50,324 bases of DNA from Desulfonatronospira sp. (GTDB lineage: Bacteria > Desulfobacterota > Desulfovibrionia > Desulfovibrionales > Desulfonatronovibrionaceae): NCBI GenBank assembly GCA_007125075.1, contig SLDX01000078.1, positions 1-50,324 of the forward strand, written 5' to 3'. Below are positions 1 through 50,324 of this stretch, in pieces. Below the pieces are notes generated by a model, which was given only the letters and a program-made list of their open reading frames with translations, was not told the origin of the DNA and searched no databases. Each line of letters begins with the position of its first letter. Within the stretch, counting starts at the first letter, position 1. The position numbers and the translations under genes are program-made.

Positions 1-40
1 ACAGAGGACAGAGGACAGAGGACAGAGGACAGAGGACAGA
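1..40. repeat. Heptamer tandem array (acagagg)n
   Basis: The window opens inside a perfect 7-bp tandem array, unit acagagg, with at least five copies; the left end is cut by the window. The same unit occurs in reverse complement inside the intergenic array near 38545-38557. It is non-coding and lies about 170 bp upstream of the first gene. The region between the array and that gene holds nothing else I can recognise. Confidence 0.9.
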
Positions 41-208
41 ATTAAGACAGTGGACCCTGGTGAAACACGACTATAGTGTATGAATCATAAATTGATGCGG
101 AAAGATCCTCTGGGCTGGGCTTCGGAGAAGCCCGCCCTGCCATGCAGGCCGAGTCTGCTCTTTGCATATCATACTCATATAACATGAAGTAAAAACCGGA
201 GTGATTCA

Positions 209-1033
209 TTGCGGGAAAGAGAAAAAATCGTTCAGGCTCTTGATTTTTTGCGGAAAGAGTACCCTGATTATCGTCCGGATGCGGCACTGGTTCTGGGCAG
301 CGGCCTGGGGGAAATGTCTCGAGGGATAGAGGTCTTGTCCAGTACTGATTATCATCAGGTTCCCGGTTTTTCCTGTTCAACAGTTGCCGGGCACGCAGGG
401 ACTCTTTCTCTGTGCCGGACAAAAGATCTTCGACTGGCGGTTATGAAAGGCAGGGTTCACCTGTACGAAGGCTATACAGCAGCCGAAGTTGTCCGCAATC
501 TGCGCGTACTGGGTCTCTGGGGAGCCGGGACCGCCGTTTTGACCAATGCCGCAGGAGCACTGAATCCTCTTTTTTCCACAGGCAACATAATGCTCGTCAC
601 CGATCAGATCAACATGACCGGGGAGAATCCGCTCATCGGAGAAAACATTGAAGATTGGGGGCCGCGATTTCCGGACATGAGCTCGGTTTACTGCCCAAAG
701 CTTGCATCACTGGCCCTGAAAAGAGCGCTTGAACTTGGAATTTACCTGGAAAAAGGGGTTTATATAGGTATAAAGGGACCGTCACTGGAGACTCCTGCCG
801 AAACCAGGGCTTTCAGAAGGCTGGGAGCGGATGCCATCGGCATGTCCACCACTCTGGAGGCCATAGCAGCCAGACATCTGGGCATGCGGGTGCTCGGATA
901 CTCATGCCTGACCAACAAAAACCTGCCTGATTGCATGGCTGAGACCTCACACGCGGAAATTCTGGCCCAGGCCGGAAAAATAAACCGGGATCTAACCGCT
1001 CTGCTCACAGACATCCTGCCCAGGATCACTTGA
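209..1033 (+). CDS. Purine nucleoside phosphorylase (trimeric type)
   Basis: Cytosolic purine salvage enzyme expected to split inosine or guanosine with phosphate into free base and ribose-1-phosphate. The 274-residue length fits the trimeric PNP/MTAP family. Visible landmarks are the phosphate loop GSGLG (30-34), HAG (62-64), GRVHLYEGY (81-89), NAAG (113-116), the segment GPSLETPAE with the purine-contacting Glu198, GADAIGMST (206-214) and TNKN with Asn236, equivalent to the base-binding Asn of mammalian PNP. The start is a TTG with a GGAG Shine-Dalgarno about 9 nt upstream; no better in-frame start is visible. It is convergent with the methyltransferase gene and overlaps it by 8 bp. The family is secure; inosine/guanosine versus methylthioadenosine preference is inferred, and the Glu/Asn pair favours 6-oxopurines. 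Confidence 0.93.
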   Translation: MREREKIVQALDFLRKEYPDYRPDAALVLGSGLGEMSRGIEVLSSTDYHQVPGFSCSTVAGHAGTLSLCRTKDLRLAVMKGRVHLYEGYTAAEVVRNLRVLGLWGAGTAVLTNAAGALNPLFSTGNIMLVTDQINMTGENPLIGENIEDWGPRFPDMSSVYCPKLASLALKRALELGIYLEKGVYIGIKGPSLETPAETRAFRRLGADAIGMSTTLEAIAARHLGMRVLGYSCLTNKNLPDCMAETSHAEILAQAGKINRDLTALLTDILPRIT

Positions 1034-1760
1034 TCCGGTCGGCCATCCATTTGATCTGCCGGCAGATGCCCATCAGAAGTTTGAATTCGTGTTCCCTGAG
1101 TCCGTGACCTGCCAGGCCCCTTTTCAGAGGGAGCATAAAATAATCAGGATTGTCCGGCTTTAAAAAATCAATAGTTATTAAAGCTTCCTGGATATTGCGG
1201 TGCAGGAGGCTGATCTGTTCCTGGGTTGCCGGGGGTGAATCATGGGAGGGAATGTAGCGCGTCTTACCTGCAGGGACATGCTTGAAGCATTCATACAATA
1301 CGAGCAGCACCGCCTGAGAGACATTCAGGGACCAGGCCCGGCTGGTCGTGGGGATGGAAATGATCCTGGTGCACTGTTCAATTTCTTCATTGGTAAGCCC
1401 ATTATCCTCTGAGCCGAAAACAAGGGCAATGTCCAGGTCTTGCCTGTCCGGACGCATAATTTCCCCGGCGGCTTCCCAGGGCAGCAATATGCCTTTGCGC
1501 CAGCCGCCGATTCTGGCTGTTGTGGCATATACCCGGTGGAAATTTCTGATGGCTGACGTCAGATCAGGTTGTTGCTCCACAGAATCCAAAAGCTGCATGC
1601 CCTTGGCAGTAGCCAGAGGTCCGGCCCGCTCAGGATCGATTAGTTTGTCCCCGGTCACCATGAGCCTTGAACAGCCCATATTAACGCAGGCCCTGGCGGC
1701 TGAACCCACGTTTTCAGAGTACTTGGGCCGGCAAAGAATAACGGTAATGTTTTTGAGCAT
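1026..1760 (-). CDS. TrmJ-like SPOUT RNA 2'-O-methyltransferase
   Basis: Predicted SAM-dependent ribose methyltransferase of the TrmH/TrmJ (SPOUT) superfamily, probably acting on tRNA position 32. The N-terminus has the typical pattern of a beta-strand followed by RP and NVGSAARA. The C-terminal half has the trefoil-knot motifs FGSEDNGLTNEE and IPTTSRAWSLNVSQAV, which bind SAM and form the dimer interface. I place the start at the ATG at 1760 because family members begin just there (MLKNITVILCRP). A GTG nine codons upstream (1787) is possible but has no better ribosome site. The length of about 244 residues is normal. The exact RNA target cannot be read from sequence; TrmJ is the closest recognisable group. 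Confidence 0.85.
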   Translation of the reverse strand: MLKNITVILCRPKYSENVGSAARACVNMGCSRLMVTGDKLIDPERAGPLATAKGMQLLDSVEQQPDLTSAIRNFHRVYATTARIGGWRKGILLPWEAAGEIMRPDRQDLDIALVFGSEDNGLTNEEIEQCTRIISIPTTSRAWSLNVSQAVLLVLYECFKHVPAGKTRYIPSHDSPPATQEQISLLHRNIQEALITIDFLKPDNPDYFMLPLKRGLAGHGLREHEFKLLMGICRQIKWMADRIK

Positions 1761-1814
1761 TAGTGACTTACTCTTGAAACCTTTCACTTAGTTATCAGCC
1801 TGCCACGCGCCCTG

Positions 1815-1831
1815 CCACGCGCTTCGCGTGG
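1815..1831. repeat. Perfect hairpin in a 100-bp gap
   Basis: A 7-bp perfect stem CCACGCG/CGCGTGG with a CTT loop lies between two minus-strand genes. It is flanked by short repeats of the form gttatcNg. Neither side carries a strong T-tract, so it is not a clear intrinsic terminator. It resembles the other small GC-rich hairpins scattered through the intergenic DNA of this window. Confidence 0.6.
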
Positions 1832-1861
1832 TTATCTGTTATCGGTTATCCGTTTAAAGAT

Positions 1862-2863
1862 CTATACATTGAACCTGAAGGTTATTATGTCCCCGTCCCG
1901 GACAATGTACTCCTTTCCTTCCAGGCGCAGAACTCCCTGTTCCCGGGCCTTTTTGAAGGTTTTACAGCGCAGAAAATCATTCCATCCCAGCACTTCCGCC
2001 CGGATAAACCCTTTCTGGATGTCGGAATGGATGACCCCCGCGGCCTCCCAGGCGTTCTGGCCGTTTCTCAGGGGCCAGGCCCTTACTTCCTTCTCCCCGG
2101 CAGTAAGAAAGGTGATCAGACCCAGAAGCCTGTAGGTTCCCGCGATGACCCGGTCCAGCACAGATCCGCTGATGCCCAGATCCTGCATGAATTCGTGCAG
2201 TTCCTGCTCTGATTCCAGTTCGGACATCTCTCTTTCCAGTCTGGCTGAAAAAGCTATATGTCCCATATTGGGCTCTTCCGGAGGGATCTGAAAGTCACCC
2301 AACCGGTTTTCAGCCACGTTCCAGGCATAAAGAACCGGTTTGGCCGAGAGAAAGGCAAAACCCTTAAGCACTTCGTTCATGGCAAGATTTCTGTCTATCC
2401 TTAAGGGCATTTCCTGTTCAAGTATTTCCTGAGCCTTAAGCAGCATTTCTTCTTCTTCAGGATTATAAAGATGTCTGGCCTTTTTCTTGTCTTCCAGAAT
2501 CTTATCCAGTTTTTTCTCAATCACGGCCATATCCGAGACCATGAGTTCAGCTTCGATTGAATCCTGTTGTTTAAGGGGATCCTGGGTGCCGCTGAAGGCG
2601 TCGAGTACCGCTATAAGACAGTCAACACCGCGGATGTCGCTCAGCAGTCTGTTGCCCAGGGCTTGAGCCCCTCCACCGGGCAGATCCAGATATTCAATTT
2701 CAGTACAGGTGATCTTTTTGGGTTTGAACAAAGCGCTTAAAGGTTCAAGCCGAGGCTCAGGAACCTTGACCATGGCCCTGTTGCCAAAAATCTGCGGGCC
2801 GGTCAGAGCCCTGAAAAGCTCAGTTTTGCCGCTGCCGCTGAAGCCGACGATGGCTGTTTTCAT
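1862..2863 (-). CDS. YchF-like GTPase/ATPase with TGS domain
   Basis: P-loop NTPase related to YchF/OLA1 of the Obg family, which associate with ribosomes and tend to prefer ATP. The P-loop is GFSGSGKT (7-14), the Walker B/G3 motif is DLPGGG (60-65), an acidic coiled-coil-like insert follows at about 110-160, and a C-terminal TGS domain ends in GDIITFRFNV. I chose the ATG at 2863, which has a GGGGA ribosome site 5 nt upstream and makes the protein start MKTAIVGF. An upstream ATG-less extension to 2887 is unlikely. At 333 residues it is about 30 shorter than standard YchF. Its P-loop reads SGSGKT instead of the usual PNVGKS, so this may be a paralogue rather than the housekeeping ychF. Confidence 0.85.
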   Translation of the reverse strand: MKTAIVGFSGSGKTELFRALTGPQIFGNRAMVKVPEPRLEPLSALFKPKKITCTEIEYLDLPGGGAQALGNRLLSDIRGVDCLIAVLDAFSGTQDPLKQQDSIEAELMVSDMAVIEKKLDKILEDKKKARHLYNPEEEEMLLKAQEILEQEMPLRIDRNLAMNEVLKGFAFLSAKPVLYAWNVAENRLGDFQIPPEEPNMGHIAFSARLEREMSELESEQELHEFMQDLGISGSVLDRVIAGTYRLLGLITFLTAGEKEVRAWPLRNGQNAWEAAGVIHSDIQKGFIRAEVLGWNDFLRCKTFKKAREQGVLRLEGKEYIVRDGDIITFRFNV

Positions 2864-2907
2864 GTAATCCCCGGAATAGTTTTTCACTTAACAGTCAAAA
2901 GTACTTT

Positions 2908-3024
2908 CCGTCATGCCGGTCCGGCACCCAGTCTCTTACCCGCCTGCTGCGGGCAGGTCCTATTGAAAAGACACTGGGTTCCGGCTCCCGGTTTTCACAG
3001 GGACAGGCTTCGCCGGAATGACGG
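2908..3024. repeat. MITE-like nested inverted repeat
   Basis: The element is bounded by CCGTCATGCCGG and CCGGAATGACGG (11 of 12 paired). Inside, CCGGCACCCAGT pairs with ACTGGGTTCCGG (11 of 12), and at the centre CCTGC pairs with GCAGG around a 5-nt loop. The whole 117 bp can therefore fold as one long interrupted hairpin. The cgtcat...atgacg ends resemble the small non-coding dispersed repeats common in many proteobacterial genomes. It has no open frame and sits in the promoter region between the YchF-like gene and topA. Confidence 0.75.
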
Positions 3025-3202
3025 ATAGGCAGAATTATGGTAAACAAATCAAATAGTTAAGAGAATTTTTGGCTGTCAAGTTTTTTATAAAAATTGAAAT
3101 AAACGTCCGCCTATATAGCAAAAAGTTAATCGTGACAAGAAAAACCCTGAAATTAATTTCTGCTTGCCAAAGAAAATGGCAGTGTTTATACGCACGAACA
3201 TT

Positions 3203-5446
3203 ATGAGCAAAGATTTAATCATAGTCGAATCACCGGCAAAGGTGAAGACCATAAGCAGGTTTCTGGGCAAGGATTATATGGTCGAGGCCTCTGTAGGTCA
3301 TATCCGCGATCTTCCAAAAAAGAGTCTGGGAGTGGATGAAGAACATGGGTTCACACCCCAGTATGAAATCATCCAGGGCAAGAAAAAAGTGGTCAATAAA
3401 CTCAAACAGAGCGCATCCAGATCAGGCCAGGTCTATCTGGCTCCTGACCCTGACAGGGAAGGTGAGGCCATAGCCTGGCATATTGCCCAGGAGATAAGGG
3501 AAAAAAATCCTCGCATTCATCGTATTCAATTCAACGAAATCACCTCCAGAGCGGTACGGGAGGCCCTGGACAAACCACGTAAACTGAACGAAGACCTGTT
3601 CAATTCGCAGCAGGCCAGACGGGTGCTGGACCGTCTGGTGGGCTATAAAATTTCTCCGCTGCTGTGGAAAAAGGTCAAGCGCGGTCTGTCCGCAGGCAGA
3701 GTGCAGTCTGTGGCCCTGCGCATGATCGTTGAGCGCGAAAGGGAGCGCCAGGCCTTTGTCCCTGAGGAATACTGGGTATTCAAGGCTCACCTGAAGACTG
3801 AAAAGAATAAGTCCTTTGAGGCTCTTCTCTGGAAGATCAGCAATAAAAAAGCAAATGTGGGCTCGGAAAAAGAAGCCCTGGCCCTGGAAGAAAAACTGAA
3901 CAAGGCCTCGTTTGCGGTTCAGTCAGTGGAGGAGAAGGAAAGGTCCAGGAGTCCCAAACCTCCGTTCATTACTTCCACTCTCCAGCAGGAGGCAAGCAGC
4001 CGTCTGGGGTTTACAGCCAAGAGAACCATGTCCGTGGCCCAACGCCTTTACGAAGGTCTGGATCTTGGAGAAAAAGGAATCACCGCGCTCATAACCTATA
4101 TGCGTACTGATTCGGTGCGGGTATCCAAAGAAGCTCAGGCTGAAGCCAAAAACTGGATAATCGATAATCTGGGAGAGGATTATTATCCGCAAAAGACCAG
4201 GCATTTCAAGTCCAAGGGTTCTTCCCAGGATGCACATGAAGCCGTAAGACCTGTAGATCCCTCGCTTACTCCGGAAGAAGTCAAGGCATCTCTGTCAAGA
4301 GATGACTATATGCTGTACAGACTTATCTGGTCAAGGTTCATGGCCTCTCAGATGGCTCCGGCCAGGTTCTGGGATACCGTCATCACCATAAAGGCAGCCA
4401 ATACCCTCTGGAGGGCCAAGGGGGAAAGGCTAATATTTTCGGGGTTCCTGCGTCTTTATTCTCCCGGCGGCACTCAGGAGGAAAGTCTGCTTCCAGAACT
4501 TAAGCAGGATGAACAGCTCGAACTGCAGAAGCTGATTAAGGAACAGAAATTCACCCAGCCTCCGAGCAGGTACAGTGAGGCTTCACTGGTTCGCAAACTG
4601 GAGGAGCTGGGCATCGGCAGACCGTCCACATACGCGGCCATCATTTCCACCCTGCTGGATCGCGAATACGTGATTATCGAAGAAAAAAACTTTATGCCCA
4701 CTGAATTGGGGGCACAGGTCTGTGATCTTCTGGTAGCCAACTTTCCGGCACTTCTGGATGTGAACTTTACCGCCCAGATGGAGCGTGATCTGGATACCAT
4801 TGCCATGGGTAAGAAGGACTGGGTGGAAGTGCTGAAGAACTTTACCAGTGAGTTCTATCCGACCCTGGAAAAGGCAAACGAGCTCATGACTTCGGTTAAA
4901 GGCGGCAAGGAAACGGACATCAAGTGTGAGCAGTGCGGGGCGAACATGCTCATCCGCTTCGGCCGGCACGGAGCTTTTCTGGCCTGTTCCAGGTATCCCG
5001 AGTGCAAAAATACCAGCAATTTCACCCGGGATGAACAGGGATTATTGCAGTCGGTGGACGCAGAACCTGTGCAGCGCGAAAAAATCGGAACCTGCCCTGA
5101 ATGCGGCGGGGATCTGGTGGTGAAAAAGGCCCGTACCGGGAACAGGTTTATAGCCTGCAATAATTATCCAAAGTGCAAATACAGCGCGCCTTTTTCTACA
5201 GGGGTACCCTGCCCTGTGGAAGACTGTCCGGGCGAGCTGGTGGAAAAAGGCAGCCGCAGGGGCAAAGTCTTTTACGGCTGCAATCAGTATCCCAAATGCC
5301 AGTATGCGTTATGGAACCCGCCGGTTGCCGGCAAATGTCCGGAATGCGGATCCAGTGTTCTGGTCAGAAAAAGCACCAAGACAAGAGGTGAGCATCTGGC
5401 CTGTCCTGAGAAAAAGTGCAAATACTGGAAAGAGCTGGAACAGTAA
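3203..5446 (+). CDS. topA: DNA topoisomerase I
   Basis: Type IA topoisomerase that relaxes negative supercoils through a 5'-phosphotyrosine intermediate. Numbered from the ATG at 3203, the TOPRIM domain covers roughly 1-115 with Glu9 and the acidic motif DPDREGEAIAWH (82-93). The catalytic tyrosine is Tyr299 in TYMRTDSVRVS. The C-terminal 180 residues hold four cysteine zinc ribbons (CEQC..C..C, CPEC..C..C, CPVEDC..C..C, CPEC..C..C), a full set for single-stranded DNA binding. I chose 3203 because the family starts with MSKDLIIVESPAKVKTI. An in-frame TTG at 3164 and ATG at 3176 are alternatives; none has a convincing Shine-Dalgarno. The 747-residue length is normal for deltaproteobacterial TopA. 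Confidence 0.96.
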   Translation: MSKDLIIVESPAKVKTISRFLGKDYMVEASVGHIRDLPKKSLGVDEEHGFTPQYEIIQGKKKVVNKLKQSASRSGQVYLAPDPDREGEAIAWHIAQEIREKNPRIHRIQFNEITSRAVREALDKPRKLNEDLFNSQQARRVLDRLVGYKISPLLWKKVKRGLSAGRVQSVALRMIVERERERQAFVPEEYWVFKAHLKTEKNKSFEALLWKISNKKANVGSEKEALALEEKLNKASFAVQSVEEKERSRSPKPPFITSTLQQEASSRLGFTAKRTMSVAQRLYEGLDLGEKGITALITYMRTDSVRVSKEAQAEAKNWIIDNLGEDYYPQKTRHFKSKGSSQDAHEAVRPVDPSLTPEEVKASLSRDDYMLYRLIWSRFMASQMAPARFWDTVITIKAANTLWRAKGERLIFSGFLRLYSPGGTQEESLLPELKQDEQLELQKLIKEQKFTQPPSRYSEASLVRKLEELGIGRPSTYAAIISTLLDREYVIIEEKNFMPTELGAQVCDLLVANFPALLDVNFTAQMERDLDTIAMGKKDWVEVLKNFTSEFYPTLEKANELMTSVKGGKETDIKCEQCGANMLIRFGRHGAFLACSRYPECKNTSNFTRDEQGLLQSVDAEPVQREKIGTCPECGGDLVVKKARTGNRFIACNNYPKCKYSAPFSTGVPCPVEDCPGELVEKGSRRGKVFYGCNQYPKCQYALWNPPVAGKCPECGSSVLVRKSTKTRGEHLACPEKKCKYWKELEQ

Positions 5447-5457
5447 GAGAAGAATTA

Positions 5458-5578
5458 CTTTAGAGACTTAAGCGAGGGGGAGAGGGGGCGACCGTTCGTT
5501 CAAACTCCGGAACCAGAAGGCCAGTAAGGCTGCAAATTTAAGACGTTACGGATTCAGGCTTCAAAGAAGTCTCTAAAG
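5458..5578. repeat. 12-bp perfect inverted repeat bracketing 97 bp
   Basis: CTTTAGAGACTT (5458-5469) and AAGTCTCTAAAG (5567-5578) are perfect inverted copies, and the 97-bp interior has no open frame. The element lies between the topA stop codon and the decayed DUF2156 gene. It could be a small non-autonomous element or a relic of rearrangement; the sequence alone does not decide. Confidence 0.5.
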
Positions 5579-5584
5579 CCGTCT

Positions 5585-6126
5585 TTAATCGACAACCACT
5601 GTGCATTTCTTTAGAAATCCTGCCGGGTGGTAGGACTCTTTGGCCTTTTTAAGACCGGGATCATCCATGTCCTGCTCGCGGTTTATCAACTGGTAGTCCG
5701 GAGCGGAATTGAGCAGAAAGAGTCTGTTCATGGCCTGATAGACCCCTTTGTGTGTCTGGGGAAGCCTTTTTCAAAATGAATGAGCAGGCTTTGATCCGGC
5801 AAAACTTCAGCTACCGTGAAGGCGGTCATTTCATCCCGGATAATCAGCCCTGCTCCGAACAGTCTGCTCAAACGTTCCCAGGCGTTGAACACCTTCACGA
5901 CCACGCGGTTTTCAGCTTCCAGGGTTGATGAATCAGCGCATTCCTTCCACAGGCACCATTCAGTCTGGAGACCCAGGGCGTGTTCGATATATTTTTTATC
6001 CAAAGGAACATATGTATAGTCGTTTTTTCTGACAAACTGGTTGTACAGGTTCTTTTTTCTATGCCATTTATTGCCTTTAAGGGCTCTTAGTTCGGAGCCG
6101 GAATAAAGTGGGCTTACAGCGTCAAA
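5585..6126 (-). pseudogene. DUF2156-family gene, 5'-truncated and frameshifted
   Basis: The minus strand encodes the C-terminal part of a DUF2156 protein (phosphatidylglycerol lysyltransferase-like acyltransferase fold). The first readable part includes ALKGNKWHRKKNLYNQF, followed by a segment ending LLIHFEKGFP. At about 5755-5765 the frame shifts; the next frame continues with HKGVYQAMNRLFLL, NREQDMDDPGLKKAKESYHP and a TAA at 5585-5587. Intact relatives are about 300 residues; only about 175 remain here. The 5' part is missing at the junction with the YitT remnant on the opposite strand (about 6110-6130), with no start codon or ribosome site. Family recognition is from the conserved KYHRKRN-like and NREQDMGxxGLRKAKxSYxP patterns. 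It is almost certainly non-functional. Confidence 0.82.
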
Positions 6127-6276
6127 CCCAGGAAGATAGTTCTGACCGTGGTCAATAATTTTCAGTTAAAAAGGCTGGAAGAACTGATCTATAAAAAGGA
6201 TCCTGAAGCATTTGTCATCATTGAGAATACCTTTAATGTTCTGGGACGCGGTTTTTCCCGAAGGATGATTTTTTAA
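6121..6276 (+). pseudogene. YitT/DUF2179 C-terminal remnant
   Basis: The plus strand reads as the cytoplasmic C-terminal domain (DUF2179) of a YitT-type membrane protein: IVLTVVNNFQLKRLEELIY, then KKDPEAFVIIENTFNVLGRG, ending in FSRRMIF and TAA. The five or six transmembrane segments that should precede it are absent; upstream sequence is the antisense DUF2156 fragment. The stop codon overlaps the ATG of the next gene by one base, so the ancestral yitT-like gene was probably the first gene of an operon with the SAM hydrolase. The left boundary is approximate. The loss of both 5' ends at one point indicates a single deletion across a divergent promoter. Confidence 0.75.
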
Positions 6277-7046
6277 TGTCACTTATTGTTCTGCTTACCG
6301 ATTTCGGCCATATTGATCCATACGTTGGCCAGATGAAAGGAATGATTTACAGAAAATTTCCAGAAGCCCGAATTGTGGATCTGAGTCATGGCGTGCGGAC
6401 TTTCAATGTTGAGCAGGCCGGTTTTTTGCTTTCAGCTTCTCTGGATCACTTTCCGCACGGTTCGGTATTCGCAGCCGTGGTTGATCCAGGTGTAGGCTCC
6501 GACCGGAGCATAGTGCTTGCTGATACCGGTACTTATCTGATACTTGCTCCCGACAACGGGCTCTTGAGCCTGCTTTTTGAGGAAGGCCTGATACTCAGGG
6601 TGTACAGATACAGGGGAAATCTTCCGGCTTCTTCCACCTTTCACGGCCGGGACATAATTGCTCCTCTGACGGCTTACCTGGCTCAGAAAAAAAAAGTGCC
6701 CGAAGAATTCTCACCCATGGATCCGGACGAGCTGATCCTGACCGGGCTTTTAAAGCCCAGGTTTTCGGAATCAGGCCTGGAGTGCAGGGTGGTGCACCAG
6801 GACCGTTTCGGAAATCTGATTCTTGACCTGAATATCAGGGATTGGGTCGGAAGGCTTAAAGGCAGGAAATTTCGCCTAAAGGATCTGGATCTTTTTCCGG
6901 TTTCTTATTATGCAGCCATTCCGGATGGTTGTCTGGGGCTGGTGCCGGGCAGTCAGGGACGGCTGGAAATAGCAGCCAGAGAAAAAAGCGCGGCCGATCT
7001 TCTGGAAACGGGACCGGGGGACAGGGTTGTCATCGAGGAATACTGA
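6276..7046 (+). CDS. SAM hydroxide adenosyltransferase (DUF62 family)
   Basis: Member of the SAM-dependent chlorinase/fluorinase superfamily. Non-halogenating members hydrolyse S-adenosylmethionine to adenosine and methionine, using an Asp-Arg-His set to activate water. The N-terminal motif is LLTDFG with DPYVGQMKG (Asp9, Asp14), followed by DLSHGV, VVDPGVGSDRS (69-79), LAPDNGLLS and TFHGRDIIAP. These match the hydrolase group rather than the halogenases. The length of 256 residues is typical. The ATG overlaps the stop codon of the YitT remnant, and the ribosome site would lie inside that remnant. The usual promoter was probably removed by the deletion just upstream, so expression may depend on a fortuitous promoter. 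The role in SAM homeostasis is inferred. Confidence 0.88.
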   Translation: MSLIVLLTDFGHIDPYVGQMKGMIYRKFPEARIVDLSHGVRTFNVEQAGFLLSASLDHFPHGSVFAAVVDPGVGSDRSIVLADTGTYLILAPDNGLLSLLFEEGLILRVYRYRGNLPASSTFHGRDIIAPLTAYLAQKKKVPEEFSPMDPDELILTGLLKPRFSESGLECRVVHQDRFGNLILDLNIRDWVGRLKGRKFRLKDLDLFPVSYYAAIPDGCLGLVPGSQGRLEIAAREKSAADLLETGPGDRVVIEEY

Positions 7047-7069
7047 ACTACTCCTGCGAAGAGGTAAAA

Positions 7070-8032
7070 ATGTCTCAGACAATGATCATCTATGATTCGA
7101 TCTGCAAACTGCATCTTGCAGGCAGCAGCCATCCTGAAAGTCCCGACAGGCTTGAAGCCATAGTTTCGGCCCTGCAAAATGATCCGCATACTTCATCGCT
7201 TGACTGGCAACGTCCACTGCCTGCCGGTGAGGATGATCTGCTGGCCAATCATGACCGTTCATATATTGATCTGGTCAAAGACAGCGTTGCCTCAGGGCGT
7301 TCTTCCCTTGGTTATCCGGATACGGGCATAAATAAGTCTTCCTGGGACGCTGCCCTGGCCGCGGGAGGAGCCATGATCACCGGTGTTGAGCTGGTGATGG
7401 AAGGAAAAGCCGCCAATGCTTTCTGTCCGGTCCGCCCTCCGGGCCATCACGCACTGCCGGGAATGGGCATGGGCTTCTGTCTTTTCAACAACGTTGCTCT
7501 TGGAGCAAGGCATGCCATAAAGAAGTACGGGCTGGAGCGGATACTGATCATTGACTGGGATGTTCATCACGGAAACGGAACTCAGGAAGCTTTTTACAAG
7601 GAAAAGGAAGTCTTTTTTTTCAGCACGCACCAGGCTTCCTGGTATCCTTTCACCGGTGCTTCAGGAGAAACAGGCGAGGGACCCGGGCTCGGAACGACCA
7701 TGAATTTTCCCTTTCCTGCTGGGTCGGGCAGGAAGGAAATTCTTCCAGTATATACGGAACGCCTGCTCCCGGCCATGCAGAAGTACAAGCCTCAGCTGGT
7801 GCTGGTTTCCGCAGGTTTCGATTCTCATCAGGGCGATCTTCTGGGCATGTTCAAGCTTACAGCTGAAGATTTTGCCCAGTTGACCTCCATAGCCATGGAA
7901 ATTGCCGCTGAGTACGCTTCAGGACGGCTGGTTTCCACTCTTGAAGGGGGGTACAATCTTGATGGTCTGGCCAGAGCCTGCACAGCTCATGTACGCACGT
8001 TAATGCAGGCACAGGCTGGTGAAAACCTGTGA
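7070..8032 (+). CDS. Histone deacetylase-like amidohydrolase
   Basis: Zinc hydrolase of the HDAC/AcuC/acetylpolyamine amidohydrolase superfamily; likely substrates are acetylated amines or acetyl-lysine, which the sequence cannot separate. Landmarks, numbered from the ATG at 7070, are HPESPDRL (21-28), RPPGHHA with the two active-site histidines (122-128), DWDVHHGNGTQ (162-172) with zinc ligands Asp164 and His166, SAGFDSHQGD with ligand Asp251, and LEGGYN carrying the transition-state tyrosine near residue 300. The ATG has a GAGG site 5 nt upstream. The length of 320 residues is normal. It starts 23 bp after the SAM hydrolase, so the two are probably cotranscribed. It converges with the MoeA gene 6 bp downstream. 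Confidence 0.92.
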   Translation: MSQTMIIYDSICKLHLAGSSHPESPDRLEAIVSALQNDPHTSSLDWQRPLPAGEDDLLANHDRSYIDLVKDSVASGRSSLGYPDTGINKSSWDAALAAGGAMITGVELVMEGKAANAFCPVRPPGHHALPGMGMGFCLFNNVALGARHAIKKYGLERILIIDWDVHHGNGTQEAFYKEKEVFFFSTHQASWYPFTGASGETGEGPGLGTTMNFPFPAGSGRKEILPVYTERLLPAMQKYKPQLVLVSAGFDSHQGDLLGMFKLTAEDFAQLTSIAMEIAAEYASGRLVSTLEGGYNLDGLARACTAHVRTLMQAQAGENL

Positions 8033-8038
8033 GCCTGA

Positions 8039-9994
8039 TCAATTATCAGCGCCTGACAGGCCGTTGCCGGGCTTCATCTCCAGACCTGTAAGCTGAGTTT
8101 CATAACCTCCCAGTTTTATAATTTTGTTTTTGAATTCATCGGATTTCAACAGCTCGATGACTTTGTAAATTTTTTCATTTTCTAAATATTCCAAAGGAAT
8201 AAGCAAGTCATAGCGTTCCTTTGCCAGAGGGACGAAATCGAGTTCAAGGGCCTTTGCCGCGGCCTGAATGCCCAGACCACAGTCGGCGGTACCGCTTAAA
8301 ACATTTACCGCAACGCCCATGTGGGTGTATTCCTCTTTGGAGTAGCCCTTGATGTCCTCTGGAGAAATGGAAGCTTTCTTAAGATGGTAATCCAACAGTA
8401 TCCTTGTTCCCGCGCCTTTCTGGCGGTTGATGAAAAGTACATCTTCCCTGGCCAGCTCTGCAACAGACATGATCTTTTTGGGATTGCCCGGAGCAACAAT
8501 CAGGCCCTGGTGCCTGATGGCCAGGTTGATCAGCTTGTACTTAAGATCCGGGGCGTATTTTTCCAGAAAAGGAAAATTGTAATCATCCTGTTCAGGATCG
8601 AAAAGATGCACCCCGGACATGTGGGCGGATCCCTGACCGGCAGCCGTAATCCCCCCCATGCTGCCCACATGGGTGGAAGCCAGGTGGATGGGAGGGGAAA
8701 AGCTCATGAGCTCATTGGCCAGAAGATCAAGAGTATTGTCGTGGCTGCCCACACAGACCAGGACCTGATTGATCTCTTTTTTATTTCTTAAAAGCTCGAC
8801 CCTGATCGTTTTTTCCTGCTGCAGGCCTTCCAGGTCGGCCGGGATTCTGGTCAGACCCTGGGCCCGGGTCAAAGTGGTCATCATGCCCGCTCCCCTGGGC
8901 AGAGGAGTGGCAACATATCTGTTTCCCACAAGGCCTAGAGATACGCGCAAAAATTCTTCCATGCCCAGTTTGGAAGGAACCTTACGGGTCAGCCTGGCCT
9001 CTACTGTTTCCGGTTCCTGTTCATAAATGCCGGCCAGCCGGAAGGCCAGGGGCTTAATAATTCTTTCAAAACAGACAACGGAACTTACCGGATAGCCCGG
9101 AGCTCCCACCAGAATTTTATTGTTCTCCGCAAGTCCAAGAAGGGTGGGTTTTCCCGGCATGGCTTTCAATCCGTGCACCAGGACCCTGCCTTTATTCTCA
9201 ATGATTTTTCTAGTGTAGTCTTTGCTGCCTGCGGAAGAGCCTGCTCCGATAACCACGATGTGTGCCGGAGAATCCAGGGCTTTCTGCACTTCCATGTCCA
9301 GAAGGGCGGGATCATCTGGAACCGGGGGGGTACGTTGAAAGCCGAAGCCCCAATCCCGAACCATGCAGGCCAGCACCTGGGAGTTGCTTTCGATAACCTG
9401 TCCGGGTCTGGGTTCAGGCTGGAGCATGAAGTCAAGAACCTCATCCCCCGTAGGTATTACGTGGATGAGAATTTTTTCGCGAACCAGGATTTTCCAGATG
9501 CCTCCGCTGAGCAGGGCTCCGATGTCATATGCAGACAGACGGTGATTCTGAGGCAGAAGCAGTTCAGTGGCCACAATATCTTCGCCGATGCGCCGCACAT
9601 TTTGCCAGGGATAGGCAGGCTGATCAATGGATATGGAATCTTCGTCCTCCTGGTTGATTTTTTCGACCATGATTACGCTGTCCAGTCCTTGGGGCAGAGG
9701 GTTTCCGGTGTTTATTTCAATGTAGTCTTTGTTTCTTCGCAGAATAACCGGATTATCCTCCCGGGCGCCGAAGGTGCTTTCAGCTTTGACAGCCACGCCG
9801 TCCATGGCCGCGCTATGATAAGTGGGGGAGGAATATCTGGCCCGTACCGGCTCAGCTGTGACCCTGCCTGCTGCCTCGTGAACGGGAATCTCTTCCCGGC
9901 CGATGAGATCGGCGGGATCAAGAGCGGTTAACATCCGTTCCAGAGCCTCTTCAATTGTTACGGTCTGCAGATATATGCTTCTTTGTAAATCCAT
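8039..9994 (-). CDS. MoeA-like molybdopterin protein fused to PBP-like domain
   Basis: Two-part protein of 651 residues. Residues 1 to about 405 are MoeA-like (molybdenum insertion into molybdopterin): the N-terminal segment contains YHSAAMDGVAV, the central domain has IPTGDEVLD and GAGSSAGSKDYT, and the MoeA domain IV follows. From about 410 to 640 there is a periplasmic-binding-like domain of the type found in LysR/ModE-related molybdate sensors, with VGSHDNTLDLLANEL, KGAGTRILLDYHLKK and a tungstate/molybdate-style hinge region. This architecture is known in sulfate reducers and archaea. The binding domain presumably senses molybdate, tungstate or another oxyanion inside the cell; that is inference. 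The ATG at 9994 has an AGGT site 6 nt upstream and no signal peptide. Confidence 0.9.
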   Translation of the reverse strand: MDLQRSIYLQTVTIEEALERMLTALDPADLIGREEIPVHEAAGRVTAEPVRARYSSPTYHSAAMDGVAVKAESTFGAREDNPVILRRNKDYIEINTGNPLPQGLDSVIMVEKINQEDEDSISIDQPAYPWQNVRRIGEDIVATELLLPQNHRLSAYDIGALLSGGIWKILVREKILIHVIPTGDEVLDFMLQPEPRPGQVIESNSQVLACMVRDWGFGFQRTPPVPDDPALLDMEVQKALDSPAHIVVIGAGSSAGSKDYTRKIIENKGRVLVHGLKAMPGKPTLLGLAENNKILVGAPGYPVSSVVCFERIIKPLAFRLAGIYEQEPETVEARLTRKVPSKLGMEEFLRVSLGLVGNRYVATPLPRGAGMMTTLTRAQGLTRIPADLEGLQQEKTIRVELLRNKKEINQVLVCVGSHDNTLDLLANELMSFSPPIHLASTHVGSMGGITAAGQGSAHMSGVHLFDPEQDDYNFPFLEKYAPDLKYKLINLAIRHQGLIVAPGNPKKIMSVAELAREDVLFINRQKGAGTRILLDYHLKKASISPEDIKGYSKEEYTHMGVAVNVLSGTADCGLGIQAAAKALELDFVPLAKERYDLLIPLEYLENEKIYKVIELLKSDEFKNKIIKLGGYETQLTGLEMKPGNGLSGADN

Positions 9995-10107
9995 GGTTTG
10001 ACCTGCTCTTCTTGAAAAAGTTTAAAAAAAAGACCTGAACCGATCAGACTGATCGTTCCCGAACCGGATAAATATTTTTGGAACAAAGGTCCAGCGTTGA
10101 ATGTTCA

Positions 10108-10148
10108 CCCCGTGAAACAGGGTTCCCTTTTAGGGTGTTTCACCGGGG
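10108..10148. repeat. Inverted repeat with CCCCGTGAAACA arms
   Basis: CCCCGTGAAACA at 10108-10119 pairs with TGTTTCACCGGGG at 10136-10148, leaving one unpaired C. No T-tract follows. The CCGGTGAAAT-type arm is seen again near 17868 and 18133, so it belongs to a dispersed family. It lies in the 440-bp gap between the MoeA gene and purM. Confidence 0.6.
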
Positions 10149-10170
10149 CTGGGATGCAGGAAGGTGGGAA

Positions 10171-10198
10171 GGTAAAAGGTGCGGCTTCGCCGCAAGGT
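10171..10198. repeat. 28-bp dispersed repeat, copy 1
   Basis: This 28-bp stretch is identical to 17818-17845. It contains the hairpin GCGGC-TTC-GCCGC. In both places it sits inside purine-rich 7-8-bp periodic DNA (here aggaaggtgggaag before it and aggaaggcagg after it). It is non-coding. Confidence 0.85.
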
Positions 10199-10322
10199 TG
10201 AAAAGTAGGAAGGCAGGAAATTCAGAAATTCTGCTTAGTATATTTTTGAAATTTACTGAACCATGTCCACAATTCATTTCTACATACAGATTTTACCGTT
10301 TATTTTAGTGGCTGAAAAAATC

Positions 10323-10351
10323 TTGAGCTTGCAATTAAAAAAGATTATATT
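10323..10351 (+). promoter_or_regulatory. Candidate sigma-70 promoter for purM
   Basis: TTGAGC at 10323-10328 and TATATT at 10346-10351 are separated by 17 bp, in an AT-rich stretch 84 bp upstream of the purM start. Spacing is ideal and each box matches the consensus at 4-5 of 6 positions. No purine operator or riboswitch fold was recognised in the leader. Confidence 0.5.
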
Positions 10352-10434
10352 CCAAAATTCACAAAGTTTACAAGTTGTCGCATGATGATCTGGATCTGAC
10401 AACCCATACGGATCATTCACCTTAAGGAGCATAA

Positions 10435-11481
10435 ATGAGCAAAAGAGGGCATGCATACCGCCAGGCGGGAGTGGATACGCAAAAAGTCGGTCTGTTTCTG
10501 GAAAATATCAAAAGCCTTGTCGCCAGTACTCACATTAAGGGCGTGATTACCGATATCGGAGGATTCGGTGGTTTGTACAAGCTGGATATGAACAACCTCA
10601 AGGAGCCAGTCCTGGTAGCTTCCACTGATGGCGTAGGAACAAAGCTGAAGCTTGCTTTTCTGTTTAACCGCCACGACACTGTAGGCATTGATCTGGTGGC
10701 CATGTCCGTGAACGATGTACTGGTTCAGGGTGCCAAACCATTATTCTTTTTGGACTATCTGGCAATGGGCAAGCTTGATCCCAAAATCGGAGAAGACATT
10801 GTCAAAGGAGTTGTCCAGGGCTGCCTGCAGGCTGGATGCGCTCTCCTCGGAGGAGAGACTGCTGAAATGCCTGATTTTTATCCACCGGGAGAATACGATC
10901 TATCCGGCTTTTGCGTAGGGGTTGTGGACGATGCGCTGCTGATAGATGGTGGTGAAATAAGGCCGGATGACATTCTGATCGGGCTGGCATCCAGCGGCCT
11001 GCATGCCAATGGTTTTTCACTTGTTCGCAAGATTCTTGAAAAAACAGGTCTGAAAGGGGAAGATCCATTTCCGGGGACCAGCCAATGTGTCAGCGATGTC
11101 CTGCTTGAGCCCACCAGAATTTATGCCGCCGAGGTCAAAGGCCTGTTGCGGGATAACCTGATCAAAGGCATGGTACATATAACCGGCGGAGGATTTTATG
11201 ACAACATACCCCGCGTGGTTCACCGGGAACTTTCCGCGAAGATAGAATTCGGGAGCTGGGAGGTTCCTGCCGTCATGCACTGGGTTAAGGAACAGGGCGA
11301 TCTGACCTGGGAGGATATGCTTCAGATTTTCAACTGCGGAATAGGATACATAATTATCGTCTCTCCCAGGGATAGTGAAGACGCCCTTTCCAGGGTGAGG
11401 GCCATGGGATGCAGATCATGGATCATTGGCCGCATCCATGAAACGCAAAGAGAAAAACAAAGGGTAATAATTGATTTTTAA
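10435..11481 (+). CDS. purM: Phosphoribosylformylglycinamidine cyclo-ligase (AIR synthetase)
   Basis: Fifth step of de novo purine synthesis: ATP-dependent ring closure of FGAM to aminoimidazole ribonucleotide, in the cytosol. The 348-residue protein shows the PurM/PurL/SelD fold landmarks: VASTDGVGTKLKLAF (ATP/phosphate loop), a DLVAMSVNDVLVQGAKPLFFLDY segment, the glycine-rich GGETAEMPDFY, GLASSGLHANGFSLVR and ITGGGFYDNIPRV. These distinguish it from selD, whose N-terminal Cys/Sec motif is absent. The ATG has an AAGGAG site 7 nt upstream. It stands alone, with its own candidate promoter and more than 300 bp to the next gene. Confidence 0.96.
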   Translation: MSKRGHAYRQAGVDTQKVGLFLENIKSLVASTHIKGVITDIGGFGGLYKLDMNNLKEPVLVASTDGVGTKLKLAFLFNRHDTVGIDLVAMSVNDVLVQGAKPLFFLDYLAMGKLDPKIGEDIVKGVVQGCLQAGCALLGGETAEMPDFYPPGEYDLSGFCVGVVDDALLIDGGEIRPDDILIGLASSGLHANGFSLVRKILEKTGLKGEDPFPGTSQCVSDVLLEPTRIYAAEVKGLLRDNLIKGMVHITGGGFYDNIPRVVHRELSAKIEFGSWEVPAVMHWVKEQGDLTWEDMLQIFNCGIGYIIIVSPRDSEDALSRVRAMGCRSWIIGRIHETQREKQRVIIDF

Positions 11482-11763
11482 ACCGATAAACAAGTGAACA
11501 GACAAGGCAGTGAAGCTACAGATCAATTATCCGGTTAATTAATTGATAATTGCGCTGATCAAGCTTCCGGACTTATACCGCACCGGCTCACGCCTGTCCG
11601 CAGTCACAGCCTGCCGAATTTTAAGTTCAAAAAAAGGCGTTTGAACAACTTCTGTTATTGATAAGATAGCGATAATGTGTCATAAAGATTTTGATGTAAA
11701 AAATCTGTTTATTAAACAACTAATTTAGGTCAATATTTAATATCTTTACATGTTAACTTTAAC
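11482..11763. other. Intergenic region with two short inverted repeats
   Basis: AT-rich gap between purM and hflK. CAATTATC and GATAATTG form an 8-bp inverted repeat just after purM, and GTTCAAA (11625-11631) with TTTGAAC (11640-11646) forms a second. Neither is followed by a T-tract, so neither is a clear terminator. No gene is visible. Confidence 0.5.
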
Positions 11764-11796
11764 CGGGTGCATGCAATCCGCTGCGCCCGATTTTTT
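11764..11796 (+). terminator. Terminator-like hairpin in the hflK leader
   Basis: CGGGTGC (11764-11770) pairs with GCGCCCG (11783-11789) with one G-U pair, followed after one base by six T residues (11791-11796). It looks like an intrinsic terminator, yet it ends only 11 bp before the hflK ATG and nearly abuts its ribosome site. It could be an attenuator acting on hflK or the terminator of an unseen upstream transcript. Confidence 0.5.
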
Positions 11797-11807
11797 GGAA
11801 AAACTAT

Positions 11808-12836
11808 ATGAATTGGGATTGGGAAAAATTGCAGCAACGCAAATGGCAGAGACAATTCGGCTGGAAGCCCGGAGAAGGAGGCCCCAAGAAACCGGAATTT
11901 CCTAAGCTCAAGGAACTCCTGGATAAATGGGGTGGCGCAAAGCTTGTAGTTCTTTTACTCATCCTTGCTTTCGCGGGCTGGATGCTGAGCGGGTTTTACA
12001 TTGTGGAACCGGGCCAGGTGGGCGTGGTCCAGCGTTTTGGAGAAAAAATCCAGCGCACGGACATGGGCGCGGGTCTGCAGTGGCACTGGCCGGCACCGAT
12101 AGAAAAAGCCACCAAAGTGGATACGCAGCAGATAAGGAGCTTTGAAATCGGATTCGTCAGAATCGAGGGAAGAAAGCGGGTGGACAGGGATGAAGCCCTG
12201 ATGCTCACCAGGGACAAGAACATCGCCCATTTTGAGGTCATTGTCCATTATCAGGTGGAAGAACCTGCCCAATACCTCTTTGAGGTCAATGATCCGGAGA
12301 TGGTCATCAAAACCGCTGCCGAGAGTGCATTGCGCAGTGCAGTCGGCACGTTGGATATAGACAGGGCCATTGTTGCCGAAGGATTAAGCAGAATAGCTCA
12401 TCGAACCCAGGACCTGCTTCAGGTTCTGCTCGATGATTATAAAACCGGAATCAGGGTCGTAAGCGTAAGGACCGAAAGAGGCGATGCCCCGCAGGAAGTG
12501 CGCGAAGCATTTCATGATGTGGTCAGGGCCATGGAGGACAAGGAAAGACTTATTCACAGGGCAGAAGAATACAGGGAGAATGTCCTGCCCAGAGCCAGGG
12601 GTGAAAGAGCTCAAAGGGTCCTGCAGTCTCAGGGTGAGGTTAAGAGGTTCGGGCAGCTCCTGGTGGAATATCAGAAGGCCCAGGGAGTAACCCGCCAGAG
12701 ACTCTACCTCGAGACCATCGGTGAAATCCTTCCGGGCGTAAAAAAGATCATCCTGGATAAAGATGCCGCGGATACGGTTTTCCTGCTTCCTGAAGGAGGA
12801 ACTGTATCTTTGGATAAAATCGGTCAAAGAGATTAA
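11808..12836 (+). CDS. hflK: HflK, SPFH membrane protein regulating FtsH
   Basis: Inner-membrane SPFH/Band 7 protein that with HflC forms a large ring-shaped cage around the FtsH protease and modulates membrane-protein degradation. The sequence has a short positively charged, glycine/proline-rich cytoplasmic N-terminus (1-40), one membrane helix at about 44-66 (LVVLLLILAFAGWMLSGFYI), then the Band 7 domain beginning YIVEPGQVGVVQRFGEK, and a charged helical region after about 240. The 342-residue length is normal. The ATG has a GGA site about 9 nt upstream, directly after the terminator-like hairpin. hflC follows after 33 bp, so they form an operon. Confidence 0.95.
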   Translation: MNWDWEKLQQRKWQRQFGWKPGEGGPKKPEFPKLKELLDKWGGAKLVVLLLILAFAGWMLSGFYIVEPGQVGVVQRFGEKIQRTDMGAGLQWHWPAPIEKATKVDTQQIRSFEIGFVRIEGRKRVDRDEALMLTRDKNIAHFEVIVHYQVEEPAQYLFEVNDPEMVIKTAAESALRSAVGTLDIDRAIVAEGLSRIAHRTQDLLQVLLDDYKTGIRVVSVRTERGDAPQEVREAFHDVVRAMEDKERLIHRAEEYRENVLPRARGERAQRVLQSQGEVKRFGQLLVEYQKAQGVTRQRLYLETIGEILPGVKKIILDKDAADTVFLLPEGGTVSLDKIGQRD

Positions 12837-12869
12837 ATATAATAAAGAGGATAAATTCCGGAGAATTTA

Positions 12870-13997
12870 ATGAAAATAATGAAAATACTGCCAGCAGCAC
12901 TGATTCTGGCTGTTCTTGTCTTCTTCCAGTCCATATTTACAGTGGACGAGAGAGAATACGCACTGGTGCTGGAACTGGGGGAGCACAAGCAGACTGTCTA
13001 TGAGCCGGGACTGTATTTCAAGATCCCTTTGATCCAGTCGGCAGTGCTCATCGACAACCGGGTCCAGACCAGCGATATTTCTGCTGACGAGTTTCTCACC
13101 GTAGACATGGAAAGGCTGCTCATAGATCATGTAACCCGCTGGCACGTCTATGATCCTCTGCTGTTCTACATGACGGTCAGAGATATTCCCTCGGCTCATA
13201 ACCGGATCCAGAATATAGTGGTGTCCGAATTGCGGGATGTGGTCAGCAATGAGCCTATTTTGAACGTGATCGCCGAGGAAAGAGAAGCACTGATGACCAG
13301 GGTTACTCTGAGGGCAGCCGAGAGGATCAGTGATTTCGGAATACAGCTCAACGATGTGCGGATGAAGAGGGTGGATTTTCCTCCCGAGGTTGAGGCCAAT
13401 GTCTTTGCCCGCATGGAAGCCGAAAGAGAAAGAATAGCCGCCAGACACCGGGCCGAAGGCGAGGAAATCGCCATGGAAGTCAGAGCTCAGGCTGATGCGG
13501 ACAGGGACAGGATCCTGGGTGAGGGTGAAGCGCTGGCAACCGAGATCTTTACCCAGGGCTTTACCGAGGATGTGTTGATTGTACGCAATGAGGAAGATCA
13601 AGCCGTTCCAGGGACATTCGTCAGGTTGAACGGCCGGGAGATTGGACTGACCGATTCAGCCGGCAGGATAACCGTTGCCTTCCCCAAATTGGACGAGATA
13701 ACCATAGAAGCCTTTCGGGAAGGTGACGGCCAGGTAAAAAGAGGCAGACTGGAAGGCAGGCTTAGAGAAGGCCTGATTACTGAAACAAGACATGAAGGAG
13801 AGCTTCAACTGCATTTTGAAGGACGGCCAGCCACATACCTTGGCCATCTTGCCGACGAGGAGTTCTACCGTTTTCTGAAATCTATGAGCACTTACGAAAA
13901 ATTCATGCTTCCCGGTGGAACCACCCTGGTGCTCAGCTCGGATTCCGAACTGTTTAATTATCTGAGCGGTCCCGGTGAGTTCCTTGCGATTGATTAG
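12870..13997 (+). CDS. hflC: HflC with an extra inserted domain
   Basis: Partner of HflK in the FtsH-regulating cage. Residues 1-21 form an N-terminal membrane helix, Band 7 spans about 25-180 (FTVDEREYALVLELGE at the start), and a long charged helix (180-228) follows with RMEAERERIAARHRAEGEE. The C-terminal part FYRFLKSMSTYEKFM and TTLVLSSDSELFNYL (332-365) is standard. Between them, at about residues 231-328 (bases 13560-13853), is about 95 residues of beta-rich sequence that normal HflC proteins of 280-330 residues lack: DVLIVRNEEDQAVPGTFVRL then NGREIGLTDSAGRITVAFP. The pattern resembles a carboxypeptidase-regulatory or Ig-like beta-sandwich, which would project into the periplasm. The reading frame is unbroken, so this is a true domain gain. 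The last bases overlap the following glycosidase gene. Confidence 0.92.
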   Translation: MKIMKILPAALILAVLVFFQSIFTVDEREYALVLELGEHKQTVYEPGLYFKIPLIQSAVLIDNRVQTSDISADEFLTVDMERLLIDHVTRWHVYDPLLFYMTVRDIPSAHNRIQNIVVSELRDVVSNEPILNVIAEEREALMTRVTLRAAERISDFGIQLNDVRMKRVDFPPEVEANVFARMEAERERIAARHRAEGEEIAMEVRAQADADRDRILGEGEALATEIFTQGFTEDVLIVRNEEDQAVPGTFVRLNGREIGLTDSAGRITVAFPKLDEITIEAFREGDGQVKRGRLEGRLREGLITETRHEGELQLHFEGRPATYLGHLADEEFYRFLKSMSTYEKFMLPGGTTLVLSSDSELFNYLSGPGEFLAID

Positions 13998-15102
13998 CCT
14001 GTATCTTGCAGGAATTCTGGTCCTGATGCAGCCGGCCGTGTGCATGGCGTACTCCGATCGATCAGACGGTCAGCTGTCTGAAAAGATCGGTCAGATGTTC
14101 ATGATCGGCTTCAGGGGTCTGGAGGTTGAAGAAAACAGCCCGGTGATCCGGGATATCCGTGAAGGACGAATTGGGGGGGTGATTCTGTTCGACTACGATG
14201 TTGAGCTGCAGTCACCCCTTCGTTGCGTTGAGTCTCCCGGACAGCTGAAAAAATTGATCAGTCAACTGCAGGCGGCATCAGACGACACTTTGCTGGTAGC
14301 AGTGGATCAGGAGGGCGGCAGGGTGGCCCGGCTCAAGGAAAAGCACGGATTTTCCCCGACCGTGTCTCAGGCCTGGCTGGGTGATCAGGACGATCTTAAG
14401 CTGACCATCGGGTATTCCTCGCAAGTAGCTGCCACACTGTACGATGTCGGGATCAATGTAAACCTGGCCCCGGTGGTCGATCTGGATGTAAATCCTGCAA
14501 ATCCGGTCATCGGTGGACTTGAGCGCAGTTTTTCACCTGACCCTTTGACTGTCGCCCGCCATGCCGCCGAGGTCATTATAAGCCACAGGGCTCATAACGT
14601 GCTTACAGCTCTGAAACATTTTCCCGGGCACGGCAGTTCGGCTCATGACACTCATCTGGGCTTTACCGATGTCACCGAAACCTGGTCCCCTGAGGAGCTT
14701 ATCCCATATATTGAGCTGATTCAATCACCTGGAGCGGAAATGATCATGACCGCCCACGTGTTCAACTCCCATCTTGATCCTGTATGGCCGGCCACTTTGT
14801 CCCGGAAAACACTGAATGACCTGTTGCGCGACAAGATGGGCTATAACGGAGTCATCATTTCAGATGATATGCAAATGGGCGCCATCAGACAGGAGTACGA
14901 CCTGGAAACCGCCCTGGAGCGGACCATTCTGGCCGGTACAGACATCATCATTTTCGGCAACAATCTGGTCTATGAAGAGGGAATCGCGAAAAAAGCCCAG
15001 GACATAATCCTGGAGCTGGTCAGGGAAGAAAGGATTCCTGCTTCGCGCATACAGGAATCCTATGAACGGATCACGGCCCTGAAAAAAAAGCTGGGCACGT
15101 AA
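13975..15102 (+). CDS. Exported family 3 glycosidase (NagZ-like)
   Basis: Predicted beta-N-acetylhexosaminidase of glycoside hydrolase family 3, likely acting on peptidoglycan-derived amino sugars. It starts at a GTG inside hflC (23-bp overlap), giving an N-terminal hydrophobic segment at residues 4-25 that looks like a signal peptide. Motifs are MFMIGFRG (41-48), DQEGGRVARL (111-120), KHFPGHGSSAHDTH (214-227), which holds the His acid/base typical of NagZ, and SDDMQMGAI with the nucleophile Asp297 or Asp298. At 375 residues it is longer than cytosolic NagZ by the leader. The coupling to hflKC suggests envelope maintenance. Lipoprotein processing is unlikely, as the cysteine at 23 lacks a good lipobox. 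Confidence 0.88.
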   Translation: MSSLRLISLYLAGILVLMQPAVCMAYSDRSDGQLSEKIGQMFMIGFRGLEVEENSPVIRDIREGRIGGVILFDYDVELQSPLRCVESPGQLKKLISQLQAASDDTLLVAVDQEGGRVARLKEKHGFSPTVSQAWLGDQDDLKLTIGYSSQVAATLYDVGINVNLAPVVDLDVNPANPVIGGLERSFSPDPLTVARHAAEVIISHRAHNVLTALKHFPGHGSSAHDTHLGFTDVTETWSPEELIPYIELIQSPGAEMIMTAHVFNSHLDPVWPATLSRKTLNDLLRDKMGYNGVIISDDMQMGAIRQEYDLETALERTILAGTDIIIFGNNLVYEEGIAKKAQDIILELVREERIPASRIQESYERITALKKKLGT

Positions 15103-15434
15103 ATCAATCTGCGCTTGGCACTTAGAGCCCTTTGATCCGTGTGCACAGATTAGTTCCCTTGTTTAAACCAGTTTTGCCGCCATAAGAACTTTTTTTCTTT
15201 TTCTCAGGATAATTTCCGAAAATCCGGTCAGGGTTCACACGAAAAAAATCTCTTGCCAGAAGCGGAAATAGTATATATGTAAGTTCATCGAGTGCCTGCA
15301 TCCTTCCCATGCGTACCCCGCCTGGTATTTAGCATTCATAGTAAAAACCAGCCGCTTTTTTTAAGAGCGCCCGTACCGAACAGGGTGCATCGGTGCATTT
15401 TTTCCAATTTTTACCATTATATAAGGATAAGTGA
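15103..15434. other. Intergenic region without recognised features
   Basis: A gap of 332 bp between the glycosidase and the helicase gene. I see no gene, RNA or strong hairpin. The last 100 bp, with an AAGGATAAG ribosome site before the helicase, probably carry its promoter and leader, but I cannot assign -35 and -10 boxes with confidence. Confidence 0.4.
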
Positions 15435-16553
15435 ATGAATTTTTCTGAATTTGAATTAAACCCTAAAATACAGTCTGGAATCAAGGCCTGCGGCTACATA
15501 AAACCCACTGCCATACAGGAGCAGGCTATTCCTCATGCTCTCAGAGGTCTGGACATAATGGGTCTGGCCCAGACCGGGACCGGAAAGACAGCGGCCTTTG
15601 TTCTGCCCATCCTGGAACGTCTGCTGCAGGGAAAACGCAAAAAGCCCCGCGCCCTGGTACTTTCACCAACCCGTGAGCTGGCCGAACAGACCCTGGAATT
15701 CTTTTTGCTGCTGGGACGACATACCGGCCTGCGCGGTGTTTCCGTCTATGGCGGGGTGAGCAAGGCAGGTCAGGTGCAAAAAATCCGTGCCGGCGTGGAT
15801 ATCGTCGTAGCCTGCCCCGGGCGCCTGCTTGATCTTTTAAGGGACAGGGCTGTGGATCTTTCAGGAATTCAGACTCTGGTCCTGGATGAAAGTGACCGCA
15901 TGCTGGATATGGGCTTCATGCCGGATATCAGAAGCATTATGCGGCAGCTTCCCCCTGAGCGCCAGAACATGCTTTTTTCCGCCACCATGCCCGCAGATAT
16001 TCTCATTCTGGCAGATCAAATCCTGCGCAAACCTGTTCTGATAGAGGTAAATCACAAAAAGGCCCTGCAAAACATCACCCAGTCTCTATATCCTGTTGAG
16101 CGCAGTCCCAAGCCTGAAATGCTGCTTTCCCTGCTGAAACAAAAATGTTCAGGAGCGACCCTGGTTTTTACAAAAACCAGGCATATGGCTACAAAGCTTG
16201 CAAGGCGGCTCAGTCAGGCAGGCATCAGAGCCAGGGAACTGCAGGGGAACATGTCACAGAACAACCGGACCAGGGTTATGAAAGATTTTCAGAAAGGCAG
16301 CTTCAACGTGCTCGTGGCTACGGATATCGCTTCCCGGGGAATAGACGTCGCAGGCATATCCCATGTTATCAATTATGATATGCCGGATACCGTTGAAAGT
16401 TATACCCATCGTATCGGACGCACAGGACGCGCGGCCGGTTCAGGTGAAGCCTCAACCTTTGTCGAGCCCAAAGATTACAGATTGATCAAGGCCATTGAAC
16501 GAGGCCAGGAGCAGCGGCTGCACAGAAAATTTCTCAAAGTCGCATCAATTTAA
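15435..16553 (+). CDS. DEAD-box-type RNA helicase (RhlE-like)
   Basis: ATP-dependent RNA helicase of the superfamily 2 DEAD-box group, used in ribosome assembly or RNA decay. Motifs in order: Q motif with GYIKPTAIQEQAIPHAL (20-36), motif I AQTGTGKT (45-52), Ia PTRELAEQ (78-85), II DESD (151-154), III SAT (182-184), then in the second RecA domain ATDIASRGIDVAGI and HRIGRTGRA. The length of 372 residues is the minimal helicase core, without the basic C-terminal tail of most RhlE proteins. Motif II reads D-E-S-D (codon agt) rather than D-E-A-D. The ATG has an AAGGA site. The gene ends at a strong terminator and stands alone. Confidence 0.94.
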   Translation: MNFSEFELNPKIQSGIKACGYIKPTAIQEQAIPHALRGLDIMGLAQTGTGKTAAFVLPILERLLQGKRKKPRALVLSPTRELAEQTLEFFLLLGRHTGLRGVSVYGGVSKAGQVQKIRAGVDIVVACPGRLLDLLRDRAVDLSGIQTLVLDESDRMLDMGFMPDIRSIMRQLPPERQNMLFSATMPADILILADQILRKPVLIEVNHKKALQNITQSLYPVERSPKPEMLLSLLKQKCSGATLVFTKTRHMATKLARRLSQAGIRARELQGNMSQNNRTRVMKDFQKGSFNVLVATDIASRGIDVAGISHVINYDMPDTVESYTHRIGRTGRAAGSGEASTFVEPKDYRLIKAIERGQEQRLHRKFLKVASI

Positions 16554-16581
16554 AACCTCTCTAAATCTTGCATACAGTTTT

Positions 16582-16626
16582 CCCGCTGATATGAGCATAA
16601 ATGCTCATATCAGCGGGATTTTTTTT
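16582..16626 (+). terminator. Intrinsic terminator of the helicase gene
   Basis: A perfect 17-bp stem runs 16582-16598 and 16601-16617, with only AA between the arms (effectively a 4-6-nt loop), followed by A and eight T residues at 16619-16626. It begins 28 bp after the helicase stop codon. Confidence 0.97.
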
Positions 16627-16802
16627 ATCCTTTTTTGCTGCTATATTGACCGTTTTCCGGTTAAAGGTCTGTCAGTCCTTTATGGACACCCGGGAAAGGA
16701 TGGTTAATGGTTCCTCAAGGCGGTTCAGCCGGATTGTCGCCTGTTCAGTTCTTTACAATATTTTGCAGCCAGCCGACTGATATCTTCTTCGGAGCGTTGG
16801 AC

Positions 16803-17723
16803 ATGGATTTCCTGATCGTATTCAACAATTCTATCCTGCCCATTTTTTTCATTATTGTACTGGCCTTCATCTACCAGAGAATTTTCAGGCCGGACATAAA
16901 GATCCTGGCCAACCTGGCTCTGGCCCTGTTCGCCCCGATTCTGGTTTTCGATTCCATGACCAGGCATGATGTATCCTTTGTCGACCTTGGGATACCTTTC
17001 GTATTCATGATCCTGCTCACCGGATTGCTGATTGCGGCCGGGAAGTTGCTGTCTATGTTGATGCGCCTTGACCTTCGGGAGAGAAATTCTCTGATCATGG
17101 GCGTTTCTATGATTAATGTGGGCAATTTCGGACTGCCTCTTATTCATCTGACTTTCGGCGATGAAGCCGCGGCTCTCTCCGTCATTTACTTTGTCATCTT
17201 CAATATTCCCCTCTGTACCCTGGCCATTTATCTGAGCAGCGACAAATCAAGTCCAAGGGATATTCTGCTCGATGTTCTAAAAATCCCCATTTTTCACGCC
17301 TTCCTTCTGGCCCTGGTTTTCACCTGGCTGCAGATACCGGTCCCTGCAGGCGTACAGCAGGGCCTGCAGCTTATCAGCGCGGGGGCCATACCATTGCTGA
17401 TCTTTGTTCTCGGTCTGCAGCTTTCCGCCTTTTCCTGGTCCATCATCCGGGATAAGATTTTAAGGCTGTCCGCTTTAGTCGGAACTGCCACTCTGGTAAG
17501 GCTCGTTGTTTCGCCTGTTATTGCCCTTGGCCTGCTTTCCCTGTTTCAAGTCCAGGGACTGGAGCGAGCCGTGGCGGTTTTACAGACTTCGGCTCCTTCG
17601 GCCCTCCTGCCTTTGATGTACGCCATCAGATTCAACAAATCACCAGAGCTTCTGGCGGCCATAATTTTTTTTACCACCCTTTTTTCCGGGATCAGCCTGC
17701 CCCTGCTCATCCAGTTCCTGTAA
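16803..17723 (+). CDS. AEC-family (auxin efflux carrier) transporter
   Basis: Inner-membrane carrier of the AEC/bile-acid-transporter-like fold with about ten hydrophobic helices in two inverted halves; bacterial members export or exchange dicarboxylates and other organic acids. The first helix is FNNSILPIFFIIVLAFIY. The conserved AEC signature NVGNFGLPL lies at the fourth helix, and a second broken-helix motif occurs late (TSAPSALLPLMYAIRF). I choose the ATG at 16803 (MDFLIVFNN), which has CGGAG upstream. A longer reading from 16707 adds 32 non-conserved residues and is unlikely. Length is 306 residues, as in the family. Substrate cannot be deduced and neighbours do not help. Confidence 0.87.
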   Translation: MDFLIVFNNSILPIFFIIVLAFIYQRIFRPDIKILANLALALFAPILVFDSMTRHDVSFVDLGIPFVFMILLTGLLIAAGKLLSMLMRLDLRERNSLIMGVSMINVGNFGLPLIHLTFGDEAAALSVIYFVIFNIPLCTLAIYLSSDKSSPRDILLDVLKIPIFHAFLLALVFTWLQIPVPAGVQQGLQLISAGAIPLLIFVLGLQLSAFSWSIIRDKILRLSALVGTATLVRLVVSPVIALGLLSLFQVQGLERAVAVLQTSAPSALLPLMYAIRFNKSPELLAAIIFFTTLFSGISLPLLIQFL

Positions 17724-17756
17724 GTATGATCAAGTCTTTGGCGTGGCAGGCTGAGG

Positions 17757-17817
17757 TCGAAAGCAGGAAAGCAGGAAAGCAGGAAGCTGGGAAGGGAGGA
17801 AGGGAGGAAGGTGAGAA
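17757..17817. repeat. Purine-rich tandem array, 8-bp period
   Basis: Repeats of the form gcaggaaa, then gggaggaa, run with almost only purines on the plus strand. The array is directly followed by the second copy of the 28-bp dispersed repeat. It starts a 1-kb gap with no gene. Confidence 0.75.
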
Positions 17818-17845
17818 GGTAAAAGGTGCGGCTTCGCCGCAAGGT
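17818..17845. repeat. 28-bp dispersed repeat, copy 2
   Basis: Identical over 28 bp to 10171-10198, including the GCGGC-TTC-GCCGC hairpin. It is followed by a ccggtgaaat segment related to the arms of the inverted repeat at 10108-10148, so the two loci share more than one module. Confidence 0.85.
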
Positions 17846-18075
17846 AAAAGGTAAGAAACGCGGTCCCGGTGAAATCCGCTTCGGCTAGAGAGGCAGAAAA
17901 AATAAAATGTTATGTAATATTTTTTCACCCGGAATCTGTCTGTGGGGTTTTTGAGGTCAAATCTTTTATTAACTGGGCAAAAAGCCAATGAGTCAAAATA
18001 AATCCAGGATTTAAAATTTTTGGATCATCCGGTTGAAGCGTACTTCCTTGAAAAGAAAAAGAATATCTCACGCCC

Positions 18076-18123
18076 GGCCTGCCTCCGGCCCATAGGGGCC
18101 TACGCCCCGGAGGGAAGCAGGCC
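18076..18123. repeat. GC-rich hairpin repeat
   Basis: GGCCTGCCTCCGG (18076-18088) pairs with CCGGAGG (18107-18113) and GCAGGCC (18117-18123), leaving a GAA bulge. The inner part, around CATAGGGGCC, resembles the core of the REP-like copies at 18413, 35129 and 36938. It lies mid-gap between the AEC transporter and the cysteine-motif gene; no open frame of interest covers it. Confidence 0.7.
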
Positions 18124-18412
18124 TTGAGTCGCCCCGGTGAAATTCGCTTCGCTGAGACTCCGTCTATTTCACTGGGCAGGCAGAGCAAGACACGAGAAAG
18201 AGAAGGCAGGAGTAAGAGAGGTTTAATGTTCATATCCACCGAGCCGGTGGCTATGAACAGGTTGCTCCCCGCCTGGGGCGGAAGACCCTTTTTCATTACT
18301 GCAACTCGCAGAAATGAAAAAATGACATCTCTTCTCTGAGAGCTCTGTGACTCAAGCGATCCCGCCAAAGGCGGGAGAGCGGGCGAGAGTTAAAATATCT
18401 TATACCTGAGCC

Positions 18413-18503
18413 GCCTCCGGCCTCTCCGAGCTGGATAGCTCTCCGGGCAGGAAGCCATAGTGTCTACCCTCCGGCCTGTATGCCCTACGGGCAGGAAGCG
18501 GGC
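18413..18503. repeat. REP-like dispersed repeat, copy 1
   Basis: Contains GCCTCCGGCCTCTCCGAGCT, then a short loop and AGCTCT, followed by GCAGGAAGCCATAG and a second palindromic GC-rich part. Copies 2 and 3 are at 35129-35236 and 36938-37033; this copy is the most diverged. From here to 18783 I see nothing else apart from AT-rich DNA that probably holds the promoter of the next gene. Confidence 0.7.
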
Positions 18504-18783
18504 CCGGAGGGGAACTGGCGAAATTCATGGGTTTTAAGCCTTTTCCCGGCTACGTATGCTTAAACCGGAAGAGCCAAATTTTTTCAGCAGTTATTAAGTT
18601 TTTTTTGAGTAAATTACTAAAAAATCAAGATTTATTCTGTTTGCACAGACAAAGGCAGAGGTTGCAATAGTGTTGAATCTTCTGTTAGAGAAAAAAAGAC
18701 AGGCCGTTGAATCTGGGTTCTGATTTTCCCTGGCACATACAACTCATTTGCAACCTGTAAACAAAGGCTTGACAGTTGTGATC

Positions 18784-19539
18784 ATGGATAAACTGAAAAA
18801 AATGGCCGAAAACCCCATGCTTATTCCAGGTATTTATAATTATTGTGATCGATGGTGTGAGCGATGTACCTTTACTTCCAGGTGCATGAGCTTCGCCATG
18901 GAGAAAGAATTTCCTTCAAACAGAGATTTTCTTGATTTGAGCAATGCTTCGTTCTGGGAGACAATGGCCAGTATCCTGGACAGTACCCTTGAGCTCCTCC
19001 ATGAAATGGCCAGAGAAAAAGGTGTCGATTTTGATCTGGACATCAATGAAGAAGATCGGGTGGAACTGGAAGAAACACACAGAAGATCACGCAGGCATAT
19101 CTGCTCTATACTTGCTTATAAGTATGCCGATATGGTGGATGACTGGGTGAGCACATCAGGACAGTTCAGTGAAGTTGCTTTCCGCTTGCCCGGGACTGCT
19201 TCGCCCGGAGAAATCCCAGATCTGCAGGATGCAAGAGAAGTGATTTTATGGTATCAGCACCTGATCCCCGTCAAGATCATGCGCGCGCTTCAAAGCAGAA
19301 CAGACGCGCAGGAGTCTTTACCCGAACATTGTATCCGCGACTGGGACGGGTCGGCCAAAGTGGCCCTCTTGGGCATTGACCGCTCCATGGCTGCCTGGGG
19401 GGTCATGCAGGCATACATGATCGATTTTCGTGAAGATATCGAAGAAAAACTGTTCTGTCTGGAACGGCTGCGCAGAAAAATTGAAGCAGTTTTTCCGGGC
19501 GCCCGCAGCTTTGTCCGTCCGGGATTCGATGAGATATGA
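18784..19539 (+). CDS. Conserved hypothetical protein with CX3CX2CX5C motif
   Basis: I do not recognise a named family with certainty. The N-terminus (numbered from the ATG at 18784) has a tight cysteine cluster, YCDRWCERCTFTSRC, spaced CX3CX2CX5C at about residues 21-34, which could bind zinc or an iron-sulfur cluster. The remaining 215 residues are acidic and helical, with no signal peptide or membrane helix; a helical histidine-rich stretch and paired tryptophans occur in the middle. The start is uncertain: the ATG at 18784 is preferred, since the motif follows closely, but no good ribosome site is present; a TTG at 18748 is in frame. It converges with the aldolase gene 29 bp downstream and has no operon partner. 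Confidence 0.75.
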   Translation: MDKLKKMAENPMLIPGIYNYCDRWCERCTFTSRCMSFAMEKEFPSNRDFLDLSNASFWETMASILDSTLELLHEMAREKGVDFDLDINEEDRVELEETHRRSRRHICSILAYKYADMVDDWVSTSGQFSEVAFRLPGTASPGEIPDLQDAREVILWYQHLIPVKIMRALQSRTDAQESLPEHCIRDWDGSAKVALLGIDRSMAAWGVMQAYMIDFREDIEEKLFCLERLRRKIEAVFPGARSFVRPGFDEI

Positions 19540-19568
19540 CGCTTTTTTTTGTAACTGTGTCTGGACAA

Positions 19569-20849
19569 TCAGTCGTCGAAATCTCCCGCAGGACCCTTGT
19601 CTGAGGTGATCCTCCCAGCTTTTTCAACTATCTTATCCAGATTCCATTCAGAGGGGTCCTCGATCTGCTCCGCAACCGGTCCGGGATCACAGGACCCATG
19701 CCTGAGAATATCCTCAACGGCCAGCGGGGCGGTGTCAGCTGCATTGAACACATTTTTGAGCATATGGTATACAAAATCCTCCACAGCTTTGATCATTCGT
19801 TCACGGACCTCTTTTGACTGCCCCAGAAGCTTGTTTTCAAAAGGAAGGTTGAGTTTTTTATAGTCGCCGCCCTTCCAGCCTTTCTCCGCGGCATAGGCAG
19901 TCATTTCCTGCCAGACTTCATCGCTTGCACCCTGATTCTCCAGCTTGACAAAGTCGCCCTGTTCGTCCCGGATGGCGTTGCCGTAGTCATTGACTTTGAC
20001 GCCCCAGGAAATCATCTGCAGGGCGGTGGCAACATTGGCTTTAGAGGTTCTGGTCTTTTCAGCGATCTCCCGCAGATGGGCTGAACTGTTTCCTGAAGTA
20101 CCATGCTGGGCTCCTGCGACATTATAAGGCACCAGTTGTTCATGGATGACCCTGGTCAGTTCAACATCTATGTCATCGCCGGTGACCTCAAGGCCGTGGG
20201 TGGAGCCGTTGTTCAGAGCGATCCAGTTGGGGAATATCCTGTACGCGTTCAAACCCTGGATGAGAAACAAAGCCTCTTCAGGCGTGGAGAGCCCGGCCTT
20301 GCCCTTGATTTCGCCCACTTCGGTCTCCAGCCCGGCCCATTCGGGAACCAGAGGATTGAGTCCGATGCTGGTAAGCAGGTTTTTGTCATCCGGCATGTGT
20401 GACGCGTCTATGGCTATGGAGGTCAGTCCGGCATCGAACAGGCTGGGGATCTCCACCCTGGCAGACTGAATGTCCTCATCTTTTTTGATCACGTAATGAT
20501 CGCCGTGCACAGCCACCGGAATGGTGATTCCCAGCTGATTGCAGGCCGCGTCAACGTACAGGGCCATGTTCCACAGGTTGACCGGACAATAGGCATTGGC
20601 TCCCCCTTCAGATTTGGCAATTTCTATGATCAGGCAGGAGTTGGCTTTTTGAGCTCCCAGCAGGGCGCCCTTGAGCACGAAGCTGTTTCTGGCGTTGGCT
20701 GCCAGAGCGATAGCCCGTCCCTTGGCCCGCATGGCCCGGTCAATGTATTTTCCGCTGACCAGCAGGCCTTTGGAGTTGGGAAAAAGTGCGGCAACATTGG
20801 GAGGACGCCCCACCTGTACGCATTTTTCAAAATCTTCGCGGCTGTACAT
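19569..20849 (-). CDS. Class II fructose-bisphosphate aldolase family protein
   Basis: Zinc-dependent aldolase of the class II FBP/tagatose aldolase family, cleaving or forming fructose-1,6-bisphosphate in glycolysis and gluconeogenesis. Landmarks are IPVAVHGDHY with a zinc-ligand histidine, SIAIDASHMPDD, LETEVGEIKGKAG, NWIALNNGSTHGL and YNVAGAQHGTSGNSSAHLRE. At 426 residues it is longer than E. coli FbaA (about 360) and belongs to the longer subgroup seen in anaerobes. The ATG has a very strong AAGGGGGG site. Upstream on the minus strand there is a good TTGACA (20951-20956) but no well-spaced -10. The specific sugar phosphate is inferred from family. Confidence 0.87.
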   Translation of the reverse strand: MYSREDFEKCVQVGRPPNVAALFPNSKGLLVSGKYIDRAMRAKGRAIALAANARNSFVLKGALLGAQKANSCLIIEIAKSEGGANAYCPVNLWNMALYVDAACNQLGITIPVAVHGDHYVIKKDEDIQSARVEIPSLFDAGLTSIAIDASHMPDDKNLLTSIGLNPLVPEWAGLETEVGEIKGKAGLSTPEEALFLIQGLNAYRIFPNWIALNNGSTHGLEVTGDDIDVELTRVIHEQLVPYNVAGAQHGTSGNSSAHLREIAEKTRTSKANVATALQMISWGVKVNDYGNAIRDEQGDFVKLENQGASDEVWQEMTAYAAEKGWKGGDYKKLNLPFENKLLGQSKEVRERMIKAVEDFVYHMLKNVFNAADTAPLAVEDILRHGSCDPGPVAEQIEDPSEWNLDKIVEKAGRITSDKGPAGDFDD

Positions 20850-21123
20850 ATCTAACCCCCCTTGTTGTGTTAATTATTTCCTGAAGAAAATGTTGCTCAT
20901 GGCCGGTATCAAATCATAGTTAATATATTTTTTTATATCAATTCCAGTCCTGTCAAGTCAGACAAGCCCTGATCAATCTTCCAGGCTGTTCTGCATTTGT
21001 GAAGCAAAACAAACACAACTATTACTTAAGGCAACAGATTATAATCAGGGCTTTTCTTTTCATGCAAAAAAAATTCATTATATAACATTTTAAGATATTT
21101 TTTTTGAATCATATAAAATCAGT

Positions 21124-21138
21124 AAGGAGGCGCTTATT
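21124..21138 (+). promoter_or_regulatory. Strong Shine-Dalgarno before an ATT start codon
   Basis: AAGGAGG at 21124-21130 is a full anti-16S match. The only codon at proper distance (5 nt) in the open frame is ATT at 21136-21138. There is no ATG, GTG or TTG in frame between the stop-free upstream part and GTG 21193, which lacks a good ribosome site. Confidence 0.7.
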
Positions 21139-23397
21139 TTTCGCTGGTTTCCCTGGAAATTTTTCATAAAGCGGGCCGCGCGCAGCTACGGGGTGATCGA
21201 TCCTTTGAGCGTGCTGGCCAGGCTGCGCCGTTTCTCACAGCCATCTGAAGTGCAGGAGCCTATCGAGCTCATCCGGGCAGGTATCGTCTTTCACGCCCGG
21301 GGGTTGATCAACACCAGAGCCATCCAGCACAATCTGGACTGGGTCTGGCCCTACTGGGTGCAAAGACAGTTCAACCCAAGCGATATTTCATTCATTCCCC
21401 GGGCTTTTTCTCTTACCCATATCAATCTTACCCATCGCAACTGGACGGCGGTCGGTCATCCCCATCTGTCCATGTATCCGCTTATTGATCCCAGAGGGCT
21501 GGTCACTCCTTTTCTGGACGAGTGGTCTCTGGATTTCTGGATAATAAACAGAAGCGGAAATGATCTGCTGCCTTCTGAAGCAGGCAGGGCCAGGCAGGAG
21601 TGGCGGCTTGTTCCCAATCTGGAGACGGTCACTTTTATAAGTTTCGATGACAGTGAACTTGAAAGCTCGGCCAGAGTGGAAATGGATAGAGGTTTCCCCA
21701 CAGCAAAGCTGAAGCTGTCAGCCATCACTCCAGAGCAGAGTTGGCTGGTGGTCTCCATAAGGCCCTACAATCCGGAAGGAGTCCAGTTCGTAGAAAGGAT
21801 CGACTACATTGAGCAGACCTCCAGGTGGAGAGTAAATGACAAACAGGAGGTGCTTTTCAGCGAAAAGCCGCAGACAATCCTGCATTCAACTTATCACGAC
21901 GGAGATGTCTATCGGAAAATCAGGGAGAAGTCGAAATCTGCGGATTATTCTGTAAGATGCAAGGTGGGAATGGCCACTGGCGCGGCCATGTTTGTCCTTG
22001 AGCCTGGAACGAGAAAAGAACTGGAAATAAGTATTCCATTGGACGACCGTAAGCCTTCCGGAGAGAAAGTGCCCATTTCTTCGGAACAGGCCTGGAAGGA
22101 GGCAGTCCAGAACATGGCCCGGCTAAACATACCGGACAAAAAACTTCAGTTTCTCTTCGACGCGGCCGTGCGCACGCTCATTCTTCTCTCCGCCGAAGAC
22201 ATCGTCCCCGGACCCTATACCTACAAACGTTTCTGGTTCAGGGACGCCTGTCTCATGCTCCATGCCATGCTGGTTCTAGGCTGTCAGGAGCGCTGCGCGG
22301 CCCAGCTGGACAGGTTTCCTGGACGGCAGAAATATTCAGGTTATTTTCATTCACAAGCCGGGGAGTGGGACTCCAATGGTCAGGTACTGTGGATCATGGG
22401 CCGATACAGGGACCTGACCGGCATGGAAATCAAGGACCAGTGGTGGGAGGCCCTGAAAAAGGGGGTCAGATGGATCGAGCGCAAGAGGCTTACCAAAGTC
22501 AGGGACGTTTCCCACGCAGGACTCATGCCCGCGGGCTTCAGCGCCGAGCATCTGGGACCCAACGACTATTATTACTGGGACAATTTCTGGAGCCTTGCCG
22601 GACTGCGGGCGGCTTCCTGTCTGGCGCGCACGAGAGGGGACAGGGGCCTGTCCGAAAAAATATCCAGAACGGCCATTATGTATAAAAAGGATATTCTGCG
22701 AAGCATCTCCTCCATTCCGGGGCACAGGAAAAAAGGGGGGATACCCGCTTCGCCCTTCCGGCGCATGGACGCCGGCGCAATCGGCTCTTTAGTCGCGGAT
22801 TACCCATTGCAGCTCTATCCGGCAGGCCATCCGGAGATACTGAATACCGCCAGATTTCTAAAAGACCACTGTTTTTACGCAGGAGGTTTTTTCCAGGACA
22901 TGATTCATTCCGGCATCAATCCCTATCTGACCCTGGCTATCGCCCAGAGCCTTCTGCGCCATGGTGATCAGGGATTCATGGATATGGTGAAGTCAGTGGC
23001 CGCACTGGCTTCACCCACAGGACAATGGCCGGAAGCCATACACCCCATAACCGGCGGAGGATGCATGGGCGATGGTCAGCACGGCTGGGCCGCGGCTGAA
23101 TGGATCATGATGCTGCGCAACATGTTTGTGCGGGAAGAGGGACGAAGGCTCATCCTTTGCTCAGGCATTTTTCCGGAATGGATAACATCAGGCGAAGACA
23201 TAGGCTTCGGACCAGCCCCGACCCCCTGGGGGAGGCTGAGGCTGAACCTCAGGTCGGAAAAAGAAGAGGCTGCAGTGCAGGTTGACGCGCAGTGGAGGAA
23301 AGATCCTCCCGAAGTCATCATAGCCCTGCCAGGATATGATAAAAAGGTTCTTGAGGAGCCCAAGGGGACCATCAGGCTCAAGCCTGAGCAGAAATGA
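21136..23397 (+). CDS. Six-hairpin glycosidase-like protein, ATT start
   Basis: Predicted cytosolic carbohydrate-active enzyme with a C-terminal (alpha/alpha)6 barrel like GH15/GH63 glucosidases; substrate unknown. The first 300 residues are a beta-rich domain (AGIVFHARGLINTRAIQHNL near the start). The barrel begins near 330 and has RFWFRDACLML, EWDSNGQVLW, DYYYWDNFWSLAGL, and TGQWPEAIHPITGGGCMGDG, which probably holds a catalytic acid. The start is set at ATT 21136 because it has a perfect ribosome site and adds a basic, conserved-looking N-terminus (FRWFPWKFFIKRAARSYG); GTG 21193 is the fallback and gives 734 residues. It is followed after 32 bp by a glycosyltransferase, so the pair probably makes or trims a glycan or glucoside. 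Confidence 0.8.
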   Translation: MFRWFPWKFFIKRAARSYGVIDPLSVLARLRRFSQPSEVQEPIELIRAGIVFHARGLINTRAIQHNLDWVWPYWVQRQFNPSDISFIPRAFSLTHINLTHRNWTAVGHPHLSMYPLIDPRGLVTPFLDEWSLDFWIINRSGNDLLPSEAGRARQEWRLVPNLETVTFISFDDSELESSARVEMDRGFPTAKLKLSAITPEQSWLVVSIRPYNPEGVQFVERIDYIEQTSRWRVNDKQEVLFSEKPQTILHSTYHDGDVYRKIREKSKSADYSVRCKVGMATGAAMFVLEPGTRKELEISIPLDDRKPSGEKVPISSEQAWKEAVQNMARLNIPDKKLQFLFDAAVRTLILLSAEDIVPGPYTYKRFWFRDACLMLHAMLVLGCQERCAAQLDRFPGRQKYSGYFHSQAGEWDSNGQVLWIMGRYRDLTGMEIKDQWWEALKKGVRWIERKRLTKVRDVSHAGLMPAGFSAEHLGPNDYYYWDNFWSLAGLRAASCLARTRGDRGLSEKISRTAIMYKKDILRSISSIPGHRKKGGIPASPFRRMDAGAIGSLVADYPLQLYPAGHPEILNTARFLKDHCFYAGGFFQDMIHSGINPYLTLAIAQSLLRHGDQGFMDMVKSVAALASPTGQWPEAIHPITGGGCMGDGQHGWAAAEWIMMLRNMFVREEGRRLILCSGIFPEWITSGEDIGFGPAPTPWGRLRLNLRSEKEEAAVQVDAQWRKDPPEVIIALPGYDKKVLEEPKGTIRLKPEQK

Positions 23398-23429
23398 ATA
23401 TAGCCCGAGTCCGGAGGATATGAGATTTC

Positions 23430-24731
23430 ATGAAAATATGCATGTTCACCAACACATATCTGCCCCATGTCGGAGGGGTGGCCAGGTCGGTGGCCTCGTC
23501 CACCGAAGACCTGATCAAAATGGGACATGATGTTATGGTCGTGGCCCCGACTTTTCCGGATTCAACTCCTGAAATTGATGCCCGGCACCAGGTCCTGCGC
23601 GTGCCCGCCCTGCAGAATTTCAACGGCAGCGATTTTTCCGTGCGTTTGCCTCTGCCCTTTACCATCAATAAGGAGGTCCAGAATTTCGGACCTGAGATTC
23701 TGCACAGCCACCATCCGTATCTTATGGGCGACTCTGCCCTGCGTCTGGCCAGACAGTATGATCTGCCCCTGGTCTTTACTCATCATACTCTCTACGAGCG
23801 CTACACTCACTATGTTCCTTTTGATTCAAAGACGATGAAGCGCTTTGTCATCCACCTGTCCACCGAATACGCGAACATGTGCAGCAGTGTGGTCGCGCCA
23901 AGTGACAGCGTAGCCGGGATGCTCAGGGAGAGAGGAGTGACTGTGCCGGTTGAAGTGATTCCTACAGGGGTGGATATTGATTTCTTCGCAGGAGGACAAA
24001 AAGAAAAATTGAGAAAATCACTGGGGATCGGCCCGGACATAAAGGTTATCGGACACTTGGGGCGCCTGGCCCGGGAAAAGAACCTGGACTACCTGAGCGA
24101 GGCTGTGGTCCATTATCTCAAGGAAGATCAAAACGCGGTCTTTTTGGTGGCAGGGTTGGGGCCGTACCAGGAGGATATGCAAAAGATCTTTGAGCAATCC
24201 GGCCTTGCTGACCGGTTCATACCGGCCGGGAAAATGACCGGACAGGATCTGGCGGACGCCTACAAGGCCATGGATCTTTTTGTTTTTTCTTCTCAAAGCG
24301 AAACCCAGGGCATGGTCATCGCCGAAGCCATGGCCGCGGGCAGGGCGGTTATAGCCCTGGACGCTTCAGGTGCGCGTGAGATCGTTGAGGACAATGAAAA
24401 TGGAAGGCTGCTTGACGCAGAGTCTTCGCCTTCTGAGTTCGCCCAGGCCATTAAAGAGTTTTTCCAGGATGGTGAAAAGAGAAAGAATTGGGAAAAGAAA
24501 GCAATTGATACTGCAAAGCTTTTTTCCAGGGAGACATGTTCACGCAGACTAACAGGCCTTTACGAAAATGTTCTGGCAACATTCGTCAGGGAGCATGGTC
24601 AGACTTATGAAAAGCTGATTTTCTGGGATTCTCTGCTGCGGGGCATAAAGGCACAGTGGCAGGTGCTTTCGCGAAAGACATCGGCCGCGGCAAGCGTGCT
24701 CAAGGCAAAAGATGAAGGCCTTGATCAATAA
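23430..24731 (+). CDS. Family 4 glycosyltransferase
   Basis: GT-B retaining glycosyltransferase using a nucleotide sugar; relatives include diacylglycerol glucosyltransferases and PimB-type mannosyltransferases. The N-terminal Rossmann domain starts MKICMFTNTYLPHVGGVARS and contains HSHHPYLMGDSALRLAR. The C-terminal domain has VIPTGVDIDFF, GHLGRLAREKNLDYL and the donor-binding EX7E motif in SQSETQGMVIAEAMAAG (two Glu 7 apart). Length is 433 residues, slightly extended at the C-terminus by a basic helix that could associate with membrane. A CGGAGG site precedes the ATG at about 11 nt. It is in an operon with the six-hairpin glycosidase. Donor and acceptor are unknown. Confidence 0.9.
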   Translation: MKICMFTNTYLPHVGGVARSVASSTEDLIKMGHDVMVVAPTFPDSTPEIDARHQVLRVPALQNFNGSDFSVRLPLPFTINKEVQNFGPEILHSHHPYLMGDSALRLARQYDLPLVFTHHTLYERYTHYVPFDSKTMKRFVIHLSTEYANMCSSVVAPSDSVAGMLRERGVTVPVEVIPTGVDIDFFAGGQKEKLRKSLGIGPDIKVIGHLGRLAREKNLDYLSEAVVHYLKEDQNAVFLVAGLGPYQEDMQKIFEQSGLADRFIPAGKMTGQDLADAYKAMDLFVFSSQSETQGMVIAEAMAAGRAVIALDASGAREIVEDNENGRLLDAESSPSEFAQAIKEFFQDGEKRKNWEKKAIDTAKLFSRETCSRRLTGLYENVLATFVREHGQTYEKLIFWDSLLRGIKAQWQVLSRKTSAAASVLKAKDEGLDQ

Positions 24732-24746
24732 TTCCGGAATTTGGGA

Positions 24747-24791
24747 CCGTAAAAACAGGTTCCGGAATTTGTCCGAACGGCCGTAAAAGCT
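24747..24791. repeat. 45-bp dispersed repeat, copy 1
   Basis: Matches the reverse complement of 32722-32766 at about 40 of 45 positions; the shared core is aacaggttccggaatttgtc. It lies just past the glycosyltransferase stop codon. Confidence 0.8.
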
Positions 24792-24796
24792 CGCTC

Positions 24797-24812
24797 TCAC
24801 GCCATGGCGTGA
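24797..24812. repeat. 16-bp perfect palindrome
   Basis: TCACGCCATGGCGTGA is a perfect 16-bp palindrome with no loop. It could be a protein-binding site or a hairpin. It is about 390 bp from the next start codon, so an operator for the Lon-like gene is only one option. The remaining gap to 25197 is AT-rich and shows no gene. Confidence 0.6.
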
Positions 24813-25197
24813 CAGACTAAATCAAAATCCAGTTCGTGCATGAATCAGCATTCTGCTGGAGCGTCTGATTATTATTTGAATCAATTCTGATGGTTAACGA
24901 TTTTGATCAAGTCTGTCTATGTCGCTCAGACAGTTTACGACCGCACGAAGTCTGAAACCAGAGGTTGAAAGTCGAAGTTTAAAGCAGGAAGTAAGAAAAT
25001 GCTGGAATACGGAATGGAATTTAAAAAATTTTTTAGTATGTCCTGTGCCGGAGAGTTTTTTGATATTATATTAAAAATTATTACCCGGAACATAATCCCG
25101 CTTGACAGCTGGACAGCAATTTCAGCTGATTAACCGGCAATAAATTCGGCTGAAACTTTTTTAAAGGTAAAGTTCATTAAAACATTGGGAGATTGGT

Positions 25198-27669
25198 ATG
25201 CAGCACAAAGAATTAAGCCCGTCACAACTGTACAAGAAATGCGATGTATCAAAATTATCATTTGAAACAACTTCTGAACTCGAAGCCCTCAAGGACATAA
25301 GCCGGGGCGTGGGTCAGCCCCGGGCTGTCGAGGCTCTCAAGTTCGGTGTGGGCATCCGTCAGGAGGGCTACAATGTCTATGCACTGGGCCCCAGCGGCAC
25401 GGGCAAGCATACATTTACCCGTCAATATCTTTCCCGTAGGTTGGAGGGTACGCCGTCTCCCTCGGACATCTGCTATGTAAACAACTTCGAGAGCCCGGGC
25501 AAGCCGTCCCTGCTCCGCCTGCCACAGGGAAGAGGCAACGACTTGGCCCAGGATATGGAAAAGCTGGTTCTGGAAGCTCCCAACGCTTTGAAAGGAGCCT
25601 TTGAGAGCGAAGAATACCAGAACAGGCTGCAGTCCATGCAGCAGGAATTCAGGGAGTATCATCAGGGCGTGTTTGAAGATCTGCAGAACAAGGCCAAAGA
25701 AAAAGGCCTTACCCTGATAAGAACGCCCACTGGTTTTGCTTTTGCACCGGTCAAGGAGGAGGGTGAGATCATGCCTCCGGAAGAGTTTCAGAAACTGCCT
25801 GAGGATAAGCGTCAGCAGATGGAAAAAGACATGGAAGAGATGCAGAATGAATCACAGCGCTTGTTCCAGAAATTTCCGGCCTGGCAGCGCGATATGCGCA
25901 AAAAAATCAAGGAGTTGAACAATGAGGTCGCCAGATACGCCTTGGGCCATCTGATCGAAGAAATACGGGAGAAGCACAGTGACGTCCCTGAAGTGGGCAC
26001 TTTCCTGGATGCTGTTCTCAAGGACATTATCGACAATGTCCAGAGCATTCTGGAATCCGAGAAGCAGCATGAAGAAGGCCAGATGCAGACAACCCCTCTT
26101 TTTATGGGCGGCGGCGGTGGAAGAGGTGGTTTTGAGCCCCCGGGCGGACGCGGCCAGATTATGCGCAGATATAAAGTAAATGTTCTGGTGGACAACAGCA
26201 AAACCAGGGGCGCTCCGGTAATCTATGAAGACAATCCGACCTATGCCAACCTGGTCGGAAGGGTGGAGCACCAGCCTCAAATGGGTGCGCTGATCACCGA
26301 TTTCACCCTGATCAAGCAGGGATCACTGCACAGGGCCAACGGAGGGGCGCTGATCCTGGACGCGCACAAGGTTCTTCTGCAGCCTGGGGCCTGGGACGGA
26401 TTGAAAAGAGCCCTTAAATCCCAGCAGATAAAAATTGAATCTCTGGCCGAGATGTTCAGCCTGATCAGCACCATCTCCCTGGAGCCCGAGCCTGTACCTC
26501 TTGATGTCAAGGTTGTACTTGTAGGCAGTCCTCTGATTTACTACCTGCTCAAGTACTACGATCCGGATTTTGCCAAGTTGTTCAAGGTGGCAGCTGATTT
26601 CGACATGCGCATGGACTGGGACGAAAAGCATCAGAATCAGTTTGCCCAGTTCATGGCCGGAATTATCGAACACGACGGACTCAGGCCTTTTCACCGCTCC
26701 GGAGTGGGCAGAATACTGGAATTCAGCGCGCGCAAGGTCCAGGATCAGATGAAACTGTCCACACACGTGCAGGGTCTAACGGACCTGATGCGCGAGGCCG
26801 ACTATCAGGCAGGTGAAAGCGGCCGGGACACGGTTACCGATGAAGACGTCCAGAAAGCCATCGACGCTTCCATTTATCGTTCCGACCTCATTCGCGAGCA
26901 TGTCCAGGAAAGCATCAAGCGCGGGGTCATGCTCATAGACACAGAAGGAGTCAAGGCGGGCCAGATCAACGGTCTGTCGGTACTCATGCTCGGAGATTTC
27001 ATGTTCGGCCGCCCCAACAGAATAACCGCCAGAATCAGACTGGGCCGGGGCGAGGTCATAAACATCGAGCGTGAGGTTAAATTAAGCGGACCGATTCATT
27101 CCAAGGGAGTGCTCATCCTTTCAGGTTTCCTGGGAAACAGGTACGCTCTGGACAGGCCCTTGTCCCTTTCGGCAAGCCTGGTCTTCGAACAGTCCTATGG
27201 AGGCATAGAAGGAGACAGCGCTTCATGTGCCGAGCTTTACTGTCTCTTGTCAGCCATCTCCGGAATGCCGATCAGACAGTCCCTGGCGGTCACCGGATCG
27301 GTCAACCAGCATGGCCAGGTGCAGGCCATCGGCGGGGTGAATGAAAAGATTGAAGGCTTTTTCGACGTCTGCCGCGAAAAGGGCCTTAATTCGGAACAGG
27401 GAGTTCTTATACCTGAGTCCAACGTTGAGCACCTCATGCTGAGAAATGATGTGGTCATGGCTGTGGAAGACGGAAAGTTCCACATATACCCGGTTAAGAC
27501 CATAGACCAGGGCATGGAGATCCTCACCGGCCGGACTGCCGGAGAGCCGGATGAAAGCGGTGCTTATCCCGAAGGAACGATCAACTACGAGGTCAGCCGG
27601 AAACTTCAGGAGCTGTCGGAAAAGCGCAGACTGTTCGGCACGGAAAAGGAGCAAGGAGGGCAATCGTGA
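25198..27669 (+). CDS. Lon-like ATP-dependent protease (AAA plus Ser/Lys dyad)
   Basis: Large AAA+ protein with a C-terminal S16 protease domain, of the Lon-related subgroup that differs from LonA by lacking the LAN substrate domain. Walker A is GPSGTGKHT (about 64-72). A long helical insertion with a glycine-rich hinge (MGGGGGRGGFEPPGGRG) lies near 305-320, and DNA-helicase-like LonB features follow (GGALILDAHKVLL). The protease dyad is Ser674 in EGDSASCAE and Lys717 in IGGVNEKIEG. A GGGAG site precedes the ATG. The stop codon overlaps the start of the universal stress protein by 4 bp, so the two are translated together. Substrates are unknown; protein quality control under stress is the natural inference. 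Confidence 0.9.
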   Translation: MQHKELSPSQLYKKCDVSKLSFETTSELEALKDISRGVGQPRAVEALKFGVGIRQEGYNVYALGPSGTGKHTFTRQYLSRRLEGTPSPSDICYVNNFESPGKPSLLRLPQGRGNDLAQDMEKLVLEAPNALKGAFESEEYQNRLQSMQQEFREYHQGVFEDLQNKAKEKGLTLIRTPTGFAFAPVKEEGEIMPPEEFQKLPEDKRQQMEKDMEEMQNESQRLFQKFPAWQRDMRKKIKELNNEVARYALGHLIEEIREKHSDVPEVGTFLDAVLKDIIDNVQSILESEKQHEEGQMQTTPLFMGGGGGRGGFEPPGGRGQIMRRYKVNVLVDNSKTRGAPVIYEDNPTYANLVGRVEHQPQMGALITDFTLIKQGSLHRANGGALILDAHKVLLQPGAWDGLKRALKSQQIKIESLAEMFSLISTISLEPEPVPLDVKVVLVGSPLIYYLLKYYDPDFAKLFKVAADFDMRMDWDEKHQNQFAQFMAGIIEHDGLRPFHRSGVGRILEFSARKVQDQMKLSTHVQGLTDLMREADYQAGESGRDTVTDEDVQKAIDASIYRSDLIREHVQESIKRGVMLIDTEGVKAGQINGLSVLMLGDFMFGRPNRITARIRLGRGEVINIEREVKLSGPIHSKGVLILSGFLGNRYALDRPLSLSASLVFEQSYGGIEGDSASCAELYCLLSAISGMPIRQSLAVTGSVNQHGQVQAIGGVNEKIEGFFDVCREKGLNSEQGVLIPESNVEHLMLRNDVVMAVEDGKFHIYPVKTIDQGMEILTGRTAGEPDESGAYPEGTINYEVSRKLQELSEKRRLFGTEKEQGGQS

Positions 27670-28514
27670 ATCAGGATAAGAATCTTCTTACTCTGAAGCG
27701 CATTCTGGTTCCTCTGGATGCTTCGGAGCACAGCATGGCCGCGCTGAACACCGCGGCAGGACTGGCCGCAGCCCAGGGCGCGGAACTGGAAGGTCTCTTT
27801 GTGGAGGATATTAATCTGCTGCAGCTGTGCGAATTTCCTTTCATCAGGGAAATCTCCTTCTGGGGGCATACATTCAGATGCATGAATCGCGCTGATACCG
27901 AAAGACAGTTGCGCATGAGGGCCCGGCAGCTGAAGAGGATTCTGGCAGAAGTGGCCACCAGGCACGATGTCTCCTGGAAATTCAAGGTTACCCGGGGAGG
28001 CGTTCCGGCGGAAGTGCTTGCCGCCGCGGAAGATGCGGATCTGACTATTCTGGGCAGGTCAGGGTGGACCATGACCAGACCCCGCATTACCGGTTCAACT
28101 GTGCGTACCGTGGTCAGCAGGGGACGGGGCATGACCATGATCATCCAGAAAGGTATGCGTTTTCAGCCGCCTGTGCAGGCTCTATTCACCGGTTCTGAAC
28201 TCTCGGAAAAGGCTTTGAACGTAGCCCTTGATCTGGGGAAAAAGAAAGATATTTCCATCCTGGTATATCTTTTGACCGACGGCGGTGAAAAGCTCAAAGA
28301 CATGCGCGGCAGGGTTGAAGAGATCACTTCGGCCAAAGGTGTCCGGGCCTCGGTACAGTCCATCCGGGCAATGGATCTGAAGCGGATCAGCAGGACAGTG
28401 CGGGCATATGGACCTGGTCCTTTGTTCATTCCCTGCGAAGAACCCAATCTGCAGGGGGAGGACCTGCAGGAGCTGATAAACTCTCTGGACAACCCGGTAT
28501 TCCTGGTTCGGTAG
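27666..28514 (+). CDS. Universal stress protein, tandem UspA domains
   Basis: Cytosolic protein with two UspA-type halves (about 1-150 and 160-282). The first half opens LKRILVPLDASEHSMAALNTA, ends near a glycine-rich ATP-type loop (LGRSGWTMTRPRITGSTVRT), and has a long insertion around residues 55-80. The second half, starting QALFTGSELSEKALNVALDL, has lost the phosphate loop, so at most one half is expected to bind nucleotide. The start is GTG 27666, with AGGAGG 7 nt upstream, overlapping the Lon-like stop (GTGA). The coupling to an AAA+ protease suggests a stress-response unit. Confidence 0.87.
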   Translation: MNQDKNLLTLKRILVPLDASEHSMAALNTAAGLAAAQGAELEGLFVEDINLLQLCEFPFIREISFWGHTFRCMNRADTERQLRMRARQLKRILAEVATRHDVSWKFKVTRGGVPAEVLAAAEDADLTILGRSGWTMTRPRITGSTVRTVVSRGRGMTMIIQKGMRFQPPVQALFTGSELSEKALNVALDLGKKKDISILVYLLTDGGEKLKDMRGRVEEITSAKGVRASVQSIRAMDLKRISRTVRAYGPGPLFIPCEEPNLQGEDLQELINSLDNPVFLVR

Positions 28515-28548
28515 AGCTAAAAACAGCGGGACTGAACAGCGGGACTGA

Positions 28549-29319
28549 TTATTCGATTATCTTATAGTTGGCCCGGATATAGTCCCGGCAGAAGGCGTTG
28601 AAGTGCCACCATTCTATGTTGATGGGATGCCAGCCCGCCTCAACCATTACTTCCCTTAAAATCAGGCGGTTGTCTATCTGTTCACGGCTGAGTTTGCCCA
28701 GGCGCAGTAATTCTTCTTCCAGCAGCGGCTGGGCCTTGGGTCCGAAATAGTCAAGCGATGTCCCCATATCCAGCTCTTCTCCTGTTTCGACATTGTACAG
28801 GGTCACGTCTACTGCCGCCCCATAGTTGTGCATGGAGCCGAAGAAGGGGTTGGCCACGTAATGCTGTTGAGAAGTGCCAACAACGAGGTCCCACATTTTG
28901 TGCTGCACCGAGCGGGGCCTCACGGCGTCGCCCACCAGGATGCGCAGTTCGGGATGGCGCTCGCGCAGTATCCGGCTGGCCAGGATAAGCATCAATGCCG
29001 GTTCAGGATAAAGGTACGCGCAGGTCAGGTCGCCGTATACGCTGGCGCCCATGAAGTTGTCTTCGCTTGCATATTTCAGATCGACCATGATGGTTGGATC
29101 AAACCGGGCGACATTGATCAGACCCTGCTCGATCAGCCGCTGTTCAAGAGAAGAAAGCTGTCCGGCCTGGTGCACGGCAGCGGGAGTAAAGTGAACGTCA
29201 GCTGCGTCCTGATGCTGAGAAAAGGCATAATGGAAAGGAAAAATCATCAGAATTGCCCAGATAGCCAGGATAAGCGATATTTTGAAGAAATACCTGCTCA
29301 CTTCTATTTCGTATCGCAT
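28549..29319 (-). CDS. Exported D-Ala-D-Ala dipeptidase (VanX/DdpX family)
   Basis: Zinc dipeptidase of peptidase family M15D. Such enzymes cleave D-alanyl-D-alanine; in Gram-negatives they recycle cell-wall dipeptide, and in VanX they confer glycopeptide resistance. Residues 1-34 carry a membrane/signal segment (ISLILAIWAILMIFPFHYAF), so the enzyme is periplasmic. Catalytic and ligand residues visible are Arg134 in DAVRPRSVQ, His164 and Asp171 in SMHNYGAAVDV, and Glu236 and His239 in EWWHF. The 256-residue length is normal plus leader. It is the last of three minus-strand genes, 25 bp after the S9-like hydrolase. No VanH or VanA partner is present, so resistance is not implied. Confidence 0.9.
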   Translation of the reverse strand: MRYEIEVSRYFFKISLILAIWAILMIFPFHYAFSQHQDAADVHFTPAAVHQAGQLSSLEQRLIEQGLINVARFDPTIMVDLKYASEDNFMGASVYGDLTCAYLYPEPALMLILASRILRERHPELRILVGDAVRPRSVQHKMWDLVVGTSQQHYVANPFFGSMHNYGAAVDVTLYNVETGEELDMGTSLDYFGPKAQPLLEEELLRLGKLSREQIDNRLILREVMVEAGWHPINIEWWHFNAFCRDYIRANYKIIE

Positions 29320-29344
29320 GTTCTTCCTCGAATTTTATGGCTGC

Positions 29345-30418
29345 TTAACGCTTTTGTCTGGATAACCAATCTAAATTTTTATTATAAATAATATCGTGAC
29401 CGCCGTCAAAAAGAAAAAGGGTAACGTTTGAGGATTCTCTGGTAAAAACAACTTCCAGGTCTGCTTCTTCAAAAAAACGGTCTGATACTTCCTGTCCCTC
29501 AAGCCCTTCAGGCAGGGACTGATTTTCGTCGATGTACAGATAATCCTCTTCAGATATACTGTCCTCAGGGTCGGCAAGGTCATTAAACACGCGTATGGCA
29601 TGGGACGGAGGAACAAACGGATCCTGAAGTCCTCCGGAGACGAATACCCGGATATCTTTGCCCCTGGCGTTTTTCAGGTAGGCCGAAGGACTCCGCCTGC
29701 TGCATTCCTCTCTCGCCTGCTCATCGGTATCTGGAGCTCCGCCGCAGGAAGCTTCGATGTCTTCCTGATATTTTTCCGTGTAGGCAAAGGGTGTCTGAAG
29801 CAGATCTTCATACCAGTCGTTCAGATCATATATGGGAACCCAGGCTGATACCGCGGTAAATTTTTCAGGATAGCGGCCGGCCATGATCAGGGTCATCATT
29901 GCTCCTCCTGAAAATCCGGTCACGTATATCCTGCTTTCATCCACGGAAGCTTTTGCCCTGGCGTATTCCAGGGCCAGAAGAATATCACGCACTGCTTTTT
30001 CCGATGCTGTGGCATCCTCGTTGTCGAACTCTCCCCTGAAATCCGGATGAATAAAAACCCAGTCGTTTTTTCTGGCGAATACCGCATAGGGGATTCCAAA
30101 ATGCTGCTGATAGTCTTCGCTCCAGCTGTGCAGAGCCAGAAGCAGCGGTTTTTTCCTGTCTGAACCTGAATCATACCATACTGCCGGCTGTCCGGGCTCC
30201 TCTCCCTCTCTTGGAATCTCGATCTCAACGGCATCAGGCGCTGCGGTTTCCCAGGCCTCCTCTTTGGAAAGAAAGCGCAGGGGGAGTTCGGCCACCCTGG
30301 AAAATGAGATGTATTCGTCAAGAAACTTCAGTTCCTCATTATTCTGGGACCACAGTCCGAAAATGAACACAACCCAGATGCAGGCGAAAATATTTACATG
30401 TACTTTATATTGCTTCAT
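29345..30418 (-). CDS. S9-like serine hydrolase, membrane-anchored or exported
   Basis: Alpha/beta hydrolase related to prolyl oligopeptidase and feruloyl esterase families. An N-terminal hydrophobic segment at 7-24 (NIFACIWVVFIFGLW) predicts export. The core begins KKPLLLALHSW (oxyanion side), the nucleophile is Ser170 in VTGFSGGAM, the probable acid is in SGGLQDPFVP, and the histidine is in FDGGHDI near the end. A cysteine-containing segment SCGGAPDTDEQAREEC (about 224-239) may form a disulfide. The start overlaps the acyltransferase stop codon by 4 bp, so translation is coupled. Substrate unknown: peptide, ester, or glycan ester are all possible. Confidence 0.85.
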   Translation of the reverse strand: MKQYKVHVNIFACIWVVFIFGLWSQNNEELKFLDEYISFSRVAELPLRFLSKEEAWETAAPDAVEIEIPREGEEPGQPAVWYDSGSDRKKPLLLALHSWSEDYQQHFGIPYAVFARKNDWVFIHPDFRGEFDNEDATASEKAVRDILLALEYARAKASVDESRIYVTGFSGGAMMTLIMAGRYPEKFTAVSAWVPIYDLNDWYEDLLQTPFAYTEKYQEDIEASCGGAPDTDEQAREECSRRSPSAYLKNARGKDIRVFVSGGLQDPFVPPSHAIRVFNDLADPEDSISEEDYLYIDENQSLPEGLEGQEVSDRFFEEADLEVVFTRESSNVTLFLFDGGHDIIYNKNLDWLSRQKR

Positions 30419-31503
30419 GCAATCAGGTTCCTTAATCCTGGTACAGCACGCAGGATTAAAATGACAATCAGGGAAAACAGAAAAATGCTTGCCGCAAAGA
30501 GCGGAATTCCCGCTGCAGGAGGAAGGCCCGTGCCAAAAAAACTGGTGTGATCGATGACAAAACCCAGGCTTTCGTCCCTGAAAAGTTCAAGAATCAAGGC
30601 ATGTATCAGATAGATTCCGAAAACACAGCTTCCTGCTTTTTGAAGAAGATTCTGCGAACACAATGCTGTGAGCCGTGTATTCTCAGCAGCGTTTTTTCCG
30701 GAAAGATTAAAGATGCTTTTGACCAGAAGAAAAAGCGAAAGCGTCATGAGCACCACATTAGCGCTGAAATAATTATAAAAGAAATGATTAAATTCTCCGG
30801 TATGCAGGCTCAGCAGAAAGGTTCCTATGGCCGTGGCCGCCCCGCCGGTCAGAAAAACCAGCAGGAGCAGGACCAGATGGCTTTTATCGCGCACAAAAGC
30901 CTCTCTTAAAAGAAAGCCCAGAAGAAAGTAACCTGAGAGTTTAAGAGCTGAATATTCATTCATGTCGGTCATGAAGTAGGTTTCAAGATTAAGCGGCACA
31001 TGCAGAACCGGAAGAAAAGAAGCCCAGCAGAACCAGATAACAATCAGATACCAGGCAAACTTGTGTAGAACGCCGTTCAGAAAGGCGCTTATCACCGGAG
31101 AGAATAGATACAGGGTGAAGAGCATATAGACGAACCAAAGGTGGTAAAATACCGGCTCGGAGATAAACATGGGCAAAAACCCGGTAAAGAAAAGCTCTTC
31201 TCCTTTGATATGGCTGCGGTAGAAAAAATAAATCGCGCTCCAGATGAAAAAGGGAACAAGAATCCTTCTGACCCGGACAAGCAGAAACCGGCTGAAGGGG
31301 ATATTGTGTGCTCCGGGAAGAACAAGGGCTCCGCTGACCATGACAAACATAGGCACGCACCAGCGGGTCAATGAATCGTAGATATTTCCGGTCCACCAAT
31401 GTCCGGTGTTTTCAAAAGGGACCACATACGGGGCGGATACATGCAGCAGGATGACCCCGAAGACAGCCAGCAGCTTCAGAATTTCCACCCAGAGCAAACG
31501 CAT
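30415..31503 (-). CDS. Membrane acyltransferase, family 3 (OafA/WecH-like)
   Basis: Integral membrane acyltransferase with about ten helices, of the family that O-acetylates polysaccharides or lipid-linked sugars. The N-terminus RLLWVEILKLLAVFGVILLH holds the conserved first helix with the catalytic-type His, and RRILVPFFIWSAIYFFYR is the conserved Arg-containing loop and helix. I prefer ATG 31503, preceded by AGG at about 10 nt, over GTG 31527, which has no ribosome site. First gene of a three-gene minus-strand unit with the S9-like hydrolase and the VanX-like dipeptidase, all of which act on the cell envelope. Confidence 0.87.
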   Translation of the reverse strand: MRLLWVEILKLLAVFGVILLHVSAPYVVPFENTGHWWTGNIYDSLTRWCVPMFVMVSGALVLPGAHNIPFSRFLLVRVRRILVPFFIWSAIYFFYRSHIKGEELFFTGFLPMFISEPVFYHLWFVYMLFTLYLFSPVISAFLNGVLHKFAWYLIVIWFCWASFLPVLHVPLNLETYFMTDMNEYSALKLSGYFLLGFLLREAFVRDKSHLVLLLLVFLTGGAATAIGTFLLSLHTGEFNHFFYNYFSANVVLMTLSLFLLVKSIFNLSGKNAAENTRLTALCSQNLLQKAGSCVFGIYLIHALILELFRDESLGFVIDHTSFFGTGLPPAAGIPLFAASIFLFSLIVILILRAVPGLRNLIA

Positions 31504-31943
31504 ATTTTGAAACCTGTATAGTGTCACGCAAAGCGTGTCTATGTGTCACACTCTATGGTCCCTGCAGTTCAATATTGTCCTGCAGACTTACCTGGCCTTC
31601 ATACTTTAAACATTTTCAAGAGACTGAATTGAATCATTGATCAATGTTCTTCACAGTGGTTTCCAAGTCAGCTTAAGTGCCTATCATTATTATATGGTCC
31701 AAAATCGGCCTGGCAAAGGGAATGCAGGGTTTTGTTTCTAACCGATTTATTTTGCAGACATTGTACCAAAAAGCAGGTGAAACACTCAGAGCGGCTATGC
31801 CTGCTAACCGATATTTACACAGTCTTTTACCGAAAACCTGGACAGTCGCTGCTGCAAATTACAGGTTATCTGTTTCTGTTATCAGGAAAAGCAGCATTAC
31901 AGACAATAGATATCAGAAGTAAGTCACTAAAAAAGAGGCAAGA
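31504..31943. other. Intergenic region, no confident gene
   Basis: A 440-bp gap between divergent genes, so it should hold both promoters. A 10-bp palindrome ATTGATCAAT lies near 31638. An 81-codon GTG-started frame at 31677-31922 and an overlapping 76-codon frame at 31732-31962 are open, but have no recognisable motif, and their codon use does not look like that of neighbours; I do not call them genes. Confidence 0.4.
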
Positions 31944-32690
31944 ATGCTTTCCGGTCTTCTGACTTATATGCCCAGTCCCTGGAAGATGGCCGTTGGTCTG
32001 TTCTTCATCGTGATGATTTTTCTCTTTTTTTCCCTGGGTGCGCATGAATATCTGACCCTGGAGCATCTGCAGCAGTCAAAACAAAGGTTTAGAGAGCTAT
32101 ACCAGTCGCACACTTTTGCGGTCATTTCCGGCTTTTTCCTGCTCTATATCATAATCGTCACAGTCAACCTGCCGGGCGCGGCAATCATGACCCTGGCCGC
32201 GGGCACTCTTTTCGGATTCTGGATAGGTCTCGTTCTTGTTTCTTTTGCCAGCAGCATAGGCTGTACCCTTTCCTGCATGGTGGCCAGGTATCTTTTCAGG
32301 GACTGGACCAGAAAAAAGCTCGGCTCCTGGTATGCAAGAATAAATGAAGGGATAAAGAAAGAAGGTGCTTTTTATCTTTTCACCCTGCGCATTGTTTCGG
32401 TCATTCCCCTGCTGGTGGTCAACCTGGGCATGGCCTTGACCAGCATGCGTCTGATCACCTTCCACTGGGTGTCCCAGCTCGGCATGCTTCCGGGATCTGC
32501 AGTTCTGGTCAATGCAGGCAGGCAGCTTGGAGAAATAAACGAAATCTCGGATATACTTTCTCCGGGCTTGATCATCTCCTTTGCCATACTGGCCGTATTT
32601 CCCCTGGCGGCCAAAAAGATCGTTAATTTTGTCCGGGTCAGAACCGGCCGTGAACAGGTAACCATTCAAGAAGAAATGCGTAAAAGATGA
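31944..32690 (+). CDS. TVP38/TMEM64-family membrane protein (VTT/DedA-like)
   Basis: Inner-membrane protein with the VTT (SNARE-associated/DedA-like) domain, thought to act in lipid scrambling or ion homeostasis. Helix 1 is about 15-33. The signature region runs from TVNLPGAAIMTLAAGTLFG through VSFASSIGCTLSCMVARYL, with re-entrant-loop prolines and glycines, and the second half has LRIVSVIPLLVVNLGMAL and FHWVSQLGMLPGSAVLVNAG. Length is 248 residues, slightly longer than usual because of the N-terminus. AGAGG lies about 5 nt before the ATG. In other genomes it often precedes a flavoprotein reductase gene; here malate synthase follows after a 244-bp gap with repeats, so no operon is claimed. 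Confidence 0.88.
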   Translation: MLSGLLTYMPSPWKMAVGLFFIVMIFLFFSLGAHEYLTLEHLQQSKQRFRELYQSHTFAVISGFFLLYIIIVTVNLPGAAIMTLAAGTLFGFWIGLVLVSFASSIGCTLSCMVARYLFRDWTRKKLGSWYARINEGIKKEGAFYLFTLRIVSVIPLLVVNLGMALTSMRLITFHWVSQLGMLPGSAVLVNAGRQLGEINEISDILSPGLIISFAILAVFPLAAKKIVNFVRVRTGREQVTIQEEMRKR

Positions 32691-32707
32691 ACAAGTGTTA
32701 ATAGCCC

Positions 32708-32770
32708 GAATCCGTGAAGTTAGTTTTTGCGGCCGTTTTGACAAATTCCGGAACCTGTTTTCACGGATTC
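32708..32770. repeat. Small element with perfect 10-bp terminal inverted repeats
   Basis: GAATCCGTGA (32708-32717) and TCACGGATTC (32761-32770) are perfect inverted ends of a 63-bp element. Its interior (32722-32766) matches, in reverse orientation, the repeat at 24747-24791. This looks like a very short MITE or REP-type element. Confidence 0.75.
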
Positions 32771-32836
32771 AGGTTATAGGAATCACCGGATCTGTTGGTT
32801 TGTCTTTTTCCGGCTGTACTTATATCAAGGATTAAG

Positions 32837-32878
32837 GGGAAATGGGAAAGGGAAAAGGAGAAAGGGGAAAAGAGAGGA
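32837..32878. repeat. Purine-rich tandem array
   Basis: Purine-only stretch with units close to gggaaaa/ggagaaa, upstream of the malate synthase gene. It resembles the arrays at 17757 and 36842. Confidence 0.6.
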
Positions 32879-32934
32879 ATAAAGACAAATGGTTATTAAC
32901 GTTAACCAGGCAGGCTGATAAGGAGGTTTAAATC

Positions 32935-35118
32935 ATGGAATACGTCCAGCGGGCGGGATTGAAAGTAGCTGCGCCACTGGCTGAACTGGTGGATAATGAG
33001 ATCGTTCCGGATACCGGCCTGAAGACCGAAGAATTCTGGCAGGTTCTGGAGCAGATCGTGCAGGATATGGGTCCCGGGAATGCCGCGCTTTTGCTGAAAC
33101 GCGAGGAACTGCAAAAAGCAATTGACCAGTGGCACCTGGACTTCAGAAAAAAAGCGCATGATCACGAAGCATACAAACAGTTCCTGTATGATATAGGCTA
33201 CCTCCTGCCCGAAGGTGAGGACTTCAGCATAGAAACAGCCGGAGTGGACGAGGAAATATCCTCCATAGCCGGTCCCCAGCTGGTGGTCCCGGTTGACAAT
33301 GCCCGCTACGCATTAAATGCCTGCAATGCCCGCTGGGGCAGCCTGTATGACGCGCTTTACGGTACAGATGTGATTCCTGAAGACCAGGGCGCGAAAAAGG
33401 GGGAAGACTACAACCCCGTGCGCGGAGCCAGGGTGGTCATGTTTGCTTCCCGTTTTCTGGACCGGGCGGCGCCACTGGACAAGGGCTCATACCTTGATGT
33501 TCAGTCCTTTGAAATTGAATCCCGGTCCGGTGCCGCTGTCCTTCAGATGAGGATGAAAGACGGTTCAGTCGCCGGTCTGGTCAGGCCCGAGCAATTCGCA
33601 GGCTATGCCGGAGATGGTCCTCTGGAAGCAGTCTTGCTGCGCAATAACGGGCTGCATATGGAGATCAGCATAGATCCGCAGGATCCGGTGGGGAAAAACC
33701 ATCCGGCGGGGATCAGGGACGTATTGCTGGAGTCAGCCATAACCACTATTCTGGATTTTGAAGATTCTGTCGCGGTTGTGGATGCCGCGGACAAAAATCT
33801 GATTTACCGCAATCTTCTGGGTTTGTATAAAGGAAATCTGGAAGCAGTCTTTCAGAAAGGAAATAAGCAGATAACGCGAAGGCTTAATCCTGACCGGGCA
33901 TACATTTCACCGCAAGGCCGGGCTTTCAGTCTCAAGGGGCGCAGTCTGATGCTGGTGCGCACGGTAGGACACCTGATGACCACGGACGCGGTTCTGGATT
34001 CCAGCGGCCGGGAAATTCCTGAAGGCATTCTGGACACCCTGATCACAGCTCTGATCGGCAGGCATGATCTGCAGGGCGAAGTTAAATATCGCAACAGCAT
34101 TGCCGGGAGCATATACATCGTCAAGCCAAAAATGCACGGACAGGAAGAGGTCGCTTTTACCTGCGAACTGTTCAGCCGCACCGAAGATGCGCTGGGGCTG
34201 AACCGCAATACCCTGAAGATCGGAATCATGGATGAGGAACGCAGGACTTCTCTTAATCTCAAGGAATGCATACGCCGAGCCGCAGAGCGGATCATTTTCA
34301 TCAATACCGGCTTTCTGGATCGCACCGGAGATGAAATTCACACCAGCATGGAGGCCGGGCCCATGGTGCGTAAGAATGAGATGAAAAGCTTGCCCTGGAT
34401 GCTTGCTTACGAGAAATCGAATGTGGAAACCGGGCTTGCCTGCGGATTCCGGGGGCGAGCGCAGATTGGCAAAGGCATGTGGGCCAAACCAGACAAAATG
34501 CGGGAAATGGTGGAGAGCAAAATTGAACATCCTCTCTCCGGGGCCAGCTGCGCATGGGTGCCTTCACCAACAGCGGCCACGCTGCATGTCACGCACTATC
34601 ATCAGGTGGATGTTTTTTCCAGGCAGATCAAGCTGGAAGGAAGCAGCCGGTCAAGACTGGACGAGCTTTTGACCCTGCCTCTGCTGGGACTGAAACATCC
34701 CGATCCGAAAGAGATACGCGAGGAACTGGAACTCAATGCCCAGAGCATACTGGGCTATGTAGTTCGATGGATCGGGCAGGGCATCGGCTGCTCCACAGTT
34801 CCGGATTTAACCAATACCGGGTTGATGGAGGACAGGGCCACCCTGCGAATTTCCAGCCAGCACATCGCCAACTGGCTGTACCGCGGCCTGTCCAATCCTG
34901 AGGAGGTTATGCAGATCTTGAAGAACATGGCCAGGGTCGTTGATCAGCAGAACGCCCATGATCCGGCCTACAGGCCCATGTCCGAAGACTTTGAGAGCAG
35001 CCCTGCATTTCAGGCAGCCTGTGATCTGATTTTTAAGGGGCGCCTGCAGCCAAACGGCTACACAGAGCCGATCCTGCATGCCAGGCGCCGCGAGGCCAAG
35101 GGTCGGGGTCTGGGTTAA
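32935..35118 (+). CDS. glcB: Malate synthase G
   Basis: Cytosolic enzyme condensing glyoxylate and acetyl-CoA to malate, in glycolate/glyoxylate use. The 727-residue length is that of isoform G. Seen: the N-terminal clasp, [17 protein letters not shown] (with the Mg-binding Glu), [16 protein letters not shown], the catalytic-base loop [18 protein letters not shown] (Asp in MED), and the C-terminal plug. GGMW-like [11 protein letters not shown] is also typical. The ATG has AAGGAGG about 8 nt upstream. No isocitrate lyase, glycolate oxidase or glyoxylate gene lies nearby. Confidence 0.96.
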
Positions 35119-35128
35119 GGAGTCAACG

Positions 35129-35236
35129 TCCGGCCTCTCCTCTCTCTCCGAGCTGTATAGCTCTGCGAGCAGGAAGCCATAGGGCCTGCGGCCCGGCGGC
35201 GGGTCAGGATTCAGGATTATAGATTAAGGGGATAAC
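35129..35236. repeat. REP-like dispersed repeat, copy 2
   Basis: Shares with 36938-37033 the block from tccggcctctcc through gagctgtatagctctgcgag and on to ggattaagggg, with one tandem tctctctcc insertion and few changes. The GAGCT-GTAT-AGCTC hairpin is its core. It lies between the convergent malate synthase and DUF72 genes. Confidence 0.85.
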
Positions 35237-35289
35237 AGGCGCAAAATTGTTTCAGGATTTGATACAGATAATTGCGGCAAGGTCTGCTT

Positions 35290-36039
35290 TCAGCCAAGCA
35301 TTTCTTTCAGTCTTAAAGCGTCATTCCAGGCATGGTTTTCATCGGTGTTGTCGAAGAAAATAAAGACTTTGAGCCCCTGATCCTTCCAGTGCCCGGCCTT
35401 ACCGGCCCAGGAGGAAAGTTGTTTCTCTGTGTATTCTGAACGGTAGAGCTCCGTATGCCCGTGAAGGCGGACATAGGCCAGCCCGGACAGGGTCATTTCC
35501 CACATGTGCCAGTTTGGAGAGTCTGACAGGCAGTTGGCCAGATTGTACTTATCAAGAAGCCCGGCGACATCCTGATCAAACCAGGAAGAATTTCGAAACT
35601 CCATGACGTGATGATTCCGGGGCCAATGGATGGAAAGGCTGGCGGCAAAGTCTTCGAGCCTGGATAAGTCCTTTTCCATGTTGCCGGGCAGCTGCCAGAC
35701 AACAGCGGCCAGTCTGGGCAGCAGAATTTCCAGATTGTCTTTTTGCTTGATTATTGAATCCTTAGTATCCTTGAGCCGTTTTATGTGTGTTACGAAACGG
35801 CTGCCCTTCACCGTGAAACAGAAGGAATCCGGGGTTTGTCCGAGCCATTTTTCATAGGTGGCCGGTTTCTGCAGCCGGTAAAAGGTTGCATTGACTTCAA
35901 CGCTGTTGAATCTGGAAGCATAATGAGACAGCCATCTCTTTTGCGCCACACCTTCATAGAAGTCATCCTTCCAGATTTTGTAGAACCATCCGCTGGTGCC
36001 GATTAAGAGTCCTGCGCCTTCACAGCCTGATGTTGACAA
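35290..36039 (-). CDS. DUF72 TIM-barrel protein
   Basis: Conserved protein of the DUF72 family (YecE-like), predicted TIM barrel of unknown biochemical role. Family features visible: GTSGWFYKIWKDDFY at the N-terminus, FNSVEVNATFYRLQ, FTVKGSRFVTHIKRL, VVWQLPGNM, HVMEFRNSSWF, YVRLHGHTELY and the C-terminal KVFIFFDNTDENHAWNDA. Length of 249 residues is normal. The start is TTG 36039, with AAGGGGG 6 nt upstream, the best ribosome site in reach. No operon partner. Confidence 0.9.
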   Translation of the reverse strand: MSTSGCEGAGLLIGTSGWFYKIWKDDFYEGVAQKRWLSHYASRFNSVEVNATFYRLQKPATYEKWLGQTPDSFCFTVKGSRFVTHIKRLKDTKDSIIKQKDNLEILLPRLAAVVWQLPGNMEKDLSRLEDFAASLSIHWPRNHHVMEFRNSSWFDQDVAGLLDKYNLANCLSDSPNWHMWEMTLSGLAYVRLHGHTELYRSEYTEKQLSSWAGKAGHWKDQGLKVFIFFDNTDENHAWNDALRLKEMLG

Positions 36040-36354
36040 AGAAAGCCCCCTTCTTAATTTTTATACAGTCTGCTTATTCAGATAGTGCAGCAAAGAACAC
36101 GGGTAAAGACAACAAGTAAACTATTGCTGGTTTTGGCAGGTAATTATTCCTTCCTCAAGATATTGAGATGAGCATATTTGAGCTGTTTCCGGATATTCAA
36201 TGCGCAGGACCTTCGTTAAAAAGGCTAAAAGGTACGGGAGCAGGAGGAGCGGTTTTCGGGTAAGCTTTTTGCAAAAAATCAATAAAAAGGTTGTGTAGCC
36301 GGATTTTTTTTCAGTCGATAAAATATTCGATAACTGATTTTCGGAGGTGATCTT
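36040..36354. other. Divergent intergenic region, no gene
   Basis: A 315-bp region between divergent genes. A duplicated TCGATA (near 36314 and 36329) lies shortly before the flavodoxin gene and might be an operator, but this is weak. No RNA gene or hairpin of note. Confidence 0.35.
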
Positions 36355-36840
36355 ATGCAGATACTGGTTTTATACTTTTCCAGGTCAGGCAATACCAAGC
36401 AGCTGGCCCAGGCCGTTGCCCAGGGAGTGGAGTCGGTCGAGGGTGTAAGATGTCTGCTCAAAAGTACAGCAGAAGTAACCAAGGATGATTTTTTGAGCTG
36501 CAGCGGAATAATCGCCGGTTCCCCGGTTTACTTTGGAACCATGGCCGGGGAACTGAAAAAAATTTTCGATAAGTTCGTGACCATCAGAAAAAAGATGGAA
36601 AATAAGGTAGGAGCGGCTTTCGCCACTTCAGGAGATCCCAGTGGTGGAAAGGAAACCACGATGATTTCTATTATCCAGACACTTATGATTTATGGCATGA
36701 TTATAGTCGGCGACCCCATGAGCGCTACCGGGCATTACGGCACCGCCTGCGTCGGTGCTCCGGATGAAGAGGCCCGGGAAAACGCGGTAAAACTGGGCGC
36801 CAGGGTGGCTGAAACAGTGGTTAAGCTTGGAGCAGGGTGA
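36355..36840 (+). CDS. Flavodoxin-fold protein (WrbA/NAD(P)H:quinone reductase-like)
   Basis: Flavodoxin-fold FMN-binding protein, 161 residues. The phosphate loop is SRSGNTKQLAQ (9-19), and the middle has GIIAGSPVYFGTMAGELKKIFDKF, close to the WrbA/flavodoxin_2 pattern. The segment FATSGDPSGGKETTMISIIQ corresponds to the second FMN loop. WrbA proteins are longer (about 200) so this is better called a flavodoxin family protein. GGAGG lies 7 nt before the ATG. Redox partner unknown. Confidence 0.87.
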   Translation: MQILVLYFSRSGNTKQLAQAVAQGVESVEGVRCLLKSTAEVTKDDFLSCSGIIAGSPVYFGTMAGELKKIFDKFVTIRKKMENKVGAAFATSGDPSGGKETTMISIIQTLMIYGMIIVGDPMSATGHYGTACVGAPDEEARENAVKLGARVAETVVKLGAG

Positions 36841-36841
36841 G

Positions 36842-36937
36842 ATTTTCAGGATTAAGGGATAAGGGGTATGGATTAATTTTCAGGATAAGGGATAAGGGAT
36901 AAGGGGTAAGGGGTCAGGAGTCAGGAGTCAGGGGTCA
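36842..36937. repeat. Heptamer tandem array (gataagg / gtcagga)
   Basis: Runs of ggataag, then gggtcag/gagtcag units in an approximate 7-bp period directly after the flavodoxin stop. It leads straight into the REP-like copy 3. Confidence 0.8.
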
Positions 36938-37033
36938 GCCTCCGGCCTCTCCGAGCTGTATAGCTCTGCGAGCAGGAGGCCATAGGACCTACGGCCCGGC
37001 GGGGGGTCAGGAGTCAGGATTATGGATTAAGGG
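36938..37033. repeat. REP-like dispersed repeat, copy 3
   Basis: Starts GCCTCC and has GGAGGC at 36974-36979 as its inverted partner, enclosing GAGCT-GTAT-AGCTC. The downstream part repeats gggtcaggagtcaggattat as in copy 2. The rest of the gap to the radical SAM gene (37034-37193) is purine-rich and then AT-rich, without a gene. Confidence 0.85.
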
Positions 37034-37193
37034 GGAAGGATTATGGATTATGGGAGGAGGAGTATGGGTTAAGCCGGGTTAAGAGATAAAAGGGTAAGTA
37101 AAACAACTAATTATCTGTGCGGAACTAAATTCAAAAATTAATCTGACAGCTATTGCTGATACACCAAATAAAGCAAAAGGAGAACTTTACTTT

Positions 37194-38477
37194 TCAGCAC
37201 TGCTTTCCGCCGGCGTCCTTCGGCAGATAAGGGTTGAAATAACCGAATTTAATCCAGGGGCACTGCTTTCTGATCCTGCGCATGAAATTTTTCAGTCCAA
37301 CCTGAGGGCCTGGAGATTTGTCTGTAAGCAGCCGCAGATAGATATCCGGATCAAGATTCAGGTTGCGCAGCTGTACCAGGTTGACTCGCTGGTCCTCTAA
37401 CAGGCCGGTGATCCTGTCAAGTTCATCTTCCGTGTCGGTAATCCCGGGGAAATATAAAAGATTCAGGGAAACAAACATGCCTTCTTCCCTGGCCAGAGAA
37501 ATGCTCCGACGGACATCTTCAAAATCATAATTTCGGGGACGGAAATACAGCCTGTACAGCTCGGGATCGGCGCTGTTCAGGCTGACCCTTATGGAATCCA
37601 TGCCGGCCCGGGCTAATTCCTGAATGTGCTCCGGCCTGGAAGCATTGGTGTTCATATTTATGGTCGCCCGGGGAATTGCCCGGCGTACTCTTTTGACCGA
37701 CTCGGCGATGGTCCGGGCCATGGTCAGGGGCTCACCCTCGCAGCCCTGGCCGAAAGAAAGGATGGCCCGGGGTTCACGGCTGCAGTGCTCGAGCATGACC
37801 TGGGAGATTTCTTCCGCGGTCGGGGCGAAATCCATCCTGTTCTGTGTGGATACAAACCCTGAATCCCGGGGCTGCAGGGAAATGCAGCCGATGCAGGAGG
37901 CATTGCATTGCCGGGAGGTCGGCAAAGGTGCTTCAAATCTGCCCAGAGCCAGATTCCTTGCCGCGGGACAGCAATAATCAAGGGCGCATCCAGCCAGATG
38001 ACGGATCAGCCTGTTATCGGGATATTTCCGGAGCAGGCTTTTGGCTCCTTTGGCGATTCTGGATTGAGATATTCCGGCAAAGTTTTGTCTTTGATCTTTG
38101 TCCACCAGCATGGAAGTAATCCAGAACCTTCCGCCCATGTATCCAAGCGCGCCGTAGGCAAAAAGGGGCAGGACAGGCGGGTTCTCACCGCGGACAAAGG
38201 CCGCGGTTGCTGACAGGGTATGGCCGGGGCTGGCAAAGCCGGCCAGAGCCAGTCCGTTATCGATAACCTCTGTCCGGCCGGTTTCCGGGTCAAAGCCCAC
38301 AGCTTTTCTGCCAGGAAGCATGAACAGATCGCTTGCATCAGGCAGGGGCATGATTTCGTCCGGTCTTGGCAGGCTCAGTTCCCGGCCCCTGCGAACCAGC
38401 ATGAGCAGATCGGGCTCGTCGTATATGTTGCCTTCAGAATCAGCATATACCAGATGCGGAATTTGTTTATCGGCCAT
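37194..38477 (-). CDS. Radical SAM protein
   Basis: Radical S-adenosylmethionine enzyme of unknown substrate, 427 residues. The [4Fe-4S] motif is CNASCIGC with cysteines 191, 195 and 198 (CX3CX2C). The SAM-binding glycine-rich part follows (LSFGQGCEGEPL). A 180-residue N-terminal region precedes the motif, and it carries LAGCALDYCCPAARNLALG (Cys164, 169 and 170), which may help bind a further cluster. The C-terminus ends in GGKQC. The start at 38477 is supported by conserved-looking MADKQIPHLVYADSEG, but its ribosome site is weak. Not adjacent to a peptide precursor or other diagnostic partner, so maturase roles are unsupported. Confidence 0.88.
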   Translation of the reverse strand: MADKQIPHLVYADSEGNIYDEPDLLMLVRRGRELSLPRPDEIMPLPDASDLFMLPGRKAVGFDPETGRTEVIDNGLALAGFASPGHTLSATAAFVRGENPPVLPLFAYGALGYMGGRFWITSMLVDKDQRQNFAGISQSRIAKGAKSLLRKYPDNRLIRHLAGCALDYCCPAARNLALGRFEAPLPTSRQCNASCIGCISLQPRDSGFVSTQNRMDFAPTAEEISQVMLEHCSREPRAILSFGQGCEGEPLTMARTIAESVKRVRRAIPRATINMNTNASRPEHIQELARAGMDSIRVSLNSADPELYRLYFRPRNYDFEDVRRSISLAREEGMFVSLNLLYFPGITDTEDELDRITGLLEDQRVNLVQLRNLNLDPDIYLRLLTDKSPGPQVGLKNFMRRIRKQCPWIKFGYFNPYLPKDAGGKQC

Positions 38478-38491
38478 TATTTGGGATCCAC

Positions 38492-38560
38492 TGTCCTCCG
38501 ACTTCCGACTTCCGACTCCCGACCTCTTTCCTCCGACTTCCGAACTCTGTCCTCTGAAAG
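38492..38560. repeat. Heptamer tandem array (ccgactt and tgtcctc)
   Basis: Units ccgactt/ccgactc recur with 7-bp spacing, ending with tctgtcctctg, the reverse complement of the acagagg unit at 1-40. It separates the radical SAM start codon from the rpsI terminator. Confidence 0.8.
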
Positions 38561-38572
38561 CGTGGACAACTG

Positions 38573-38605
38573 CAAAAAAAAGGCAGGGCGAATAAGCCCT
38601 GCCTT
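38573..38605 (-). terminator. Intrinsic terminator of rplM-rpsI
   Basis: On the minus strand the stem AAGGCAGGGC/GCCCTGCCTT (arms 38596-38605 and 38580-38589) with a 6-nt loop is followed by eight T residues. It starts 36 bp beyond the rpsI stop. Confidence 0.95.
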
Positions 38606-38640
38606 GATGGTGGATAAACAGCAGTCGGGTTGTCCAGGCA

Positions 38641-39033
38641 TTAACGTTTGGAATACTGGAATTTGGCCCGGGCGCCTCTTTGACCGTATTTTTTTCTTTC
38701 CTTGATCCGGGCGTCTCTGGTCAGCAGTCCGGCCTTTTTAAGTACGCTCCGGTTTTCATGATTCACCCTGAGCAGGGCTCTGCTGATTCCGTGACGCACC
38801 GCTTCAGCCTGACCGGCAAGTCCGCCGCCGTGAACATTGATCTTGATGTCGAATTTGCCGGTGGATTGAGTCAGCTTCAAAGGCTGGTTGATTATCATCT
38901 GCAGGGCGGCTCTGGGAAAATAATCCTGAAAGGCCCGGCCGTTGATCAGTATCTGACCGGAGCCGCTGTAAAGCCTGGTCCTGGCGATTGATGTCTTTCT
39001 TCTGCCCGTACCGTAATAATATTCTTCCTTCAT
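38641..39033 (-). CDS. rpsI: Ribosomal protein S9
   Basis: 30S subunit protein whose extended basic tail reaches the P-site tRNA. The 130-residue sequence opens [20 protein letters not shown], has [19 protein letters not shown] in the centre, and ends in the conserved basic tail [18 protein letters not shown], the final Arg being the residue that contacts tRNA. ATG 39033 lies 20 bp after rplM, with GGAGA upstream, as in most bacteria. Confidence 0.98.
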
Positions 39034-39053
39034 ATCCGTTGTCTCCCAAAAAA

Positions 39054-39482
39054 TTAGATCTGCATGTTTTCAGGCTTTTGCGCTGTATGCGGATGCTCAG
39101 GTCCGGGATAAACCTTGAGTTTTTTAAGCAGTTGCCGCCCAAGCTTGTTTTTGGGAAGCATGCGTCCCACCGCTTTAAAAATTACCTGTTCAGGCTTTTT
39201 CTGGATCAGCTTGTCCAGGGAAATTTCTTTTATACCGCCGGGGTAGCCCGTGTGATGGTAGTATTTTTTCTGGTTCAATTTGTCGCCGGTGACGTTTATC
39301 TTTGCGGCATTGACCACGACTACAAAATCACCGGTATCCATATGCGGAGCGAACTCGGGCTTGTCCTTGCCTCTTAGCTTGGTGGCGATACGGGTGGCCA
39401 GTCTGCCCAGTATCTTGTCCTGGGCGTCCACAACGTACCATTCGCGTTTGATATCCCCGGCTCTGGGGCTGAAAGTCTTCAT
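39054..39482 (-). CDS. rplM: Ribosomal protein L13
   Basis: 50S subunit assembly protein, 142 residues, containing [20 protein letters not shown], the conserved [16 protein letters not shown] and the C-terminal [18 protein letters not shown] place the start at ATG 39482 (MKTFSPRAG) with GGAG 9 nt upstream; the in-frame ATG at 39497 adds MEFLI and is not conserved. The gene is first in the rplM-rpsI operon with a candidate promoter just upstream. Confidence 0.97.
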
Positions 39483-39518
39483 AATCAAGAACTCCATGAT
39501 CTGTTTGGCAAAACAAAT

Positions 39519-39548
39519 CTAATAATTGATTTCAAGCCTGTCTGTCAA
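39519..39548 (-). promoter_or_regulatory. Candidate sigma-70 promoter of rplM-rpsI
   Basis: On the minus strand TTGACA (39548-39543) and TATTAG (39524-39519) are 18 bp apart, about 37 bp before the rplM ATG. The -35 is perfect. Confidence 0.65.
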
Positions 39549-39860
39549 GAATAATTCAGTATTTTTTATATTTTCAAAATTTAATTTTCGGGTGTCGAGA
39601 AAGAAAACAGTTATCATAACGAATATAAGTTTTATTAATGGTACAATAAAAACATTTTATTCGACTGCTTTCCGGTCATAACCTACATTTTGATTAAACT
39701 ATTCAGACAGAGTTTGTATAGTATTGACCGGATTTCTGAATTAAATTTTTTTGGAAAATTTATTTACAGATAATTTGAAGTAAGCAGGAACCGCCATTTA
39801 TTTGTAAATTTTTTTAAAGTCAATGAAAAAATTGTAAAGATTAAAAAGGAGGTTTTAGTG
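39549..39860. other. AT-rich divergent intergenic region
   Basis: A 312-bp AT-rich gap between rplM and the cytochrome gene. It must hold the cytochrome promoter, but no well-spaced boxes or regulator site can be fixed. The only firm site is AAGGAGG at 39845-39851, 9 nt before the ATG. Confidence 0.4.
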
Positions 39861-40685
39861 ATGGAGAACAAAAACAATTTGTCCCGCAGACATTTCTTAA
39901 GAGGGGTGAGCACCACGTTGGCCGGAGTGGCTGTGGCCGGGACCGTGGGATTCGCCGGGCATTCCCTGCTAAGCCCTGCCAGGGCCGGAGCGGCGATCAG
40001 TGCTGATTTTCCGTACAAAAAGCTGAATCCGGATGTTGCAGCTGAAATGGCTTACAGGGCGTACCACGACCATGGCGGCTGAGGCCCCGGCGCAGCCGAT
40101 GGTCTTTTCGGCTACCTGGCCAAGGAAATTGGTGCTCCTTACACCAACTATCCCATTTCCATGTTTTGGACCTTTTCCTCAGGGGTCAGAACCGGCTGGG
40201 CGTCCATCTGCGGAGCCCTGGTTCCTCCTCTGACGCTCTTTGCCATGATCCCAGCGGACAACGCCACAAAGGGCAAGCTCTGCGATGAACTCATGGCCTG
40301 GTACATGAAGTTTCCTTTTCCGGAATATCAGCCCGCGGGCTTGAATCTGCCTCAGGTGCCAATAGATTCCAGCCTGTGTCACATTTCAGTGACCAAGTGG
40401 ATGAAGGAGGCCGGTGTCTCCCGCGGCTCCGACGAGCGCAAGGAAAGATGCGGCGGGCTGACTGCGGATACAGCGGTCAAGGTTGTGAACATGCTGAACA
40501 AGCTTCACGATGAAGGCGCTTTTGAAGTTACGACCAAACCGCATGAAAACGTGGAAAGCTGCATGAGCTGTCATAACAACATGCAGCCCTTCACCCATGG
40601 CAAGGAAAACTGTATGGAGTGTCACGGCATGAGGCCTGTGCACATGGAAGAGTGCGAACAGCACGTGCAGTGGCTGAGCAGATAA
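39861..40685 (+). CDS. Split-Soret diheme cytochrome c, selenocysteine at position 74 (TGA)
   Basis: Exported redox protein of 274 residues if the in-frame TGA at 40080-40082 is read as selenocysteine. N-terminus: Tat signal LSRRHFLRG followed by a hydrophobic stretch and PARAGA. The reading frame resumes at once after the TGA: HGG-U-GPGAADGLFGYLAKE, a cysteine-type motif of the C_GCAxxG_C_C redox family, and ends in two heme sites CMSCH (234-238) and CMECH (251-255). Free cysteines lie at 117, 141, 173, 197 and 265. Order and content match split-Soret cytochrome c of Desulfovibrio, a diheme iron-sulfur protein. A loop GGTCT hairpin follows the TGA. Start is ATG 39861 (AAGGAGG site); a GTG one codon earlier is possible. 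Without Sec insertion the product would be only 73 residues with no heme. Confidence 0.88.
40094..40113 (+). promoter_or_regulatory. Candidate SECIS hairpin in the cytochrome gene
   Basis: AGCCGA (40094-40099) pairs with TCGGCT (40108-40113); the 8-nt loop TGGTCTTT carries GGTCT at 40101-40105, the same pentamer that forms the SelB-binding loop of E. coli fdhF. The loop begins 17 nt after the TGA, inside the usual bacterial range. The fold lies in coding sequence. Confidence 0.75.
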
Positions 40686-40764
40686 CAAACGTAAAAAATA
40701 CCGATTCTATCCGGTTCCTTTACGGGCCGGCCTGAATACTCCTTAAGAACCCCTCCTGTCGGGT

Positions 40765-40804
40765 CGGAAGGTCTCTTGGATACCAAGTCCTGAGAGACCT
40801 TCCG
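40765..40804 (+). terminator. Long hairpin after the cytochrome gene
   Basis: CGGAAGGTCTCT (40765-40776) pairs with AGAGACCTTCCG (40793-40804), and within the 16-nt loop region CTTGG and CCAAG can pair around ATA. No T-run follows (tattaaaaaa), so it may be a 3'-end stabiliser or an atypical terminator. Confidence 0.5.
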
Positions 40805-41148
40805 TATTAAAAAAGCCTTAAAATCCTGTCTCTTTGCCTCCAGATCCAAATCTTTGTTCAAGAGTTTGCTGAATTTTTCAATCCAATTATGTCTACACTA
40901 AAGCCTCTTAAGTCTCTTTCCTCGTCCTGCTTTTGAGTCTCTTGGTTCGCTGAAATCATCTTCTTTTTACTTCTCTTTGTCCTCCTGATTCTACTCGTTT
41001 GCTAAATTCTTTTTCTTATGGCTTGGCATTTTGGAAAAAATATAATAACGTAATTTTTAATTCTATATTAAAAGCCCTTAGATTTCTTAAAATCTCTCGC
41101 TGACTGGACAAATCCGGCTTCAGCAGAGGCAAACAAAAAACTCAAGAC
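40805..41148. other. Pyrimidine-rich intergenic region
   Basis: 344 bp of T/C-rich DNA with short repeats of the type gagtctctt; no gene. A TATAAT-like box occurs near 41040 but lacks a well-placed -35. It should contain the LysR gene promoter. Confidence 0.35.
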
Positions 41149-42066
41149 ATGGAATTAAATCTTTACGCTTTGAGAACATTTCGCGAAGTGGTGGATATGG
41201 GCAGCTTTTCCAAAGCGGCCAACAATCTTTTCTTGTCCCAGCCCGCGGTAAGCCTTCAGATCCAGAGCCTGGAAAACTATTTTCAGATCCCCCTGCTGAT
41301 CAGGGGCAGCTCGGGCAGGATCAAGATGACCCGGGAAGGACATATGCTCTATCAGCACGCATCCAGACTTGACGAGTTTCAAAGCGAGCTTCTGCAGAGC
41401 ATGAACAAGAGCGCCAATCAATTTCTGTCCCGCTTCAGGCTGGCTGCATGCTTTATCGCCGGAGAGCATATCTGCCCTCAAATGCTTGATACGTTCCAGG
41501 AAAAGTATCCGGATACCCGCCTGGTATTGAACATATTGAAATGTGAAAAGATTTTTCAGGGTCTGCTCAGCGGAATATTTGACATCGGCATCACCGGAAC
41601 CCCTCCGACCCATAATGCCCTGGACAAGATCGAAATGGTCCGGGTTCCCCTTGATCTGTTCAAGTCAGGGAAAAAAAAGAATCTCCCGGATGAGCTTTCC
41701 ATTCACGATCTGCTGGAAAATCCACTGGTTTTAAGGGAAGAGGGCTCAGGGGTTCATAATGAATTTCTTGGATTTATCAAGCAGCATCGTCTTTCACTTA
41801 GACATTTCAAGTACATATGTTTCTCTGAAAGCAATGAGGCCATCAAATCCATAGTCAAATCAGGCATGGGTTTTTCTCTGCTGCCCCGGTTCATGATCAG
41901 AGAGGAACTTGAAAAACGTGAAATTGCCCGGATAAGGCTTAAAGAAGGCTCTCTGCAGCTGAGTCTTTATCTTGTTTTCCGCAAACAGGAGGAACTTCCT
42001 GAATTCTGGTCAAGGGTCATGGATTTCATGACCTCTCAGGTCAGAACAATGACTGTGCCCGCATAA
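41149..42066 (+). CDS. LysR-family transcriptional regulator
   Basis: DNA-binding regulator of 305 residues. The N-terminal winged helix has LRTFREVVDMGSFSKAANNL and LSQPAVSLQIQSLENYFQ (about 27-45). The remainder is a LysR substrate-binding domain with FDIGITGTPP and an effector cleft typical of the CysB-like fold. Start is ATG 41149. It lies 197 bp upstream of the amino acid ABC operon on the same strand and likely regulates it or is merely adjacent; the effector is unknown. Confidence 0.9.
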   Translation: MELNLYALRTFREVVDMGSFSKAANNLFLSQPAVSLQIQSLENYFQIPLLIRGSSGRIKMTREGHMLYQHASRLDEFQSELLQSMNKSANQFLSRFRLAACFIAGEHICPQMLDTFQEKYPDTRLVLNILKCEKIFQGLLSGIFDIGITGTPPTHNALDKIEMVRVPLDLFKSGKKKNLPDELSIHDLLENPLVLREEGSGVHNEFLGFIKQHRLSLRHFKYICFSESNEAIKSIVKSGMGFSLLPRFMIREELEKREIARIRLKEGSLQLSLYLVFRKQEELPEFWSRVMDFMTSQVRTMTVPA

Positions 42067-42086
42067 TCCCACAAAAGAGCTTGCGC

Positions 42087-42116
42087 TTGACAGGAAAATA
42101 GCGGAAAATCTATTAG
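42087..42116 (+). promoter_or_regulatory. Candidate promoter of the amino acid ABC operon
   Basis: TTGACA at 42087-42092 and TATTAG at 42111-42116 are 18 bp apart, the same pair as at the rplM promoter. Transcription would start near 42123, giving a leader of about 140 nt. Confidence 0.6.
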
Positions 42117-42161
42117 TTTTTATCTGCATTCCAGCCGACAATCAAAAACCTTGCACATGAA

Positions 42162-42245
42162 ATCAAGACTTCACCTCACTGTCCGGTCAGTCCGCCATGA
42201 ACGGGAGGCTGCGCATGGCCTGCCATGCACGCAATAAGTCTTGAT
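42162..42245 (+). promoter_or_regulatory. Structured leader of the ABC operon, with possible leader peptide
   Basis: A 10-bp perfect stem ATCAAGACTT (42162-42171)/AAGTCTTGAT (42236-42245) encloses a second hairpin GCATGGC-CT-GCCATGC. Within it a 9-codon frame MACHARNKS (42215-42244) has GGGAGG 6 nt upstream of its ATG and ends at the stem. It can extend in frame upstream to ATG 42197 (MNGRLRMACHARNKS), rich in Arg, with Lys, His and Asn. The layout suggests translation- or ligand-dependent control of the transporter; this is inference only. Confidence 0.4.
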
Positions 42246-42263
42246 CAAGGGATAATATAAACA

Positions 42264-43055
42264 GTGTCAAAAATTTCATCCCCCGCGAGTTCAAAATACG
42301 CCCTGTGGGTGGAAAATCTGCATAAGAATTTTGGATCCCTGCATGTTCTGAAAGGGGTGTCCCTGACCGCCCGTGAAGGTGACGTGATCACCATGATCGG
42401 TTCCAGCGGATCAGGCAAAAGCACTTTTTTGCGCTGCATCAATCTCCTGGAGATGCCTTCATCCGGAAATATTCATGTTGGCGGAGAACATATTCGCTTG
42501 CGCATGAACAGGCGGGGCAAGGCAGTTCCGGAGGACAGCAGGCAGGTTGATCGCATCCGGACCAAACTGGGCATGGTCTTTCAGCATTTCAACCTGTGGA
42601 CGCATATGACCGTAATTCAAAACGTTATCGAAGCGCCGGTCCATGTATTAAAGAAAGATAAAAAAGATGCCCGGGAGCTGGGCATGGCCTATCTTGAAAA
42701 AGTGGGCATAGCTGACCGGGCCGATTATTATCCGGCACAGCTTTCAGGGGGACAGCAACAACGTGCGGCCATTGCCAGGGCGCTGGCCATGGAGCCGGAA
42801 GTGCTTCTTTTTGATGAACCCACCTCAGCCCTTGATCCTGAACTGGTGGGTGAAGTCCTTAAAGTGATGCAGGATCTGGCCAGTGAAGGACGGACCATGA
42901 TTCTGGCCACCCATGAAATGAGCTTTGCCAGGGATGTTTCAACGCAGGTCATTTTTCTGGACAGCGGAGTAATAGAAGATCAGGGCCCACCGGAATATCT
43001 GTTTCAAAATCCCGCTTCTGAAAGGTGCAGGCGTTTTCTGACCAGATTTTTCTGA
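42264..43055 (+). CDS. Amino acid ABC transporter ATP-binding protein (HisP/GlnQ type)
   Basis: ATPase subunit of a polar amino acid importer, on the inner face of the membrane. Walker A is GSSGSGKST, followed by the HisP-like insertion (GGEHIRLRMNRRGKAVPEDS) typical of histidine/arginine/octopine systems. Q-loop FQHFNLW, signature LSGGQQQR, Walker B LLFDEPTSALDPE and switch His in LATHEMSFA are all present. Length is 263 residues. The start is GTG 42264, with AGGG about 13 nt upstream; no nearer candidate is better. First gene of an operon with the binding protein and two permeases; the insertion favours a basic amino acid. Confidence 0.94.
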   Translation: MSKISSPASSKYALWVENLHKNFGSLHVLKGVSLTAREGDVITMIGSSGSGKSTFLRCINLLEMPSSGNIHVGGEHIRLRMNRRGKAVPEDSRQVDRIRTKLGMVFQHFNLWTHMTVIQNVIEAPVHVLKKDKKDARELGMAYLEKVGIADRADYYPAQLSGGQQQRAAIARALAMEPEVLLFDEPTSALDPELVGEVLKVMQDLASEGRTMILATHEMSFARDVSTQVIFLDSGVIEDQGPPEYLFQNPASERCRRFLTRFF

Positions 43056-43112
43056 TTTAGTGTACGTTAAAATGAACATATAATTAAACACAAACACACA
43101 AACGGAGGAAAC

Positions 43113-43895
43113 ATGAATCAGATGGCAAAAATTGGTACGCTGGTCCTGCTGGGCATTTTTCTGCTGGCCTCGACAGCCCTGGCGCAGGACAAGGTGCGCA
43201 TCGGCACGGAGGGAGCCTATCCTCCCTTCAACTATATTGACCGGGACGGCAATCTTCAGGGTTTTGACATAGACATCGCCAAGGCTCTGTGCGAAGCAGC
43301 GGACCTGCAATGCGAATTCGTCACTCAGAGCTGGGACGGAATGATTCCCGCGCTGCTGGCCAGACAATACGACGCGATCATCGCCTCCATGAGCATCACC
43401 GAGGAGCGCAAGAAAAGAGTGGACTTTACTGAGAAGTACTACCAGACCCCGGCCAGGTTCGTGAAGCATAATGACAGGGATATCGAAATTTCAGACGAAG
43501 GGCTGAAAGGTTTGTCCGTCGGTGTACAGCGGGCCACAGTCAGCGCCAACTTCATTAACGACAATTTCTCGGATGTATTGAACATCCGTTCCTACGCCAC
43601 CCAGGAGGAAGCCAATATGGACATGGTTTCCGGCCGGGTTGACCTGCTGTTCGCGGACGCTGTTGTTCTGCAGAGCGGTTTTCTGGACACTGATGCCGGG
43701 CAGAACTATGAATTCGTCGGCCCCAGCTATACGGACGAGGAATGGTTTGGAGAGGGCATCGGCATTGCCCTGCGCAAGGGCGAGGATGAGCTTAGAGAAA
43801 CTTTCAATCAGGCCATCCAGACCATACGAGAAGACGGAACCTACCAGAAAATTAATGACAAATACTTCGACTTCGACGTCTACGGCGAAGAATAG
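43113..43895 (+). CDS. Periplasmic amino acid-binding protein (SBP family 3)
   Basis: Secreted solute-binding protein of 260 residues that delivers amino acids to the permease. Signal peptide about 1-25 (LVLLGIFLLASTALAQ). Mature domain begins KVRIGTEGAYPPFNYIDRDG and has GFDIDIAKALCEAADLQCEF, with two cysteines that probably form the disulfide seen in HisJ/ArgT. SMSITEERKKRVDFTEKYY is the ligand-cleft signature. GGAGGA precedes the ATG by 6 nt. In HisJ/LAO proteins this set binds Arg, Lys, ornithine or His; the precise ligand is inferred. Confidence 0.94.
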   Translation: MNQMAKIGTLVLLGIFLLASTALAQDKVRIGTEGAYPPFNYIDRDGNLQGFDIDIAKALCEAADLQCEFVTQSWDGMIPALLARQYDAIIASMSITEERKKRVDFTEKYYQTPARFVKHNDRDIEISDEGLKGLSVGVQRATVSANFINDNFSDVLNIRSYATQEEANMDMVSGRVDLLFADAVVLQSGFLDTDAGQNYEFVGPSYTDEEWFGEGIGIALRKGEDELRETFNQAIQTIREDGTYQKINDKYFDFDVYGEE

Positions 43896-43980
43896 GCCAT
43901 AACTTCTTCCAAACAGGCCGGATGCCGGGTCAAGCTTCCGGTAGCCGGCCTGTCTGTTTTCCGGTTTCAGGTTACAGCGA

Positions 43981-44676
43981 ATGCCTTTTATCGATTTGCA
44001 CGGCTACGGCTGGCTGATCATCCAGGGAGCCAAGCTGACAATTTACGTAGGCCTTTGCGCCATGGTCATGGCCATTGTGCTTGGTCTTGTCGGGGTAATG
44101 TGCAAGTTTTCCGAATCAGCGCTTATAAGGTTCCTGGTCAACTGCTACACCACGGTCATTCGCGGCATTCCTGAACTGGTACTCATTCTTCTGGTCTATT
44201 ACGGCACTCCCACTCTTATTCAGGATGTTTCCGCCCTCTTCGGGCACCATGTTTTCATCAACCTGGACCCCTTCATTGCCGGAACCCTGACCATCGGCTT
44301 CATATACGGAGCTTTTTCCACCGAAGTCTTCAGGGGGGCCTATATGTCTGTTCCCAAGGGGCAGATTGAAGCGGCGCATGCCTGCGGAATGGGCCGCATG
44401 CTGATTTTCCGGCGGGTGCTTCTGCCTCAGATGATGCGCTTTGCCCTGCCCGGACTGGGCAATGTGTGGATGGTGCTGATCAAGGCCACTGCTCTCATTT
44501 CAGTAATCCAGCTTCCGGAACTGATGCGCAACGCGGACATCGCCGCCAGAGCCACCAGGGAGCCCTTCACCTTTTTTTTCATAGCATCTCTTATCTACCT
44601 GGGCATCACCATCGGTTCGAATATAATTCAGCAGTGGGCTGAAAAACGCGCCAACCGGGGAATAATCAGGGAGTGA
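43981..44676 (+). CDS. Amino acid ABC transporter permease (HisQ type)
   Basis: Inner-membrane permease of 231 residues with five or six helices; the cytoplasmic EAA loop is EAAHACGMGRMLIFRRVLLPQ. The N-terminal helix is GAKLTIYVGLCAMVMAIVLGL, and NCYTTVIRGIPELVLILLVYY is the conserved helix 2-3 loop. Starts 85 bp after the binding protein and is followed 7 bp later by its partner permease. The pair forms the transmembrane heterodimer. Confidence 0.93.
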   Translation: MPFIDLHGYGWLIIQGAKLTIYVGLCAMVMAIVLGLVGVMCKFSESALIRFLVNCYTTVIRGIPELVLILLVYYGTPTLIQDVSALFGHHVFINLDPFIAGTLTIGFIYGAFSTEVFRGAYMSVPKGQIEAAHACGMGRMLIFRRVLLPQMMRFALPGLGNVWMVLIKATALISVIQLPELMRNADIAARATREPFTFFFIASLIYLGITIGSNIIQQWAEKRANRGIIRE

Positions 44677-44683
44677 GGCCGGC

Positions 44684-45373
44684 ATGGATCTGATTTTGCA
44701 AAGCATTCCCAGGCTGCTGGACGGAGCCCTGATCACCATGCAGATCACCGGTCTGAGCGTACTTATCGGTTTTCTGCTGGCCATACCCCTGGCAATCATG
44801 CGCGTGTCCAGGCTGCGCGTTCTGTGGATGCCTGTTTATGTTTTTACATTTTATTTCCGGGGGACACCGCTTCTGGTTCAGATGTTTCTTATTTACTACG
44901 GCAGCGGACAGTTTCAGGGTTTTCTGGATTCAGTGGGATTGTGGTATCTGTTTCAAAGCGCCTGGTTCTGCGCGGTGCTTTCCCTGACTCTGAACACCGC
45001 GGCCTATTCAACCGAAATCTTCCGGGGAGGCATTCAGGGCGTGCCGCACGGAGAAGTGGAGGCGGCCCGGGCCTGCGGCATGTCCGGCATGCTGCTCTAC
45101 CGCAGGATCATCATCCCCAAGGCTCTGCGCGTTTCCTGGCCGGCCTACACCAATGAGGTCATCTTTCTGCTGCAGGCCTCATCCCTTGTTTCCATCATCA
45201 CTGTCATGGACATAACCGGCGTGGCCAGGGAAATCGCGGCCCGCAGCTTTGCCTTTTACGAAATTTTTCTGACAGCCGCTGTTCTTTATCTCATCATTGT
45301 CTACGGCCTGCTCTGGGTCTTCAGGCGCATTGAAAACCGGATAAACGCTCATCTGAATGTCGGAGCAGGGTAG
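44684..45373 (+). CDS. Amino acid ABC transporter permease (HisM type)
   Basis: Second permease, 229 residues, with EAARACGMSGMLLYRRIIIPK as the EAA loop and FYFRGTPLLVQMFLIYYGSG as the conserved helix region. GTGAGG is found about 8 nt before the ATG. The EamA gene starts 2 bp after its stop codon, so the exporter is likely cotranscribed. Confidence 0.93.
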   Translation: MDLILQSIPRLLDGALITMQITGLSVLIGFLLAIPLAIMRVSRLRVLWMPVYVFTFYFRGTPLLVQMFLIYYGSGQFQGFLDSVGLWYLFQSAWFCAVLSLTLNTAAYSTEIFRGGIQGVPHGEVEAARACGMSGMLLYRRIIIPKALRVSWPAYTNEVIFLLQASSLVSIITVMDITGVAREIAARSFAFYEIFLTAAVLYLIIVYGLLWVFRRIENRINAHLNVGAG

Positions 45374-45375
45374 GC

Positions 45376-46266
45376 ATGGCCTGGAAAAGCCATGTCAAAG
45401 GCGATCTCCTGCTGCTGCTCACCGCCCTGATCTGGGGCTCGGCCTTTGTGGCCCAGAAAGTGGGCATGGACCACATGGGGCCGTTCATGTATACCGGCAT
45501 CCGCTTCGCCCTGGGCGCCCTGGTGCTGACCCCGTTTATTCTTGTTTTCAGCAATAGAAACAAGGTTCTGCCGACAGTGGAAGGGGGGACATCCCTGCTC
45601 AAGGCCGGTCTTCTGGCAGGCACCCTGCTTTTTGCCGGCAGCATCCTTCAGCAGACAGGCATCATTTATACCACTGCCGGAAAGGCAGGATTCATTACCG
45701 GGCTGTACGTGGTTCTTGTACCTCTGATCGGCTGCATCTGGGGGTTCAGACCGGGACCGGGATCGGCTTTCGGAGCCCTGCTGGCGGTTTCCGGGCTTTA
45801 TCTTCTGACCATCACCAATGGATTCAACATAGGCTTTGGGGACACCCTGGTTATAATCTGTGCCTTCATGTACGCCTTTCACGTACTGGCCATCGGCTGG
45901 CTGGCTCCCCGCCATGATGTGCTCAAACTGGCCGCGCTTCAATTCTGGGTCTGCGCGGTCCTGAGCCTGCTGATAGGGCTGGTGGTGGAAGAGGTGACCT
46001 GGACCGCAATCCGGAATGCTGCAGTACCCATACTATATGGAGGAGTCCTTTCTGTGGGAGTGGCCTTCACCCTGCAGGTGGTGGCCCAGAAAAGATCACC
46101 GCCAACGCATGCCGCGGTCATCCTGAGCCTGGAAACCGTATTCGCGGTGCTGGCAGGAATGATCATCCTGGGCGAGGTTCTGAGCATAAGAGGTTGGGCA
46201 GGCTGCGCGCTTATGCTCATGGGAATGCTTGCCGCTCAGCTGGATCCGGTTAAGAAGATAAACTAG
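45376..46266 (+). CDS. EamA-family (DMT) transporter
   Basis: Inner-membrane carrier with two EamA repeats, about ten helices, 296 residues; family members export amino acids and metabolites. First repeat starts LLLLTALIWGSAFVAQKVGM, and the second, SLETVFAVLAGMIILGE, shows the EamA end motif. GGTAGG precedes the ATG. Being attached to an amino acid importer, it may balance amino acid pools. Substrate unknown. Confidence 0.88.
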   Translation: MAWKSHVKGDLLLLLTALIWGSAFVAQKVGMDHMGPFMYTGIRFALGALVLTPFILVFSNRNKVLPTVEGGTSLLKAGLLAGTLLFAGSILQQTGIIYTTAGKAGFITGLYVVLVPLIGCIWGFRPGPGSAFGALLAVSGLYLLTITNGFNIGFGDTLVIICAFMYAFHVLAIGWLAPRHDVLKLAALQFWVCAVLSLLIGLVVEEVTWTAIRNAAVPILYGGVLSVGVAFTLQVVAQKRSPPTHAAVILSLETVFAVLAGMIILGEVLSIRGWAGCALMLMGMLAAQLDPVKKIN

Positions 46267-46267
46267 A

Positions 46268-46918
46268 ATGAATACGATGAATCCGGTTGATTGCCGAGTG
46301 TGCCGTCAGGATGCAGCTGCATGCTTTTTCGAGGATCTGGAGAGATTTTATTGGGGCTGCAGTGCATGTGGAGCAGTTTTTTTACACAAGTCTCATCTGC
46401 CCGGAGCAGAAGAGGAACGCATGCGCTACCTTGAGCATGAAAATGATCCTGAGGATATGAAATACAGGCAGTTTCTGAACAGACTGGCCAGACCTTTGCT
46501 CAAGAGGATGCCGGCGGGCCTGAACGGTCTTGACTACGGCTGCGGCCCGGGTCCGGCTCTGGCCTTGATTCTCCAAGAGGCCGGACACAGGGTTCAACTG
46601 TACGATCCTTTCTTTTTCCCCCGGCAGGAGACGCTGAAGAAAAGCTTCGATTTTATTGTCTGCACCGAGACAGCCGAGCACTTTCATTTCCCCCGTGAGG
46701 AGTTCAAACGACTGAACCTGATGCTAAGGCCGGGTGGATGGCTGGGGATCATGACCACTTTTCTGGTGGACAGAAAAGATTTTCCTGACTGGTATTATCG
46801 CCGGGATCCCACGCACGTTGTTTTTTATCGCCGGGAAACCTTTTATGCTCTGGCCCGGATTTTCGCCTGGCAGTGCGAGATTCCCGCAGAAAACGTGGTG
46901 ATCATGCGCAAGTTTTGA
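46268..46918 (+). CDS. Class I SAM-dependent methyltransferase with zinc ribbon
   Basis: 216-residue protein with an N-terminal CXXC pair CRVC (9-12) and CSAC (31-34) that probably forms a zinc ribbon, followed by a Rossmann methyltransferase domain. Motif I is LDYGCGPGPALALI, motif II region YDPFFFP, motif IV FIVCTETAEHFHFP, and PGGWLGIMTTF. The start ATG overlaps no gene and lies 1 bp after the EamA stop. Target unknown (possibly a small molecule or sugar); C-terminus is conserved-looking. Converges with the phosphodiesterase gene. Confidence 0.87.
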   Translation: MNTMNPVDCRVCRQDAAACFFEDLERFYWGCSACGAVFLHKSHLPGAEEERMRYLEHENDPEDMKYRQFLNRLARPLLKRMPAGLNGLDYGCGPGPALALILQEAGHRVQLYDPFFFPRQETLKKSFDFIVCTETAEHFHFPREEFKRLNLMLRPGGWLGIMTTFLVDRKDFPDWYYRRDPTHVVFYRRETFYALARIFAWQCEIPAENVVIMRKF

Positions 46919-46952
46919 TCCACCGACCCTGAAACAGTCGATGCCCCTGAGA

Positions 46953-48758
46953 TTAGTCTCTCAGCCAGTGCCGCAGCTTGACCAGCAGAAGCTGCGCATT
47001 GGAAAGCTCCGTTCTTTCCTCCAGGAGATCGGCCAGCACATCCGGGACATCAGTAATTATGTTGTCCACGCCCATATCGATAAACCTGGACATTTCCCTT
47101 CGGTCGTTTACAGTCCATACGTGCAGTTCATGCCCGTGCCTTCGTGCTTCCCGCACATCATGGGTGCCGGTTATGGCCGCGCGAAGTCCAAGAGCGTCGA
47201 CGAGTTCGCGGTCGGGTTCGCCGATAAAGGTGTGTATGAGCAAAGAAGTGCGCAGACGGGGTTCCAGGCTTCTTACTTCCCTTAATATGTCTGACTGCAT
47301 GGCTCCGATGAGCACATCTTCGATGTATTCGTTTTCCTGAAGCACCCGGACCACATTACGGGCAAGATCGGGAGTGTGGGGGCTGGGTTTAATTTCCAGG
47401 TACAGCCCGGCCCGTCCCCTGACCACTTCAATGGCTTCTTCCAGCGTAGGGATGCCCACCCCGCTGAATCCGGGATGGAACCAGGAACCGGCATCCAGGC
47501 GCCGCACCTCATTAAGAGTCAGCTCCCATATAGCCTCTGGTCTGCCCGCTATCCGGCGCAGATCACGGTCGTGCAGGAGAACCGGTACTCCGTCAGCGGT
47601 CTGGCGCACATCGATTTCCACATAATCCGCGCCATCGATAATGGCCTGCTCAATGGCCGGGATTGTGTTTTCCGGCGCCTTCATGGAACTTCCCCTGTGG
47701 GCGCTGATATACACATGATCCTGGAAATCAAAAAAGGAATGCATGATAATTCCTGCCTGAACCAGGGCAAAGATCAGCAGAAGTATTTCCGCGCCCCAGG
47801 CCAGAATTCCTGTTCTGCGCGGAGCGTATTCGACCTTTACGGATGAAAGGCCCGAGGTGGTCCGGTAAAGCTGATAAATGAGCAGGCTGTTGGAGGTTAT
47901 CCCGGCAAAGCTGATCAATATTGCCATAATGATGTACGCGCTTATGTATAGGATCACTGCAGGGATGAGGATCGCGAAATTTTCCGGAAGCCATCCCAGG
48001 ACAAGGCCTCCAAGGCCGTCAAAGAGAAGAGTCAGCAATACGGGCAGTAAAATAACTGTCAATGCCAGACCAAGAACCAGAACAGCCATTTTTTTCAGAT
48101 GGCCTCTGGAGATCGAGGCGCCTCTTTTAAGGGCTGTTCTCGGGGATTTTTTTTCCAGAATAAGTACTGGAAGAGCCAGAAACCAGCGCAGATAAAGCAT
48201 TCCATTGCAGATAAGCATGCCCGCTGCCAGTGGGGAAATGACGGCGGCATAGATCCAGAAAATTGACGGGGTCCGGGAAATCAGAAAATAAGGATCGTAA
48301 TTTCCCAGTAGAATCTTCCACAGCAAACCCATAGCCAGAAGAAAAGGGGAGGCCAGAAGCAGGTGCGCGCCCACCTGGATCACCGATAGAGCCAGCAGAT
48401 CCGGCAGCCTGCGTCCAACCTGCCATAGGGCGTCAGTTGCCGGGTGAAAGGGTCTTTTTCCTGCCTGGTCGGCAATGATGATCATGCCGGAATGGTGTAG
48501 AAACATGAGCAGCAGGGCCAGGCTTTCCGCGGCCAGCAGCCAGAAAAGCCCCGCGGGGGAAAGAAAAAAGGAGACCATTTCCTGGTGGCTGACCAGAGGA
48601 TGGCCTGTGGTAGACAGGATTTTTGTGGACAGCCAGGCTGTAAGAGGAGCCAGCAGGATAAAAACAAGGATGCTGAAAAACAGGTGATAAATGAAAAGCG
48701 GACGGAAACGGCGAGCCAGAGTTTGAACTATCTGATGTGCAAGGTCTGTGATTTTCAA
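46953..48758 (-). CDS. Membrane-anchored glycerophosphodiester phosphodiesterase
   Basis: Two-part protein. Residues up to about 340 are a membrane region with six to eight helices, of the type seen in glycerophosphoryl diester phosphodiesterase membrane domain proteins. The C-terminal 240 residues form a GDPD TIM barrel with the catalytic set HRGSSMKAPENT, YVEIDVRQTADGVPVLLHD, and YLEIKP. It hydrolyses glycerophosphodiesters to glycerol-3-phosphate and alcohol, probably at the membrane face. I choose TTG 48758 (MKITDLAHQ), preceded by AGGAG at 8 nt; an upstream TTG 48815 adds 19 weak residues. Standard family, strand opposite to the methyltransferase. Confidence 0.85.
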   Translation of the reverse strand: MKITDLAHQIVQTLARRFRPLFIYHLFFSILVFILLAPLTAWLSTKILSTTGHPLVSHQEMVSFFLSPAGLFWLLAAESLALLLMFLHHSGMIIIADQAGKRPFHPATDALWQVGRRLPDLLALSVIQVGAHLLLASPFLLAMGLLWKILLGNYDPYFLISRTPSIFWIYAAVISPLAAGMLICNGMLYLRWFLALPVLILEKKSPRTALKRGASISRGHLKKMAVLVLGLALTVILLPVLLTLLFDGLGGLVLGWLPENFAILIPAVILYISAYIIMAILISFAGITSNSLLIYQLYRTTSGLSSVKVEYAPRRTGILAWGAEILLLIFALVQAGIIMHSFFDFQDHVYISAHRGSSMKAPENTIPAIEQAIIDGADYVEIDVRQTADGVPVLLHDRDLRRIAGRPEAIWELTLNEVRRLDAGSWFHPGFSGVGIPTLEEAIEVVRGRAGLYLEIKPSPHTPDLARNVVRVLQENEYIEDVLIGAMQSDILREVRSLEPRLRTSLLIHTFIGEPDRELVDALGLRAAITGTHDVREARRHGHELHVWTVNDRREMSRFIDMGVDNIITDVPDVLADLLEERTELSNAQLLLVKLRHWLRD

Positions 48759-48933
48759 GACAGGATCTCCTGAACAAAAAGTAGTGAATAGATATTTTTT
48801 GCATGGAACTCCCAACCATATTCAGAGGTCAGCCTTCGGTCAGCAAGAGCTATGTTTACTGTTCAAGGGAATAAAGAGCTTGTCAAGATGGAAAAAGAAC
48901 TGCGCACACGCACCAGGTGTACAAAAAATGATA

Positions 48934-48971
48934 TTGACAACCATAAATAAATATATAAACGTTCATTTATG
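48934..48971 (+). promoter_or_regulatory. Candidate promoter/operator with dyad for the ArsR unit
   Basis: TTGACA (48934-48939) is followed by AT-rich DNA and overlaps a 7-bp inverted repeat CATAAAT (48942-48948)/ATTTATG (48965-48971). ArsR/SmtB regulators bind such AT-rich dyads. A -10 at the right spacing is not clear, and the regulator gene starts 244 bp downstream. Confidence 0.4.
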
Positions 48972-49025
48972 TAAAATGGTGTTTAATTATTTGAAATTAG
49001 ATTAACCTCGCGCAAGGGAGGAAAT

Positions 49026-49199
49026 ATGTGGGTAACAATTTGCATTGCAGCCGGTACAGGTATTCCTTTGCCCGCGAGGATGTTCATAAGCTGTCTATCA
49101 GATGAGGAGTGGTAGGCATGAGAGATTGGAGATGATCCCTTGTGTGGGGATGCCCTGAAGTCTGATAAAGTTCAGCAACTATTGCGGGAAGTGACATAG
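49026..49199 (+). other. Small reading frame with two in-frame stops before the ArsR gene
   Basis: GGGAGG precedes an ATG (49026) that opens a 29-codon frame MWVTICIAAGTGIPLPARMF... ending in TAG at 49113; the same frame has TGA two codons later, then stays open to TAG 49197-49199 (GDDPLCGDALKSDKVQQLL), and beyond that stop it is in frame with the ArsR gene. It may be a decayed short gene or chance. No family recognised. Confidence 0.3.
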
Positions 49200-49214
49200 A
49201 TCAAGGAGAATGCC

Positions 49215-49544
49215 TTGTCCCGAATTCCAATGGAAACCAATATGGTCGGCCGGTATTTCAACGCGGCCCAACTGGCCAAATCCCTGGCCGATGAAAACAG
49301 GCTGCGCATCCTGGAATGTCTGGGAGAGGGCAGGCAGTCTGTGAGCGCTCTGGTGGAGAAACTGGGGCTTTCCCAGCCGCTTGTATCCCACCACCTGCGA
49401 GAACTCAAAAGGACCTGCCTGGTTCAGGTCAATCGCAAGGGTCCGTTCATATACTACCAGCTGAGCGACCACGCAGTACTGGATCTTGTAAGATCCATGA
49501 ATGAACTGGCAGGTCTGCTGATAACATTAAGAACTCATTTTTAA
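49215..49544 (+). CDS. ArsR-family transcriptional regulator
   Basis: Winged-helix dimeric repressor of 109 residues. AKSLADENRLRILECLGEG and VEKLGLSQPLVSHHLRELKR (recognition helix about 52-65) are typical of ArsR/SmtB. The classic ELCVCD metal site is absent; the only cysteines are at 35 and 68, so it is not a standard arsenic sensor. The wing ends GPFIYYQLSD. Start is TTG 49215 with AAGGAG 7 nt upstream. It precedes the Sec-type gene by 150 bp and likely controls it. Confidence 0.88.
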   Translation: MSRIPMETNMVGRYFNAAQLAKSLADENRLRILECLGEGRQSVSALVEKLGLSQPLVSHHLRELKRTCLVQVNRKGPFIYYQLSDHAVLDLVRSMNELAGLLITLRTHF

Positions 49545-49694
49545 TTGTATAAACCTGAGCTGTGATCCCGCGCTTGCTTTCCGGCTGCTTCGGCCGTGCG
49601 ATGAAATAGATATTTCAAAATTGAGTGCTGGACAGTGGCAATAGGACTGTAAAATGATCTCACAGATTCAGGAATAAAATTCTGGAGAAAGGCT

Positions 49695-50168
49695 ATGGCA
49701 GATTCCAAAGAGTTTTTTCAGGGTCAAATGAAAAGGATGGCCGATTTTATGGAACCCACAGAGGCCCTTGAGGTTTTGGGGACGGCCGCAAGAAGCCTGA
49801 TCGCACAGATGGATGAGGAACAACGCGTAGATTTTATTCTGGGCCTTCTGGGCGACGAGGACAGCGACAAAGTCTCCAGCATGGTCCATTTGTGAATGGC
49901 CAAATGTCTGGACGAAGGTGTCGATCCAACTCAGATGTGCAAATCCCTGGTGGACAGAGTTTCCAGGTCAGAGGTGCTCAAAAGCATTGCCGAACCTGAA
50001 CTTTTGACCCTGTTTGAGGACTGGCTGGAGGAGCTGGAAAAGGAGTTTATCGCTCAGGCGCAGCGATCCGGCAGCAGTGATCCGGTCCTGATGGCCGGAC
50101 AGCTGGGCGTTAGCATTGCCGGAGCCCAGTTTTTGAAGGCCAAGCTGGAGCAGGAAGGCAAAATATAA
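49695..50168 (+). CDS. Unrecognised helical protein, probable selenocysteine at position 67
   Basis: A single frame of 157 residues if TGA at 49893-49895 is read through. No known family is recognised. The sequence is acidic and helical, with no signal peptide or membrane helix. The TGA lies in VHL-U-MAKC, a U-X3-C pair (67 and 71) with another Cys at 82; the C-terminus (about 120-157), QLGVSIAGAQFLKAKLEQEG, has the look of a winged-helix or HTH segment. A hairpin follows the TGA at 49909-49928. The alternative is two separate genes, with the second ATG directly after the TGA, but that ATG has no ribosome site and the two parts are in one frame without overlap. GGAGAAAGG precedes the first ATG. 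Its neighbours, an ArsR regulator and an exported protein, suggest a redox or metal response. Confidence 0.6.
49909..49928 (+). promoter_or_regulatory. Candidate SECIS hairpin in the unrecognised gene
   Basis: TGGA-CGA (49909-49915) pairs with TCG (49921-49923) and TCCA (49925-49928), with a bulged A at 49924 and loop AGGTG. It begins 13 nt and its loop 20 nt after the TGA, as in known bacterial SECIS elements. Confidence 0.6.
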
Positions 50169-50184
50169 GTAACAGGGAGTTGTT

Positions 50185-50324
50185 ATGAGCCTTAGACGGA
50201 TACTTATCCTGACTGTCCTGTCCCTGTTCATTTCCGGGGCAGCCTTGTGGGCGACTCACGCGCAGTTCGAATTTGAGGAGGCCACCTGGGAGGAGGTCCT
50301 TCAGGAAGCTGAAAAAGGCGGCTA
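50185..50324 (+). CDS. Exported protein, possibly thioredoxin-like (cut by window end)
   Basis: Only the first 46 residues are present. A signal peptide is seen (LRRILILTVLSLFISGAALW, cleavage near THA), then FEEATWEEVLQEAEKGG, a helix typical of the beginning of secreted thioredoxin-fold proteins. AGGGAG precedes the ATG, and it lies 16 bp after the Sec-type gene, so it is in the same operon. Its fold is a guess until the rest is read. Confidence 0.6.
   Translation, partial: MSLRRILILTVLSLFISGAALWATHAQFEFEEATWEEVLQEAEKGG

Follow-up and report, generated by a model that had tools for sequence, protein, structure and literature searches.

A tsoA selenoprotein gene in an ArsR-headed Tso operon of Desulfonatronospira sp. 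and its possible link to sulfane sulfur

Gene content of the tso locus

The window analysed here is a stretch of 50,324 nucleotides from a Desulfonatronospira sp. contig. Its right-hand end carries a gene for an ArsR/SmtB-family regulator, a reading frame of 157 codons with a single in-frame TGA and the beginning of a third gene that is cut by the contig end (Table 1). Apart from this TGA at codon 67 the central frame is open throughout, as stated in the preliminary description, and its start follows a good ribosome-binding site (CTGGAGAAAGGCT-ATG). Scanning of positions 48800-50324 against Rfam found nothing.

Table 1 Features of the tso locus in the window
Feature	Position	Strand	Basis
TTGACA, possible -35 element beside the operator-like site	48934..48939	+	sequence
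Operator-like dyad ATATAA-N8-TTATGT, proposed TsoR site	48953..48972	.	consensus ATATAA-N8-TTATAT
tsoR, ArsR/SmtB-family regulator	49215..49544	+	NF045707; Pfam HTH_5
tsoA, 157-residue selenoprotein	49695..50168	+	NF045695 match spanning the TGA
UGA, predicted selenocysteine 67	49893..49895	+	TGA in 77/77 copies, Sec machinery in genome
Bacterial SECIS-type hairpin, loop AGGUG, bulged A at 49924	49909..49928	+	synonymous conservation, one covarying pair
5' end of tsoB, signal/membrane segment before rhodanese domain	50185..50324	+	cut by contig end

Read through the TGA, the central protein scored 192.2 bits against NCBIfam NF045695 (cut-off 170), and the alignment runs across the TGA from residue 13 to 155 of 157, or from 2 to 144 of the 144 model positions. 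The model bears the name 'LULAXC motif selenoprotein TsoA'. The Sec position, the U-x3-C motif and the neighbours TsoR and TsoB agree with the family as well; the motif itself differs slightly, reading L-U-M-A-K-C, a third-position variant common to the same-genus copies and two others. A Pfam search yielded no family matching TsoA, and a sequence search of the PDB gave nothing convincing. The protein had initially been described as an undescribed selenoprotein matching no family, which does not hold, since NCBIfam models for both TsoA and TsoR already exist. A 2026 review (PMC13188914) lists TsoA together with TsoB, TsoC, TsoX and TsoY, explains Tso as 'three selenoprotein operon' and credits Haft & Tolstoy 2025. 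The gene is thus a well-supported new member of an already catalogued family, ordinary in kind, of sulfate-reducing bacteria and their relatives. This family was named only recently and is uncharacterised, and standard ORF calling splits its genes at the UGA.

The regulator preceding tsoA, correctly recognised before as an ArsR protein, is TsoR, with 138.7 bits against the NCBIfam model of that name (cut-off 115) and a Pfam match; an alternative ATG start is possible at 49230. The 'exported protein' reported downstream is indeed present: it is the N-terminal 46 residues of TsoB, a selenoprotein in which rhodanese and DsbD parts are fused, and is 67% identical to TsoB of a same-genus genome. 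The remainder of TsoB was located at the end of another contig of the same genome, C1 (83% identity, residues 323-580), beside the gene for TsoC, which contains one TGA. The assembly lacks about 276 residues of TsoB, among them the U-x4-U site that is present in the loci read. All three genes, tsoA, tsoB and tsoC, are therefore found in the genome, with the operon parts on two contigs and their join inferred. On C1, tsoC precedes genes for a membrane protein and for two glycosyltransferases, TIGR04283 and TIGR04282 (C1:789-2600, L111), whose family names refer to 'arsenosugar biosynthesis', after which a thioredoxin-like protein is encoded on the other strand.

Decoding of the in-frame TGA

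Relatives of TsoA were collected from 58 loci in GTDB contigs and from 15 of 101 genomes, our own genome included, and the motif could be read in 77 homologous copies, 66 of them distinct in DNA. The preliminary description proposed to look for homologues with Cys or Sec at position 67: all 77 copies have TGA at this codon and none has a Cys codon. Cys-containing homologues are of help in recognising selenoproteins, though not a requirement; none was found in the GTDB contigs or the 101 genomes, and in this material TsoA occurs only with Sec. Homology extends through the TGA without a break. The invariant residues include V64 on its N-terminal side and, on its C-terminal side, A69, C71, G75, D77 and P78 as well as L106-F107-E108 and W110-L111-E112-E113; Cys82 is found in 62/63. 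The U-X3-C pair noted earlier (U67 and C71) thus belongs to the invariant positions, together with D77-P78.

The machinery for Sec insertion, which the earlier reading had proposed to look for, was also recovered. The genome (2.17 Mb, 97% complete) encodes tRNA-Sec (80.9 bits), selA, selB and selD, all over their family cut-offs. selA was present in 14 of the 14 TsoA-positive relatives searched; this is consistency and not correlation, because it was also present in nearly all TsoA-negative ones. The selD gene of this genome (C47:24435-25361, L108) itself contains one in-frame TGA; Sec-containing SelD proteins are known.

Could the TGA instead be a true stop, or a sequencing or pseudogene error, leaving two separate or broken genes? 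An ATG comes at once after it, and the minimum free energy of the adjacent hairpin is not unusual. This ATG, however, has no ribosome-binding site, in line with the earlier remark on a separate second gene; all 77 homologous copies, which come from many genomes, have the TGA at this codon, the protein is conserved on either side, and in no copy with a readable motif does the protein stop at the TGA or begin at the next ATG. With the Sec machinery encoded in the genome, such an explanation is hardly credible, and the stop-codon, pseudogene and two-gene readings of tsoA were rejected on grounds of homology.

Beginning 13 nt after the TGA, the transcript can form the hairpin described before, with seven pairs, one bulged A and a G-rich loop (UGGA CGA (AGGUG) UCG a UCCA). 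The codons that form it are nearly unvarying over 65 loci: Gly is GGT in 65/65 cases (17% elsewhere in the same genes), Glu is GAA in 64/64 (55% elsewhere) and Val is GTC in 63/63 (29% elsewhere). Among 53 distinct sequences, 96.8% of pair cells were paired, compared with 93.8% in shuffled and 14-43% in slid controls. Pair 20-33 occurs as G-C (29 sequences), A-U (20) or G-U (4) and is broken in none of the 53, a Gly/Asp change being matched by a synonymous GAC/GAT change; on the TsoA tree this amounts to about three switches, too few independent contrasts for significance. Folding energy by itself was not significant (z -0.06), and support for the hairpin is comparative, coming from the conserved synonymous codons and the one covarying pair. 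Its distance from the TGA is right for a SECIS element. In SECIS elements of the E. coli fdhF type, a short stem carries a loop that contains G and lies about a dozen nucleotides after the UGA, within the coding frame; the tsoA hairpin shares this layout and differs in the exact stem and bulge.

Taken together, the interrupted gene is almost certainly tsoA, which leads the selenoprotein genes of a Tso operon (tsoR-tsoA-tsoB-tsoC); SelB and tRNA-Sec would read its UGA 67 as selenocysteine at the in-frame hairpin.

TsoR and the operator-like site

The dyad upstream of tsoR is the only match to its consensus in the 50-kb window at one mismatch or fewer, where 0.07 would be expected. The same pattern, counted at a threshold of at least 10 of 12 positions, precedes tsoR in 39 of 58 loci against about 1.6 expected from dinucleotide-block shuffles, a significance somewhat inflated by the choice of the pattern from the same loci. 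In several relatives TTGACA likewise occurs just before the dyad; the TTGACA of the window was not scored as a promoter in a consensus scan. From this arrangement we infer that TsoR may autoregulate the operon through the dyad. About 245 nt separate the operator-like site from tsoR, and this leader contains a short ORF (about 30 codons, 49026-49117) preceded by GGAGG; in two same-genus copies the distance from site to gene is about 30 nt.

The TsoR family is labelled as a metalloregulator, yet Cys is conserved nowhere: none was conserved among 62 copies, and 30 of the 62 have no Cys at all in the aligned region. A metal-responsive unit, as suggested earlier, is therefore unproven. TsoR resembles the sulfide- and persulfide-sensing repressors BigR and SqrR in belonging to the ArsR family and heading an operon with a rhodanese-type protein, but it scores far below the cut-off of the BigR model NF040642 (53.5 against 155 bits) and lacks their two conserved regulatory cysteines. 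BigR needs a conserved Cys42/Cys108-type pair (PMC5823870). Since TsoR has no conserved Cys and 30 of the 62 sequences are Cys-free in the aligned region, alignment indicates that a Cys42-Cys108 switch of the BigR type cannot be the general mechanism of TsoR.

Putative role of the Tso operon

Among the 66 distinct tsoA loci, 62 have tsoR upstream, whereas tsoB was detected in 41 and tsoC in 40. Downstream sequence of at least 3 kb was available for 50 loci, 18 of which have no tsoB, and 16 of these 18 have a TsoX, DsrE-family, TusC-like or SQR-like gene nearby; loci of the same clades are not independent in these counts. The SQR-like neighbours score far below the NCBIfam cut-off (91 against 525 bits), and the TusC match is also below its cut-off. 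A search of our genome with the TsoX and TsoY models gave no match, nor did the controls.

The predicted structure of TsoA is all-helical (pLDDT 81.8, pTM 0.41), and with this pTM the packing of domains is unreliable. From about residue 108 to 157 the model shows an HTH-like core of three helices (Z up to 7.7, rmsd 1.0, 49 residues), which upholds the helical part of the C-terminal winged helix proposed before; no wing strands are predicted. In Foldseek searches TsoA matched just the HTH core (best E 0.49), which is so widespread that, as modelled, it points to no function; for residues 1-100 no functional inference is therefore drawn. Neither the Foldseek nor the PDB sequence search linked TsoA to a sulfur-transfer protein. 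TsoC, in turn, was modelled with a thioredoxin-type fold (pLDDT 88.5) and its best fold matches are thioredoxin-like. ArsD, an arsenic chaperone with a thioredoxin fold, was among the fold matches.

Comparison of the sequences establishes the Sec-encoding gene family, the conserved hairpin, the operon and the operator-like site. The identity of TsoA, its Sec decoding and a redox role at the level of the operon are, as a whole, highly probable, and the earlier view of a selenoprotein in an ArsR-headed redox cluster is strongly supported. As to what the operon does, our best mechanism is tentative: an autoregulated thiol/selenol relay that handles sulfane sulfur. TsoR would repress the operon from the palindrome near the promoter, and upon induction TsoB, TsoC and TsoA together would form the relay. 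TsoB would contribute a rhodanese domain with U-x4-U (probably periplasmic), a DsbD-type membrane part and a thioredoxin domain, TsoC would act as a small thioredoxin-fold selenoprotein and TsoA as a small all-helical protein with U-x3-C. This relay may take up, pass on or reduce sulfane sulfur, i.e., persulfide, polysulfide or thiosulfate sulfur, between periplasm and cytoplasm. The basis of this proposal is that TsoB has rhodanese- and DsbD-like parts, that TsoC is predicted to adopt a thioredoxin fold and that the TsoB-less loci have neighbours that handle sulfur.

The substrate of the relay could instead be an arsenic or selenium species. The arsenosugar-named genes in our own operon, with the membrane protein before them, would be equally compatible with a role in the detoxification of arsenic or of something else, and the affiliation of the regulator with the ArsR family and the ArsD match of TsoC point in the same direction. 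An operon handling arsenic or selenium oxyanions, for detoxification or for organo-arsenic synthesis, is nevertheless unlikely: TIGR04282 was detected in only one of the 66 loci and the TIGR04283 probe had no match elsewhere, as far as probes made of single own-genome sequences and many short locus contigs allow, and no Cys for As(III) is conserved in TsoR. Similarly improbable is a general antioxidant or peroxide-type function of TsoA with no link to sulfur transfer. Sec proteins are mostly oxidoreductases, and about ten loci have a thioredoxin-reductase-like gene close to tsoA; against this, the fold search gave no peroxidase match for TsoA, and tsoA is strongly linked to TsoR and usually to the rhodanese-bearing TsoB.

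A further reading, rather more doubtful than these, is that the operon senses redox state or persulfide through TsoA, which would switch TsoR. The Sec67/Cys71/Cys82 site would react with the signal, and the C-terminal HTH-like domain would contact TsoR or its operator. It is suggested by tsoR-tsoA being the most constant pair (62/66), with tsoB and tsoC varying, and by about half of the TsoR proteins being Cys-free. If true, TsoA would be a selenoprotein acting as co-regulator of an ArsR repressor, which to our knowledge would be new.

Our search found no experiments with Tso proteins. With the operator-like site, a TsoR poor in Cys and neighbours that handle sulfur, 'function unknown' becomes a set of testable questions, namely what induces the operon and whether it moves sulfane sulfur.

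Other TGA-containing frames were noticed in the course of this analysis. In one locus (L010), an ORF of the DsrE family that carries a TGA in frame (DFYV-U-GVC) lies 684 nt beyond the TGA of tsoA; L018, L027, L045, L046, L059, L061 and L062 have comparable ORFs near tsoA. The first half has a weak match to Pfam DsrE, and no NCBIfam model was matched. DsrE-like selenoproteins are known, and these ORFs probably belong to them. In our own genome, two rhodanese-like stretches with one in-frame TGA each (C132:23025-23408 and 23943-24356; L093, L095) are possible further selenoproteins.
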